A stretch of 64,000 bases of DNA from Sphagnum magellanicum (taxonomy: Eukaryota > Streptophyta > Sphagnopsida > Sphagnales > Sphagnaceae): contig CM038924.1 of NCBI GenBank assembly GCA_021904315.1, forward strand, positions 14,992,026 to 15,056,025. Direction: 5' to 3'. A program made the translations under genes and the position numbers. This document shows positions 1 to 64,000 of the stretch, piece by piece (the stretch's first letter is position 1; each line of letters starts with the position of its first letter). The notes beneath the pieces were generated by a model that was not told the origin of the DNA, ran no database searches, and saw only the letters and a list, made by a program, of their open reading frames with translations.

Positions 1-1160
1 ACCTTCTTCTAGCCCCTAAATAACTTAGGGTCCATTCCATTTTGTCATGGGCCCATGTTGTGTAGTGTCTTAAAGCCCAAACCACCTTGTCCTAGCCATC
101 AAAAAGTCTATAATCATTTTTCATAGATGGTAGGCCACGTGTCCTAGGCCCCAAGCAAGCTAAGGGGGCCTCAAGGCACCCATTTTGGACCCAGTCAACC
201 ATGGGTTTATTATTGTCATGGCCCCTAAGGCACTTGTCAATGGTAAGGAACTTGTACTAGGATGGAATGCACCTAGGAAGGCCCATTCCACCCAAAACAA
301 TAGTGGGTCTACAATTACGATTTTACCATTATAAAGACAAATCATGCATGTGGATTCTGAAAGTACTCAAAGGTAGTAGATGAGGTTTGTCTCAATCATA
401 TATTGGAATGAATAAAAGTAAAATGTCAATACAAAATCACATTAAATAATAATCATAATTTATACATTCATCATACACCAAATAAATTTAGAACGTGCGA
501 TTACTTATATGTAAAAGGATGGTTTCAAAAAACACCCTTTTTATTATATCCACCTCAAAATAATTATTCTTCCCTGAAGTAAGAATAAATCTTGTAAATA
601 TACCTCCCATGGTTTTCTTTGTCAAATTTTGTCAATTATGTGGACTAGTAATCACCCACAAGAAAAACAAGCCAAATTTGGCTAGAGGTCAACAAGCGAA
701 GTAAAAAATAATTTGAATCCCACCTTCAAATGGCACAAGGACCAAGACAAGTGGCTTGGGGGCCAAGACAAGGTGCCCTAGGGCCATGACAAAAATAGAC
801 CCTTGTTGCCTAGGCCCAAGAATGGGTGCCTTGAAGCCCCCCTAGCTTGCTTAGGGCTTAGGACAAGCAGCCTCCCGCCTATGAAAAATGATTTTAGACC
901 TTTTAAAAGTTAGGACAATGTGGTTTAGGCTCTAGGAAACTTCACAACATGGGCCCATGACAAAATGGAATGGACCCTATGTTACTTAGGGGCTAGGAGA
1001 AGGTGGCCCAAGGTTTAGGATATGACAACTTGGGGCTTAAGATAGAATGATCCTAGGTTGCCAAGGGTTGGGATGTGATAGCCTGGGGTTTAAGATATTA
1101 TGGTCATGGGTGGCATGGGGCTTAGACCAAATGACCCTTGACTACTTGGGGGCTTAGACA
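1..1160. repeat. Degenerate inverted repeat with satellite-like units
   Basis: The first ~260 bases reappear in reverse complement at about 720-1012. The two arms share long similar blocks, for example the stretch around GGGCCCATGTTGTG at 50-63 and its complement near 950. From 1012 to 1160 the sequence continues as short degenerate units built on a GGGGCTTAGACAAGGTGG-like theme. The arms look roughly 80% alike by eye. No coding capacity or clean target duplication is visible, and the left arm runs to the window edge, so the true element end may lie outside. It may be a foldback element or an inverted piece of a satellite array. Confidence 0.6.
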
Positions 1161-1612
1161 TGGTGGTATAGTGCCCATCATAAAACATGCCCGATGTATG
1201 GAACATGTCCCTAGACTCCAAGCCACAAAAATTAATTTATTGCCTACCCTAAGCTTAAGCCAAAATTCATAATGTTACCATGTTTTCATGGATGATCTTT
1301 TTGGATGGCAAATACGTTCATATAAAAAACATGGATTAAAATTATACGCTTGTTCCCGTTATGTGTTCCCAAATACCTTAGGTAGCTAGGTGCCCAAGAC
1401 AAGAGATTGACATAGTATCTTTCATGTCAAGGGACCCTAGCCAAAAGAATCTTTCATGATTTGCCCCTTGGCTAAAGCCAAAACTCTCATTTTTAATCTT
1501 CTTGCATCCATGGCCTTTTGGAATTCCATACATCATATGATGAAATCTTCAAATGGTTTGTTTGGTTCACTAACTTTCTCTGGGTGGGGACTAGGGTACT
1601 TGCCCTACATTA
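1161..1612. other. Intergenic, nothing recognised
   Basis: AT-rich sequence. The open frames are short and unlike known proteins. I see no RNA gene or repeat boundary. Confidence 0.5.
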
Positions 1613-1767
1613 CATTACTACAAAATGTGAGTGCAATTCACTAGTCCCCGTTCACTAGACCAATGAATTCACTACTTATTCACTAGTCTTTGTTCACTAC
1701 AACTAATGAATTCATTCAAAATCCAATGAAATCACTTGGCGTATAGGGACACCTTTTGTTGTAGTAA
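1613..1767 (-). mobile_element. CACTA-type MITE, copy A
   Basis: A ~155-bp element whose ends read CATTACTACAAAATGTG on the left and CTTTTGTTGTAGTAAT on the right. It is the reverse-complement relative of the better preserved copy at 24100-24251: both share internal blocks such as AATGAATTCA and the CACTAGTC/GTGAATTC motifs. Its termini have drifted from the perfect CACTACAACAA seen in the other copy. It encodes nothing. It was probably mobilised by a CACTA transposase such as the one in the large element of this window; that is inferred from the shared ends. Confidence 0.65.
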
Positions 1768-2611
1768 TTATTACTAGTTTGAAGAAAAGATTCTAGGTAG
1801 GGAAAACAAGGCCATCCTTCCCACATACTATGTGTTCGTTAGGGGGTGTTTAACATCTTGTTACATCATCTAATGAAAATCTTCAATTAAATGGTTTGTT
1901 TAATTCACATACTCACCTCTCCTATTAATTAGACGAGGTGCCTCCCAAGTTTTTTATTTTATTTATTCTGGCAACATGCCAATTTGATTGGCCCATCATT
2001 CCAAAAAAAAAGAAACAATGAAGACTCCCCAAAACATAAGGCTATGTTTTGAAGTATATAGTTCCTGCCCTTTGGCCCGCCTATGTAGGTGAAAGGAGGA
2101 CCCCATTTTCCAAGGCATATGGGATAAAAGTGAGGTCATATGGAAAACATGTTGGGGAAAACATTGCAAATTTGGCGAACATATTGGGAACCCATTGGGA
2201 ATTTGAAGGGAATGTAATGCAAACACATTGGAAAGCCATGAAAAATGAAAAATGAAATGAAAGTTAGGAGCTTAAGCACTTGTACGTGTTGTGATGGTTG
2301 TTGTTGCAAGCAATGTCACAAGATCAGAAAGTGAAGTTGACAAACCAAACACTAAAGATACAAGGTGAGTTTACAATTTCTAGAGTTCCTTGCGTTAATG
2401 CAACTAGAAACATTCTTTTACTTCTTACAAAACAAGTTGTTTGTCTAGTAATGTGAACAAGGCCATGATGTTTGCATCTTAAAAAATCATCGCCTTTTTT
2501 TAAGTAGACACCATATTTTCATGGATTGCATGCATTTGAATGCACATTATATTCTCATTGATTTTGTTTTTTTTTCTATCTATTTTACCTTCTTTGCCCC
2601 ATGTGGGTGTT
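1768..2611. other. Intergenic, nothing recognised
   Basis: AT-rich DNA with short chance frames on both strands. No repeat boundary, RNA gene or conserved coding segment is seen. Confidence 0.5.
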
Positions 2612-3160
2612 TTATAGGTGTGTGCTACTATTGCTAGCAGCCACAAAATCCATGATCTCAATGTTGCTTTCAATTGAAGGCGCACAAACTTCACACAATT
2701 GTTCATTGATGTCATTTGGGAAGGTCAACCTTTTCAATGGCATTAATTTCTTCAAGTTGTTGCACATATTTGCCCACTTGGGCATGTCTTTGAACACCAA
2801 CCAACAATTTATGAAGGTGAAGTTCATGTGTTTTCGATGTTTCAACTTGTAAAGCTCCATTGCCTTTAGCAAGGTGTCATTTTGAGAACTCTCAGATTCA
2901 TTCATTGCCACTACAACCATGTAATTAACACCCACAAAACTTGGCAACATCATTTTTTTTACCCCCATTATGTTTCTAATGATCTTGCAAGTCATTCAAA
3001 GACTTTATTTTTGTTGTAATCTTCAAACACCATGTCCCAAAATGTTTTTTTTGTTTTTACCATTCCTTATTTTTGGGTCTTGGCTGAAGTGGATGAAGCT
3101 TACACAAAGTTGACATTCTTCTTCAATGACAAAGTTCTTACCCTTCTTTGATATGGATGC
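2612..3160 (-). pseudogene. PIF/Harbinger-associated SANT (NAM-associated type) protein remnant
   Basis: Read on the minus strand, the region begins with KNFVIEEECQLCVSF and a DPKIRNG segment. An FWDMVFEDYN block follows in a shifted frame. Then comes a long frame (2995-2612) with NDTLLKAMELYKLKH, FTFINCWLVFKDMPKW and a poorly conserved tail. This order (start of a SANT/Myb-like module, F-W-x-x-V-x-E-x-Y-N, then the H/N-C-W-x-x-x-K-x-x-P-K-W motif) is typical of the plant proteins often mis-annotated as 'glutathione S-transferase T3-like', which accompany PIF/Harbinger transposases. A frameshift lies near 3025-3035 and stops lie at the joint around 2995-3010, so the gene is dead. No Harbinger DDE transposase is visible nearby. 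Confidence 0.7.
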
Positions 3161-6100
3161 TTGTCAACTGGGGTCCACAATTGATGTTATAAAAGTTGTT
3201 AGCACCACATGGATGTTAGTGCATTGCCAACATGATGTCATTAATTTGCCATAAAGATTGATTTGTGGGTCTATATTTAACTGCAAATTTTCAAATGAAA
3301 TAAGGTTTTTACAAAGACTGGTTTGGTTTTGAAAGGTTGGAATGAACAACAGGGAAGGCAAAATAGTTATTAACATTAAGTTATCATTAGTGTTGTGTTT
3401 CATGTACCCTAGTGGAGATGCTCTAAAAATATTGATGTTCCTTTCATATCACATAATGTGGTCTTCAAATTATTTAAAAGCATTGCTTTTAAAGATTTCC
3501 AACAATAGTTACACCAATTGTTCAAAAAAAATTGCTATAAGGTTTTGAGGTAAATCAACTTATTATAATTAGAGATATATAAAGATTTATATACCCAAAC
3601 ATGTCACCTCATGAAGATGGAGGTGTTGGGAGAGATGGTTATTCAAGATATACACCATGATTAAAGAAAACTTGTTAATTGACTAAATCTTTGTGGCAAG
3701 TAAGTATGACAAATTGTAATTAAGGTGTGTGTACATATCCCAATTGAATTTGGGGGGGTGGGTGGCTTGGTTAGGATAAGGGGGGGGGGGGGGGGGGGGG
3801 GTAGGCTAGTTGGATTAGGATAGGGTAGGGTTACCCTATCCTTGCCCTAGATTAGCTAAACTCATTGGATAAGAAAGTAAAGACAAGGTGGAGGGTACTT
3901 TTCAAAAGCTTATAACAATTTGGGTTAGGGCAGGATAATAATATAACTTTTTCATGAAGTTGAAAGGGAGGGAATTGTTGTTGACCTCTTTTCCTCTTCT
4001 TGAAGCAATGAGTGGGGCATGAGGGGTTGTGAGAAGGGATGAGTGATGATGTTATTGTGATCTTTAAGGATGAGGAGGGATCTTGGCACATCATCAAAGG
4101 GCAAGGTAGGTGAAGGGGGCTATAGCATCATGGATGAGCAAGTCTTTCAAGACACATTCAAATCAACAATCTTTTTTGAGGATGGAGGTAGGATCATCAA
4201 GAGGGTGATAATGGCTGCTTAAGTGGAGATTTCATGAATGTTGTTATTAAAGGCGAATGGTGGAGAACCACGTAAAGGTACTTGGGTCTGAATTGTTGGA
4301 TAGAGGAGGTAGGAGTGGAAAATGGGAGGGAGCTTGGAAGGGGGGGGGGGGGGGGGGGGGGACCTAAGAACGAAAATTAAAGGTCTACCCTTTTGTGAAG
4401 GCAACAAAAGAGGAACTAGAAGATGTCCTACAAAGGTAAAACATCAAGGGTTATTTTGGGGCGTGAAGTTTTTGAAGTGTAGACAATAAAAAAATAGGAT
4501 TGTTAGTAAAAGGAACCAAGATAAATAGGGTTAGGAATTAGATAAAAAAAGGAAATGGAGGTTCAAGATTGATGAATGCATTATAACCCTTTTTTTAAAA
4601 TCTGAAAAATATTTTGTGAAAAACCTATTGAACTTCATATATGGTGGTGCTTGTATGATTGTGTTCTGGTTTAGGGTTGTGGTTAACTAAGTTTAAAGAA
4701 AGGGGAGGGGTAAGTAAATAAAGGTAGGATTGTTATCTATAGTAGACAAAAGATAAATATAAAATAAAAAAAGGAAGGAATTATTAGAAGGGAGGATTCT
4801 GCTTGGCAAAAGCCATAACCTCTATGTTGTGTTGGTTATGTTATCTTAGGTAGAAGGTAATGGGAGGGAGATAATTTAGGTGAAATGAATATAACCTCAT
4901 CTCTTACTTGCCTTTTATTACATTTAGACCATAACATTTATAAGATAATTGTTCAAGGGAATAAATTGCCCAAACAATTAGTGGAATAATTAAAGTACAC
5001 ATAAAAGAGAAAAGGACTAGAATTTGGGTAACAAATTGTGACACTCCCCTTGGATGTTCTCCAAGGGGGTAGGGGGGAGTGGCCCAAGTCAAGGTGTTAA
5101 TATATAGGTTAATTACGTGTTTAATAATTATCAAGCCAATAATATATTTCTAATACAAAAGAAAACATAGTTCAACTTTAATTGGCCCTAACATTGATGG
5201 GGCTTGCTTGAAAATAATTAATGGTGTGTTGTTTATGTAGATCTTGTGATGAAGGTTGTGGCCATTTTTGAAGGGTCAAAGGCGTTATAAAGCCTAAATA
5301 GTGAGGGGAAGAAGATGGCAAGAGGAGGTCAAACAAGCATGGCCACAATTTCACACATGCAATGGGAGAAAATAGCATGGCAACCATACCTTGGGCAAGG
5401 CACCACTCATTGAACAATAATAAAGTTATTGCAAAAGTCCTTAGGGATATTGATGCCAAGAAAACATAGTTAGTAATTGACATGACTTAAGCTAGTAATT
5501 GACTTAACTTAACTATTGTTGGAAGGTTATTCACATAAGCATTTTACAACTAGAGGGTCTAATTTTAGATATGAATATTCTAACTATAACATGCCTCCAC
5601 ACTTAAAACTGGCTAAAAAATAGATAGGACCTTGTACTTACTTTTATATTAAAATCAAGATTATACCCCAAACCAATATCATTCATCTTTTCGCAAGGGT
5701 ATTGACTAGGACCCACCCTCTTTGTTTTTTCTTTTCCAAGTTTCAAGTTTTTTTCTTTTTTGTCTTAAGCTTGAACTATTCACTTCCTTGCCCCTTTGCT
5801 CACATCATTTTTCTTGGACTTCATGAGCTTTCCTTGTCCCTTTGTACACGTCTTTTTTTTGCCCACCTTTGAGTTCATGTTTCCCCTTTTATTTGTTTAC
5901 CCTCTATGTCCCCAATCATCTTCCATGTTGTTATGGATGCTTGTTGTTACTAATTTTTGTTGCTTCAAGTTGATCTTGTTGTTTATTCTCGAAGCTTCAA
6001 TTGTGATTGATCAATTCCAATTTACTTTTGATGCACATCATTTTAATCAACCAAGGTTTTTGTTTTGATGTTGATGTTTTGAGCCAAAGCTTTCCATTTT

Positions 6101-7522
6101 GTTGTTGGTGTTCAAAACTACTGTTTTTGTTGGCAATGTTCAAAAAAAATTATTTAAATGCTACTAATGCTTAAAGATTTTCAATTTTCTACCAATGCTT
6201 GGATTGTAATCACATTCATTTTGAGGTAAATTATCTTTACCTTCTTTTGTTCCTTTTGTTTATGTTGCTTGTTTTTGTTAATTAGCTCCTTACTTTCTAT
6301 TTTTGCCCGTCATCGTCATTTTTTTTGCTTTCTATTTTTGTTACGTTTCTTGTGTTGTTTATTGATTTTTATTGTCGATTTAATAGGTGCAAATTACATC
6401 TAATTTAAGTGGAAAAGATGAAATATGATTTTTGAACATGGAAAAACTTGAAATAAAGTTTGAATATCCAAAGCTTTCCCAAGCACAATGCTCACCTTTT
6501 TTTGTCATAACATTCATGCCCACAATCGAACATGGACAACCAATCATCTAACCTTTTATCCTTATAACATTTTCACACCTATAAAAACCTTTTGAGTGTC
6601 TTCACAAAACTCAAGATTGAATCTTAACAAGCCCAATCTTTGAGTACCTAAACATTTGGCATGCAAAGCCCCTTGCAAGTCAATTGACATTAACTATTGA
6701 TCATACATTTAGCCATGAGATCAATAATCATAATTTGTTATTATTTCAACATCAAATCACCCTCCATTTTATACATGAGATTGTTGTACATAAATATTTT
6801 TCATGATTCATTGTATGATCATCGTACCAAGTAATCCAAATCCATTTACTCTTAAACCAATTTTAATATGTCATGACCTAATAAAACAACTATAGGACAA
6901 ACTTGAAACGTGATGTACTACTATGAAAGTGTGTGTGTGTTTTCTACTAATCATGTTTAACCAAGGGGGTGGGGGTAATATATTACATTATTATATTCAC
7001 AAATATATAACATGATAAATATATACCCTACCCAATTGGTAATTTTTGTTACCTTGTAATTACCCTACCTAGTGGGTGAATACTTTAGACTTACCTTGTT
7101 TTTGTTTAATCCAAATATAATATATAGTTGAGGTTTGCCTTTATTTGGTGAAAGGTAATTACTTCAAAAAAGATAAATAATAGGTACATGCCAAAAATCA
7201 TTTTATGACATATATGTTATTTTGTATTGCATGAAATTTTATTATGGATTTAATGTTCAAATTATGGTGACAAACTGTTGAATATATTTTCTTCTGGCAT
7301 TTTATTTATTTATCATTAAATTAAGTACTTTGGAAAATTTCTTAACATGTGTTCTTGGAACCCCTTTAGATTTTATACCATTTTCCATTATAAACAACAA
7401 TAATACCATTATCAAATTATTATAAAAATTTATTTTTGAATACATTTTAAGTATTTTAATTTTTCATTATATATATATATATATATATATGATGTTTGAA
7501 ATTTCATATGTTGATGTTCGTG
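3161..7522. other. Intergenic AT-rich DNA with G-tracts
   Basis: No convincing gene in about 4.3 kb. It contains homopolymer G runs at about 3781-3802 and 4339-4361, GGGTTAGGATAGGG-like purine-rich stretches at 3740-3840, and a TA dinucleotide run at about 7470-7490. Open frames here are short and compositionally biased (for example F/L-rich around 5796-6068) and I could not match them to any family. Confidence 0.6.
3781..3802 (+). repeat. Poly-G tract
   Basis: Uninterrupted run of about 22 G within a G-rich context; a second one is at about 4339-4361. Such runs can form G-quadruplexes but are also prone to sequencing and assembly length errors. Confidence 0.9.
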
Positions 7523-7835
7523 TGTTAACAAATAGGAGATCTACTCAAGTGCAAACATAAATCTTTATTGAAAGGAAACTACAACACGATGTTCACAACA
7601 CGAAACATAACATCAAGAACACTTTAAGGTTCTTATCACATGAAATACACAAACTTGTGCAATGAAGAAAAGAGAACCAAACCATCAACACCAAGGTATT
7701 TAATTAAAAGACCAAACCATAAATAACCAAACCAATATAAATAAAGAAAATAATTCAACCTTGTGAAAGTAACTTAATTACTTTCCTACTCCAGTAACTA
7801 ATAAAACCTAACTAATTGGGCTTGAATTCACAACA
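7523..7835 (-). repeat. Copia 3' LTR
   Basis: Left copy of the LTR; it is the 3' LTR because the element is on the minus strand. It starts TGTTAACAAATAGG and ends GAATTCACAACA, the usual TG...CA ends. It aligns along its full length to 22730-23041. Confidence 0.95.
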
Positions 7836-7850
7836 CTCCCCCTCAAGCTC
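7836..7850 (-). other. Copia polypurine tract
   Basis: Immediately inside the 3' LTR the plus strand reads CTCCCCCTCAAGCTC, which is a purine-rich GAGCTTGAGGGGGAG on the element's strand. This is the normal position of the plus-strand primer for reverse transcription. Confidence 0.85.
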
Positions 7851-7989
7851 AAATCCACTTCTAGTACACCAAACATTTTTCTAAACCTTTTTAGCTTATC
7901 TATATTTAAAACATTTGTGAAAATGTAAGCAACTTGATCTTTAGTACTGACATGAATAAGGTTTTTTTTTTTGGTTAGAACTTTTTATC

Positions 7990-8908
7990 TAATAAAGTGG
8001 TGGTGCACCTCAATGTGCTTTGTCCTAGCATTATAGACCGGGTTGTTAGCAAGTAGTATGCTACTAATGTTATCACAGTAAATGACAACAAGAACATCCA
8101 CTAATTGTCCCAAATTTGAGAGTAATTTTTATAACCAAACTACTTCACATGTAGCAATTGCTACACCGATGTATTTTGCCTTCGTGCTTGATAGTGCAAC
8201 TGTTGGTTGTTTCTTATTGCTCCAACTAACAGCACCACTTCCAAAAGACAACATGAAACCACTGGTTAATCTTCTATCTAAAACATTGCTAGCCCAATCA
8301 GCATCCGTGTATCCATGTACTTATAACTAGCTCTTGGCTTCATAAAAAATTCCACACTGCAAAGTATGTTTTATGTACCTCAGTATGCGTTTCACTACAT
8401 CCAAATGTGGCTTTCGTGGTGTTTGCATGAATTGACTTACCACTCCAACTGCATAACTCAAATTTGGCCTTATGATGGTCATGTAAATCAAACTCCCCAT
8501 TATGCGTCTATACATAGTGGTATCCTCCACAAGGTCTCCTTCATCTGCACTTAACTTCACATTTTGCTTTAATGGAATTGAAATGGGTTTGCAACCCATC
8601 ATCCCATATTCGGATAGTTTGTTCAAGGCATATTGCTTTTGTAATAATTATATCCCTTTAGGGGATTGGATTACCTTAATGCCGAAGAAGTAACACAATT
8701 CTCCCAAATATTTCATCTCAAACTTTTGCTTCAAAAGCTTATTCAAATAAGAGATGTCTGCATCACTATTTCCTGTGATAATCAAATCATCAACATAGAT
8801 GATTATGAATACAATTTCATTATCTGTTTTTTTCACATATAGTGAATTTTTTTCACATATAGTGAAAAATCTACATTGGATGTTTGAATATACTTCTGAC
8901 AAGATATC
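7990..8908 (-). pseudogene. Copia reverse transcriptase (C-terminal part) and RNase H, fossil
   Basis: On the minus strand this stretch shows the copia catalytic motif YVDDLIITG (about 8770-8800). It is followed by the connector with YRRIMGSLIYMT and RPNLSYAVG, and then RNase H-like sequence towards 7990. These are the standard downstream parts of a Ty1/copia polyprotein. The region ends at the insertion point of the CACTA element. Broken; part of the 7523-23041 fossil. Confidence 0.85.
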
Positions 8909-9380
8909 CACTACAACAATAGGGGGTTATTTTGCGATCCACATATCATCGCAAACAACAAAGAAAGAAGTTTCCGAAAACCCGCATTTGCGAACCATAA
9001 CTCCTCACAAACTGTTAAGCCTTTGCGATACTATAACATTTGCACTCGTACAATCGCAAGTCCTTCACAACTCCCGAACTTGACACAATCGCAAAACTTT
9101 TACGATCGTAACTACTTCTATATATCGTTTGCGATTGACATTACATCGGAAACTATTTGTAACAAACCCATCGTTGCAACGACTTGGCGAATCGACTCAA
9201 AAGTCTATCGGTTTCCGAAATAATGTCCATCGCAAACCCTTAGCGGCATATTGAGAATCCCAACAAGTTTGCATTAGATCTTATATCGGAAACCAGGCAA
9301 ACTTTTTGGGATTCTCAGAATGCTTCTAAAAGTTTACGAAATCATAGATTTCGCAAACGTGTTCTGGAATGATTTTACCC
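8909..9380. repeat. CACTA left subterminal repeat cluster
   Basis: About nine copies of a TTTGCGAT/ATCGCAAA core in both orientations lie in the first ~470 bp (for example near 8932, 8948, 8988, 9018, 9052, 9090, 9130, 9230, 9350). In En/Spm, subterminal motifs of this kind are bound by the TNPA protein to bring the two ends together. Here the core motif is different but arranged in the same way. The binding role is inferred. Confidence 0.8.
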
Positions 9381-9629
9381 CCAAGAGTGTAGCGATGTCT
9401 GTGACATGGTATTATTGGTCTTTTGGCTTTTACAGTAGTGCGAAGAATTATAATTCACAATTTTTTTTGAGATGTACTGTGTATCGTAAGAACATGGCAC
9501 TGTATTCTTATTTTGGAAGCAGGGTTTATTTGGGTCACTTTGGACCGCAAAAAAAAAATCTATATCAAAATTTCAAAATTTACAATGTAAAAGGGTTTGC
9601 AACCTTTGGGTATCTAACACACTAGCTGT

Positions 9630-11535
9630 CTATCTAGACCTTCTTCCCCTCTTGGATTTCTTCCTTGAATCTTTCTTCTTAGTGTTCTCTGGTGGAGGGG
9701 GAGGCTGCTCATCCTCCTCCCTCTTTTCATCGTCCCCCTGCCCCTCCTCCTCCTCCTGCTCCTCCTCCCTATTCTCTTTATCTTTGGCCCCTACAGAACC
9801 TTCATTTCGACTAGCAAATGAACTGGGTCCACTACTAGTGGTAGCACTCGGAGCAGGTAGCACACTGGGAGCAGTGCTACTTGTTCTCTCTTCCTCATCT
9901 CTCTCCTCTTCATCACTGTTGCCCTCGGAGCTCTCACTCTCACCCTTAGATACGTGCATTTCAACATGCAAAGCTTAGTCAACACCATAAATGAAAATCT
10001 TGATTCAAATGAAAACAATTTCAACACAAACAGAAATTGAATCCCAACCAAACCCACTCACCAATAGTGCATCAACATGTTGAAAAAAATGCTCCTTGCC
10101 ATGCTCCTGGCCCATATTCATTTTTGTAGCTATGATCTTCCTCTTGTACCTCTTATACTGTCCCCATAATACAACATGTAAAAAAAACACATAAAAAATC
10201 TATTCAAGTCTCCGATCACTTTTGCGAAGCGCAGACCTTTGCATATTGACACTTATGAAGCAGCTTGTGAAACAAATCACCTTGTATCTACTATCGCAAC
10301 CCAAAAGGCCAAAACTCCATATACATGTCTTTGCGATGCAATTCGCATCGCAAAGGTATCGCATCGTAAAGGTATCGTAAACAGTCGAGTTTGACTTGAC
10401 AGAAACTCACAAGCATGTGAGTCTTTACAAGAAAGAAATGGAGGAGAGGGTTTAGGGTACTTACAAATGCTGCTTTGAGGCCGGGAATGCCACCTTGCCC
10501 TAGCCTGTGGGTGGTGTTTGGAACCGTTTTCACTCGCTCTGCTGCCTTCAAGAACTTCAATGGTGGATCACCAACCTTGTCCACCACTGATTGGCATTCA
10601 GCAAGCTTCAGCTCCAGTGCCTTCAGGTCACGGTCAGACCTCCCAAACTCTCTTGCCTTCTTGGCCTTGGCTAGCTGCTCTGTGATCTCCTTCAGTTGCC
10701 TTGCTGCTTTCAACTGCACCTCAAACTGGTAGAAGGCATTCCAGATTTCTTCTGAGAACTGAAGCGGCCTCTCCAAGTTCCTGTACACATTCAGGTCTCT
10801 CAGGTGAGCACGAATCTTCATCCTGTCATGGTATCTTGCTTGAGACATTGAATTGGAGATCTTGTCTGCAATCCACTATGAATCAAACTCTCCTCCATTT
10901 CGAAATGCTCCCTTGACCTGATTTATCACTCTCTTCTGCTCTGCCTTTGAGAAAGTGCCCCACTCAACTCCTTGTGCAAAGTTGGTGGAGACAATGTGCC
11001 TAATGGTGCTCTTCGCCCCAGTGTATGCTAGCTCGGTTGGAATTCCCTCCTCCGCCAATGTTATCTGAGGGAGCTTCTTCCTCTCCTCCTCCTTCTTCTT
11101 CAGGTCGAGCTTCTCCTTTCTTATGGCATCCCTCTCATCCTTCCTCCTTTTCTTCTCGAGAGTTATAAGTGAGAGAGCTCCTGTTGTTGCTCTCTCATCT
11201 CTCTTTCTCTTCTTCTCTGCTGCCTTGGCTTCGGTAGCCTTCCTTACCTTGGCTTCGGTAGCCTTCCTTGCCTTGGCTTCGGCAGCCTTCCTTGCCTCGG
11301 CTTCGGCAGCCTTCCTTGCCTCGGCTTCGACAGCCTTCCTTGCCTCCTCATCTCTTTGTGCTTCCCCAACAGTCAGCCCTGCTTGCAGCGCTTGACCTAA
11401 AATGGCTGTCAAGGATACCAACCTTTCAGATGTCCTAGTATCGATTGCAGAGAGCTCTGAAGCTCTTAAGTGATCAGCAATCATCTTCCTCAACCTTTTT
11501 TCATTGTTGCCATGTCGCAACCCCACTTTGGCCAA
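9630..11535 (-). CDS. TNPA-like CACTA accessory protein, spliced, with one nonsense codon
   Basis: On the minus strand the protein reads GNNEKRLRKMIADHLRAS, then a strongly charged coiled coil of repeated EARKAAEA units (11345-11228). Next come a basic KKRKRDER region and a conserved globular stretch with WGTFSKAEQKRVINQVKG. The frame continues after a TAG at 10876-10878 into WIADKISNSMSQARYHDRMK and a second helical segment that ends at a GTAAGT donor near 10464. A later exon (about 10167-10074, YKRYKRKI...FFQHVDALL) lies between AG and GTGAGT sites. The last exon (to 9630) is an acidic tail followed by a basic KKKSKRGRRSR-like end. The W-x-x-K-x-x-N-x-M-S-x-A-R-Y layout recalls plant En/Spm-type second proteins (Transposase_24-like). 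The 5' end is uncertain; a first exon with MAGTGGRGSGSGGG near 12150 is possible. It is divergent from the transposase gene, whereas in maize En/Spm the two products share one strand. Confidence 0.65.
10205..10385. repeat. Internal TTGCGAT-motif cluster in a TNPA-like intron
   Basis: Within the intron between the exons ending near 10464 and starting near 10167 there are several TTGCGAT/ATCGCAA cores (around 10222, 10290, 10332, 10345, 10355, 10368). This is the same motif found at both element ends. Confidence 0.7.
11228..11345 (-). repeat. 24-bp coding tandem repeat in the TNPA-like gene
   Basis: About five imperfect copies of a 24-bp unit (GCCTTCCTTGCCTCGGCTTC core on the plus strand). It encodes the octapeptide-like EARKAAEA series on the minus strand and extends an alanine/glutamate/lysine-rich coiled coil. 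Confidence 0.85.
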
Positions 11536-11935
11536 GTGTGGGGGTGAAGCCCAACACTTGGAAAAGTTGGAGGTTTGGAGCCCTCCGGGACTCCCAAATG
11601 TTTAGAGCTCAACAGCAAGGCCCAAAACACCTCGTATTGAGGTGTTCTTGGTATCATTGGAAAGGTCTTGAAGCGTAGATATCGAAAATGGCCTCGCATT
11701 GGTCATTCGGACATCTGCAGCCCAAGTTATGGGCAAAAGAAGGGCCAGAAATCAAATTGGCAGGGGGAAGATGGTGGCTTCCCCCGAGTCCGGGCCGTGG
11801 TGAGTCTTGTGTGTCCAAGTGCCCGTGGCAAGTCCCAACACCCAAGGGTGTTCCGAATGCTAAACTAACCTCTTGTGGTTGGTTTTTGGATGCAGATTCA
11901 CACGAGCTAAAGTAGTCCCTCTTCCTAGTTTAATC
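11536..11935. other. GC-richer segment of unknown origin inside the CACTA element
   Basis: Between the TNPA-like coding exon and its possible first exon lies ~400 bp that is visibly richer in G+C and CpG than its surroundings. It has blocks such as GACATCTGCAGCCCAAG and CCCCGAGTCCGGGCCG. It has frames on both strands but no recognised domain. It may be intron or 5' leader sequence of the TNPA-like gene, or a smaller nested insertion. No terminal repeats were found. Confidence 0.4.
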
Positions 11936-12279
11936 CCTGGGCTCCCAACTCGACCCTCTACCCCTTTTTAGAGTTGGAAACCGGGAGTGTGCCACTAAGT
12001 CACAATTTCCGCAACTTGACTTTGTGAAACCCTCAAGTGGGTTTCACTCCGTGATTTGGGAGCGCGTCATGTCACCTCCTCCAGACCCAGACCCCCTTCC
12101 ACCAGTCCCAGCCATTACAATCCGCTCTGCCCAAGCTTTCCTTCGACAGTTCTCGTGCAATGCCGAGAATGAATTCAAATTCCGACGTCGTTTCACTCTA
12201 GGACCCCAGAAAGATTTCACTACACCAGCTTTAAAGGATTTCATTTCACTACACCTTAGGGACTTTTAGCAATTCAAGT

Positions 12280-12475
12280 CTTGCGATGTAACTCACATCG
12301 GAACTTGCGTACGGGTTTTATCGCAAAGGCCATTCAATGTTGTTACTTTCGCAACGTTATAGGGTTGCGAAGTTGGGGACTTCGCTTATGTAAGAGGAAG
12401 TTTTAAGGTTTAGGGCTTTAGTGCGAAGAGGGATGTGATGGTGGGGGGTTCGCAAGGGGTTCACAAAGATTTTAT
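12280..12475. promoter_or_regulatory. TTGCGAT-motif cluster between the divergent CACTA genes
   Basis: Several TTGCGAT/ATCGCAA-type cores (around 12282, 12319, 12349, 12365, 12381, 12422, 12450) lie between the minus-strand TNPA-like gene and the plus-strand SET/transposase genes. In En/Spm the TNPA protein also binds near the promoter and regulates it. An autoregulatory role here is an inference from position and motif identity. Confidence 0.5.
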
Positions 12476-12750
12476 TTATTCTGGCTTTAACATTTTGTTG
12501 TTTTTTTTTGCATATGCCAAAGGGTTTTTACAGTATTGCCCCCTACTTCGAAATTGGTGTTGGGATTATTTGAGCAACCAGTCCTATAGGCATTGTTGAG
12601 CCCACATTGGATGCAGGTATGCATTTCTTTTTTGTTTCGGTTGTCTCAATTTATGAGTAGTCAAGGGTTTATATTATTGTATGAGATGATTTTTGAAAGT
12701 CTAATCTGGTCTTTGCCTTACACTTGTGCCGTATTAATGTGACAGATGAT

Positions 12751-13898
12751 ATGTTTTCCTCCTCCATTGTGTCCACTAGTGACTCATCCTCCTCAAATGA
12801 GGACACATCAGCTCATACGCAGGCAGAGGTGTCTCATTCTCCTCGTGGTCCACCTCGACAGCTTTGCCAATGCACCAAGTGTGTTGGTCAGATTTCACAA
12901 AAGTCATATGTTTGTGCTCAACACATTTAGCGATTTGGGCGTCATCGTGGTCTTACTCCAGGAGCTTCTTCATCTCATGTGGTAAGTGTCATTTACCATT
13001 GTCATTTTTTCCTCTTTGATACATGTTATTTTTCATGAAGTCCTCTTTGAAACTATTTTCACTTCCATGGTTTGTTGTGGTTTTTTGAATGTAATAGGGT
13101 TCCCGTATGAAACCACCACCCTATGTTCTATCACAAGGGGTTTTAGCTGCCATAGGAAATGCACTTTCGCAGGCATTTGCTGTAGGGATTGGTACTTCTC
13201 ATGAGGCCAATAAGCCACAACATGCTACAAGGCCACGTGTGCCCTCCATTAGACAGTGATCCAAAGCACAACGTCCAAGTGAGGGTCATGCTAGGACTAT
13301 TGTTGAGGGCAGATGGGGTATGTGTGAGTTCACTGGCAAATGTGCCAATATTATCCAATCATGGAACCCTACAGTTCTTGGGTTGCTTGATAGTTTGCCC
13401 TATGATGAGGAGGTTGTGGTTTGGGGTAGACGATGGATTGTTAAGACTTCTACACTTGGAGAGAGGCATGGCTATGGAGTATATGCTTGTGAGGACATCA
13501 TTGTAGAGGATTCAGCTATATGTCGTAGAGAGGGTCCTACTTTGTTCCCTTATGGTGGGCCTATCTATAAGAAAAGACATTGGAATAGGATCCTCACACA
13601 ACATCCTGAGTGGAAGACCTTTGCTCTTGAGATGGACACCTTTGCTGGTAGCACTAGAAGGCATAGTGATGTGAAGGTGATAGATGGAGACCCCATACGT
13701 TCTGGAAACATTGGTGGTTTCATCAACAGTACAATGGGGACTCATCCTAAGCGTAGGGCTAATTGTGAGTGGGTTTTTGTTGAGGGACCTCCTCCAGCAC
13801 CATATGGCCAGGCTTATCATGAAGACCATTGCCTGGTTATAGCTACTAGGACCATCAGATCAGGAGATGAGTTGTTTACACACTATGAGTGGAGTTAG
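12751..13898 (+). CDS. CACTA-borne Cys/His motif plus SET-like domain protein, two exons, two nonsense codons
   Basis: Exon A (ATG at 12751, to 12981) encodes a Ser-rich start and then LCQCTKCVGQISQK with a downstream QHI, a possible zinc-binding C-x2-C...H motif like those at the N-termini of CACTA transposases. A GTAAGT donor at 12982 and an AG at 13096-13097 join it in phase to exon B (13098-13898). Numbered from the Met at 13320, exon B has GYGVYA (51-56), GNIGGFINS (129-137), NCE (148-150) and TRTIRSGDELFTHYEW (176-191). These match, in order, the SET-domain GxG strand, the N-x-x-x-F-I-N-H/S motif and the C-terminal G-E-E-L-x-Y-x-Y motif. The histidine and cysteine of NHSC are replaced (INST), so methyltransferase activity is uncertain. 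TAG at 12928-12930 and TGA at 13257-13259 interrupt the frame. It ends 167 bp before the transposase ATG. It could be a separate gene or the 5' part of a spliced fusion. Confidence 0.65.
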
Positions 13899-14065
13899 GA
13901 TTCCACCATTTCTGAACTATGTACTTTGTTTAAGACATAACATACCATATCTATATACATGCATTTTGGCATTTTTTATTTATAATGTAATATGCAACTA
14001 TGCTTGGTATATAGTTAAGATCTTCTGGATTTGGTATTGCATAGAATATTTGGCCTTCTGAAGAC

Positions 14066-17000
14066 ATGCTGCCATGGAGGTTAAAGGCAACATATTGGGA
14101 AATGGGCATGCCACACAAATCAGACTCTTCATCAACTCATTCTTCATCAAATGACTTGTTTGTTCATGATGAAGGTGTCTCTCAACCAGTTCAGGAAGCA
14201 CCACTGCCTGCAAACCAAGAACAAGCAATGGATGACTTCATGGTTGACTGGTTTGGACTTGACATAGTTGATGATATGTCTGGCAACCCACGTGATGAAA
14301 GAGCCAATGCAGATGTTCCACATCATCAACATACTGCCCAAGGACAACGGCAATGGCAAGAGGCGAAGGCACATGCTCGAACACCTATTTTTCAAGGTGC
14401 AAGGTTAAGTCGTTTAGCAGCCATACTGGGGTTGTTAAACATCCAAGCAAAACACAAGGCAAACAATACTATGTTGTTAGACATTTTCCAGTATTGTCAT
14501 AGCCTCTTGCTGCCTGAGGAAAATGTTTTGCCAGGATCTTGGAAGGAGGCTAAAAAGATCTTATCCTCCATAGGCATGGAGTATCAAATTGTCCAGGCAT
14601 GTGTTAATGACTGCATGCTATTTCATGGGAACAATGCCCATTTAACGGAGTGCAGTACATGTGAAGAGGCTCAATATGATCCTCACATGCTTACAGAAAA
14701 GGTGCCCAGGAAATTAGTAAGGTGGTTTCCCATTATTCCTCGCTTGTTGCACATGTATCGATGTACAGACTTGGCCGAGTTAATGGTTTGGCATAAGAAA
14801 CATCGATCAGAGCCTGGTGTTATGAGGTTAGCGGTTGACTCTCCTGCTCACAAGCATGTGGAGTCAACATGGCCAGAGTTTGAGCGTGACCCTAGGCATC
14901 TAAGGTTGGGGTTAGCATCAGATGGTGTTAGTCCACATTCACTTGGAGGAAAGGGACGACCTACCTATGTTTGGCCAGTTGTTGTCATGAATTACAACCT
15001 TCCTCCATGGTTGTTTATGAGAAAAGGATTTTTGCTACTTTCTCTTATTATCCCAGGGCCAAGTAAGGTGAAAAACCTAGACACCTACTTAGCACTAGTG
15101 GTCAATGAGCTCAAAACGTTGTGGGATGGAGTATGGGCATATGATGGGAGGAAGACCATTGGAGGAATACCACGTGTATTCAAGTTGAGGGCAATTTGCA
15201 TGTGGACAATGCATGATTATCCTGGTAAGAAATCATGCACATGCCTCTCTATATATTTTTATTATTCTGTTTTGTGATTATTTGTTATTCTAATATTCAG
15301 CTCTTCTACAATCAGGGTTTGGTTTTGTAAGTGGGCTGCAAACTCAAGGCTACAAGGCCTGCTCTACATGTGGCCCAAGTTTGGAGGACATGGCTAAATA
15401 CTCAAGCCATCTTCGCAAAATTGTTTACCTTGGCCATACAAAGTTTCTTCCACTTGGACATGATATGAGATCATACCCACTTTTATTTTCATCTTTTGAC
15501 ATGCCTTATGGTGATGAGCGTGATATTCCAGAAGCTACCACTTTTGCATATTGGAGGGATGTGGCCAATAGAGTTATTGACCCAAATGATTCTATGGTGT
15601 TTGAGGGTAGTGGATTGACAAGGTGGGGTATACTCAACAGCTTGCCTTATTGGGGTGAGTTGAAAATACGTCATCTCTTGGACCCCATGCACATTGAGGG
15701 AAATGTGGGCAAGGCTATCATAAAACAACTCTATGGAGATATGCATAGTAACTTTAGGGAGGCCTGTGAGGATTTTGAGAGGCATCCCGATGTGTGGATT
15801 ACTGTTGATCCTAACACAGGTATTGAGCAACGACCATTAGCTCCATGGACACTTACTACATAGGAAAGAAAAGACTTTCGAAATCGCATAGGAGAGATGC
15901 GATTCCCTACAGGTTTGAACTTTGATGGCAAGGGTTGAATTTAGAAGTACTTTGTTGCTTTTATTTATATTTAAATCTGTATGCCTTATACTAGAAAAAG
16001 AGTTTGAAATATAGTCGGCTATCTGTTGGATGTCTAAAATATTTTTGTATAATTTTATGGATCCTTGTTGCAAGTTATGGAGCTAATCTTCAAAAGGCTT
16101 TTGGTAGGGACGATGACCACAAGTGGCCAAGGTATCTGAAGACACATGACTATCATCGTTTACTGCATCACATATTGCCTGTGGCAATAATAGGCTTAGC
16201 TAATGCAGAAGTACAAGATGCTCTTTGGTCATTGGGATATCTGTTGAGATGGGTATGCTCAAAGGAATTATTTGTAGAGGAGATTCCAAGAATGAGGGTA
16301 ATAGCAACATAAGTGGTATGCAAGTTGGAAAAGGCCTTCCTTCCATCATTTTTTGATTGTCAAGTGCATTTACTAGTTCACCTTGTGGATGAGATAGCCA
16401 TTGCTGGTCCTGTGCATTGTCGATGGATGTATTGGCTTGAAAGATATATGGCAGTATTAAAGGGTTATGTCCGTAACCATGCACGAGTGGAGGGAAGCAT
16501 GGCAACATGACACTTGGCAGCAGAGAGCATGTTTTATTGCACCAACATCTTGGCCACTATAGATCCATCATGTCCTCATGTCTGGATGGAGGAAAGAGAA
16601 GAGGAAGAAGACCGTTTGACTAGTGCCATCCAAACACGTATGTTAAACCCTACAGAGTTAATTCAGCTGACCACATTCATGTTGAATAATAGCAATGTCA
16701 TGGAAGAGTGGAGGAACTTCTATGAGAATGCCAAAAGTATGAGTGGGAGATCAAGGATGTTTCCTACGTTGCATAAGTACATGAAAGAGAAGTTGGCTGA
16801 AGTGGATCAATTGTTGGCACAAGGAGAAAGTATATCATCTTTTCCAGAGATCACAGATGATGTTCGCACCATTGTTCATGGACCACAAAGAGTTGTGACA
16901 ACACGTTCAGCAATGTGGACACAAGGAAGACATTTCAGGTATTTATTTTTTCTATTTCATTAGGCATATTAACTCATCTTCACATTCCAGACAAGTTTTT

Positions 17001-17609
17001 TAGAATGTTCTAGGATGATTTTTATGGGCATGAAGTTTCTATTATCATATAAGTTGTTGACTCACAATGCCTAACACAATATTAATTTCAGGTTCCACTT
17101 TGGATGAAAAGAGGGGCTGCACCTTTGACTATGGAGTTCAAGGGCACTTCATTCAGGACTCTAGAAGCAGTCGGCATGACAAGAATATTGTTCGAGATAT
17201 TGTGCCACATTATGGAAAGCTGGAAGAGATCTTAGTGGTGTCTTATGATGCACATTCAAAGTTTGAAGAGTATGTGTTTAAGTGCAAGCGGTTTAAAGTG
17301 AACCTTGCTGGTGCAAATTGCACTCTAGTTTAGGATGAGTGCGGACACACACGGTTAAAGACATCTACCACCAGTTATCAGCCATCTCATTGGCAAACTT
17401 CAGAGCCATTTACTTTTCCCAGTCATGTAGAACAATGTTTTTATCTTCCTTATCCCCCAAACCCAGAGGAGTGGTCACTTGTTGTCACATATGTGCCACG
17501 GTCCCGTGCTATTCTAGGTGAGAAACCAGAGGTTATGCTTACAACCTCTGAGGTGGATGATGACCACGTATATTGTACTACTCATTATTTTTATGCAAAT
17601 TGCCATTGA
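14066..17609 (+). CDS. CACTA transposase (tnp2 / DUF4218 / DUF4216), multi-exon, four nonsense codons
   Basis: Exon 1 (14066-15224) contains the tnp2 family signature: CMLFHGNNAHLTECSTCEEA, KVPRKLVRWFPIIPRL, a VDSPAHKH...WPEF segment, RHLRLGLASDGVSPH, and WPVVVMNYNLPPWLFMRK with LIIPGP. A 76-bp intron (15225-15300) leads to exon 2 with TQGYKACSTCG, HTKFLPLGHDMR and LLDPMHIEGNVGK. Further exons carry the DUF4218-like block (CKLEKAFLPSFFDCQVHLLV, WMYWLERYMAVLKGYVRNHA) and, after an intron near 16939-17090, a DUF4216-like end (YGKLEEILVV, PFTFPSHVEQCFYL, EEWSLVVTYVPR). Frame-preserving stops occur at 15861 (TAG), 16309 (TAA), 16508 (TGA) and 17331 (TAG), each followed directly by conserved sequence. 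It would cut and join the CACTA ends; this copy is inactivated. Confidence 0.88.
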
Positions 17610-17789
17610 GGCTTGTGGTTCTATATTACTCCACAATGTTCATTGTGTCAAAGTCTTTAGCGAATTTCAGCCTTTATAGTTCTGGGAGTAGGCCCTTTAG
17701 GAACTTTGTACTATTCTCCTTTGCACTACTGCATGTACTACCTCAATGTCACCGAGATTTTATGCAACTTAAAAAAGGTCGTGATAAAT

Positions 17790-18289
17790 CAGATGACATT
17801 GCGAAACCTTTTGTGAAACTTCCTTCTACATGATCCCTTTTACTACTTTGCGAACTAACACACACCGCAACTTGCGATACGTCCAACACCGGAAACTTTT
17901 GTAAAAATTTGTGATGAAGTTTGCGATACATATTTAAACACAAAATGCGATGCGCCTATTAACGCAAGATTGCGATTTCTTGTGAGTCTCAAAGTGTTTT
18001 GCGATAGTTTGTGTATTTTAAAATTTGCGATGTTGTGAGTATGATTAAGAGGTGCGAACTGTGGAATATCGCTAGCGTGCACGGAGACTGAGAGGGTCGC
18101 AAAGTTTTGGTTGTGGTATATGTCGCAAAAGTGTTGCGATGATTTAAGGTACATTATATATTAGCGATGGTTGGTGAGTCACAAGTTGCGATGCGTGTCA
18201 CATCGCAAATATGGCAGGTTGTTTTTACTTCGCAAACCCTTCCGGTTTTTTGTTTTTCCCTTCGCAAAAAGGCACAATATGTAGTAGTG
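17790..18289. repeat. CACTA right subterminal repeat cluster
   Basis: About 17 TTGCGAT/ATCGCAA-like cores in both orientations fill the last ~500 bp (for example near 17799, 17874, 17922, 17947, 17972, 18001, 18028, 18097, 18125, 18136, 18187, 18203, 18229, 18262). They are denser than on the left side, as is usual for CACTA elements. The element ends GTAGTAGTG at 18289. Confidence 0.85.
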
Positions 18290-18747
18290 TATCGACCTAT
18301 CTTGTCTAACCAAACTCTAGGTGCTTGCTTTAAGTCGTACAAAGCTTTCTTTAACCTACAAACCAAATTAGGGTGTGTTTGGTCCACATAACCTGGTGAT
18401 TGTTCCATGTACACTTCTTCATGTAAATCTCCATGAAGAAAAATATTCTTTACATTCATTTGATGTAAAGACCATCCTTTTGCTACTGCCATAGCAATGA
18501 TTGCTCTTACAATTGTCATTTTGGCAATTGGACTATAGGTCTCCTCATAGTCTATGCCATAAGTTTGGGCATAACCTTTGGTAACTAATCTTGCTTTGTA
18601 TCTACTCATAGATCCATCTACATTGTGTTTAACTTTGTACACCCATTTGCACCCAATTGCTTTATTATCCTCTGGTAAAGCTACCAATTCCCAAGTAACA
18701 TCAACATCCAAACCCATCATCTCTTCATCCATGGCATTGTCCCACAT
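18290..18747 (-). pseudogene. Copia reverse transcriptase (N-terminal part), fossil
   Basis: Minus-strand frame with WELVALPEDNKAIGCKWVYK, RYKARLVTKGYAQTYGIDYE, ETYSPIAKM and HGDLHEEVYMEQSPGY, the classic start of a Ty1/copia reverse transcriptase. It stops at the right border of the CACTA insert; the rest of the domain is on the other side (7990-8908). Confidence 0.9.
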
Positions 18748-20128
18748 AGGGTTTCCAACTGCTTGTTCAAAACAAGTGGGTTCAACTTCCTATATAACTC
18801 TCACCATGTATGCGTAATGATGAGCTATAATCCATCATATGTGAATATTTGTACAGGGTATTTGACTCGTGTGGATCTTCGTACTCCACTGTTGTTGTCA
18901 GGTGTTTTCAAAACTTTATTGGCCATCCGAGCTCCAGGAATAGTAGTTGAAGGGATTCTTGATTCTTCACCCACTCTTCTCTAAATCACTTGATTCATCA
19001 TCTACATGAGGATTTTTAGATGATGTTTGAGAACTACCATGTACAATGTTTGAAGATCTTAATCTTCCTTTCCATGGAGTGCTACTGGACCCACTAATTG
19101 AAGACTCTTGTGGTCCACTAATTAATTGTGATTCTTATTCCACATTTGATGAAACATCACCATTTCTAGCTTCTCCATTTTCTGCTACCTTCAGTGGTGA
19201 GTACCAGCTAACCATTTCATCAAACACAACATCTCTACTCACTTACAATTTCCGAGTGGAAGAATTGAAACATCTAAATCCTTTTTGTTCTTAGGAATAT
19301 CCAATGAAGATACATTTTTTAGCTTTCGGGTCTAGTTTTGATCTCTTCTCGTCAGGAACATGCACGTATGCAATGTAACCAAACACTTCGAGGTGTGAAA
19401 CATTGGGTTTCTTGCTTATGAATTTTTCTTCATGTGTCATGCCATGAACTACCACTATGGGTGTTCAATTCATGATATAGACTACAGTTGCTACCGCTTC
19501 AACCCAAAAGTAATTTGGCAAATTCTTCTCATTCAACATGGCACGTGTTATTTCTACAATGTGCATGTTTTTCCTTTCAGCAACTCCATTCTACTGTGGG
19601 GAATAACTACATGAATACTTCTCTTGAATTCCATGCTCCTTCGAGTACTCATTGAATTCATTTGAAAAATACTCTCCCCCTCCATCAAACCTTAGGCACT
19701 TGATGCTCACACCCCTCTCCTTCTCCACCATTGCTTTGAAATTCAAAAAATGTTGAAACACTTCACCTTTGTGTTTCATGAAGTAGGCCCACACCTTCCT
19801 TGTGTGGTCATCAATGAAACTCATGTAGTACTTGCATCCTCTAATGGATTCTATCTTCATGGTCCACACATCTAAGTGGATCATTTCCAAAGGTTTATAA
19901 TTTATATGAGTTGTTTGAGCTGGGAATGGATGCCTAGCTTACTTCCCCAATTGGCATGCTTCACAAACTTTTGACATCACCTCTTCTGTTCCAAATTTGG
20001 GAAGACCTCTAACAAGATTTTGTTTCTCCATTAGCTTAAAACGTTAGAGATTAACATGGCCAACCTGCTTGTGCCAAATTCCAATGTCTCGAGCTCCTTT
20101 TCCATGTGTGAATAACATGGAATTCACC
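18748..20128 (-). pseudogene. Copia integrase region, fossil
   Basis: Minus-strand segments show the copia integrase core (IHLDVWTMKIES, YYMSFIDDHTRKVWAYFMK, FDGGGEYFSNEF, HGIQEKYSCSYSPQ) at 19890-19591. Downstream integrase/linker sequence follows towards 18748. Part of the broken copia fossil. Confidence 0.85.
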
Positions 20129-20540
20129 TTAGGCATGTTCACATCCAAGGTGAACATTCATCCATTCCTTTCCCCTTTTGTAGTCAATTTGCCTTGGTTC
20201 TTCATGTCTTCCACAAAACATCCATTTGGGTTGAATGTCCCCTATAAACTTTGTTCCACCATTTGGCCTACAGAGACCACCGTTTTTTGTTATGGTTGAG
20301 ACATTAAGTACATCTTTCAAGTACTTTGTTTGCCCATCTTGCATGGACAATGGCACCTTGCCAATTTGTGTGATGGGATGTGTAGTGCCATCACCAATTT
20401 CCATAAACCCTGGTGTCTTTAAATCATTTGTGTCTCTAAACCATTATCCATGACTAGTCATGTGGTTTGAAACTCCACAATCCACATACTAAACACTGTT
20501 ATCTGATACACCTCCTATCATTGAATTTGCCATGTGCTGC
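20129..20540 (-). pseudogene. Copia protease/GAG-pre-integrase region, fossil
   Basis: Sequence between Gag and integrase on the minus strand. It includes MEIGDGTTHPITQIGKVPLS and LKDVLNVSTI, which recall the protease-to-pre-integrase segment of copia polyproteins. Part of the broken fossil. Confidence 0.7.
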
Positions 20541-21499
20541 ATCACAAACAGTTGCTCATCATCTTGATTGCTAGTTGATGCATAATTCCCTTGTTGTAGC
20601 TTTCCATTTCGTGCATCATGCTCCCTTTGATAATAGTTCTTTGCCATGTGCCCAGGTTTCCCGCAATAGTAACAATTTGAGTTGCTATTTGGTTGTTGAT
20701 CTCAATGACTTCCACCATGACCTTCACGACTTCTTCGACTTCCTCTTTTTCCAAAGTTTCCTCGTCCACCTCCATGAGTTTGACCTTCATGTTGATGATG
20801 TCCACCATGCGAGCTTTCGTGTCGACCTCGAAATGAAGTTTTACCACCTCTACTTCTACCTCTATTAGTATTTGAGTAGAAAGCACCTCCTTGTGATCCT
20901 CCATTGGATGAAATACCAATAATTCTCATCTTTTCACTTATAAGTAGTGTTATTAAGTCTCGAAAATCAGGAAATGTTTTTCGAACTACAATTGAAGTAC
21001 GAAACTTGCTATAGTTTTTTCCAGGTCCATTCAAGGTGATGGCCACTAGATCTTCATCATCTACAAGGGTTCCTATAGATGTAAGAACATCTACAAGGTT
21101 TTTCACCTCTATAGAATAATCACTGATGTTCATCTTGTTTTTTTTGTAGATTATGCAACTCTTGCTTGAGTTGCATTTTGTAGGCTTGTGTATTGGTGTT
21201 ATACATCTTCACCAATGTATCCCAAGCTTGCTTGGGTGATTTTGCATCTTGAATATGCACAATCATGGAATTGGACACATTCACAAAAAGCCAATATAAG
21301 ACTTTCTTTGCTTTTTCATGCCAAGTTTTATTGGCTTGTTTTGTGTGTGGTTTTATGGGATAAGAGGTTCTTTTTCATCACCAGTTATGAATTCCTAGTA
21401 ACCTTTCCCCATCAAGAAATTCATAATCTTAAATTTCCACACTTGGAAATTGTTTTTGTTTAGTTTCTCAATTGCAATTTGAAAAAGACCGTTTGCCAT
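20541..21499 (-). pseudogene. Copia Gag with CCHC knuckle, fossil
   Basis: A likely Gag start is the ATG whose complement lies at 21497-21499 (MANGLFQIAIEKLNKNNF). The region continues through a UBN2-like capsid segment (EVKNLVDVLTSIGTLVDDED, SEKMRIIG) and a Gly/Arg/His-rich stretch. Near 20660 is a zinc knuckle of the form C-Y-Y-C-G-K-P-G-H-M-x4-Y. Part of the broken fossil. Confidence 0.85.
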
Positions 21500-22717
21500 C
21501 TTTCAAGGCACCACTTAATGTCTCCTTGGGGTTTCACAAATGATTTTAATTCCTTCCTTGGGTTTTCTAAGATTAGGATTAGGGTTTTTCTTCTTTAGGT
21601 TTCTAGGATTAAGGTTAAGGTTAAGGTTGAACAAGATGAACCTTGCATATGTATGTGTCTTGAATATTATACGAAATTTTATATTATACATGGGTTTTAT
21701 GTATATGTACGTATGTACAAAATTCAATATTTCGTATGGTATTAAGTACATGATTACATACACACTTTTGTATGAAGGTCTTGATAATGTATTTGCGCTT
21801 CCCAATCTTCAAACTCCTTCCTTCAAGTTCTCCCAAGTTGTATTTGCTCCACTTCACGATGTCTTCTCAAAACAAACATCTGTCACAACAACTTTGCAAA
21901 GCTACACCGCTCACATATGACCTTGAATCGATCTGAAATTTTGGTGAAACATGAACAACTATGTCTACTACCATCTTTCAAAATTTCAGCTCATTTAACT
22001 TCATGAAATGAGAGATCTTGCTACTTCCTTGAAATCACCTCAAACTGGGACCTAAACACAAAATGACTTACAACTCGCTCTCAGCAATTTCAAAATACTT
22101 GAAATTTTGGGAGACACATTAGATATATGTTTTTTATATATGTTCAAAATTTCAGTTCTATTGATGATGACTACAAAGAGTTATCACTTTCAAAAGAAAC
22201 TGACTTCAAAACTAAGACTGAAACTTTAGATGATCGGATCTCTCTCAATACAGATCCAAATGACATGAAATTTCTTTTACACATATATTCCTTTATGATC
22301 TATAAAATCCCAAAGTTGCAGATCCAAAAATGCTCAAAAAAAGGAGATATGATAAAAAAAACCAAATATGGCACAAAGAGTTCAAAGGCTCATAACTCTC
22401 ACAAAACATATATTTTTCTTTTGAAAATTTGAGAATTAAAGCGTCTTATAGTCTTCTATAATCTCTCCAAGTTTCACTCCAAGATCTTCTCACAGTAGAT
22501 CTACATCTAGATTTAAAGATCTAACTTCCACAACCTTTGATATGTTGATCTTTTCTCACCTATTTTATTTTATTTTCTTTCTCTTCACATTCTTTCTTTT
22601 CCCCATTTCTCTTTTGCACTTGAAAAACTCCTATGATATTACTAGAGACTCTCAAGCTCTAGTTCTAAAAAATTTCTAACTTTAGATCTCTTTTAACTTT
22701 CTCATTCAACAACTTAA
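21500..22717 (-). other. Copia untranslated leader between PBS and Gag
   Basis: About 1.2 kb between the primer-binding site and the Gag start, long for a copia leader. It has no recognisable domain, only short AT-rich frames and a (GGTTAA)-like run near 21605-21630. It may include unrelated sequence carried by or inserted into the element. Confidence 0.5.
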
Positions 22718-22729
22718 GCTTTGATACCA
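22718..22729 (-). other. Copia primer-binding site (initiator tRNA-Met type)
   Basis: The minus strand reads TGGTATCAAAGC immediately after the 5' LTR. It differs at one base from TGGTATCAGAGC, the complement of the plant initiator tRNA-Met 3' end. This fixes the element's direction as minus. Confidence 0.9.
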
Positions 22730-23041
22730 TGTTAACAAATAGGAAATTTACTCAAGTACAAACATAAATCTTTATTGAAAGGAAACTACAACATGATGCT
22801 CACGACACGAAACATAACATCAAGAACACTTCAAGGTTCTTGTCACATGAAATACATAAACTTGTGCAATGAAGAAAAGAAAACCAAACCATCAACACCA
22901 AGGTATTTAACTAAAAGACCAAATCATAAATAACCAAACCAATATAAGTAAGAAAGTAATTCAACCTTGTGAAAGTAACCTAATTATTTTCCTACTCCAG
23001 TAATTAATGAAACCTAATTAGTTGGGCTTGAATTCACAACA
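22730..23041 (-). repeat. Copia 5' LTR
   Basis: Right copy of the ~312-bp LTR, TG...CA ended. It pairs with 7523-7835 with about 20 differences, mostly transitions. Next to the PBS, so it is the 5' LTR of the minus-strand element. Confidence 0.95.
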
Positions 23042-24099
23042 TGGTGATGCATTTCCATAAGTAATTATTTTTTCTTCACTCAAAAATGTGCCATACATGT
23101 GTGTGTGTATAACATTACTTTTATCCATTTATATATCCACATGGTATGTATAAAGTAAATGGTGAAATATTTACCCCTGCCCTTACCCTATAAATATGGT
23201 TATAAACGTTCACCATTACCTTTATTCAATTGATATTTGGGCTCCTTGTTATTTCACACTACCAATGAAAATGATTTTTTTTTTGTGGACATAATTATTT
23301 TCAAAAGATAAAATTTTGTAAATTTCACTATATATCATTTTGTTCCATTAATATTTTTTTACATTCTTGATTTGATAAGCAAAATGCGAATGACAGTTTA
23401 ATTCATTAAATAAATTCACAATAATATACAAATAGACACCCAAAAAAAACATTATTTAAAGGGCGTAAGAAAAACAACAAGATACAAATAGAAAGAAACA
23501 TTGAAAAGTTGCAAGACAAACAACAAGAAATGATTCTGAATTGGAATTTGATCTATGATGAATTATAATCCAAAATGATTTTAAAATTGTAACAATGATG
23601 ATCACCAAAATACCCATCCTATATAAACTAATTCTGATGAAACATCATCATTAGAATTTAATTTTTAAATTTACCCTTATACAAGTAGTATATCAAAATC
23701 AATATACCCACCCATAGTCATTTAAATTAGTTTCAACATTACAAGGAAATGGGCCAAATTCATTCCATATTTTATTAAATTTTGAATGAATTTGGATAAT
23801 TTTACCATGGTGAAAGTGACCAACTCCTTAATGTACAAGGAATATTGGTTATAGACAAATGAGTTCACTAATAGTTTATTCATTAATAGCAAATAAATCA
23901 TTGATAGTTAATTCAATAGGCTACATTTTAGGTCATAGCTAGGTTGAGCTAAATTAAGAACCTAGGTTAAGCACTTGTGGACCTAGATTAAGTTAGTATA
24001 AGAACTAAAAATATGCTACCTAAACTACGTTAAAAACCTAGGCTAACCTACGTTACCTAGTTAAAGCTATGAGTCTAGTTCATCAACTTAAGATACAAG
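23042..24099. other. Intergenic, nothing recognised
   Basis: AT-rich flank of the copia element with no gene. The last ~160 bp begins the CTAGGTTAAGC-type degenerate repeat that continues after the MITE. Confidence 0.5.
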
Positions 24100-24251
24100 C
24101 ACTACAACAAAAGGTGACCATGTACACCAAGTGATTTCACTAATTTTGAGTGAATTCACCAGTCTTAGTAAATGGGGATTAGTTGGAAAGTAATGAATTC
24201 ATTGGTCTAGTGAATGGGACTAGTGAACTACACCCACATTTTGTAGTAGTG
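24100..24251 (+). mobile_element. CACTA-type MITE, copy B, with AAG target duplication
   Basis: A 152-bp element starting CACTACAACAAAAGG and ending TTTTGTAGTAGTG, flanked on both sides by AAG (24097-24099 and 24252-24254), the 3-bp duplication expected for CACTA elements. Internal blocks match copy A (1613-1767) in reverse complement. The first 11 bases equal the left terminus of the large CACTA element of this window. No coding capacity. Confidence 0.8.
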
Positions 24252-24255
24252 AAGT

Positions 24256-24312
24256 ATGAAGGTTTGAATCCCTCACCTCCATGCTTAAGGAATTACAAGC
24301 TCTTAACCATTA
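24256..24312 (-). mobile_element. tRNA-derived SINE head fragment
   Basis: The plus strand reads GGTTTGAATCCCTCACC ... CTCTTAACCATT, the complement of a pol III A box (AATGGTTAAGAG) and B box (GGGATTCAAACC) about 40 bp apart. The same arrangement and wording occur at 34142-34085. Only the head survives, just beside MITE copy B. Confidence 0.55.
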
Positions 24313-24314
24313 AT

Positions 24315-25590
24315 TTGAATGTGAAATCATTTGTCATCACATATTATTATGCACATTTTTTCCCTAAACTACCTAGGTAAACTACCCTAGGTATATAACT
24401 TTCCTACATGTGTTACCTTTTAATTTTACGTTACATAACTATGTAATTAGGATATTAATAGGCTACCTTAAACTATTATTAGGCTAATGTAAGCTACCCA
24501 AGGCTATGTGTAGGTACTAAAAATTAGGTTCTTAAACTATTCATAGGTTAGTGTAAGTTATTTTAGGCTATTCTTATGTTAGTGTATGCTACTTTAGTCT
24601 ATCCCCAAGCTACCATAAGCTATGTCATAAAGTAATCCTTTGACTATTGTAGGTTAATGTAGGTTCCATTAGGGTATTCCTAGGCTATGTTTAGGATACA
24701 TAGGCAAGGTTTTTAGCTAATCCTAGGTTATTCATTAGTTAATTTAGGCTACTTTAAGTTATTCCTAAGTTAATGTAGGCTAATCTTCAACTATTCTTAA
24801 GCTAATGTATGCTACTTTAAGTTCTTCTTAATTATCATAGGCTAGGTTTTTTAACTAATCATATTTACTTTTAGACTATGTGTAACCCATTATATAGGTT
24901 AAGTTCCAAGGCTAGTCCTAGCTAGCTAGCCATTCATACATTATTATAAGTTATTCATAGGCTAATGTAAGCTATTATAGGTTATTCATAAGCTAATGTA
25001 AATTATCCAAGGCTATTATTAAATTATTTTAAGCTAGGTTTTGAAGCTAGTTTTCAAGCTTTTGTACATAGGTTATTATACCCTAATGTATTTATGACCA
25101 TTTTTTACTATTCCACCCAATGTTTTTTTTTTTTTTGGTTATTCCACCTTAGGCTATTCAAGGATATTCATGGTTATGTTATGTTATTCCACCTTAAATT
25201 ATTTTCAGCTATTATATATTTCATCTTAAGTTATTTAGGTTATTACACTTGAGGCTATTTCCGATTGTTATAGGTTATTTCACCTTAATAATTCTAAGTT
25301 ATTCTACCTTAAATTATTCTACCCTACGTTATTTTTGGCTATTTTTTAAAACTATTATAGGTTATTTCACCTTAAGTTATCCTAAACCATTATACCCTAA
25401 TCTAATATTGGGTGTTTTATGATATTTTCACCCTAAATTATTATAGGTTATTATACCCTATGTTATTTTATTATTATAATTTATTTATAATTATTATACA
25501 TTATTTCACCTTAGGCTGCTATAGGTTATTTCCTATTATTATAAATTATTCCGCCCTAAGTTATTTTTGCCTATTATAAGTTAGGGTTAA
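24315..25590. repeat. Degenerate tandem repeat, TAGGCTATT/ACCTTA type
   Basis: Over more than 1 kb the sequence is built of drifting 15-30-bp units such as TTAGGCTAATGTAAGCTAC and, further right, TTATTCCACCTTAGGCTATT. The period is irregular and identity between units is low. No coding capacity. It is an old, decayed low-complexity array. Confidence 0.7.
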
Positions 25591-25990
25591 TAGCTTAAAA
25601 AGACTAGGGTAGAATAAACTATAATAAGATAAAGCAAAATGGCCTTAAATAACCTTCAATAATTTAAAGTAATATGATTTAAATTAAAAAAAACTTGAGG
25701 TACAATAGCCTAAGACACATTATAATGGTCTAGGATATAATCATAACAACATCAATAACCTAAGGTAAAATAGTTTAAAGTATAGCTTTAAATAACCTAA
25801 AATACCATAGGGTATAATTTTAAAATAACATAAGGTAGAATAATTTAAGGTAAAGTTTAAGGTATAACAACTTAAGGTAAAATAAATTTTAATAGCCTAT
25901 AATATAACTTAGGGTATAGTTTTGAATCACCTAAGCTATAATTTACGGTACAATAATGCAAAGTAAAATAACATGGGGCATTTAAAGTAG
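25591..25990. repeat. Same degenerate repeat in opposite orientation
   Basis: Here the wording switches to the reverse complement (AATAACCTAAGGTAAAATAG, TAGGGTATAATTTT), so this block mirrors 25200-25580. Together they form a loose ~800-bp palindrome centred near 25590. Confidence 0.6.
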
Positions 25991-27568
25991 CAACATCAAA
26001 AGAAACTTATTTACTATGATCAATTATCAATCAGTAATGAAACATGATGACTACATAGTGGCATTATAGTTACATAATTTTAGTCAAAGTGAGATGATTA
26101 AGGTGGGGTGACCCTATTTCATTTTAAAGTTGCCATAGTGATTTAAGGTAGTGCACCACACCTCACTTTTCTACTAAAACTTTGAAGCATGTTTCAAATT
26201 TTCACATCATCAACCTTGTTAAATAAGGACCCATCAATTCTAATTCTAGTCTATTAAACGTAATTGCAAGACTGCAAACCAATGTTTTTGTTTTTGGAAA
26301 ATTTTCATCATTTTGCAAAAAAAAAGTCCTAGCAACATCAACCAAGGATTTTTTGAAAAAAACCCTATATTTGTTAAATTTTGGAAAAGAATTTAAAACA
26401 TTGCTAGATTTCTACTATAGGCTCTAATAAGTAGCCATAATGTAAACATAATTTTAAAACATTTTATCATCCAATGTGTTTTATGTGTAGTTAATTTGGT
26501 TAAATCTTATTGTTAATAATTTCACCAATTGGAAACATCACAAAATTAAAACAAACACTCCTCCAAATGTTTGCATCAAATTTTTCAAGCACTAAAACTT
26601 TACTTTTCATTAAATTTCACAATATTAATGGTTTCGTTTCTTCTTCAATTATAATGGTCATAATTCTTTCATTTTAATCAATTCACAAAAATGTATTATG
26701 TATTTTTTTACTACAAATTTAGTTTAAAAGGGTATTTTTTGAACAAATTATGCCAATTTGACCAATCCATCATTTTGGACAAGTCAATTTGAACATGACC
26801 AATTTGATCAATGGTCATTTTTATTGGTTTAAATTGATTTAAATTGGTCAAATACAACAATAAATATTCATGCAATGATTTATTAGTCAATATTTTTACT
26901 TAAAAATTAGTGCCTCAAAAGAATTATTTTTGACAATTATTTTGTAGTTAATAGGTAGGGAGTAGATATGAAGATAGGTAAATAATCTATTGGTAGGTAG
27001 GTCATAAACAAATAGGTAGTAGGTAGGTTGTATGCACATTTAAAGAAATTTGTGACCCAAAATTTCATACCTTTCTACTTATGAACAACTTATGTATATT
27101 ACCTTCCTACCTATCACTTTCCTTGGTACATAGATATGTTATCTAGACCAATATAATATTGGTAGCTAAGTTTTGTATTGTCACCAATAGCCTTGCCGCT
27201 TAAACATGTAATAAGTTGCAAATATAAGATGTCACAAATTGGAAGTAACCTCCATAGCTACAAACTAAATCCTTAACCAACTCACCGCACCTTCATGTTG
27301 TGATATAATTTGCATATGTTGCTACAAACATGGTCATTAATTTTGAATATTCTTCACATCCAAACTTCGAACTGCATTTTTTTATAATATTGTATTGAAA
27401 TAAAACAAACAAACATTTATTTTCAAGATATTTCAAAAAATCCATTCATTTACTTGGACATAATATACAAAAGTTAAACAAATTATGATGATCTTTTGAA
27501 ATTTAATTATATTAAAAAATTCAACTTATTTTTATTCCTTTGAATATTTATATTCAAGGAATTGGAGT

Positions 27569-27651
<83 letters not shown>

Positions 27652-30600
27652 CGTTAATATGTTTAAGTATATTTAATATGAACAATTGAATATGTCCAAA
27701 CATGAATATATTCAATAGTGAATACATTCAAACATTTAACATTAACAAGGGTGTTGACGATGACAAAAAGTTAAATAGGGCATAGGCAAATTGCCAAGGA
27801 ATTAACAAGTGGCCATGAATGATAATTGTCCACTTAAGACACATCAAAATTTCTAAACCATATCATGGCATCCACTAACACAAAGGTTTCATGCTTTGTA
27901 TCTATCATCATTTCTCCGCCACTATATGCAATTTCTCATGTTATATAATGAACTTTGACTAAAGAACTATCAATTGCACTATTTAATAATAGGTCTAACT
28001 TTAAGTAGAATTAATTCCTTGTTTTTTTGGGGTGAAAACACACTATGATTTAAGACTTTTATGGATTTCATAGTAGTTTTTTATGGGTTAGATAAATATT
28101 GTTGTATAAAACTCAAATGCATTTGATTATTCTAACAAAAATGACTTTAGAAAATGAAACCTATCTCTTAGTCTTTCCCTTCTTTGAAATATTTACACCA
28201 AAAATATTGATAATTTGTCAAAGGTGGACTTGATAATTTTAGATAAAACTTATGTCATAGTCCACAAATAATGGTTATGCAATTGTTGCTTTTAATGGAA
28301 TTTGATAATAACATCACAATTTTGCAACATAACACTTTAAAGGTTTATATCATTTGGACTTTTCAAATAAGGAAAAAAATTGTGAAAATATTCTAGAATA
28401 TAATATTAACTTTTGCAAAGTCCTTTTAGATGTTTATATTTATGTTTTTCAAGACTTACATTTTATAAATTTTAAAACTTTGACATGGAAAATTTGATAT
28501 TTTAAACATCATTTGAATATTTTTATTGAAAATAATTTAGAATGGTTAAAAAATTGAACTTTCAATTTTCGGCTTTTTGGTCCATCCTAGTGTGTTTTCA
28601 CCCTTGGTATGTGCAACTTTGCTTCAAAAGGAATATGGGTTTTTGGTAGCTGCAAACCTCTATGCCAAGAATTTTTTGGTTAATCTAAACGTGGAGAAGT
28701 AATTGAATGGTAAACTAAGTTGTTTCATTCAAATACAAGTAAAACACAACAAATTAAGGGAAAAAAAAAACCTTAAAAATTACACTTGTAGTTAATTGTT
28801 ACATAAGTTTGATATTTGCCAAATGAAGAGTTGTAACATTGAACTTTTAATCTTACAAGCTAAAAACATGCATGGTGCAATGGACCAATTTTGTAAATTG
28901 CAAAGTTCACACATGATGAGTATACAAATTTTGCAATCCCTTTATTAGACCTTTAACAACTACATACCATAACCTTGTATTAATATTTGAAACACAATAA
29001 CTTTTATTATAAAATGATTCAATGACCTTGATGTATAACTTATTTTCTTCTCTATAAGTCTACTACAATTGTTAAAATCAATGTGTATTTTTTCATTTCA
29101 TTTATTTATTTATTTTTCTAGTCATAATTATGTATGAATAGAAAAAAATTTAGATGTGCATTGTGCCTTATACCTTATTGAATGAAATCATTGTCTTCAC
29201 ACCATTTTTCATATCAATAATACAAACATATTGTTTTTACATAAAATTTTCTCCAATTTTTTCATAATTGAAAAACATATTTAAAAACATTTTCAAATCC
29301 ATTTTTAAAAAATCCAACATTTTTATGTAGGATTAATTTTTTTTCTATTTTATGAATAAAACTCCAAAGTAATAATTAAATACCATATTGTGAATTCCCA
29401 TCATTTTTACAAATATGGAAGGGACCTTTACATTTTTAATGTTTTTTTTCCAATCTTGTGACATTAATGGATTCATGATCATTAAGAATGAGCCAAATTT
29501 GATCACAAGGAAAAAATGAAAGTAGATTTTTAAGAATCTTGATATGCTTTGGTGACCTCTAAAAACCTATTATCCAAATATCATCAATTGAAGATTTTTT
29601 TTCCTTCAAAATGTGGTGAGTTTGGTTTTTTTTTCTTTCAAAAAAAATCATTTGTGCCCTTTGCCATGATTTTTCTTTTGTTGCCATGATGCAAAATTTT
29701 GCCCCACAAAAAAAGAACATTACTTCCCATGTAATCAAATTGAAACCAACATTTGTGCCATCTCAAAGTTCTTTATGTAAAAAGTCATATCATCAACAAA
29801 AAGATATGATGATATGACATGCACATTAGTGTTTAACTTCCCTTAATTAGGTGCATTGTGTGAACCCTCATTTGGAAGGCATTATGCATGGTAGGAAATT
29901 TATGTTGAATTTGAAATTGGCAACTAAAGTTTTGCTTTTAAGTTAACAATTATTTGAAATTCAATTACTTCATATGAATGGAATTTTTTCATCACATGTA
30001 ATAATTCCACATTGATTTTACACATTGATTATAATTTGTTGACCAAGTTCACAAAATTGTCATGCAAAATGGTAAGGTAAATGAACTTCTTTCACATCAT
30101 ATTATAGGGGTTTTGCTCTTGGTTTGCTACATGGCTCTTGTTTCTCTTGAAGGTGTTATTGATTCATTCTTTTGTTCATTTTTTGAATATCCTTGATATT
30201 ATGTTGATATACGCTTTCATCCCTTTTTCCATTATAAAAAGTGTAACTAGACTTATAACCTACATCACCAACTAGGAATTCACTATTCCTATGACAATGC
30301 AAACTATGTTTTCCAATGCGTCAAGATGTCTTGTTTAAATACCACAATAAGCAAGGACGATGATGTAATCTTGAAAAAGTTAGTGTTATTTACAAATGAA
30401 ATTGGAACAACTCATTGATTTATAATGTGCAATAAAAAAATTCAAGGGATGTTTTCCTTTTTGCACATGTGAAAAATAATCAACACATGGATTATAATTA
30501 TAATTATCGAAGTATTGTTATTATTTTCTTATGTCAACAATTTGATGTCAACAACTTTCATTATTTTGTATACAGGTTTTGTCTTGCAACTTTTGGTGCA

Positions 30601-33600
30601 TATTTTATAGGAAATGAATGATGTTACATGTTATCCCAACTTCAAAATATGAAAAAAATAAAGCACATGTGAAAAAAAATTAGTGTTAAATGGATATGTT
30701 TTATGGCATGCAATTTCCTTCCAAGGGATTGGGAGGGAATTTAGTTTTGAGGTGGAATTCTCTTGCTTTCAAACGCAAAATTCCTATTTGAGTATTTGAA
30801 TCATTTTACCAATTCTCCACAACACTTATCATATTAGAATGCATCAATGAAGAAGTTGTAAGCAATACATGAGTATAGAACCAATTTTGAAAATTCATGG
30901 AAAATGGAATGTTGGAGGATGGAACTAAACAAAGAAAGTTATTCATTCCAAATTAATAGACCTTAAATTTAGACAATAAGCAAAACATACAAAACTTCAC
31001 ATACAAACAAGACTTTTACTTTGCTCAACGTAGCAAAATTTTCATGTATTATAATTGTTATATTTCACTCTAGTAGAACTTTGCTATAAAAAGAATTATT
31101 ATCTTTCCTAACATAACTCTGCATTGCAATTTATGTTCAACTTGACAAAATTTTGCCATAGAAGTCACAAGAAAAATATCTACCTTATAAAATTAGAACT
31201 TCAAAAACACTTATAGGGACTTGGTAGGACATATTACCTAGGTGGAAACTAACATATAAGTCCTATTGGGTAAGAAAACATATCAAAACATAGATTGAGG
31301 TAGTTAGATTATTATTAAAAAATTTAATGCAACAATCTTCATCAAATTCTAAGCTACTAGCAAAGAAAACTCAAGTGTCATAGTGTAATAGCCATGTATG
31401 GTTGTTGGACTTGAAAACAAAAAAACCCCATTAGACCCAAATTTTCAAGGCATATGTCTTATAATAATTAAGTAGCATAGTAGAAACCTATTGGAACAAA
31501 GAATATACTCAATCCCAAACTATTGTGACGGAGTTATGCCCTTGGTAAGAGGCTACTATATAGTCTCTAAAAACAATTTAGCAACACTATTCAACATTTG
31601 GATTAGGAAATAGTCCTACCAATTAGTAAATTGAACAAAAAAGAACTTGCACTATGTAGGCTACCTAATAAACATTCATATATGAAAAATCCCCAATGTT
31701 GATATGAGCCATTGCCAAAGGAGATCTCAAGTTCACCAAAGCACTACAATAGTCCCTAGCAATAATTCCAATGGTGATCATTGAAGGCCTTTTTATAGGT
31801 ATTGAATACTAAGGGATAGAGCAACTTCAACACATATATGTACCTAGGTAACACACACTTTACTAGTGATAATAACATACAAAAAATTGAGAATATAACC
31901 CATTGTTTTTTTACATGTTTCACAACCACACATGATATAGCTATTGGAATACTATAATACTAGCTTAGTACCACTATTGCAACCCTTATTCAAGTATGAT
32001 CTACACACACACACACACCCCTTATAAGACAATTAGAAATATATTACAATAATTTAAATACCATTGTATTAGCCTTATTGAAGTTCAATCTACTTTATCA
32101 CATACACACGACTCTATCCATAAATTTGAACATGTTTTATCTATGCAACTCCAATCCTCCCCCCTTACTCCACATACAAAACAACCCTTTAAAGTAGTTC
32201 AAGAGGTACCTTACTTACCTCTTACAAAAATGGCAATCATGACAACTACCTAATTGCTTAAAATTATTCCAAATTAATTACCCAAGATCCTACTATAGCG
32301 ACAAAATTCCAACCACTTAACTCCACTAAACACGTTATTCTAGAAACACTAACCAAAATAATGAAGACAAGTCAACCACCACTTAAAACAATGGAAAGAA
32401 TAGTTTTTTTACTACTCCCACATATTATCAATAATTCTAAATTACCAAATTGATGCAATAAGTAGTAAAATTTAGCCCTAACTTCTAATTTGATAATCCA
32501 ACCCTTAATAATGATCCATTGGTTATGTACTTGATTTATCATTGTGAAGGTTAGGGCTTCAATTTTTAATATTTGTAACCTATATACATGCCTAGGGGGA
32601 CTAAAGTAGGTAAGCATATTAGGTTAAGTACGTTATGTTAATTACCACCTACCTACCTACCTTTTTATTATCTACCTAAACTTATTTTCTACTTACCTAA
32701 CTACCACATTTGAATTCATTATAAGTTTTTAAAAATATTCAAGAAATGAATTATTTTAATTTGGGCAAATGGTGGATTGTCCCCCAATCAAAGTGATATG
32801 TCAAATGGTCTATTACTTTGCTAATTAAAAAAACCAATCCAATCACAATGAGATAGTTTTTTAATGCCTATCCAAATGGGATTTTTTTAATAGAGTTTCC
32901 AATTGAATAAACCGTGTTTTCTATTAGTGAAAGCAAACAATTGGGTCATGCTTTGTTTAAGGAGATAAGAAATATTGTCCCATCTAGTTTTTTATGCACA
33001 TTTGGAATAAAATACCATATAAGGCAATGTAAATTGTGTGATAGTATAAATATAAAATTATATTTTGTAGCATGGGACAAACACATTATTTTTAGTTTGC
33101 ATATTCTTTTTATTATTTTTACTTCTTATAGTTTATGAAATCTAACAAGTAAACAAACGAAACATTTACAAAACATTTATAAGTATATGGTGTATGATGC
33201 AAATGACTCATTTTTTGCATGATGAATTATGCAAAAAAACTACCAACAAAGATATGCAAATCAAGAGTTAAATAAAAAATTCAATTCAAATTTGAAAGCA
33301 AAGTCAATGTGTCAAATTAATTATTATTGATTATAGTAACAAACACCAAAACGTGGCATTTACAATTACATAAATGCAGGCCTATGTGCCATTTATGACC
33401 AAAGATGACTACATGATTATTAGTCCAAAAGACATAGTCCTAGATCTAGCAAAACACATGGCAACCTCACAAAATGCCATGTGTCATTTTTAAAAAAAAA
33501 CTATATATATATAACCATGTATTAGCTTCTTAATCTAGGGGCACTAACTTAGGCCACCTAACTTTTAAAACCTATCCTAAACAACCTAACCTATGCACTA

Positions 33601-33650
33601 AAAAAACTTCATAGGCTAAGCAAGCCATCGAGGTATCTAGGTACCTAGAT
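25991..33650. other. Gene desert, AT-rich
   Basis: About 7.7 kb with essentially no open frame above 80 codons on either strand. No motif of a known gene, RNA or transposon was recognised. It includes a long TA dinucleotide array (27572-27649) and CTACCTACCTACC-type runs near 32650. Probably ancient decayed transposon sequence. Confidence 0.6.
27572..27649. repeat. (TA)n microsatellite
   Basis: Uninterrupted TA dinucleotide run of about 78 bp. Likely length-variable and prone to cruciform formation. Confidence 0.95.
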
Positions 33651-33659
33651 ACCTAGATA

Positions 33660-34145
33660 TCATGAACATGGATCTAAAGGGGTTCCTAAGTGGAGCCCGG
33701 GGTGAGTTGAGTGCTCATCTATTATGTGAGGGTGTGGGTAGAGGGTTTTCCCGGGCCCATGCCTTAAAGCCAAAAGGGGAACTTGGAATTCTCCTTGCAT
33801 TCCATTTTGAACTTCTAGTGTCCACACAAGTGGAGCAACTTGGTGTTGCTCTCAGGTGGAATAGGTTGAGAGAGTGTGGGTGGCCAACTACTTAGGTAAT
33901 GAGTTGGAGGGTGTAGGTCCCTTAATTGGACTTGGTTCTATCAACTAAAACTATGTGACTCGGATGCGCAAGTGAATATGTGTTAGAAGTGAAGAGTTAA
34001 GAGTGAGTCCTAAAGTTTGGAGGCATGGGGCACCAATCTGAGCAAAGGGGCGTGACATCTTGTTTATGTGTTTAGGTTTGCAAGTGGGAGGATTTGAACT
34101 CCCCACCTCCATTTTAGGGAACAAGTCCTTAACCATTGCACCGCA
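33660..34145 (-). mobile_element. tRNA-derived SINE, probably near full length
   Basis: On the minus strand the element starts near 34145 with GCGGTGCAATGGTTAAGGAC (A box), followed ~35 bp later by GAGTTCAAATCCTCC (B box), the internal pol III promoter of tRNA-derived SINEs. A non-tRNA body then runs to about 33660. The body is noticeably richer in G+C than the surrounding desert. The 3' end and target duplication could not be fixed. Related heads occur at 24256-24312 (minus) and 36368-36430 (plus). Confidence 0.65.
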
Positions 34146-34189
34146 TTATTTATTTATGATAATTATTATTTACCACTAATCTATAAACA

Positions 34190-35385
34190 ATATTATTTTA
34201 AACTCAAGTTAACCTAATTCACCCTAAGTTAACCTAGGTTGACCTAAACTAATTTAAGCTACCTAGTAACCTAGTTTTGGTTAACATAGGTTAACCTAAA
34301 CTAACTTAGGCATTCCTAGCTTACATGTAGGCCTACTTACCATAAATTGGGCTAACATAGAAGCTAAATTTAACAAAATTAGAATAAATTAAGATAAACA
34401 AAATTGTTTAAATTAAAGTTGGTTAGAATTATCAAAAATTGATTAGGCTAAAATTGAAAATAAATTTAACTATAATTGGAATTTTTAAAAAAAAGGCAAA
34501 ATAAAACATTTAAACAAAACTTGGCAAAACAAACTATTTAGGTTAAACCTAGCTACACTTGGCAAAGTTTAAATAAATTCAGTTAAATTAAGATATTGAG
34601 AATAAACTTGGCAAAATTTTGCAAAATTTAAATAAATTAGGCTAAATTAAAGGTATTGAGGCAAAACTTGGCAAAATTTGACAAAATTTAACAAAACTTA
34701 GATAAAAATTGTTAAATTAGGGCATCGAAGATAAACTTGAGAAAACTTAAATAAATTTGGTTCAATTAGGACATTGAAAATACACTTGGAAAAACCTAAA
34801 TAAATTAGGCTAAATTAAAGTATTGAAACAAAACTTTGCAAAATTTAATTAAACATGGTTATTTAGGTTAAACTTGTCAAAATTTGGTTATTTAGGTTAA
34901 ATTTGGCTACATTTGGCAAAACTTTGATAACTTTGCCTAAAATAAGGTATTAAAATAAAGTGGGAAAAGTTGGGAAAAGTTAAATAAATTAAGTTAAAAT
35001 GGGTTATTGAAATAAAACTTGGTAAAACATGGTTATTTAGGTAAACTTGGCTAAATTTGGCAAAACTTAAATAAATAAGATTAGATTAAGTTATTGAGGC
35101 AAAATTTGGTAAAACTTGGTTGAACATGGCTATTTAAACTTGGTTAAACTTGGTTAAACTTGGCAAAACTTGGTCATTTAAGTTAAATTTATTTGGATTT
35201 GGTAAAAACTTGAATAAATTAATATAAATTAAAGTATTAAGGCTAACTTTGGTTAAACTTGGCAAATTTTTGCTAAACGTAGTTATTTACATTAAACTTG
35301 GCTAGATTTGACAAAACATAGTTAAATTAGGTTAAATTAAGGCATTGTGACTAAACTTGGTTAAACTTGATTAAATTTTTATCGT
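34190..35385. repeat. Degenerate tandem array, AAACTTGGCAAAA / GGTTAAA type
   Basis: About 1.2 kb of drifting units in which AAACTTGGCAAAACTT, TTAGGTTAAACTTGG and AATAAATTAGGTTAAATTAAGG recur with irregular spacing (roughly 30-70 bp). There is no coding potential. This array has different unit wording from the 24.3-26.0 kb one. Confidence 0.75.
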
Positions 35386-36367
35386 ATGTATAATAATATA
35401 TTCATAATTTTGACCATAGTTATTACAATGGTGGCAACTAGAGGCCACATATGATTACATGACTATGACATTAGTTGCAAAATGTTATAGTCATAAAAAC
35501 CACATTTTAGCATTGTGTAATGTTTAGTGTATCAATTCCTTACAATATGACATATTACATGATTATTTCATCCAAATTAAATTAAATTAAATTAAATTAA
35601 TTTTTTACATATGATTTGGACAAAGTAGTGCCATATTTTATTTTGCACCTTCTGTTGATAAAATGTCAATTACAAAAAAAGGATGAAAAATATTTTATTT
35701 ATAATTAAAATCAAATATTTTTTAGTATTAAAATGAATATATAATATAATATAATAATTAATGCATTATAACTAATGCAATACATCTTTTATACAAAATC
35801 TATTGATTAAATATATGTTTAAAATGCGGGGAGATATAGTATTTATTTATTTTACAATATAAATTAATTTTCTGAAAAAATTGTTGATTTTAAATAGGCT
35901 TACTTATTATGCATGTTATCAAAAAATAATCTTAAGAAAACCTAATTATTGAGATGTATTAAATAGCAAGATTCAAATGTCTTTTCATTCAAATTAATTG
36001 ATATTTTATTTTTATTTTTTTCTAGACATGTACATCTTGTAAAAAATATTTAAGCATGAAATTATAAGATTTTCATTTGGACAAAATATGAAATTTAAAT
36101 TGATTTCAAGAAACATTGGGATTCTTTTCAAAACATAATTGTTAAGATGTATCAAAAAAAAGATTCAAAGGAATTTTCTTTCAAATTAATTGAATTATAA
36201 TTATCAAAAATTTCATACATGTGTACATCTTAGAAAAATATTTGAAAATGAAGTTAATTTTTTTCCATCTAGATAAATTATGAAAAAAAATGTTAATATT
36301 GCATTTAAAAAACATTTGAAAAAATACCATAATCAATTCAATGACCATCACGTTTGTTTCATAACAA
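35386..36367. other. Intergenic, nothing recognised
   Basis: Strongly AT-rich, with an ATTAA pentamer run near 35575-35600 and no gene or RNA signal. Confidence 0.5.
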
Positions 36368-36432
36368 GTGAGGTGGTATAATGGTTAAGGTGATGGTGAC
36401 TTATAGTTAACATCATGATTCAAACCTCATTA
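36368..36432 (+). mobile_element. tRNA-derived SINE head, plus orientation
   Basis: GTGGTATAATGGTTAAGG (A box type) and ATGATTCAAACCTCATT (B box type) lie about 35 bp apart, the spacing and wording of the other two SINE heads in the window. The A and B boxes resemble a tRNA gene, but no cloverleaf with acceptor-stem pairing was found. Confidence 0.5.
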
Positions 36433-38551
36433 CTAATGTCATATGGTCAATTGTGTATGTTGATAATATGTTAATTATGTATGGATTGCATATTGTTCAT
36501 GTATACCAAACCATATTATATATATATATATATATTAGTAAAATCATATTCAAATTAATATCAATAAATTATAAATAATAATTTAAAAAACTCAATTCTA
36601 CATGGAAATTTCTTATTTGATTAACTCTTAATGAATCTAGTTGTTCGTAGCAACCCGTTGTTAATCAATAAAAAACATGGTGAATTCATGAAGTTTTTAA
36701 TTTAATGAATTAGTGATGATTTCATTTAAATGGTTAGTGAAATTCTTAGTGAACTAGACTCACATTTCCTATTAATGCTTTAACATTTTAAAACATATTT
36801 GTTTTGTTTCATGTGAATTTGGTTAATGGTTGATCCAAATGTAATGATATAAATTATCTTTCATTGTTTGAAGTGACATTTTTAATGTTTGTGGGTGGAG
36901 ACATTGAACATTAAACATCAATTTATTTTAATATAAATTTGTAATTTATTGTTGTGAGGTGGAAATGTTCTATATTAGGTGATTGATCCCACTATGCATG
37001 TTTGTTAAACAAGTTAGTGGATGACCGTTATGATTATAGTTTTATTAGTACAAAAATAATCTTGGATGAAAACACATTCACATGATGTTGATTTTCAAAT
37101 TTAATTTTTCCTCTGTGATCTAAGTTACATTTATGACATTATCAATTTAAATGTTTATATCTCCTATGTAGATATTTAATTAAAACTTTCCATCTATATG
37201 TTCATGATTACTTTTGCATGTTACACTCTAATTGGGATTACCTTTTCACACCCTCCACGATGGTATCATTCTCATGTTTCTTATCCCATCTTGTAGTCAA
37301 ATTTGAACTTATAATGTCAACTTAATTTTTTTTGGTCACCTATAATAAAGCAAGGGATTCATATGGTGTTTTCTTTGTAAACATGGTAGAATTTGGATGC
37401 TTTCTTGAAAATGTGAAAATACTAAAAGTAAAACAAGTGTGTTTGACATTTGCCTTAATGTGTTCCATAATTTTTTTTGAATAGGTTCCATAATGACATT
37501 TTTCCAATTGCTCAACCTTTGAAAAACATGCGATTTATGCAACTCTTACAAATAGAGATATGCAGAAAGATCCTAAAAGATGTATGGGGGGAGATAGGAC
37601 GATTGACATACAAGATTTCCCAAGTGCAATCGTTGCAATTGGTTCAAAGCCTTTTATTTCAAAGGCTTGAGAGAGTGTACGACACAAAAAGAACACACAA
37701 TATGTTATCCCTTATGTCAAACCTTCACTTCCAAAGGCTTTTTCTTTGACTTTTCATTGGTTGGGTGGGACCAAGATGTTTATTCAACCTCTTTTATCTA
37801 CTTTGTTAGGGTGTTATTGAAACATTTGCATGCTTTATCAAGGGTTGATGTTCATTACAAAGAATCTTCTCGTAAAGGTTGAAATTTGGATATTTTAAAG
37901 ATGACAACCAACAAGAGTGAAATGGGAAAAGAGATCATTGATTAAAAATTTCTTCTTTTTCAAAGATATGAAGTTGAGTTGACGCAAATTGAGTGGCCAT
38001 TGAAGTGGTGGACCTAGCACGACGCCATGTTTGATCTTTGAACCAACTATTTGTTTTGCTTGCTAAACAAGTCTTGGACATTATAAGGTCACAACTAGAG
38101 ACAAATTTTGCTCTCTCATGCTTCTAAGTACTTGAAGAAGATGCATACTTTCAACATGTGAATTTTGCTAGGTAAATGCAATTGGTAGAAAAACAAGATA
38201 AAACAAATCCTTAAAAAAAGAGGATATCCAACATTGGTGCCCTTTGCACAAAGATTTTTTTTTTGGGTGGGTTTCATAGGGTTCAAAGGGTTATGAAACC
38301 CACACAAAAAAAACAAACACACATGAAAGGAAGCCTGAAGCTCCAGATGGTATTATCAAAGTGACTCAGCTTGAGATTGGCCATGTTAGCCCTAAAGGAG
38401 AAGGCAGATATTTTCATTCATTTTCCAAAACCGGGTGGGTTTACAAACTAGAGTCAAAATTTTGGGCGGGGTTACAAAATCAAGACCGTTGATTAAAATT
38501 TTCACCCTTTGCCCGAGGGGAATCCTATGATGCGTTGGTCATGAGGTCAAA
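36433..38551. other. Intergenic, no gene recognised
   Basis: AT-rich DNA with a TA run at 36517-36535 and several short frames (for example 37477-37749 on the plus strand). None matches a family I know. Confidence 0.5.
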
Positions 38552-38795
38552 ATTATGGATGAAGTTAGTGGATGCTATATGTGAATTGGTTTCAAGTTTT
38601 GTTAAAAGAAATTATGGATGAAGTTAGTGGATGTTAGGGTGAATTGGTTTCAAGTTTGTTAAAAAAGAAATTATGGATGAAGTTAGTGGATGCTGTATGT
38701 GAATTGGTTTCAAATTTGTTAAAAAGAAATTATGGATGAAGTTAGTGGATGCTATGTGAAGCGAAGTGGTTTCAAGTTTGTTAAAGGAAATTGAA
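38552..38795. repeat. 59-bp minisatellite, four copies
   Basis: The block ATTATGGATGAAGTTAGTGG starts at 38552, 38611, 38670 and 38729, giving an almost constant 59-bp period. The copies differ by a few substitutions and small indels, and the last one is the most divergent. Non-coding. Confidence 0.9.
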
Positions 38796-40525
38796 CATGT
38801 TTTTTCGTAAGTAGTTGTGTGCATCTAATTATTCAAATTTGACCCATAACTTTATAGACTTTTTTGGCAAGTCTTTGTTCTTTTTAATAATATTTATTTT
38901 GTACGCGTAATTTGGACTATGCCATGTGATATTTTAACTGTTAGGTAGAGTTAGGGTGGAAACCAAGGGATTTCTAATTTCTTTATCTTATTATAATGGT
39001 AAACAACCTAATGTATGTACAAGCTAACATTTGCTTGTCATGTACTTCAGGTGTTTCAAGTGCATTTGTAGCCCACCATAAGAATTGAGAAGGGTTGAAA
39101 AGCTGGTTTCTCAACATGTAAATCTTGACTTTTTGGTTTGCATATGGTGGAGGAGTACCTTGGCAGCTTCGACACACTAATTATATTATTCTCAAAAATG
39201 GTGAAAATTTCAAAAAACTACTCTTTTTTTGTGTTGTTGTTGTTGGGAAGAATACAATTTCAATGAAGGAAAATAGATCATTGTTTTGGAATATTTTAAA
39301 ATATCTTGTAATTTTGACATGGGCTTTCTAAAAATATGATAATTATTCAACATTGAAAAGTTGAACTTGGTTCAAATTTATTATTTTGGAGGACAAATAT
39401 AGCCTCACTCAAGAAGGTGAAGGTACAAGTGTAGTTGCTGGTTCCCGGGGTATACTATGGTAGATGTTTAAGGGTAAAAGCCCCTAGTTCTCGGAACCTA
39501 TTGCCTATGAAATGGAAAGCTTGGCCCAGGGTTCTAGGGTTGAATCAGCACCCACACTGGAACCATGGTTAAAGCCCCCTCCCAATAAGTTTTTTTGGTT
39601 GCTTCTATTTTGTGAATATCCCATCATCCTGGTTCCTAAGATTAAATTAGGGTGTTTGAGTCAAAACTTAGCATTTACCAAAATAAGTATTAAGCTATTA
39701 GTAGCCACTAATAGCCCTCACACAATAAGGTGAAGGTGTGGGTGAAGAAGGTACCTGTGTAAGTGCCACTTTACTTTGGCCATTGCATGACGCATCGTTT
39801 ATGGTAGTTATATTTAAGGTGTGTTCACACTTGGTGTTCGGGGATTCTAGTGTTGAGTCCATTAACACCATGATAGCCATTTAGGACTTAAAACCTAATT
39901 AACATGAAATTTTTATGGTAAGTTAACATTCACTTAACATTAAGTTATCAACAATTTAACATTGGGTGGCACGTAGGATGTCACCTTGATTTTCATTTAA
40001 CTCTTGAATAACCCTCATTATTAGCCTAGGAGATGTGAACTTTGAAACCCTAAAAACCTCGTTTAGTCTTAGGTCATGATATATTTATCATCATGTTTAG
40101 AAGCAACTCAAAAAACAGTTTGGGATTTTTTAACTGATTCTTTTGGGTTGGCTTCTAACCATGGTTTTAATGAAAAACTATTAGTTCATTGATGATTCTG
40201 AAGAAAATAGCCAGAATTGATGAATTCTCTCTCAGATTCTGATTTTTTTTTTCTCAAGAAGCCAGAATAGGTGGTTCTTTGATTCTGAAATTTTTAAAAG
40301 AACTCAAACTGTTGGTGATTTTTAAAAAATCAAATAATCACATGACACTACTAAATAACCCCCCCAACCCACCCTATGTAGCTCTTTCCGGGCTTTGTCC
40401 TTTTATGTCCTTTTTTGGTACCTTGTGTGGTTAGGCAGTGCAGGATAATGTAACTAAAACTTTTGGAGAAAAAACACTTGCCAACTTTTTAATTCAATAG
40501 TATCTTTTTGCCGTAACCTTTATGT
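38796..40525. other. Intergenic with short dispersed duplications
   Basis: No gene recognised. Two similar blocks near 39405-39480 and 39712-39770 (AGCC-TCAC...AAGGTGAAGGT) suggest remnants of one repeat family. The rest is AT-rich and featureless. Confidence 0.45.
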
Positions 40526-40530
40526 AGGGC

Positions 40531-40876
40531 GATCATTCTAGCATCCTCCTTCAGGATAACCCACTCATATCAAAATCTCCCTAAGGTCATCATTCTAGCA
40601 TCCTCCTTCAAGAGAACCCACTCGTATCTGAATCTCCCTAAGGTCATCATTCTAGCATCCTCCTTCAAGAGAACCCACTCATATCAGAATCTCCCCCGAA
40701 GGTCATCATTCTAGCATCCTCCTTCAGGAGAACCCACTCATATCAGAAGCTCCCTAAGGTCATCATTCTAGCATCCTCCTTCAGGAGAACCCACTCATAT
40801 CAGAAGCTCCCTTGGGTGATCGATCATTCTAGCATCCTCCTTCAAGAGAACCCACTCATATGAGAATCTCCCCTGC
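40531..40876. repeat. 57-61-bp minisatellite, six copies, upstream of the ABCG gene
   Basis: Units starting ATCATTCTAGCATCCTCCTT lie at 40532, 40589, 40646, 40705, 40762 and 40823. Each also carries GAGAACCCACTCATATCAGA and CTCCCTAAGGTC. Identity is high, so the array is young. It lies about 1.1 kb before the ABCG start codon. No role is evident. Confidence 0.95.
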
Positions 40877-41958
40877 AACCAGTCAGTCACATGAAACAAC
40901 ATATCGACTAAAGAAAAAGGTGGTAAACTTGATAAAACTCCCAAGCCTAAAAGAACCCTCCCTTGCAATAACAGCCCGCCCAACCTCAAGGTGGACACGG
41001 CTTGTGCTTAATTATCTCTAAATATTAGAAATATCCGATGCTTAACAACTAAATTAGGGTCTGTGAGTTGAGATCAGAGATCAAAAATGATAAATTTGGG
41101 TTTAAATAAAAATTATTTATTTAAGGCTTAATATATGGCCCACTAGGTCATAAAAAATATAATAATAATAATAATCATATATTGTAAAAGACGTCGGGAT
41201 GAGAAATGAAGCTTCCCCTGAATCCGTCCGGTCGTCCATTCGTCTCGTCATGGTCTGTTTACTCCAATGGAGCGGAGAAAACAGTGGAGTACAGATGCGG
41301 CGGATAATAATAAAGAGGCCTCACTCCAAAACGTCAAGGGTATCTAACTCGTGTGTTCACTTTTACCCCTGGCGGTCAACATTCAACGCTGAGTGCTCAA
41401 AAACAAACGGAAATTTCAAGCGAGCGCGTTAGGTTGCTGAATTTGTGCTTGGAGGGAGGATGTCAGAAGAGAAGAGACGAACTCTGGAGAATCTCTTATT
41501 TAGAACTAACATGATTTTATTAGAACTTTGTTGTTCTTTATTTCTTACAGTTTTGGTGAGTTTTCTGTAGTGTTAACGAGCCACAGTTTTTGGATCCTTG
41601 AGCTTCAGCAGCAGGAGTGCTAGTTGTTTGCTTGTTGTTGTTGTTGTTGTTTTTTTTGGGGGGGGCCCTGGGTCTGAGAGGTTTGGAGGATTTCGTTTTC
41701 AGCTTTCTGCTCACGCTTGGATCTTTGGGTTGTGGTTTCAACATTCCAGATTTCCAGTTGCTAGTCTTTTTCACTCTCCTGTGTCTTTTCCAGCTTTGGG
41801 TCTTCATGCAGTAGTGTCTGGGGTCTCTCCAGCTTTTTTCTTTTTTTTTGTTTTTTTTCCAAATTCATCTTCAGCTTACATGTTCCAGTTCTGGAGTGAT
41901 GATGATGAGTGCGTTCAGTTTCTGACCTTTTTGTTAGACGGCACATCGACAGCAAAAA
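40877..41958 (+). promoter_or_regulatory. Upstream region and probable 5' UTR of the ABCG gene
   Basis: From about 41190 the composition changes from AT-rich desert to a more CpG-containing segment (CGTCGGGATGAG, CGTCCGGTCGTCC), followed by T- and CT-rich leader-like sequence before the ATG at 41959. This looks like a promoter/5' UTR transition. No convincing TATA box could be assigned, and the transcription start is not determinable from the sequence. Confidence 0.45.
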
Positions 41959-44900
41959 ATGGGTCTTCTTTTTTTTCTTCTTTACAGCAGAAGCTTAATT
42001 CCATGTTTTAGAAAGCTAGGCAGGTTATGGGTGGTTCTTCATCTGTTGCTACTAGTCCTCCTCGCCTCTTCTTCTTCTTCTTTCTTTTCTGCTGCGCAGA
42101 GTATTCCAGATGGTGCTGCATTTCCACCTACTGTAGCACTAACAAACCTGAGCACAGGAGAATTACCGGACGCTTTGTACGCAGAAATACTGGGAGCAAC
42201 CGCAAAAATCACCAACCAGGTGCAACAGAACTTCAGTTACTGCATCACAGATGGGTATGTAGTAACTGTCAAGAGCTCCAAACCCTAATTTATCATGTTG
42301 ATGGATCTAAGCCCGGGGCTTTGCAATATAGCTACAACCAGTAATATGCAGCCTTTTATGTACTATGGAATAGTCAAGCCTCTGCCCATTATGATGTTGG
42401 TTCAAGGCATCAGGTGAGCCTGTTAGTGGCAGCTAACTATGCAATGCACCCAACGTAATGGCCAGCAAGTGCAAGACCATTCCCTGGCATTAAGGTCAGG
42501 TGGCAGATTCAACAATTCCAAACAAAGAAAATTCATGTTTGGTAGACACATTTTGGGCACTATTGCGAGTGTTTGCTCATCAACAGAAGTTTAGGTCATA
42601 GAATGTGGTCAAGAAAATGACATAATTTGCCACCCCAGACCTTAATGTTGGGTTAATGTGCTGGGTGAGTCTGGTAGGGCCAGCTAGCTAGGTGATGCAC
42701 CCACCATAAAGGCCTTAAGGGCAAGACCATTCCAGAAAAGAAAAAATTCATGATCAATAGACACATTTTGGTCACTATTACAAGTGTATGATCATGGCAG
42801 GAAGGTTATGACATGTAATGTGGTCAAGAAAACGACATAATTTGCCCCCCCAGACCTTAATGCTTCATGGCATCACATTTCCATATATATGTCGCTGCAG
42901 TACATAAGAAACAATGAGTTGAAGACTGTGCAGTAGTTTATCCCCAGCTTAACTGCAGAGATTGAAGCTGTTTGCTTAGGGCAATTGGTTAGGTACAGAG
43001 AAAACTCTTATCACAAGCAGATTGCTTTGGCCTTTGATTAGGGATTGGACATTATGATTTGGCTTTTGTTTCCTTGCATACCATCACAGAATATGTAGTT
43101 GACAGTTCAACACCTTCCAAGTTCATGATAAACTTGAGAATACTTGAGATTCTAGTGCTCCTAGTGTGTTTCTGAACCAGCATTTGGTGATCTGGCTTGT
43201 AGGGGGAAAGAGAACTAGCTCTCAGTTCAAAGAGTAGTGCGTCTTTTACTGCTTTCATCTACAGCAAGTGTCAGCTGTGAGAATGAAATTTGGTTTTGTG
43301 ATAAATTGTATTCTTGCAGGGAGAAGGAGAGAAATGAGGTATTTGGGTTTCAGCAAAATTCGACATTTTTGGTAGATTGCTATAATTTCTTGGCAGGTAT
43401 GTGGTCTGAGAAAATTTGTTTTTAGCATAGGCTTTCTAGTCGGTTTGGTTATTGAAGAATTGCTCTAGTTTCCACGAGTCTACGTCATTTACAATATAAC
43501 TGCAAGGTATAAAAGCAAGGACTAACTTGAAAACCCTAATCCTCTAAAACCCATTTAGCATCAAGCAGGACTTTGAAATTCTTTGTCAAATAAATTTTGT
43601 CAGTTTGAATTTGTGACATGCAGATGGCAGCCTTGGGGACCGCCTTTGTATGTATTCTGAAATCAAGTTTTACTTTGAAAACTTGGGACAAGCAGCAACA
43701 CCACCCCCAAATGCAAACTGTAATTCAACTTCATGGTCCCTGGCCTGTGAGGCTGGGTGGGCTGCTAGCGTCGCAAGTCCGAGTGTCAACTCTGACAGTT
43801 CGATTATTCCAAGCCGACTCTTGAATGCCAAGAAATGTTGTGCTGGGTTTTTTTGCCCCCAAGGTCTCTCATGCATGATGCGTAAGTTTCTGTAACACTA
43901 AAGTGTTCCCTGTGCCACTAAGAGTCTTTCACACATTTTGCAAGCTGAATTTCTGTTGCATGTTATGGGCATAGGGTTGATAAGTCGCATCAGATTTACA
44001 TGCTTGTGCTGGTGTGTTTCACACATTTTCTATAGAGTCCTGTTGCATGTTAGGATCATGCATACGATATTTTGGTTTTAGGTGTCTGTTGACATTGTTT
44101 CCTTGTGATTGACTGTTTTCTTTGTAGCTTGTCCACTGGGTGCCAGCTGTCCGATTGCAACCTTAAACAGTAGCACTAGTCTTTGTGACCCGTAAGTCCT
44201 TCATCCATATGATTTATCTACACTACTTACTACTTAGGTCATTATTATTGTTGCTGCATTCTTCAGCCGCACTAGAAAACTTCTACTGGTTCTTTATGTG
44301 TGGGTTATTATACCCTAATCATGGTTTCACGTTTTAGGTTCCATTGTTGCAGACCACATAACCTTGGGATTGCTTTCATTAGGTATGATTACCAAGTGAC
44401 ACCTGGAAGTGAATGTGGGGGAGCGGATATATGGTCGGTAGTCTCTGAATCAATGACTACGTTTTGTCCTGCTGGCATGTATTGCCCTACTCCAGTTGAA
44501 AACCTCAATTGTTCCAGCGGGTAATGACCTAATTCTGATCACCATACCCACAATCTGAGTTTAGCACATTCAAGTACAAAACCTAGATTTTCTTTAAAAG
44601 TTCAAAAAAAAGAAGTGTTTTACCTTGTGATATGTTTGTGTTTTCAACCTCTCTGTGTAGCATGTTAGCACCTTGTGTATTATTGTTTCTTTAGTTGCAC
44701 AGAAGACGAAATAGTCTGGTGATGGGGTTGTGTATGCATGTGGGAATTTGTGTTTCTTTTTCCTCATATTTTGATTTGGCTATTCATAATTTTGTATTTG
44801 CAGACACTTTTGTCGGCTAGGTGCCACTATTCAGGAGAGTAAGTTTACCCCCATTTTTTTTTGGTTTTCTGTAGGATGTATAAACCTTTTGAATACTTTC

Positions 44901-47900
44901 TTTGGAAAGTCTGTTCTAGGGTAGCTGGGTCTATAGCGAAGTGACAAGATCAAATATAATATTATGAGGAAAAAGATCAAATTGCCACATTTCCTACTAA
45001 TATAAATACTCCTTTGGTCATTTAGTACAAAATCATCTTTTTACTAAAGTTGTCAAGTATGCGGGAATGATTCTTATTTGGTAGTCAAGTGTTTATAAAT
45101 TTAACAACTTATATATATTTTTCTAACAAAGAGATGATTGGAGAATGACATTGCCTTCTTTTCGCAGAGTGTTCACATCTCACATCTTGCTCAAAGGGTG
45201 GTTTAGAAAAACAAAATTTGACAAGTATTGGAGGCCTGATTCTTGTAAGTTGGTGTTTTTGAAAATCCACTTATTACATAGTAGTGCTTGTAGTTGTTCT
45301 ATGTTTCCATTAATTGAAAAAAAATTTGATTCTTTGAAGTTTGGTATACCTAACTTATTAGTATTCAGCAAGGCCTTTCTTTTTTGTTTCTACACACTTT
45401 GTGATAATATTTGGTGGTTTTTTTTCTGTCTTGTTATAGACACATGTTATCTTGGTTGCATGAACAAATTATGGTGTCTGGTAAAATGGTGGTGAGCAGG
45501 GGGGTTTGGCAACAATACTATTCGTCTTGGTCACATGCTCTGATTGGTTGATGGATATAAAAAAGAGGCGCATGTCAAAGGCTCGACAAATTGCACAACA
45601 GCAGGCACGTGAGCATGTATCAGGTCTTGAGAGGTGGAGAAAGGCCAAAGAAATGGCCAAGTTGCAAGCCACAAATATCAGCCGTACCCTTAGTAAAACC
45701 TTTTCCCGTAGACGCACAACTCGCTCTCAGACTGAAGAGCTCCAGGTACATAAAACCCTTTCCATCAATTTAGAAACTAATTAAAAAAGAAATATTATTA
45801 TTGGTTTGAAGTCTGTATTATCTAGGCAAGAGTGGCATATTGAAAAATTGCCTTTGAATTTTGCAGGTCTTGACCCATAGGATGCAGCTATCAACTGATT
45901 TCATGGGCTCGGATGCAATTGCGGAAATTAGGGAGGATGGGAGCCGAGACCAATCCTTTAATGACTCCAATGTATCTGGTGGTGATTTGGCTCAAACTTA
46001 CAAGGACCTATATTCGCCTGTGGCTATGCCACCAATCGACATCAATGTGGAGGGAAAAAGTGGTGAAGTGAGTACTTTGGAAGGGCAGAAAGGGAAGAGG
46101 CCACCTCTCCTTGCGAAGCCTGTGTGGAAAACCGAAAGCCAAATATTTTCTTATGCATATGGTGAAATTGAGAAGGAGCGAGTGTTTGGAGTAAGTAGAG
46201 TGTCACCATCAAGAATCAACACATTAGACACGGAAGCATATGGGGGCCAAGTGATGGGGAAATTGCGACCTCCAGTTGAGCTAAGCTTTGACAATCTCTC
46301 ACTCTTCTTGAAAGGAAGTGGGAAGAAGATCTTAAGTAATGTGACTGGAATGTTGAAGCCAGGCCGGATTATGGCTGTAATGGGTCCTTCAGGTGCTGGG
46401 AAGACAACATTCTTGAATGCTTTGGCAGGCAAGGCAACACAAAGTCGCACTACTGGGACCGTTCTTATAAATGGGAAGCCTGGTTCCATTCAGTCCTATA
46501 AGCAGATTATTGGGTTTGTGCCCCAAGATGATATTGTCCATGGCAATTTAACAGTTGAGGAAAATTTGTGGTTCAGTGCCAACTATAGGTGGGTCATTAT
46601 GTCCTTATTGTGATATATATTCTTGGTATTGGAATGCCCTTGAGCTTAGCTATTATTTCACAATTAGTTCTTTTAATTGTGGGAATCAATGGGTAATAAC
46701 CTAAAAAAATTCTTTTTTCATTTCTTTGGTGCTCTCCTAGGCTTCCTGTGAATATGCCACAATGTGATAGAGTGCTAGTGGTGGAGCGTATTATTGCTGC
46801 ACTAGGTCTAGGACCTATCCGAGACTCCCTGGTTGGTACAGTTGAGAAGCGTGGAATTTCAGGTGGACAACGGAAGCGAGTCAATGTTGGTCTTGAAATG
46901 GTGATGGAACCATCACTTTTGATTCTCGATGAACCCACATCAGGACTTGATAGTACTTCATCCCGTTTAGTACTCCAAGCTCTACGTCGTGAGGCCGATA
47001 TGGGTGTCAATGTTGGTGTGGTCCTTCATCAGCCAAGGTAGGTACAACCTATCCAAGATTGTTTATTTCTTTCTATATGTTCTTCCTTCCTTTCAGTGTT
47101 CTCATCTCACTTGCATGTTTATACTCAAAAAAGTCTCCACCTACTGTGATTATGTGCAGCTATGGACTCTTCAAAATGTTTGATGATGTCATGTTTTTGG
47201 CGAAAGGTGGGTTCACTGCTTACTTAGGACCCATTAGTGAAGTGGAAGACTACTTCGGAGGGATTGGATTAGTGGTACCTGATCGTATTAATCCTCCTGA
47301 TCATTTCATGGACGCCTTGGAGGGCATTGTTACCCCATCCAATTATCCAAAATTTGACACAAAGAATTTGCCAGTTTTGTGGATGCTAAAGAAGGGGTAC
47401 ACTATCCCTCCAGACTTAGAAGCAGTGGCCATTGCCTTGCAGCAGCAATCCAACCCAATGGATGAATCAAAAGATCATATAAATGAGCCTACAAGTGGTT
47501 TGACAAGAAAGAAAGAAAAGACGTTTCATCAAGAAGTGTTCCATGATGTGCGTGTTTTCTTCAGACTCTGGTATTTCTTCATTAAGACTTCACTCCATAA
47601 ACTTGAGGATAAATCAGGCCGCAATCCGCCTGGGTTTCTTGCCCAATATTTTATCATCCTTCGGAGGTGAGGAACACTCACATTCGTTACAATCCAATAC
47701 CATGTATTGTGTAAACCTGCATAATATGCTATTGCTGATGATTGAGAGCTGTGTGCAGTGGGCCCAACAAGTTGCACAAAAATAACCTAACATCATGAGA
47801 ATAACCTAATTAATACATTTCTTCTGGGGAATGTAAATTGGTGTGCAGAGTTGTAAAACAACGGTTACGAGAAGTTATGGTTCAACTCCAAGACTATATA

Positions 47901-49215
47901 ATATTGTTATTGGCTGGGGCATGTGTGGGTATTCTTTCAAGCATGAGTGACAGTAATCTTGGGTCCAGTGGTTACTACTACACTCTAATTGCTCTAGGTT
48001 TATTTCTCTCCCTTTGATCCTGTTTCCTTGTTATAAGTATTCCCAATTTTATATATTTCCATTTTTGCAAGTTTACATCATGTTCATTCATGTGAGAAAT
48101 GATGTGATTGATAAGTAATTCATAATTCCAAGCCATTAAAGTTTATGACCAGTTTCTTGTTTCTTTGACAGCTTTGTTAATTATGATAGCATCGTTGAGG
48201 ACATTTTCTCAGGAGAAGCTACAGTTTTGGAGGGAGAGTGCATCTGGAATAAACCGAGTGGCGTACTTCCTTGCCAAGGATACAGTGGATTTGTTTAATG
48301 TGCTTGTAAAACCTGTTATATATCTCTCTATGTTCTACTACTTCAGCAATCCAAGGTCGAGCTTTTTGGAGAACTTTGAAATCACTGTAGCATTTGTCTA
48401 CTGTGTTACGGGCATTGCCTACATCTTTGCCATCCTTCTTCAGCCTGCACCAGCACAATTGGTAATGTTTCGGGGAACTTGAAACACCACCCCCCCCTCT
48501 TTTTCAGTTGACTTATATGTTTACCCAAATTACGCCCTATACAAATTTCCTCCAGTTCTGAAGTCTTTCTAAGAATAACTAAAAATGTATACAAAAGATG
48601 CCAGCAACTCTTAATAGCTATGTTATTTTGCAAGATGTGCAGTGGTCAGTGTTTTTGCCAATCTTAGCAACCATAATTGTGGCAAGTAGACGAACTGGGT
48701 TTTTGCTCCATTTGACCTACCTGAGCTATGCACGTTATGCAAATGAGGCCTTTGTTATCGCCAATGCACGAAGGTCAGTTGATCCATCTTTTTGTTTGAG
48801 GTAGTAGATTTGAATGTGTTGCTTTGTGTTTTTTGGGAGATATCTTAGATGTATGGGAGTTTTCAGTTCCGACATGTGAAATTCACTCATAACCTCATGA
48901 GATTGGATGCTTGCTAGGCTAGTCTATGTTGCACAAATGATTTGCATTATTCATAGATTCAATTTTGTATGAATTGGTTTCTCATCTATGGGAAGCTTGG
49001 ACTGCTGTGGATTTTGAGAGATTTTGTGTGATGGGTCTTCATGGATCAGGTACATAGGAGTTTGGGTGATTACAAGGTGTTCAGTCCTTGAGCAATTACA
49101 ATACAAGCTTTCAGACTTTTGGCGCTGCCTATTGATTCTGGTCTTGTATGGTATGGGTGCACGAATCATTGCCCTCTTATGTCTATTTCTCAGTAATCGA
49201 AACCGACAAAAGTAG
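41959..49215 (+). CDS. ABC transporter G family half-transporter, ABCG24/28 type, 15 exons
   Basis: GT-AG exons: 41959-42254, 43320-43396, 43624-43881, 44128-44191, 44383-44520, 44804-44838, 45168-45244, 45500-45745, 45867-46588, 46741-47037, 47160-47666, 47849-47997, 48172-48461, 48643-48773, 49050-49215. All phases agree and give an open frame of 1150 residues, close to the ~1100 of the Arabidopsis relatives. Order: hydrophobic signal-like segment (about 20-40); Cys-rich extracellular part ([37 protein letters not shown]); one membrane segment ([14 protein letters not shown]); basic linker; the nucleotide-binding domain with Walker A GPSGAGKT (570-577), signature SGGQ (678-681), Walker B LLILDE (697-702) and H-loop His ~734; then a six-helix membrane domain. 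The NBD-before-TMD order and the Cys-rich extension mark the ABCG7/24/28 clade. It acts in a membrane, probably as a dimer; the substrate is unknown. Confidence 0.95.
42411..42872. repeat. ~250-bp tandem duplication in ABCG intron 1
   Basis: Two direct copies begin CAGGTGAGCCTG (42411) and CTGGGTGAGTCTGG (42661). They share TAGACACATTTTGG, AATGTGGTCAAGAAAA and CCAGACCTTAATG. They are roughly 80% alike by eye, with small indels. Intronic and non-coding. Confidence 0.85.
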
Positions 49216-50940
49216 AGTAAGTTACCAAACCCAGAACTAGATTGGGCACCATTGGGATGATTTGGTTGTGTAGAATGTACTTATATGGGTTGGACCCAGA
49301 AAAGGTCTTATCCAATATCATGTCTATCCTTCACATCTTTCTGTAGATGGAAAAAAGAAAGAATCTTAATTTGCGAGTCTGCAGCTTTTGCACTGCTTTA
49401 TAGTGCTAAGTTGCTTTAGGCACTCATTTTGTGTTGACCCACTCATTTTGGGTTTTACTCAACAATTCATAAACTCAAACAAGAATTTTCAACATTAGCA
49501 CATAGTTGTTTCAATTGTATTCTTTGGACCTGTTCAGCATGTTTTATCTTGTTTTTGAAGAATTTACTATTGTGAGAGTGTGATCCATGTTACAAGAGTT
49601 GCCTTGGCATTGCCATTGCATGGACTATTCACTAGATTGGCTATTCAAGCACCAAAGATCTAGTCTTTGATGGTGTGCTCGGTGAGAATGGAAGGTTGTA
49701 ACTTAAGCTGAGATACTTTGCAATTTGTGCGGCAACATTGCACAATCAAAAGTTTGATACTGCTGAAATACAAGTGTACTATGACCCATTTCAATTCAGC
49801 CCACTCCCTGAAAAGATCTCCAAACTGCAGTCTTGAGGCCATGTTTCAGTCTTAAAAGAATTTAGCTTGTCTAAGCAGAAGCACAGTAACACAGCATACC
49901 CATATGCATGTGATTAAAAGAAGTGTAAAATAAAACTTGGCAATTTGACACATAAAACTTTGCAATTAAGTAGTACAGGTACACAAAACATGTGTGGTGA
50001 ATGGATAAAAGCTATACCTGATGATTGAAATTGGCAAATATGCAAGAGCTTGGGTTTGAGAAAAAAAATTGTAGCAACAATTAGGCTTTGTTTCAAGCAA
50101 TTATTTTCCAAGGTCAGAGTTACAAAACACATCTATTAGATTGCACAGAAAACTCCACAATTACGCTTTTGATTGAAAGGTCTACTTGTGCCTTATCTTC
50201 CTGGTGTCAGGAGCAGCAGCTACCAAATGAAGCTTCAACTGGTTCTGGCAGCTCCGCTTGTGATGTGAATCAGCAGTGAGGGACTCTTGGTTTTGGTGTC
50301 TTTTTCAGGTCCAGTGAGGAATCCCAGTTATTACTACACTCTGGAATTAACCTTAAGAAGAACCTGTTAACACTTGATAGCAGAGGAGCTCACTTGTGAG
50401 ATGTTAAGCACCTCTCATTGAGCTTTTTGTCTGTTGCACACCGCAAGCAACAATGCGACACTTGCATGATTGTTGTACATTGTTGATTGTCTTTTTTGTG
50501 AAAACTTAAAACAATTTTTTATAAAAACAAATTGTTCTACTCAAAAGTTGGAAAGTAAGCTAGTGATTGAGATTTCTAGTGAATCTCCTTGAAGTTCTTG
50601 GTTCAAATGCTGATGGGGGTAATGATAGAACATTTAAACAATTCATTTGAATGCTTTGTCACTAATGGGTTTTAAACTTTTGAAGAGGGAAGGGAAAAAC
50701 TGCACAGACCATTAGAACCACAATACTCCAAAAACAATCCCAATGCGAGGTGCTTTGTATCTCCTATCTCGCCTTAGCAGGCTTAATGGGATCACAAGTG
50801 GAATTGGAGATTCTAGACCAGTTTTAGACTACATGAAACTCTGTAGTGGGCAGGGAAGTAGGATCTATGAACACCAACAGACCGTTAAAAACCGTTGCAG
50901 TTTCAAATGGAAGTGAAAAAAAAAAGGGTCCAAATTTTTG
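49216..50940. other. ABCG 3' region and intergenic spacer
   Basis: Sequence after the ABCG stop codon, including an unlocated 3' UTR. No further gene was recognised; the frames at 50088-50279 and elsewhere are short and unmatched. Confidence 0.5.
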
Positions 50941-50950
50941 CTATCCCTTC

Positions 50951-50965
50951 AGGGTTTAGGGTTTT
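50951..50965 (+). promoter_or_regulatory. Telo-box-like motif near the start of the hinderin-like transcript
   Basis: AGGGTTTAGGGTTTT followed by a CT-rich TTTCTTTCCCTTCTTCC stretch. Telo boxes (AAACCCTA on either strand) with pyrimidine patches are frequent near transcription starts of plant genes. This suggests that the next gene's leader begins close to here and is spliced to the coding exon at 51740. That is an inference. Confidence 0.45.
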
Positions 50966-51019
50966 CTTTCTTTCCCTTCTTCCATTTCTCGTCATTTTCT
51001 TGCTCTCTCAGGAAGGCAT

Positions 51020-51180
51020 CAAACTTTAATGATTTTGGACATGAAATATTGATGAATTTGGGACATGAAAATCTGATTATTATGGGCATGAATTTGGAGA
51101 GGAATTTGTGGACATCCCAAATTTGATGATTTTGGGCATGAATTTTGTGGACATTGAAAATTTGATGATTTTGGGCATGT
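51020..51180. repeat. Short GATTTTGGGCATGAA repeats
   Basis: Irregular copies of a ~30-55-bp unit containing GATGATTTTGGGCATGAA and GGACATGAAAAT. They directly precede the larger minisatellite in the presumed leader of the hinderin-like gene. Confidence 0.7.
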
Positions 51181-51244
51181 TCTTGTGTGAGGATTGAAAG
51201 AACATTAGTTTTGGAGCTCGTGCAAGAAAAATCATGATTTGAAA

Positions 51245-51585
51245 AACCTATGCAAGGAAGGTGTTTTGATTGTGACGAGAAATTGTATCTTCAAAATTTG
51301 CAAGGAAAAGTGTTTGGAAAGGAATGTGTTCTTGTGACAAGAAATTGTTTCTTCAAAAATTGCCAAGAGAAGGTGCTTTTGTGAAAGAAGTTGTTTCTTC
51401 AAAGCTTGCAAAGGAAGGTGTTCTTGTGACAAGAACTTGCTTCTTGGAGGCTTGGAAGGGAAGGTATTTTTGTTTGACAAGAAATTGATTCTTCTAAGCT
51501 TGCAAAGGATGGTGTTCTTGTGACAAGAAATTGTTTCTTCAAAGCTTGCAAAGGTGGGTGTTTTCTGTGAAAAGAAATCAGAAGA
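51245..51585. repeat. ~45-48-bp minisatellite, about seven copies
   Basis: Units of the form GTTCTTGTGACAAGAAATTG TTTCTTCAAAGCTTGC AAAGGAAG recur about seven times with moderate divergence. Each unit contains the small palindrome CTTGTGACAAG. The array lies in the presumed 5' UTR or 5' intron of the hinderin-like gene, 170-500 bp before its ATG. Confidence 0.9.
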
Positions 51586-51750
51586 ACCAAGATGGTGTTT
51601 GTGAAAGCACAAGGATGCTGCTGACTGTCTTCAAGAAGAGATGAGGGAGTTGGTCAGTGGGTCTTATTTCATTTACAGAGAATGTTATTACACCTAGTGC
51701 CAGTAATTATTTAAGAATATTAGGTGTATTTGCTTCCAGGAACAAGGGGA

Positions 51751-54700
51751 ATGGAGTCTTCATCTCCAAAGACACAGCAGCAGACCTCCAAGAAGAATGT
51801 AGATCATGGTCATCAGGATCTGAAAAGGAAGAAGAAGAAGAGAAGTGTTGTATCTCTAAGGGAGCTTTCTGATGAAGACAAGCACAAAGTTGCTAATCTG
51901 ATTCACCAAGTGAGAAACAGTAGGAGGAAAATCAAAACAGATGATTATCCTGCTTGAACAATCATCTCAGATGGTTACATCTGCCATGCCTGTCATTGTA
52001 GTGTTAGGATGTGTTTTGCCTTTGCTGTTTCTTCTCTCCAGTTTTGGGAATCCATGCCCTTTTGTTTTGGGTTACATCATGGATTGCCTTACTTGTTATG
52101 CATTTCATTCCAAATTTGGTTGGTGTGGGCACAGGTTGTGCATGCCTTTGGAGAGATAGATCGATTGTGTACATTGCTTGAGACCGAGCGTATCACCCAT
52201 GCATCACAAATGACAAAGTTGCGGCTGCAGAACCATGAAATTGCTGCTGAGGTCTCCAATATCCTTTTGACATACATACATTATTACATGCTTCTTTCTT
52301 GCATGCATGATGCATCATCCACCTTGATGAAAGCCCAAAAATGAGGACAATGACTGAGTCCTGATAGTCCCCCCACTGCCATGGGCATTCAAGCTATGGG
52401 GTTATTGATTGAGAACTCACAACCTGTGATTAGACTTCCAGTGGGGAAGATGCTGCTTGCTGGAGAAAAATCTATTTGCAGAGGATGGAACTTCTTAACA
52501 AGATACGAGCAGCACATCTAAGATCAAAGCTGGCGACTCTGCAATATCTTCCTTCAGGAGGTCACCATGCCAAAGTAAGTAAAGCCCACCATTGCCACCA
52601 TCGACATCCCTTTAGTATCTCTGGCTCCTTTGGTCTTCATATTGTTGCAGGATACAAGAGTCATCCAAGTTCCATATTGTTTGCATAGATATATCATTGA
52701 TCTGTGTTTGGTGTGCTGTTGTCTGAATTGGTGGAACGATCCTTATGAAAAAGAGAATGTCAAGTCCACTGGAAGCTGGCATTTGCTGGATGATGATTGC
52801 AGCTGTGGAAACCCAAACCACAGAACTCTAGCATGCCAAAAGAAATTTCTGCCTTGGGATGATCTTGCATAATCAATCACTGGACAACTCTGTTCTTGCA
52901 GCAGCAAAATGTAGGCTCTGATTGTTCAGCTGACAGGTTCATGCCAGAATCCAGGGAAACTGTTTTGCACCCCTTCTCTCTCCCATCCAGGAAGGTCAAG
53001 ACCTGGATCATGATGACAAACCAACCTCAAGAAACTTCGCAGGTGCAATCAAAGATGTCAACACAGGAAGAAGTTCCTCTGTCTTTCATACTACCACTGA
53101 CAAGAACAAGAACAGGGCCTGCGATGTCACAAAAGTGGAAAAGCTTTTGGGACACTTTCCAGAGAAAGAGGTGTTGGAAGACTTAACAAATGAAAGTGCT
53201 CACCTCAGAGGAATTATGGGAGTGAGAGGCATGGAAGGACAACAACACTCCATGGAAGTGCCAAGAAGCACCTCAGGTGCAGATTTCCAGGCAAGAGATT
53301 CTTTACTGCACTTGAAAACTATGACTCGTCAGAAGGAGAATTGGAATCCTGAAAGAGTGGAAGATCAGGGAGCTGCTAAGGAAAAATCATCAACAGAGAT
53401 GGGGTTTGAAGCAGTTGTTCCGGGCATGCAATTCCTGCTAGCCTCACATGTAAAGTCTCCAAGAACTCTCTCGAATGCAACAAATAACCTGAGGAACTTT
53501 CAAACCAACTTGATAGGTGATCATCCTCCTCTTCGGAAAGAAATGGTTATGGAACCTTCTTCTTCTTTAGCTGGCATGCACACCACAAGTTGTGCCACAG
53601 CTGGATACATTTCTACTGTTGATTCTCTAGTAACAGCAGAAGTGGCTCCCCTGTTACCAAGTGTCATGGTTCCAGCAGCTGCTGCGGAAGGCGGCAGGAG
53701 AATCATGATGCCATCCAAGAACTATCCTTACTTTCCAGACTCTCAGGAGATGGCCCCCAACAATCAACCTTTACAACCAGATGTGTCACAATTGTTGTTC
53801 TATCCTGCAGTGACTATGCCAGCTCAGCAGCCAGTTCTGACAGCGGCAGCTTCTGTTTCTACACCGCTGGATGTCACCACCAGGTATGCTATGCTACAGA
53901 GGTGAAGAATGATGATGAACGGTTATGGTGTGATTACACATGTTGGTCGCATTGCACACAAATCCTTCACCCAATTCCAGACCCCGTCTGAAGAAGCCAG
54001 AGCCAAGAAGCATAATGATGCCGTTCTCAATTACTTTCCAACAGAGCACCTCTAATGTATTTGGCAAGAATAGGACTTGATTTCCCATCCTTGTGGCTCT
54101 TCTTACAGCAGGGTTGCTGTGCATGTGATGGGTTAGGGAAGCATCCAAACAGTTGGAAACACTCACCAATCCAGAACTTCATCTTGGAAGTCATTATCAT
54201 CATCTGCGACCTCCAGTGGCAACGATGGCTGCTTCATCATCCTCCAGCATCATGATGATGAAGATGATGGCACCAGAAGGGAGCAGAGAAGAACATTCCA
54301 AGCTGAAGTTTGATCCATATGTAGGAGCTGGTGGTATTTTCTACTTTACTCCTCCAGGCACAAATCCACTTATCAAGCAAAGACAGAGTTCCAGGGGTGA
54401 TGATGTGAAGCTGGGATATACAATTCAGCCATTGGAGGGCACTGTGAGAGGAAGAGAACAAAGTCAATGGAATGATACAGTGAGAAGCAGCGAAAAAAGA
54501 CACATTGAGAGCAGCAGTTGGAGGAATGAAGATGTCAATGATGAGAGTAGAAGACAAGGAATAATGGCACCCAATTGGCAAAATGAGAATGCAAAGATAG
54601 AAACCCATCCCAAACACAGGGAGAAGGGCACATGCCACGAGATGCATAATGGACTGTACCCAAGCAGGCAGCAGCAGCACAACTCAACAATCTTAGCAGA

Positions 54701-56171
54701 AAATTGGTCAGATCAGGACCACAATAGTGAAAGAGACTACACGGGACATGGAAGAGACCAGTGCCTTGAAGAAGCAGAAGGACCCAGGATCTTCCGACAT
54801 GGTAACCCTGATGATCAGAGATCTACCAAGCATGACAACAAGGGAGACAGAGAACAAAAAGTAGGAAGGACAAAAGAAAGAATTGCTGGTTCGGATGAGG
54901 AAGATCTACTCCCATCAAAACCAGCAGCGCTGAGCACACAATCTGAGCACTACTACACAAGTCAGCAAAGGAAGAAGGATCATGCACTTGCAAACAGAGA
55001 AACTTTGGAAGAGAATTCCCCCACTAGGAGAATTCCAGAGGCAAGAAAGTTATTTTGTGAAGGATGTTGCAGAAGGGCTATGAGAATAGAGAGGTCTCAA
55101 CAAGAAGATGAGCCTGAATATATGATGCACAGAGAAACCAGTGAAGTGGTCAGAAGAGAAGAGAGAGATGATGGGTACAAGAACCAGGAGGAGGATGTTG
55201 TGTCAGAGGAGGAATCTCTTTTGTGCAACCACAGGCATGGACCTGTCTGGCAACAATGGAAAGTTGGAGGATTCAAAGGAGCGGCAGAGCTGCATATACC
55301 CACCAACTGTCAGCTGCAGAGAAAACAGACATCTGATCCAAATCAGCAGCAAAAGGAGAGACTTCACCATGTGTCCAGCACCAAAACAAACTCATCAGAG
55401 ATTCTGAAACATCAAACTTATCATCATCATCATCTCAGGGCAGCTGGACAAATTGGACAGGGAGAAGTAGAAGAAGATGTGGGGTTTGGAATATGTGGGG
55501 AAGAGAACTTATCCAAAGCAACAAGCACCTCCAAAGTCTTGGAAGAACAATGGGAATCTGGGACAGTTTTAGGCTCTCCTGACATTGAAACAGGCTCAGC
55601 AGCCTGCTGTGCCATGTCCTTGAAGCATAGTCAGTCTAAGCATAAACAGAAACTACTGGCCCTCAGACATGAGCTGAAGAATTCAGTGGACCATAGGAAC
55701 TCAGACAATCATCATGAATTCAGCTGCAACAATCCTGTAAACACTGTAGACAATAGTGACATAGATACTCATATGAAGGCCGTAGTTGACTGCAATGAAC
55801 AAGGGATGAGGAGGAGCAATCTAGGGAGGAGTTCTATCTTCCCCATTGTCTTGCCTAGGTTCCAGCAGCAGCAAGGTTTTGGACCAAACTGCATCACGTT
55901 TGGAACTCCCATCACCAACAACCTAGAGTTTGAAGCAGACAACAGACCAGACTGCTCATGCCACAACATAAGACCTCCAGAAAGTTCTGAAAATCAGCAA
56001 CAAAAAGGTGATAAACTTCCAAATGTAAAGCCCGCCTCCAATTGTCCTCCCACTGCTGCAATCAGGTCTGTCAAGTATGCACCACACATGGAGGTCCTTG
56101 GAAGACACCGGTATTTGTATGACATGTCTCTTCTTGAGCTTGTAAACAAGCTAGAGCTAGGGGAGGAGTAG
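51751..56171 (+). CDS. Hinderin (KIAA1328)-like coiled-coil protein, spliced
   Basis: Predicted coding exons: 51751-51909, 52135-52251, 52482-52574, 52991-53883 and 54137-56171. All have GT-AG borders and matching phases, giving about 1098 residues. An AG at 51738-51739 precedes the first coding exon, so a leader intron is likely. Residues 25-31 are a basic KRKKKKR stretch. SLRELSDEDKHKVANLIHQ (35-53) resembles the hinderin segment SLKDLCLEDKRRIANLI as I remember it. A helical region follows (VVHAFGEIDRLCTLLETERI, LRLQNHEIAAERMELLNKIR). The middle is low-complexity, rich in Gln, Ser, His and Glu. The last residues RYLYDMSLLELVNKLE match the C-terminal TSRYETSLLDLV-like motif of hinderin. The AG at 54135-54136 is the acceptor I found that keeps the last exon open. 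A small extra exon between 52575 and 52990 cannot be excluded. Human hinderin binds SMC3; the plant role is unknown. Confidence 0.65.
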
Positions 56172-57469
56172 GAGGGATTTTGGCAAGGGAGAAACAGCAA
56201 TTGGATTAAATGAGGCAACCAAAGAAATCCCCCATTTGTTTCAATGTTTAAGGGCTCAACCAATCCACACTTGTCCCATGCTAATCCTTCCTGATTAAGG
56301 TCCTTGTTTTAGCAACTTGCCATGAGTGCTAGTTAGCCCTGGCTCTAGCTTCTTCTGTGCAACACATTCAACTTGTTACATCTCCAGATAAATATATGAG
56401 CACAATGTCCAACCGCAAGGCTTGCTGCTGCTGCTAAGGGATGCTTTCTGTAGGCAAATATGCCGATTGATGACTACAGACATCAAACAAGACTGACAGT
56501 TGCACATTCAGCTACTGATGGGTATCTTTTTCTGCTTACCCTGCCCATGCCTTGTTTTAGCCCAGTTTGCCAAGAAATCATATCAAGGACTTTTGAGGAT
56601 TGAGGCATTGAAGTTCAACAAATCCAAGTTTGGATAGACTTCAGTTATGGATTTTTCGAGTGGGTGTGTTGTGTGAAGTGCAGTCTTACAATTTGGTACT
56701 TTTGAAGCTTTCCCCATCTGGTGCGAAGTGTGTGCTTCTGCTAAAAGATTGTCTGGTTTCCATTGCAGGGAGCAGGAGGTGGATTTCAGCATGATACACA
56801 TTCTCAGTAGATAGCTATGATGTCGTGTTACAGGTACACTCTGCAATCACTTCAGATAGTAATTACACTTCTAGACAAAATCAAACTTTCAAGTTGTGTT
56901 AATGAAAACGGATAGAGGGAATACAAATCTTGGGAAACTCCAGTTTGTGTTTTCTGAATTGGAATGAGATTTCTTCATTTTGACGGAAGTGATTTGCACT
57001 TCTGGTGAGGAATTGCCTTACCACAATTGATGCCAGCAAAATTAGTGCAATGGGGTATCTAGTCACCTGCTGAATCTTGTCATCACTGCCAAATCATTGA
57101 AGTTATCATGTGATCAATACCAGGGTATTGGTTACCCAGATGTGTTTGCAACTATGCTCAGCCATGTCATACCGAAATTGATTCAGTGTCATGTTGTTAC
57201 ACAGGATTTAAGACAAATCAATGTGCAATATTTGATACTGGTATGGGTTGGACATACAGTTTGTTGTTCACCAGTAGCACTTATGTATCTATATATGCAA
57301 TAATCTCTTTGTCATAAGCTCTCAAGGTGCTGAGATTGCTTACCCCTTCTTCAGATCTGATGCGACTTGGGAAGAAGAATTTGAAGCCTGTTTTGACCTA
57401 CAATAATAGAATGGACCAAAAGCTTGAAGATGATCAGTTTACCCAATTTTGATTGACAATTTGTGGGTG
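56172..57469. other. 3' region of the hinderin-like gene and spacer
   Basis: Sequence following the stop codon at 56169-56171, including the presumed 3' UTR. No additional gene, RNA or repeat was recognised. Confidence 0.5.
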
Positions 57470-57835
57470 GTCTTCTACACCACAATGGCTTACATCAAAC
57501 TTCCAATCTCTAGTCAGCCCTTGATGATATCAACAAGTGATTTTCCCTTCTTTGAGGGTAGTCTTCTACACCACAATGGTTCACATCAAACTTCTAGTTT
57601 CTATTCAATGCTTGCCGATACCAGTAAATGATTTCCCCCTTTGAGAGTGGTGTTCTACACCACAATGGTTCACATCAAACTTCAAATTTCTCCTCAAACC
57701 TTGCTGATACCATATCAGCAAGTGAGTGATTTCCCTTTTAGGGTTGTCTTGTACACCATAATGGCTCATATCAAACTTACAATTTTTGCTTAGCCCCCTT
57801 GCTGATGATGATACCAGCAAGTTATTTCCCCTTTT
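57470..57835. repeat. ~90-bp minisatellite, four copies
   Basis: The block GTCTTCTACACCACAATGG begins near 57470, 57561, 57650 and (more diverged) 57746. Each unit also has ACATCAAACTTC and GTGATTTCCC-type segments. The period is 89-96 bp. Non-coding. Confidence 0.9.
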
Positions 57836-58700
57836 GTATAAGTGAGAGTTTGTTCCCAAGTTGTGTCTCCCCAGTTCCTAACCAAAGACAGGAAAACATG
57901 TTTTCAATTACAAAATGAGTGGAGCATTCATGGGCTTGAGTAAAAGCTGACTTTCCCTTTCCCACCCTCCCGCCCCTCAGAAGTAAATGGGGACATGTCC
58001 CCAAGAAGCAGCCAAATCTCCAGTCAAATGTGCTGCTGCTGCAGCTGCACTGCTTGCTGCTCTACTTGGGTCTGGGCTGGCCACACTGTTAATGCTTTAC
58101 TTTGATTGCAAGCTTGTGTAAGTAAAAATCTTTGAACCTCAAATCCAGCTTTGGTTGGTGGCACATTCAAAGAAGGAATTTGATTTAATTGGTTTTTTTA
58201 TCCTTATTAGTGCCTTAGCCTTCACTTTTGCTCCAGGGCAAATTAGTTGATCTCCTTGGTGGGGGTTTTGTTCTTGAGCTGTATTGGCTTCAGGAATGAC
58301 ATGAAAAAGCTTAAGTTAATTAAAAAAACACTCAGTTGTGTCAGCAGTTGTCAGGGACCAGTGTTTTCTTTGGCTGGCAAACTTTTTGCAAAATTTCAAG
58401 CCCAAAAAGTAAAACAAGGAAGATACAAAAATTCCCTTTTTAAGAAGAATAATTCTGTCACAAATTCCTTTGTTTCTTTGTTTGGAATAAAAAGTTTGCC
58501 AAATTTTTGAGAGGGGGAAAAAAAAATTCTTGCGAAATTTTTTGCCACATGTCGTGAACATACTTTCTCAATTTGGGGCAGTGTTTTGCCAGTTTTCTTC
58601 AGTTTTGGCAATTATTTACAAATTTTTCACCAATTGATGCTAAATATTGATGGGCTTGACTGTTAACCATGTTACGTCATAAAAATTGAAAGAAAACAAA
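57836..58700. other. Intergenic, nothing recognised
   Basis: Mixed-composition DNA with short frames on both strands; none is recognised. There is a T/A-rich stretch with repeated CAAATTTTTG-like words near 58380-58630. Confidence 0.45.
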
Positions 58701-59202
58701 GGGGATGTGTCACACTATGGCCTTGCCATTTACAATTAAAAAGTATCTGAAGGCAAAAGAAGAATTATGAAAACTTAAACTATTTCACCATGCAAAAATA
58801 TACCAATCTTCAAAAAAATCCTCCAAAAGAAACCAAAATCCTTGAAGCTATTATAACTCCATAACTAATCTCAAGTTTCAACACCAGCCAAAATATCATC
58901 TTTCAAAAATCCACATATAAAAATAGACCTATTATTATTATTACCTAGGGGCCAAAATCCATTAAAGCTACTATACTCTAAAATGAATCTAAACACACCA
59001 AATATCCTTGCCTTTGTAGGCAAGGCCAAAAACACACACACACTCCCCCCACATTAGGTGGTGTCCAGTTAGTTCTTTCTCCTTTCTGAAAGTGGGTACT
59101 TGCTTTTTGGCAGACAGAAGCTTCTGCTGCTGTTGCTTCTTCTTTACATAAATTGTATATTCTATTGTTGTATATTCTATTTCTTGTGGGAGACACAAGC
59201 TG

Positions 59203-59229
59203 ATTGTTTGTTTGTTTGTTTGTTTGTTT
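59203..59229. repeat. (TTTG)n microsatellite
   Basis: About six to seven TTTG units inside the inverted-repeat element; a similar short run occurs at 61908-61928. Confidence 0.9.
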
Positions 59230-59384
59230 TTGTCTGTTAGAAGTGTTTTGTCTGTTAGATGTTTTTTCCAACAATTTTTTTTTAAATGTTTTTTCCCCCC
59301 ACCACTTAAATAACTTCAAGACAAGTATTCTTGGAGCTTGCACCCTTCCAAAAGTAGGTTCAATGGTTCAATGCCTTAATACCC

Positions 59385-59413
59385 TCTTCTTCTTCTTCTT
59401 CTTCTTCTTCTTT
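59385..59413. repeat. (CTT)n microsatellite
   Basis: About nine CTT units followed by a T run. Confidence 0.9.
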
Positions 59414-59496
59414 TTTCCCTGTTTTGAGATTTTTGTATTAAAATAATAATACTGAGCAAACCTGCCAGATTTTTGCAACAACCTAAAAACCACCAA

Positions 59497-59523
59497 CCCA
59501 TCCATCCATCCATCCATCCATCC
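59497..59523. repeat. (CATC)n microsatellite
   Basis: About six CATC units after AACC. Chance frames through it give artificial Met-Asp-Gly-Trp repeats, which are not a protein. Confidence 0.9.
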
Positions 59524-60517
59524 CAACCCCCACAAAAAATGCATTTGCATTTTGTTGGGTTTGGTGGCCACAGTGAAGAACCACCACCCACTCCATCCAG
59601 TGCACCATGAAGGATGAATGGTAAAAAGTGGTCAGGAAACAGTTTTCTGTTGGGTTCCAGTCCACTAGCTAACCATGGTGGTTAGCTCAGTTAACTCTCT
59701 TTTCTACCTACCTACTAACAACTCACAAAACAGGTTGCTAATAGGCAGGTAGTAAAAAAAACAGCCCTTACCTATCTGTATAAACCATCTACTTACCTAG
59801 TAGTTACCTACTTTCCTACCTATCTACCTATATATGAGACCATAATTGGTTACCAAGGTGAAACTAAATATTAACTCAGTTGAGGTTCATCCACAATTGA
59901 GGCATCCAGTGGATGGTGCGCTGGTGGGTGCTGGTTCACACTGGCTTGGTGGGGGGGGTGGGGGGTTGTGTGTGTGTTTGGTGGGTTGGGTGGGGATGGT
60001 GGTGGGGTAGGAGGGCCCCCAAGGGGTTGGGAGGGAAGTGAGTTTGGGGAGTGGATTTAGATCATAATACTAATAAAACCCCACCCAAACAGCAGCTGAC
60101 ACAACATGTTAAATGCCACAAATCACTCACACCTCCTGCAACCCTAATATAATTACACAGGATTTTTATGGTTTGTAGTATTATTGTTGGTATGAAGTAG
60201 ATGAACCTGGCAAAACACAACAAAAATCTGTCTCCCTTACCAATTGAGATCAGACGGAAAATACCCATTTAATAAGTGTGTGATTGCAGCAGCATAATGC
60301 AAAGAATGTATAGAATTTTTTAAACTATCGGAGAAGGGTCTATAGCTTAGAGACTCTTTCCAATTTGAGGCTCTCATCATAAGCTCGATAGGTCCTATCG
60401 AGTGAAGGGGCCCTAAATTCTATTAGGGTCTAAATCTAGAGCCTTCACATGCATAGCACACGCCCTTTAACTGCCCTTTTCTTTTGTCTTCCCTTTAAAA
60501 CAGGTAATTCTAACTGC

Positions 60518-60549
60518 CCCCACCCCCCCCCCCCCCCCCCCCCCCCCCC
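60518..60549. repeat. Poly-C tract
   Basis: About 27-31 C residues with one interruption at the left end. Length is likely unreliable in an assembly. Confidence 0.9.
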
Positions 60550-60754
60550 ACACCCTTCTTGGTCCTTACCATAACATATACCTACCTAATAACTTACCAT
60601 AAGGACCTCATAAGGACCTCATCATGAAGAAGTTCTGACCTAAGCATTGCATTTTTGTGTTGGTGTAGATGCTGAACTGTGCTTCAACTACTAGTAATAA
60701 TGGAATTGTTCCATCAGTGAAGCATTTAATAATACCGTAGTACCTTGGCCATTT

Positions 60755-61010
60755 CAACACATGTCCGTCAAATGATTAATTAATTAATTTTGAAAAAAAT
60801 TAATTTCAACAAATGGAAATATTCCTAAATATTCACTATTTTCCTTCACAATATCTTTTGATTTGGAAGAAATAATTTTTTGAAAATTTCAACATTTTTG
60901 AAAATAATATAAGTGGTGTCCAATTGGCCAAGGTACTACTAAGGTAAGCTGGGGATAGAATTATTACACCCAAAACTGGATTTCTTTCTTCCTTCCTGCT
61001 GGACATTCCA
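60755..61010 (+). repeat. Dispersed repeat, copy 1
   Basis: Begins ACACATGTCCGTCAAATGATTAATTAATTAATTTTG in pieces and continues through TTTTTTGAAAATTTCAACATTT to a CCCAAAACTGGATTTCTTTC end. It matches 62515-62765 in the same orientation, roughly 70-75% by eye. Non-coding. Confidence 0.6.
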
Positions 61011-61590
61011 AACATTTGTCTGTTCACTAGAGTAGTAGGTAGGTAGGTCCCCTCTCTGGCCCCCACCCCAGTGCCCACCCCCTACACAGTCCCCAAAGTC
61101 ACCCCAAGATCTTTAAAATTCTTTTTAAAGATTTTGTGCTGAAAATTTGGCTTCCAAGGGAATGCATGGATTTTTACTACCTAGTTGCTGAGAGCCATGT
61201 TTCCACCACAAAAAGAAAATTATGTAGTTCATCTATTTATATTCATTTTTTATTATATTTAAATATTTATCAGCCTTGCCTACCAAGGCAAGGATATTGT
61301 GTTTAGATTCATTATAGAGTATATACATAGTAACTTAAGGGATTTTGGCCCCTAGGTAGTAGGCCTATTTTTATAGGAGGGTTTTTGAAAGTTGATATTT
61401 TGGCTTGTCTTGAAACTTTTGAGATTAGTTATAAAGTTATGCTATCTTGAAGGATTTTTGGTTTCTTTAAGAGGATTATTTTTTTGAAGAATGTATTTTT
61501 GCATGTTGAAATATTTGAATTTCCATAACTCTTCTTTTGCCTTAAGATACTTTTTAGTGTAAACAGTAAGCCCACAATGTGACACGCCCC

Positions 61591-62514
61591 TTATTAAATA
61601 TTATATGAATTATAAATATTACATATATTTGATATATTTATGTATTTACATATTCAAAGATAAATTTGAATGTAGATTTTTTATTATTATTATTATGATG
61701 TCAAAGATTGTTGTGTAGTGGTAAATGATACATTTTATTAGTGTGAAATCTCCAAAAAACTGGTTTTGCACAAGTCAACAGCACCTGAAGGACATATATA
61801 TATAGTTTATGAATTCTTTTGGGGGGGAGGCCTTTGTTGGAAGGAGAAAAAATTCCCTTCTGTTGTCTTCTGAATCTTAACCGTTTGGTTTTTTGTTTTT
61901 TTGTTAATTTGTGTTTGTTTGTTTGTTTTTGCATTAGACTACAGAAACTTTGCTTTCAGTTTGATTTGATTTTTATTCACAACTGGTGGTGATGTCTGTC
62001 AGCCATGGTTGGTCCAACGGGAGCCAACTGCAGAAAAACCCCTTTTGTGCAGCAGCAGCCGCAGCAGCATTCTCTACTGCCATATTAACGAACTCACACT
62101 CTTAACACACTTGAACAACAACAACCAAGCAAGCGAGCTATGTATCTTGCACTAGAGACAATCTCTATTCCCTTAATAACAATTTGTGTTTTAAGGGCAA
62201 AAAAAAAAGCTTAAGCACAACCACAATATATTGTACAAGGTTGCTTGTTCAGAGCTCACAGTACACAAGGCTGCTAAGCTCTTTACCATTCCCACCTTTT
62301 TTGGGGGTGAAAAAGTCAAATACCCGTCCACATAACCATAAGGTTCTTTCATGAAACCCAGTGGTTCTTTGAGGGGTTTTGAAACGAACATAACCTGCAG
62401 TTCTTTGATTCCCATTTTTTTTTAAAAAAGAATTAGCATGGAATGGATGATTCTCTGATTTTAAGTGTTTTTTTAAAAATTGAGAACCCGTGATTACAGT
62501 AATTCAGGGGTGCA
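61591..62514. other. Intergenic, nothing recognised
   Basis: AT-rich, with a short (TTTG)n run and no gene. The minus-strand frames are short and unmatched. Confidence 0.45.
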
Positions 62515-62765
62515 GTTTCAGTACATGTATGCCAAATAATTAATTAATTAATTAACTAATTTTGAAGATTGAAAATATTCTTAAAGATTCTTCATTTTCT
62601 TTCCCCCCAAAACAATTTTTTTTTTTTGAGAAAAATAAAATTTGAAAAATTTCAGCATTTCTAAAATAATAATACAGTTTTGTGTGGAAGCTGCCAACGT
62701 GAGGCTACTAGGGTATTAACAAAATCAAATACCCACCCAACACTGTTTCTTCTCACCAGTGAATG
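62515..62765 (+). repeat. Dispersed repeat, copy 2
   Basis: Direct counterpart of 60755-61010: TACATGTATGCCAAATAATTA, AATTTGAAAAATTTCAGCATTT, AACACTGTTTCTTCTCACC. This copy lies outside the inverted-repeat element, so the family is independently dispersed. Confidence 0.6.
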
Positions 62766-64000
62766 AACTGCCAGTTCCTGGAGGCTGCAGTTTTTTCTTT
62801 TTAATATTTTCAACCGCCTCCGTTTGCTCTGAAATGATCTACAGATATCTTTCTAGTACCCGCGTAACACTGCCAATACAATACGGGTTGTTAGTTGTTA
62901 TCGCAGCAGGGCAAATCATGTTACTTGTTTGCTATTGTGGGAAAACGATGTCCACTTGTAGCTTCCCATGTGGGAGTATTAACTACGAGGAATTAAACAA
63001 TGAAGAGTGTGTAATCAGAGCTTTAGTTTTAGTGCTTTGTTTTATAATAAAAAGGACACTGCGTCTTTTGGTCGGATTATGACCCCGGTGTTCCCCAATA
63101 ATAATTAATTAGCAATACTTGCAGTTTGGGACAAGCGGTCGGGAAAGGCAACCCACACTAATTTACAAATATTAAAACCGTTTCACACTTGTGGAACTTT
63201 TAAGTGTCAACACGTAAAGGACCTTTTAATGAATTAGGTGTCATACGTACCACATTGGCCCCTCGTATTCTTCCACCACAAAAGATTTGACATCCACTCT
63301 ATAACTAATAAAGGCGTAGTAAACACACGAGGTCCATGTAATGTGAATTTTAATCAGTAAAATGAATTTCAGATTATCTCATTTACTTTGTATGTAACAA
63401 TTTGTATCTCTTATCGTAAGATTTTTAGAAATTAAACCTAATTTTCATTGGAATGAACTAAAATGAAAAAATTGAATTGACTCATAAAAGACTCTTTTTT
63501 TTTATAATACTTGCAATTTCTAGCAAGGTTGAGCTTTTACGAATTGGAGATTTCTGTATCTAGGGAAAACCATTAGGTTTGTGAAATGTTGCCATTCTTG
63601 TTTTGTGTTTCTACTCTCCATGTGTTTTGCATGATTTTTTTTGCTTCTTCTAACATGATTTTGGAACAAACAACAATCACATTTCTTGTCAAGTTGAAAG
63701 AGGACTCTAACTTGGGCATTAACCAAGTTGGTGCCATGGTTTTTTGTTTTTTTGGGTGGGTTCAACCTTTGCTTGAGGGTTTTCACCCTCAATTAGGAGG
63801 ATTTAAAGGATAACTTTAATATAAGAATAATTAACAATATAGTATGAATCATCGAAATAAGTGGTTCAATTCATTTGCTTTCTCTTACTTATTTTTAAAG
63901 ATTTAGGTCCAAATTTTTGAGTCATTTAAGCTTGTTCAAAGTTCATAGGAATTTTAGATTCGTGAGATTAAAAGTTTTTTTCTTTAAAAAATTGTACATT
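62766..64000. other. Intergenic to window end, no gene recognised
   Basis: A 107-codon frame at 62759-63082 and smaller ones at 63520-63813 show no recognisable domain, and the first overlaps the dispersed repeat. I see no splice-supported gene. Confidence 0.45.

Follow-up and report, generated by a model that had tools for sequence, protein, structure and literature searches.

A SET gene is a trait of a multi-copy CACTA transposon family in the moss Sphagnum magellanicum, where it occupies a fixed place beside the tnp2 transposase gene; the same pairing is found in liverworts. We propose that a zinc-motif SET protein encoded by this bryophyte CACTA element methylates lysine and thereby keeps the element transcribed and mobile, a reading to which we give a probability of about 45%.

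The CACTA element and its genes

The window, by which we mean the whole 64,000-nucleotide stretch of S. magellanicum DNA that we analysed, contains a CACTA (EnSpm) element of 9,381 bp on the plus strand (8909–18289), with CACTAC...GTAGTG termini and TATC at each flank. No other classified repeat in Sphagnum is as abundant as CACTA elements, which make up 6.8% of the genome according to the accessible part of PMC9946827. The terminal patterns recur genome-wide, 82 times for the 5′ end and 123 times for the 3′ end, compared with 17 and 2 times for reversed controls. Flanking duplications were TATC (4 bp) in the window, GACA (4 bp) at L041/L089 and CTT (3 bp) at L042/L088, and no 3′ end was found for two more copies. 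A 3-bp target site duplication is expected of CACTA elements. Pieces of a Ty1-copia-like polyprotein flank the element on the minus strand (8327–8926 and 18154–20925), and the CACTA element has apparently inserted into a Ty1-copia element. Towards both ends (8909–9350 and 17790–18289) there are many TTTGCGAT/ATCGCAAA-type repeats, which are candidate binding sites.

The element has three genes. A charged gene on the minus strand (9630–11601), probably helical, had no Pfam match above cut-off; the genome contains 129 matches to its central part, many of them next to SET loci. The SET gene (12751–13898) and tnp2 (from 14045) follow on the plus strand, the SET gene lying within the CACTA ends and immediately 5′ of tnp2, as the preliminary description of this DNA had placed it. 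The first large tnp2 exon (14045–15224) begins past an acceptor-like TTGCATAG and the next spans 15316–15860; the transposase matches PF02992 at 126.1 bits against a cut-off of 28.6.

The SET gene consists of exon A (12751–12981), which encodes a zinc-type C-x-C-x2-C...H motif, an intron (12982–13097, GTAAGT...TAATAG) and exon B (13098–13898), which encodes a linker and the SET domain and ends in a TAG stop; the conserved SET region covers 196 codons (13308–13895). The intron keeps GT in 30 of 30 compared copies and AG in 29. The coordinates, the phase 0 reading across the GT–AG intron and the motifs agree with the earlier account of a two-exon gene, and the same two parts are joined in gene models from two other Sphagnum species (P0001 and P0007) and the liverwort Calypogeia (P0015). 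One point differs: the window copy is decayed, with an in-frame TAG in exon A (12928–12930), a TGA in exon B (13257–13259) and a TAG that ends the tnp2 frame at 15861–15863. Among the 70 best-matching copies, including that of the window, 29 have no interruption of exon B before its stop, and 14 have intact exons A and B with intact splice sites. This set and a set of 30 are the best matches of the SET genome search and are biased towards the kin of the window copy for that reason.

SET–tnp2 linkage across the genome

A search for copies of the SET gene returned at least 119 pieces, which merge into at least 105 loci. The tnp2 search returned at least 132 pieces, 112 from the SET-linked family and 20 from families 41–47% alike, with at least 103 family loci; these counts are lower bounds, because only the best candidates were scored. 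At least 100 SET loci have a tnp2 on the same strand within 12 kb downstream, 97 of them at no more than 700 bp, with 426 bp as the most frequent spacing. Among the loci found, 100 of the 103 tnp2 loci are paired with SET, leaving 3 tnp2 loci and 5 SET loci unpaired. For the 20 tnp2 loci of the distant families, a SET locus was present within 20 kb in a single case, on the opposite strand.

The element ends give a similar picture. A 5′ end lies within 15 kb upstream of 67 of the 105 SET loci and, among 100 of the 123 3′ ends, a 3′ end lies within 15 kb downstream of at least 79. With the same 100 3′ ends, at least 51 of the 105 loci have both ends around SET, at least 26 of these pairs being 8.6–8.8 kb apart, and at least 7 two-ended elements lack SET. 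Nested elements may lie behind some of the long end pairs. Family SET and tnp2 were both absent from the stretch examined at two SET-less loci: L092 is an internal deletion in which the equivalent of 10860–17106 is gone, and the 4 kb examined of L093 are unrelated to the element of the window.

The preliminary description had proposed looking for the gene at the same place in other copies and had called it cargo inside a CACTA transposon. The fixed place within the element stands, borne out by the 100 paired tnp2 loci and by the two-ended elements around SET, of which there are at least 51. The term cargo fits it badly, because the SET exon lies between an exon with a transposase-like zinc motif and the tnp2 exons, and because a moss and liverworts share the pairing.

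The SET fold

The window sequence matches the Pfam SET profile (PF00856) at 26.9 bits, above the cut-off of 22.4; of ten relatives scanned, six were above the cut-off, two were under it and two had no match. A confident structure model of the SET region had as its best structural matches in the PDB SET enzymes, chiefly histone methyltransferases. Profile and structure, the comparisons suggested earlier for this gene, thus concur, and we conclude from profile and model that the window gene is one predicted to encode a true SET fold. Chance resemblance to SET is ruled out by the two together. An AlphaFold model of the whole SET protein (pLDDT 34) was set aside.

Other searches were less productive. 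A genome-wide PF00856 scan at E ≤ 0.001 gave 47 matches, with the window copy absent and a few of its sister copies present. Two of the sequence searches of the PDB had no match and a third reached E 1.1 at best, a search of NCBIfam gave nothing useful, and 43 stretches of viral contigs held no relative. Against the family profile, single host SET proteins scored 0.2–21.6%, which is weak, and a profile of three scored 81.4%. The genome also has a second, dispersed set of broken SET matches that is absent from the SET copy search, covering profile positions 1–73 in frames of 117–126 amino acids (C12:19275888, C12:19350180, C12:19158796, C1:23124129, C5:3245775, C5:2323053 and C5:2290501).

Exon A and the transposase gene

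In the SET-less Sphagnum loci L045–L047 (L046 and L047 being close kin), the tnp2 frame itself starts with C-P-C-x2-C-x-G...H-L...N-G-R-H, which reads L-C-P-C in L047, and the N-terminal stretch of a metagenome relative, P0102, is Pfam Transpos_assoc (PF13963; 31.6 bits, cut-off 27.7). The SET family has a similar motif in exon A but none in the tnp2 frame. Aligning exon A with the tnp2 N-terminal motif by hhalign gave 88.5% and a score of 31.7, with 6 rows against 22, the latter chosen by their cysteine pattern. None of the shuffled controls (3 × 150) reached this score; the maxima were 16.5 with columns free, and 28.5 (cysteines fixed) and 28.0 with motif columns held. At E values up to 0.1, Pfam lists PF13963 in neither P0001 nor P0055. 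The zinc-type motif occurs together with SET in Sphagnum, in Calypogeia and in the metagenome protein P0055.

The SET domain therefore seems, from these motif comparisons, to sit within the transposase gene. Since the motif is in exon A and tnp2 opens at the acceptor-like TTGCATAG in the phase of exon A, this exon could be shared by SET and tnp2. The AG at this site is kept in 29 of 30 copies, which says little because the copies are so alike. The peptide PSEDMLPRRL at the first methionine of tnp2 resembles P0083 and P0101. Serving both products would involve exon A splicing straight to tnp2, and the proteins examined included no such direct join. The fuller version of this idea is that alternative splicing puts a transposase-derived zinc module before either the transposase or a SET methyltransferase, so that only the chromatin of the element is marked, in a unit of long standing among bryophytes that may have been transferred between mosses and liverworts; taken as a whole, we regard it as possible, if doubtful.

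Relatives in mosses and liverworts

Among the named rows of two SET searches, relatives of the SET protein came from Sphagnum species and from the liverworts Calypogeia fissa and Riccia sorocarpa. In Riccia, P0093 combines SET (19.5 bits, under the cut-off) and Transposase_21 in a single gene model, and P0101, from a contig of a different size, has most of the SET domain (by alignment) followed by tnp2 and DUF4218. P0013 (SET) and P0083 (tnp2) probably share a contig, the sole basis for this being a longest contig of 8,498 bases for both. SET and tnp2 diverge in step between hosts: identity to the Sphagnum proteins is 77% for SET and 86% for tnp2 in P0013/P0083, 77% and 78.5% in Calypogeia, and 39% and 42–51% in Riccia. 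The tnp2 tree places the four SET-linked rows in one clade of 17 (support 100/99), within which SET status is known for these 4 of 17, and the three SET-less Sphagnum rows outside it. Under simulated neutral drift, 37 of 1,000 runs kept an open SET frame at 70% identity, as did 2 of 1,000 at 45%; open frames in the relatives are support rather than proof, because databases favour open frames. The SET–tnp2 unit is old in bryophytes.

Calypogeia P0015 and P0147 are far nearer to Sphagnum than to the liverwort Riccia. The SET tree, which is unrooted and has long branches flagged, likewise places Calypogeia with Sphagnum and apart from Riccia, and tnp2 of Calypogeia matches that of Sphagnum at 78.5% over 107 residues and that of Riccia at 45%. 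Horizontal transfer of the element between mosses and liverworts is possible from these sequence comparisons, which do not single it out because old parallel element lineages would give the same pattern. In a separate case from Sphagnum jensenii, a model annotated as a carboxypeptidase (P0076) joins part of the SET linker to carboxypeptidase and is either a host–element chimera or an annotation error.

Possible roles of the SET protein

In plants, transposons are kept silent by methylation of histones and DNA. We suggest that a bryophyte CACTA lineage acquired a SET domain in its transposase gene, between the zinc-motif exon and the tnp2 exons. The element would then yield a protein with the zinc motif and SET and, via another acceptor, perhaps a transposase sharing that motif. 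Through the zinc motif, the SET protein would be recruited either to the DNA of the element itself or to the transposase complex. There it would methylate a lysine, most probably one on a histone, and so preserve the element's transcription and mobility. The preliminary description had suggested an anti-silencing or targeting role; we favour anti-silencing over silencing or self-limitation on the logic of selection acting on elements and by analogy with TET/JBP transposons and VANDAL regulators. Because liverwort relatives have the same SET–tnp2 pairing, the element may edit chromatin that would silence it.

Whether the protein would transfer methyl groups turns on its catalytic residues. The NHSC motif, reported earlier as altered, is indeed replaced: it reads NSTM in the window and mostly NSTV or NSTM in relatives, with Asn kept and His and Cys changed. 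The post-SET part is absent and the chain stops right past the last catalytic Tyr. These features would fit a SET domain that is retained for binding or as a structural fold and transfers no methyl groups, holding, for example, a histone tail or the transposase complex. Against this, the Asn, last Tyr and G-x-G positions are kept, the Asn and the Tyr in nearly every row; ELFTHY aligns to ELTYDY of a host SET, and this Tyr is nearly invariant (≥ 90%) in alignment A4. Moreover, PR/SET enzymes such as PRDM9 are active without NHSC. We therefore consider a purely structural role rather unlikely, and below lysine methylation.

If the protein is an enzyme, its substrate could be the transposase or another non-histone protein, with methylation tuning transposition. 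The tight linkage of SET to tnp2 and the Riccia models with both in one chain speak for this, but the fold matches mainly histone methyltransferases, albeit that a shared fold shows no target; we judge such a substrate unlikely. It is less likely still that the working product is one SET–transposase chain made by splicing, as in SETMAR. Besides the Riccia models P0093 and P0101, a model from S. jensenii, P0009, links exon A and part of SET to tnp2; P0009 and P0101 leave SET at the same site, where a donor-like GTGAGT (13755–13770) is unchanged in 28 of 30 copies. However, both models cut SET ahead of the last Tyr and hence look like gene-finder joins. The frames are separate in the window, and the Sphagnum SET gene has its own stop codon, common to the 30 compared copies (TAA in 2 of them).

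We found no clear signal of selection among the copies in the S. magellanicum genome, variation being near neutral for SET and tnp2 alike. In the best 70 copies, observed/expected N/S by frequency class was 0.97, 1.01, 0.66 and 1.01 for exon B and 0.78, 0.40, 0.77 and 0.28 for exon A; over all classes it was 0.70 for SET and 0.88 for tnp2 in the best 30. Diversity figures (0.093 for tnp2) were uneven, probably owing to rearranged copies, and were excluded. Near-neutral variation, many broken copies and the capture of gene pieces by CACTA elements, as in grapevine (PMC2528002, in the part available), would suit a passenger gene captured once and without a role for the element, but the transposase varies in the same way, SET keeps its fixed place beside nearly all tnp2 loci of the family, and open frames occur in several genera, two of them liverworts, so we reject this as the main reading and consider it highly improbable.

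Comparison with known systems

If the lysine-methylation reading is true, such an element, which maintains its own histone-methyltransferase-like protein next to its transposase, would give direct access to the ways in which transposons resist or exploit chromatin. The combination of zinc part and SET may offer a natural targeting module, and the SET gene illustrates that a transposase gene can gain a domain in the form of an exon.

The nearest described parallels are the HarbingerS and MuDR transposons of Phytophthora that carry a SET gene (Kojima and Jurka 2014, as cited in the accessible part of PMC12730594). Like the moss element, these are DNA transposons with a SET gene beside the transposase, but they belong to other superfamilies and hosts; the comparison is by description. 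The openly accessible literature searched held, in the parts available, no CACTA or plant case of a SET-bearing transposon. Fungal DNA transposons bearing TET/JBP genes, some of them EnSpm, resemble the moss element in carrying a gene for an enzyme of chromatin or DNA marks, but differ in chemistry (methylcytosine oxidation), fold and hosts; the same source, in the part available, names the plant VANDAL regulators as a parallel (PMC12730594). Grapevine CACTA families with ULP1 genes (PMC2528002, likewise in part) resemble it as plant CACTA elements, several families of which encode an additional enzyme, but that enzyme is a protease and not SET. Compared with the methyltransferases Set1/COMPASS, EZH2, SETD8 and SET7/9, the moss SET has 16–21% identity, a changed NHSC and no post-SET part. 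SETMAR is a primate SET and mariner transposase in a single host gene. It likewise brings SET and a transposase together, whereas the moss pair is part of a mobile CACTA element present in many copies.
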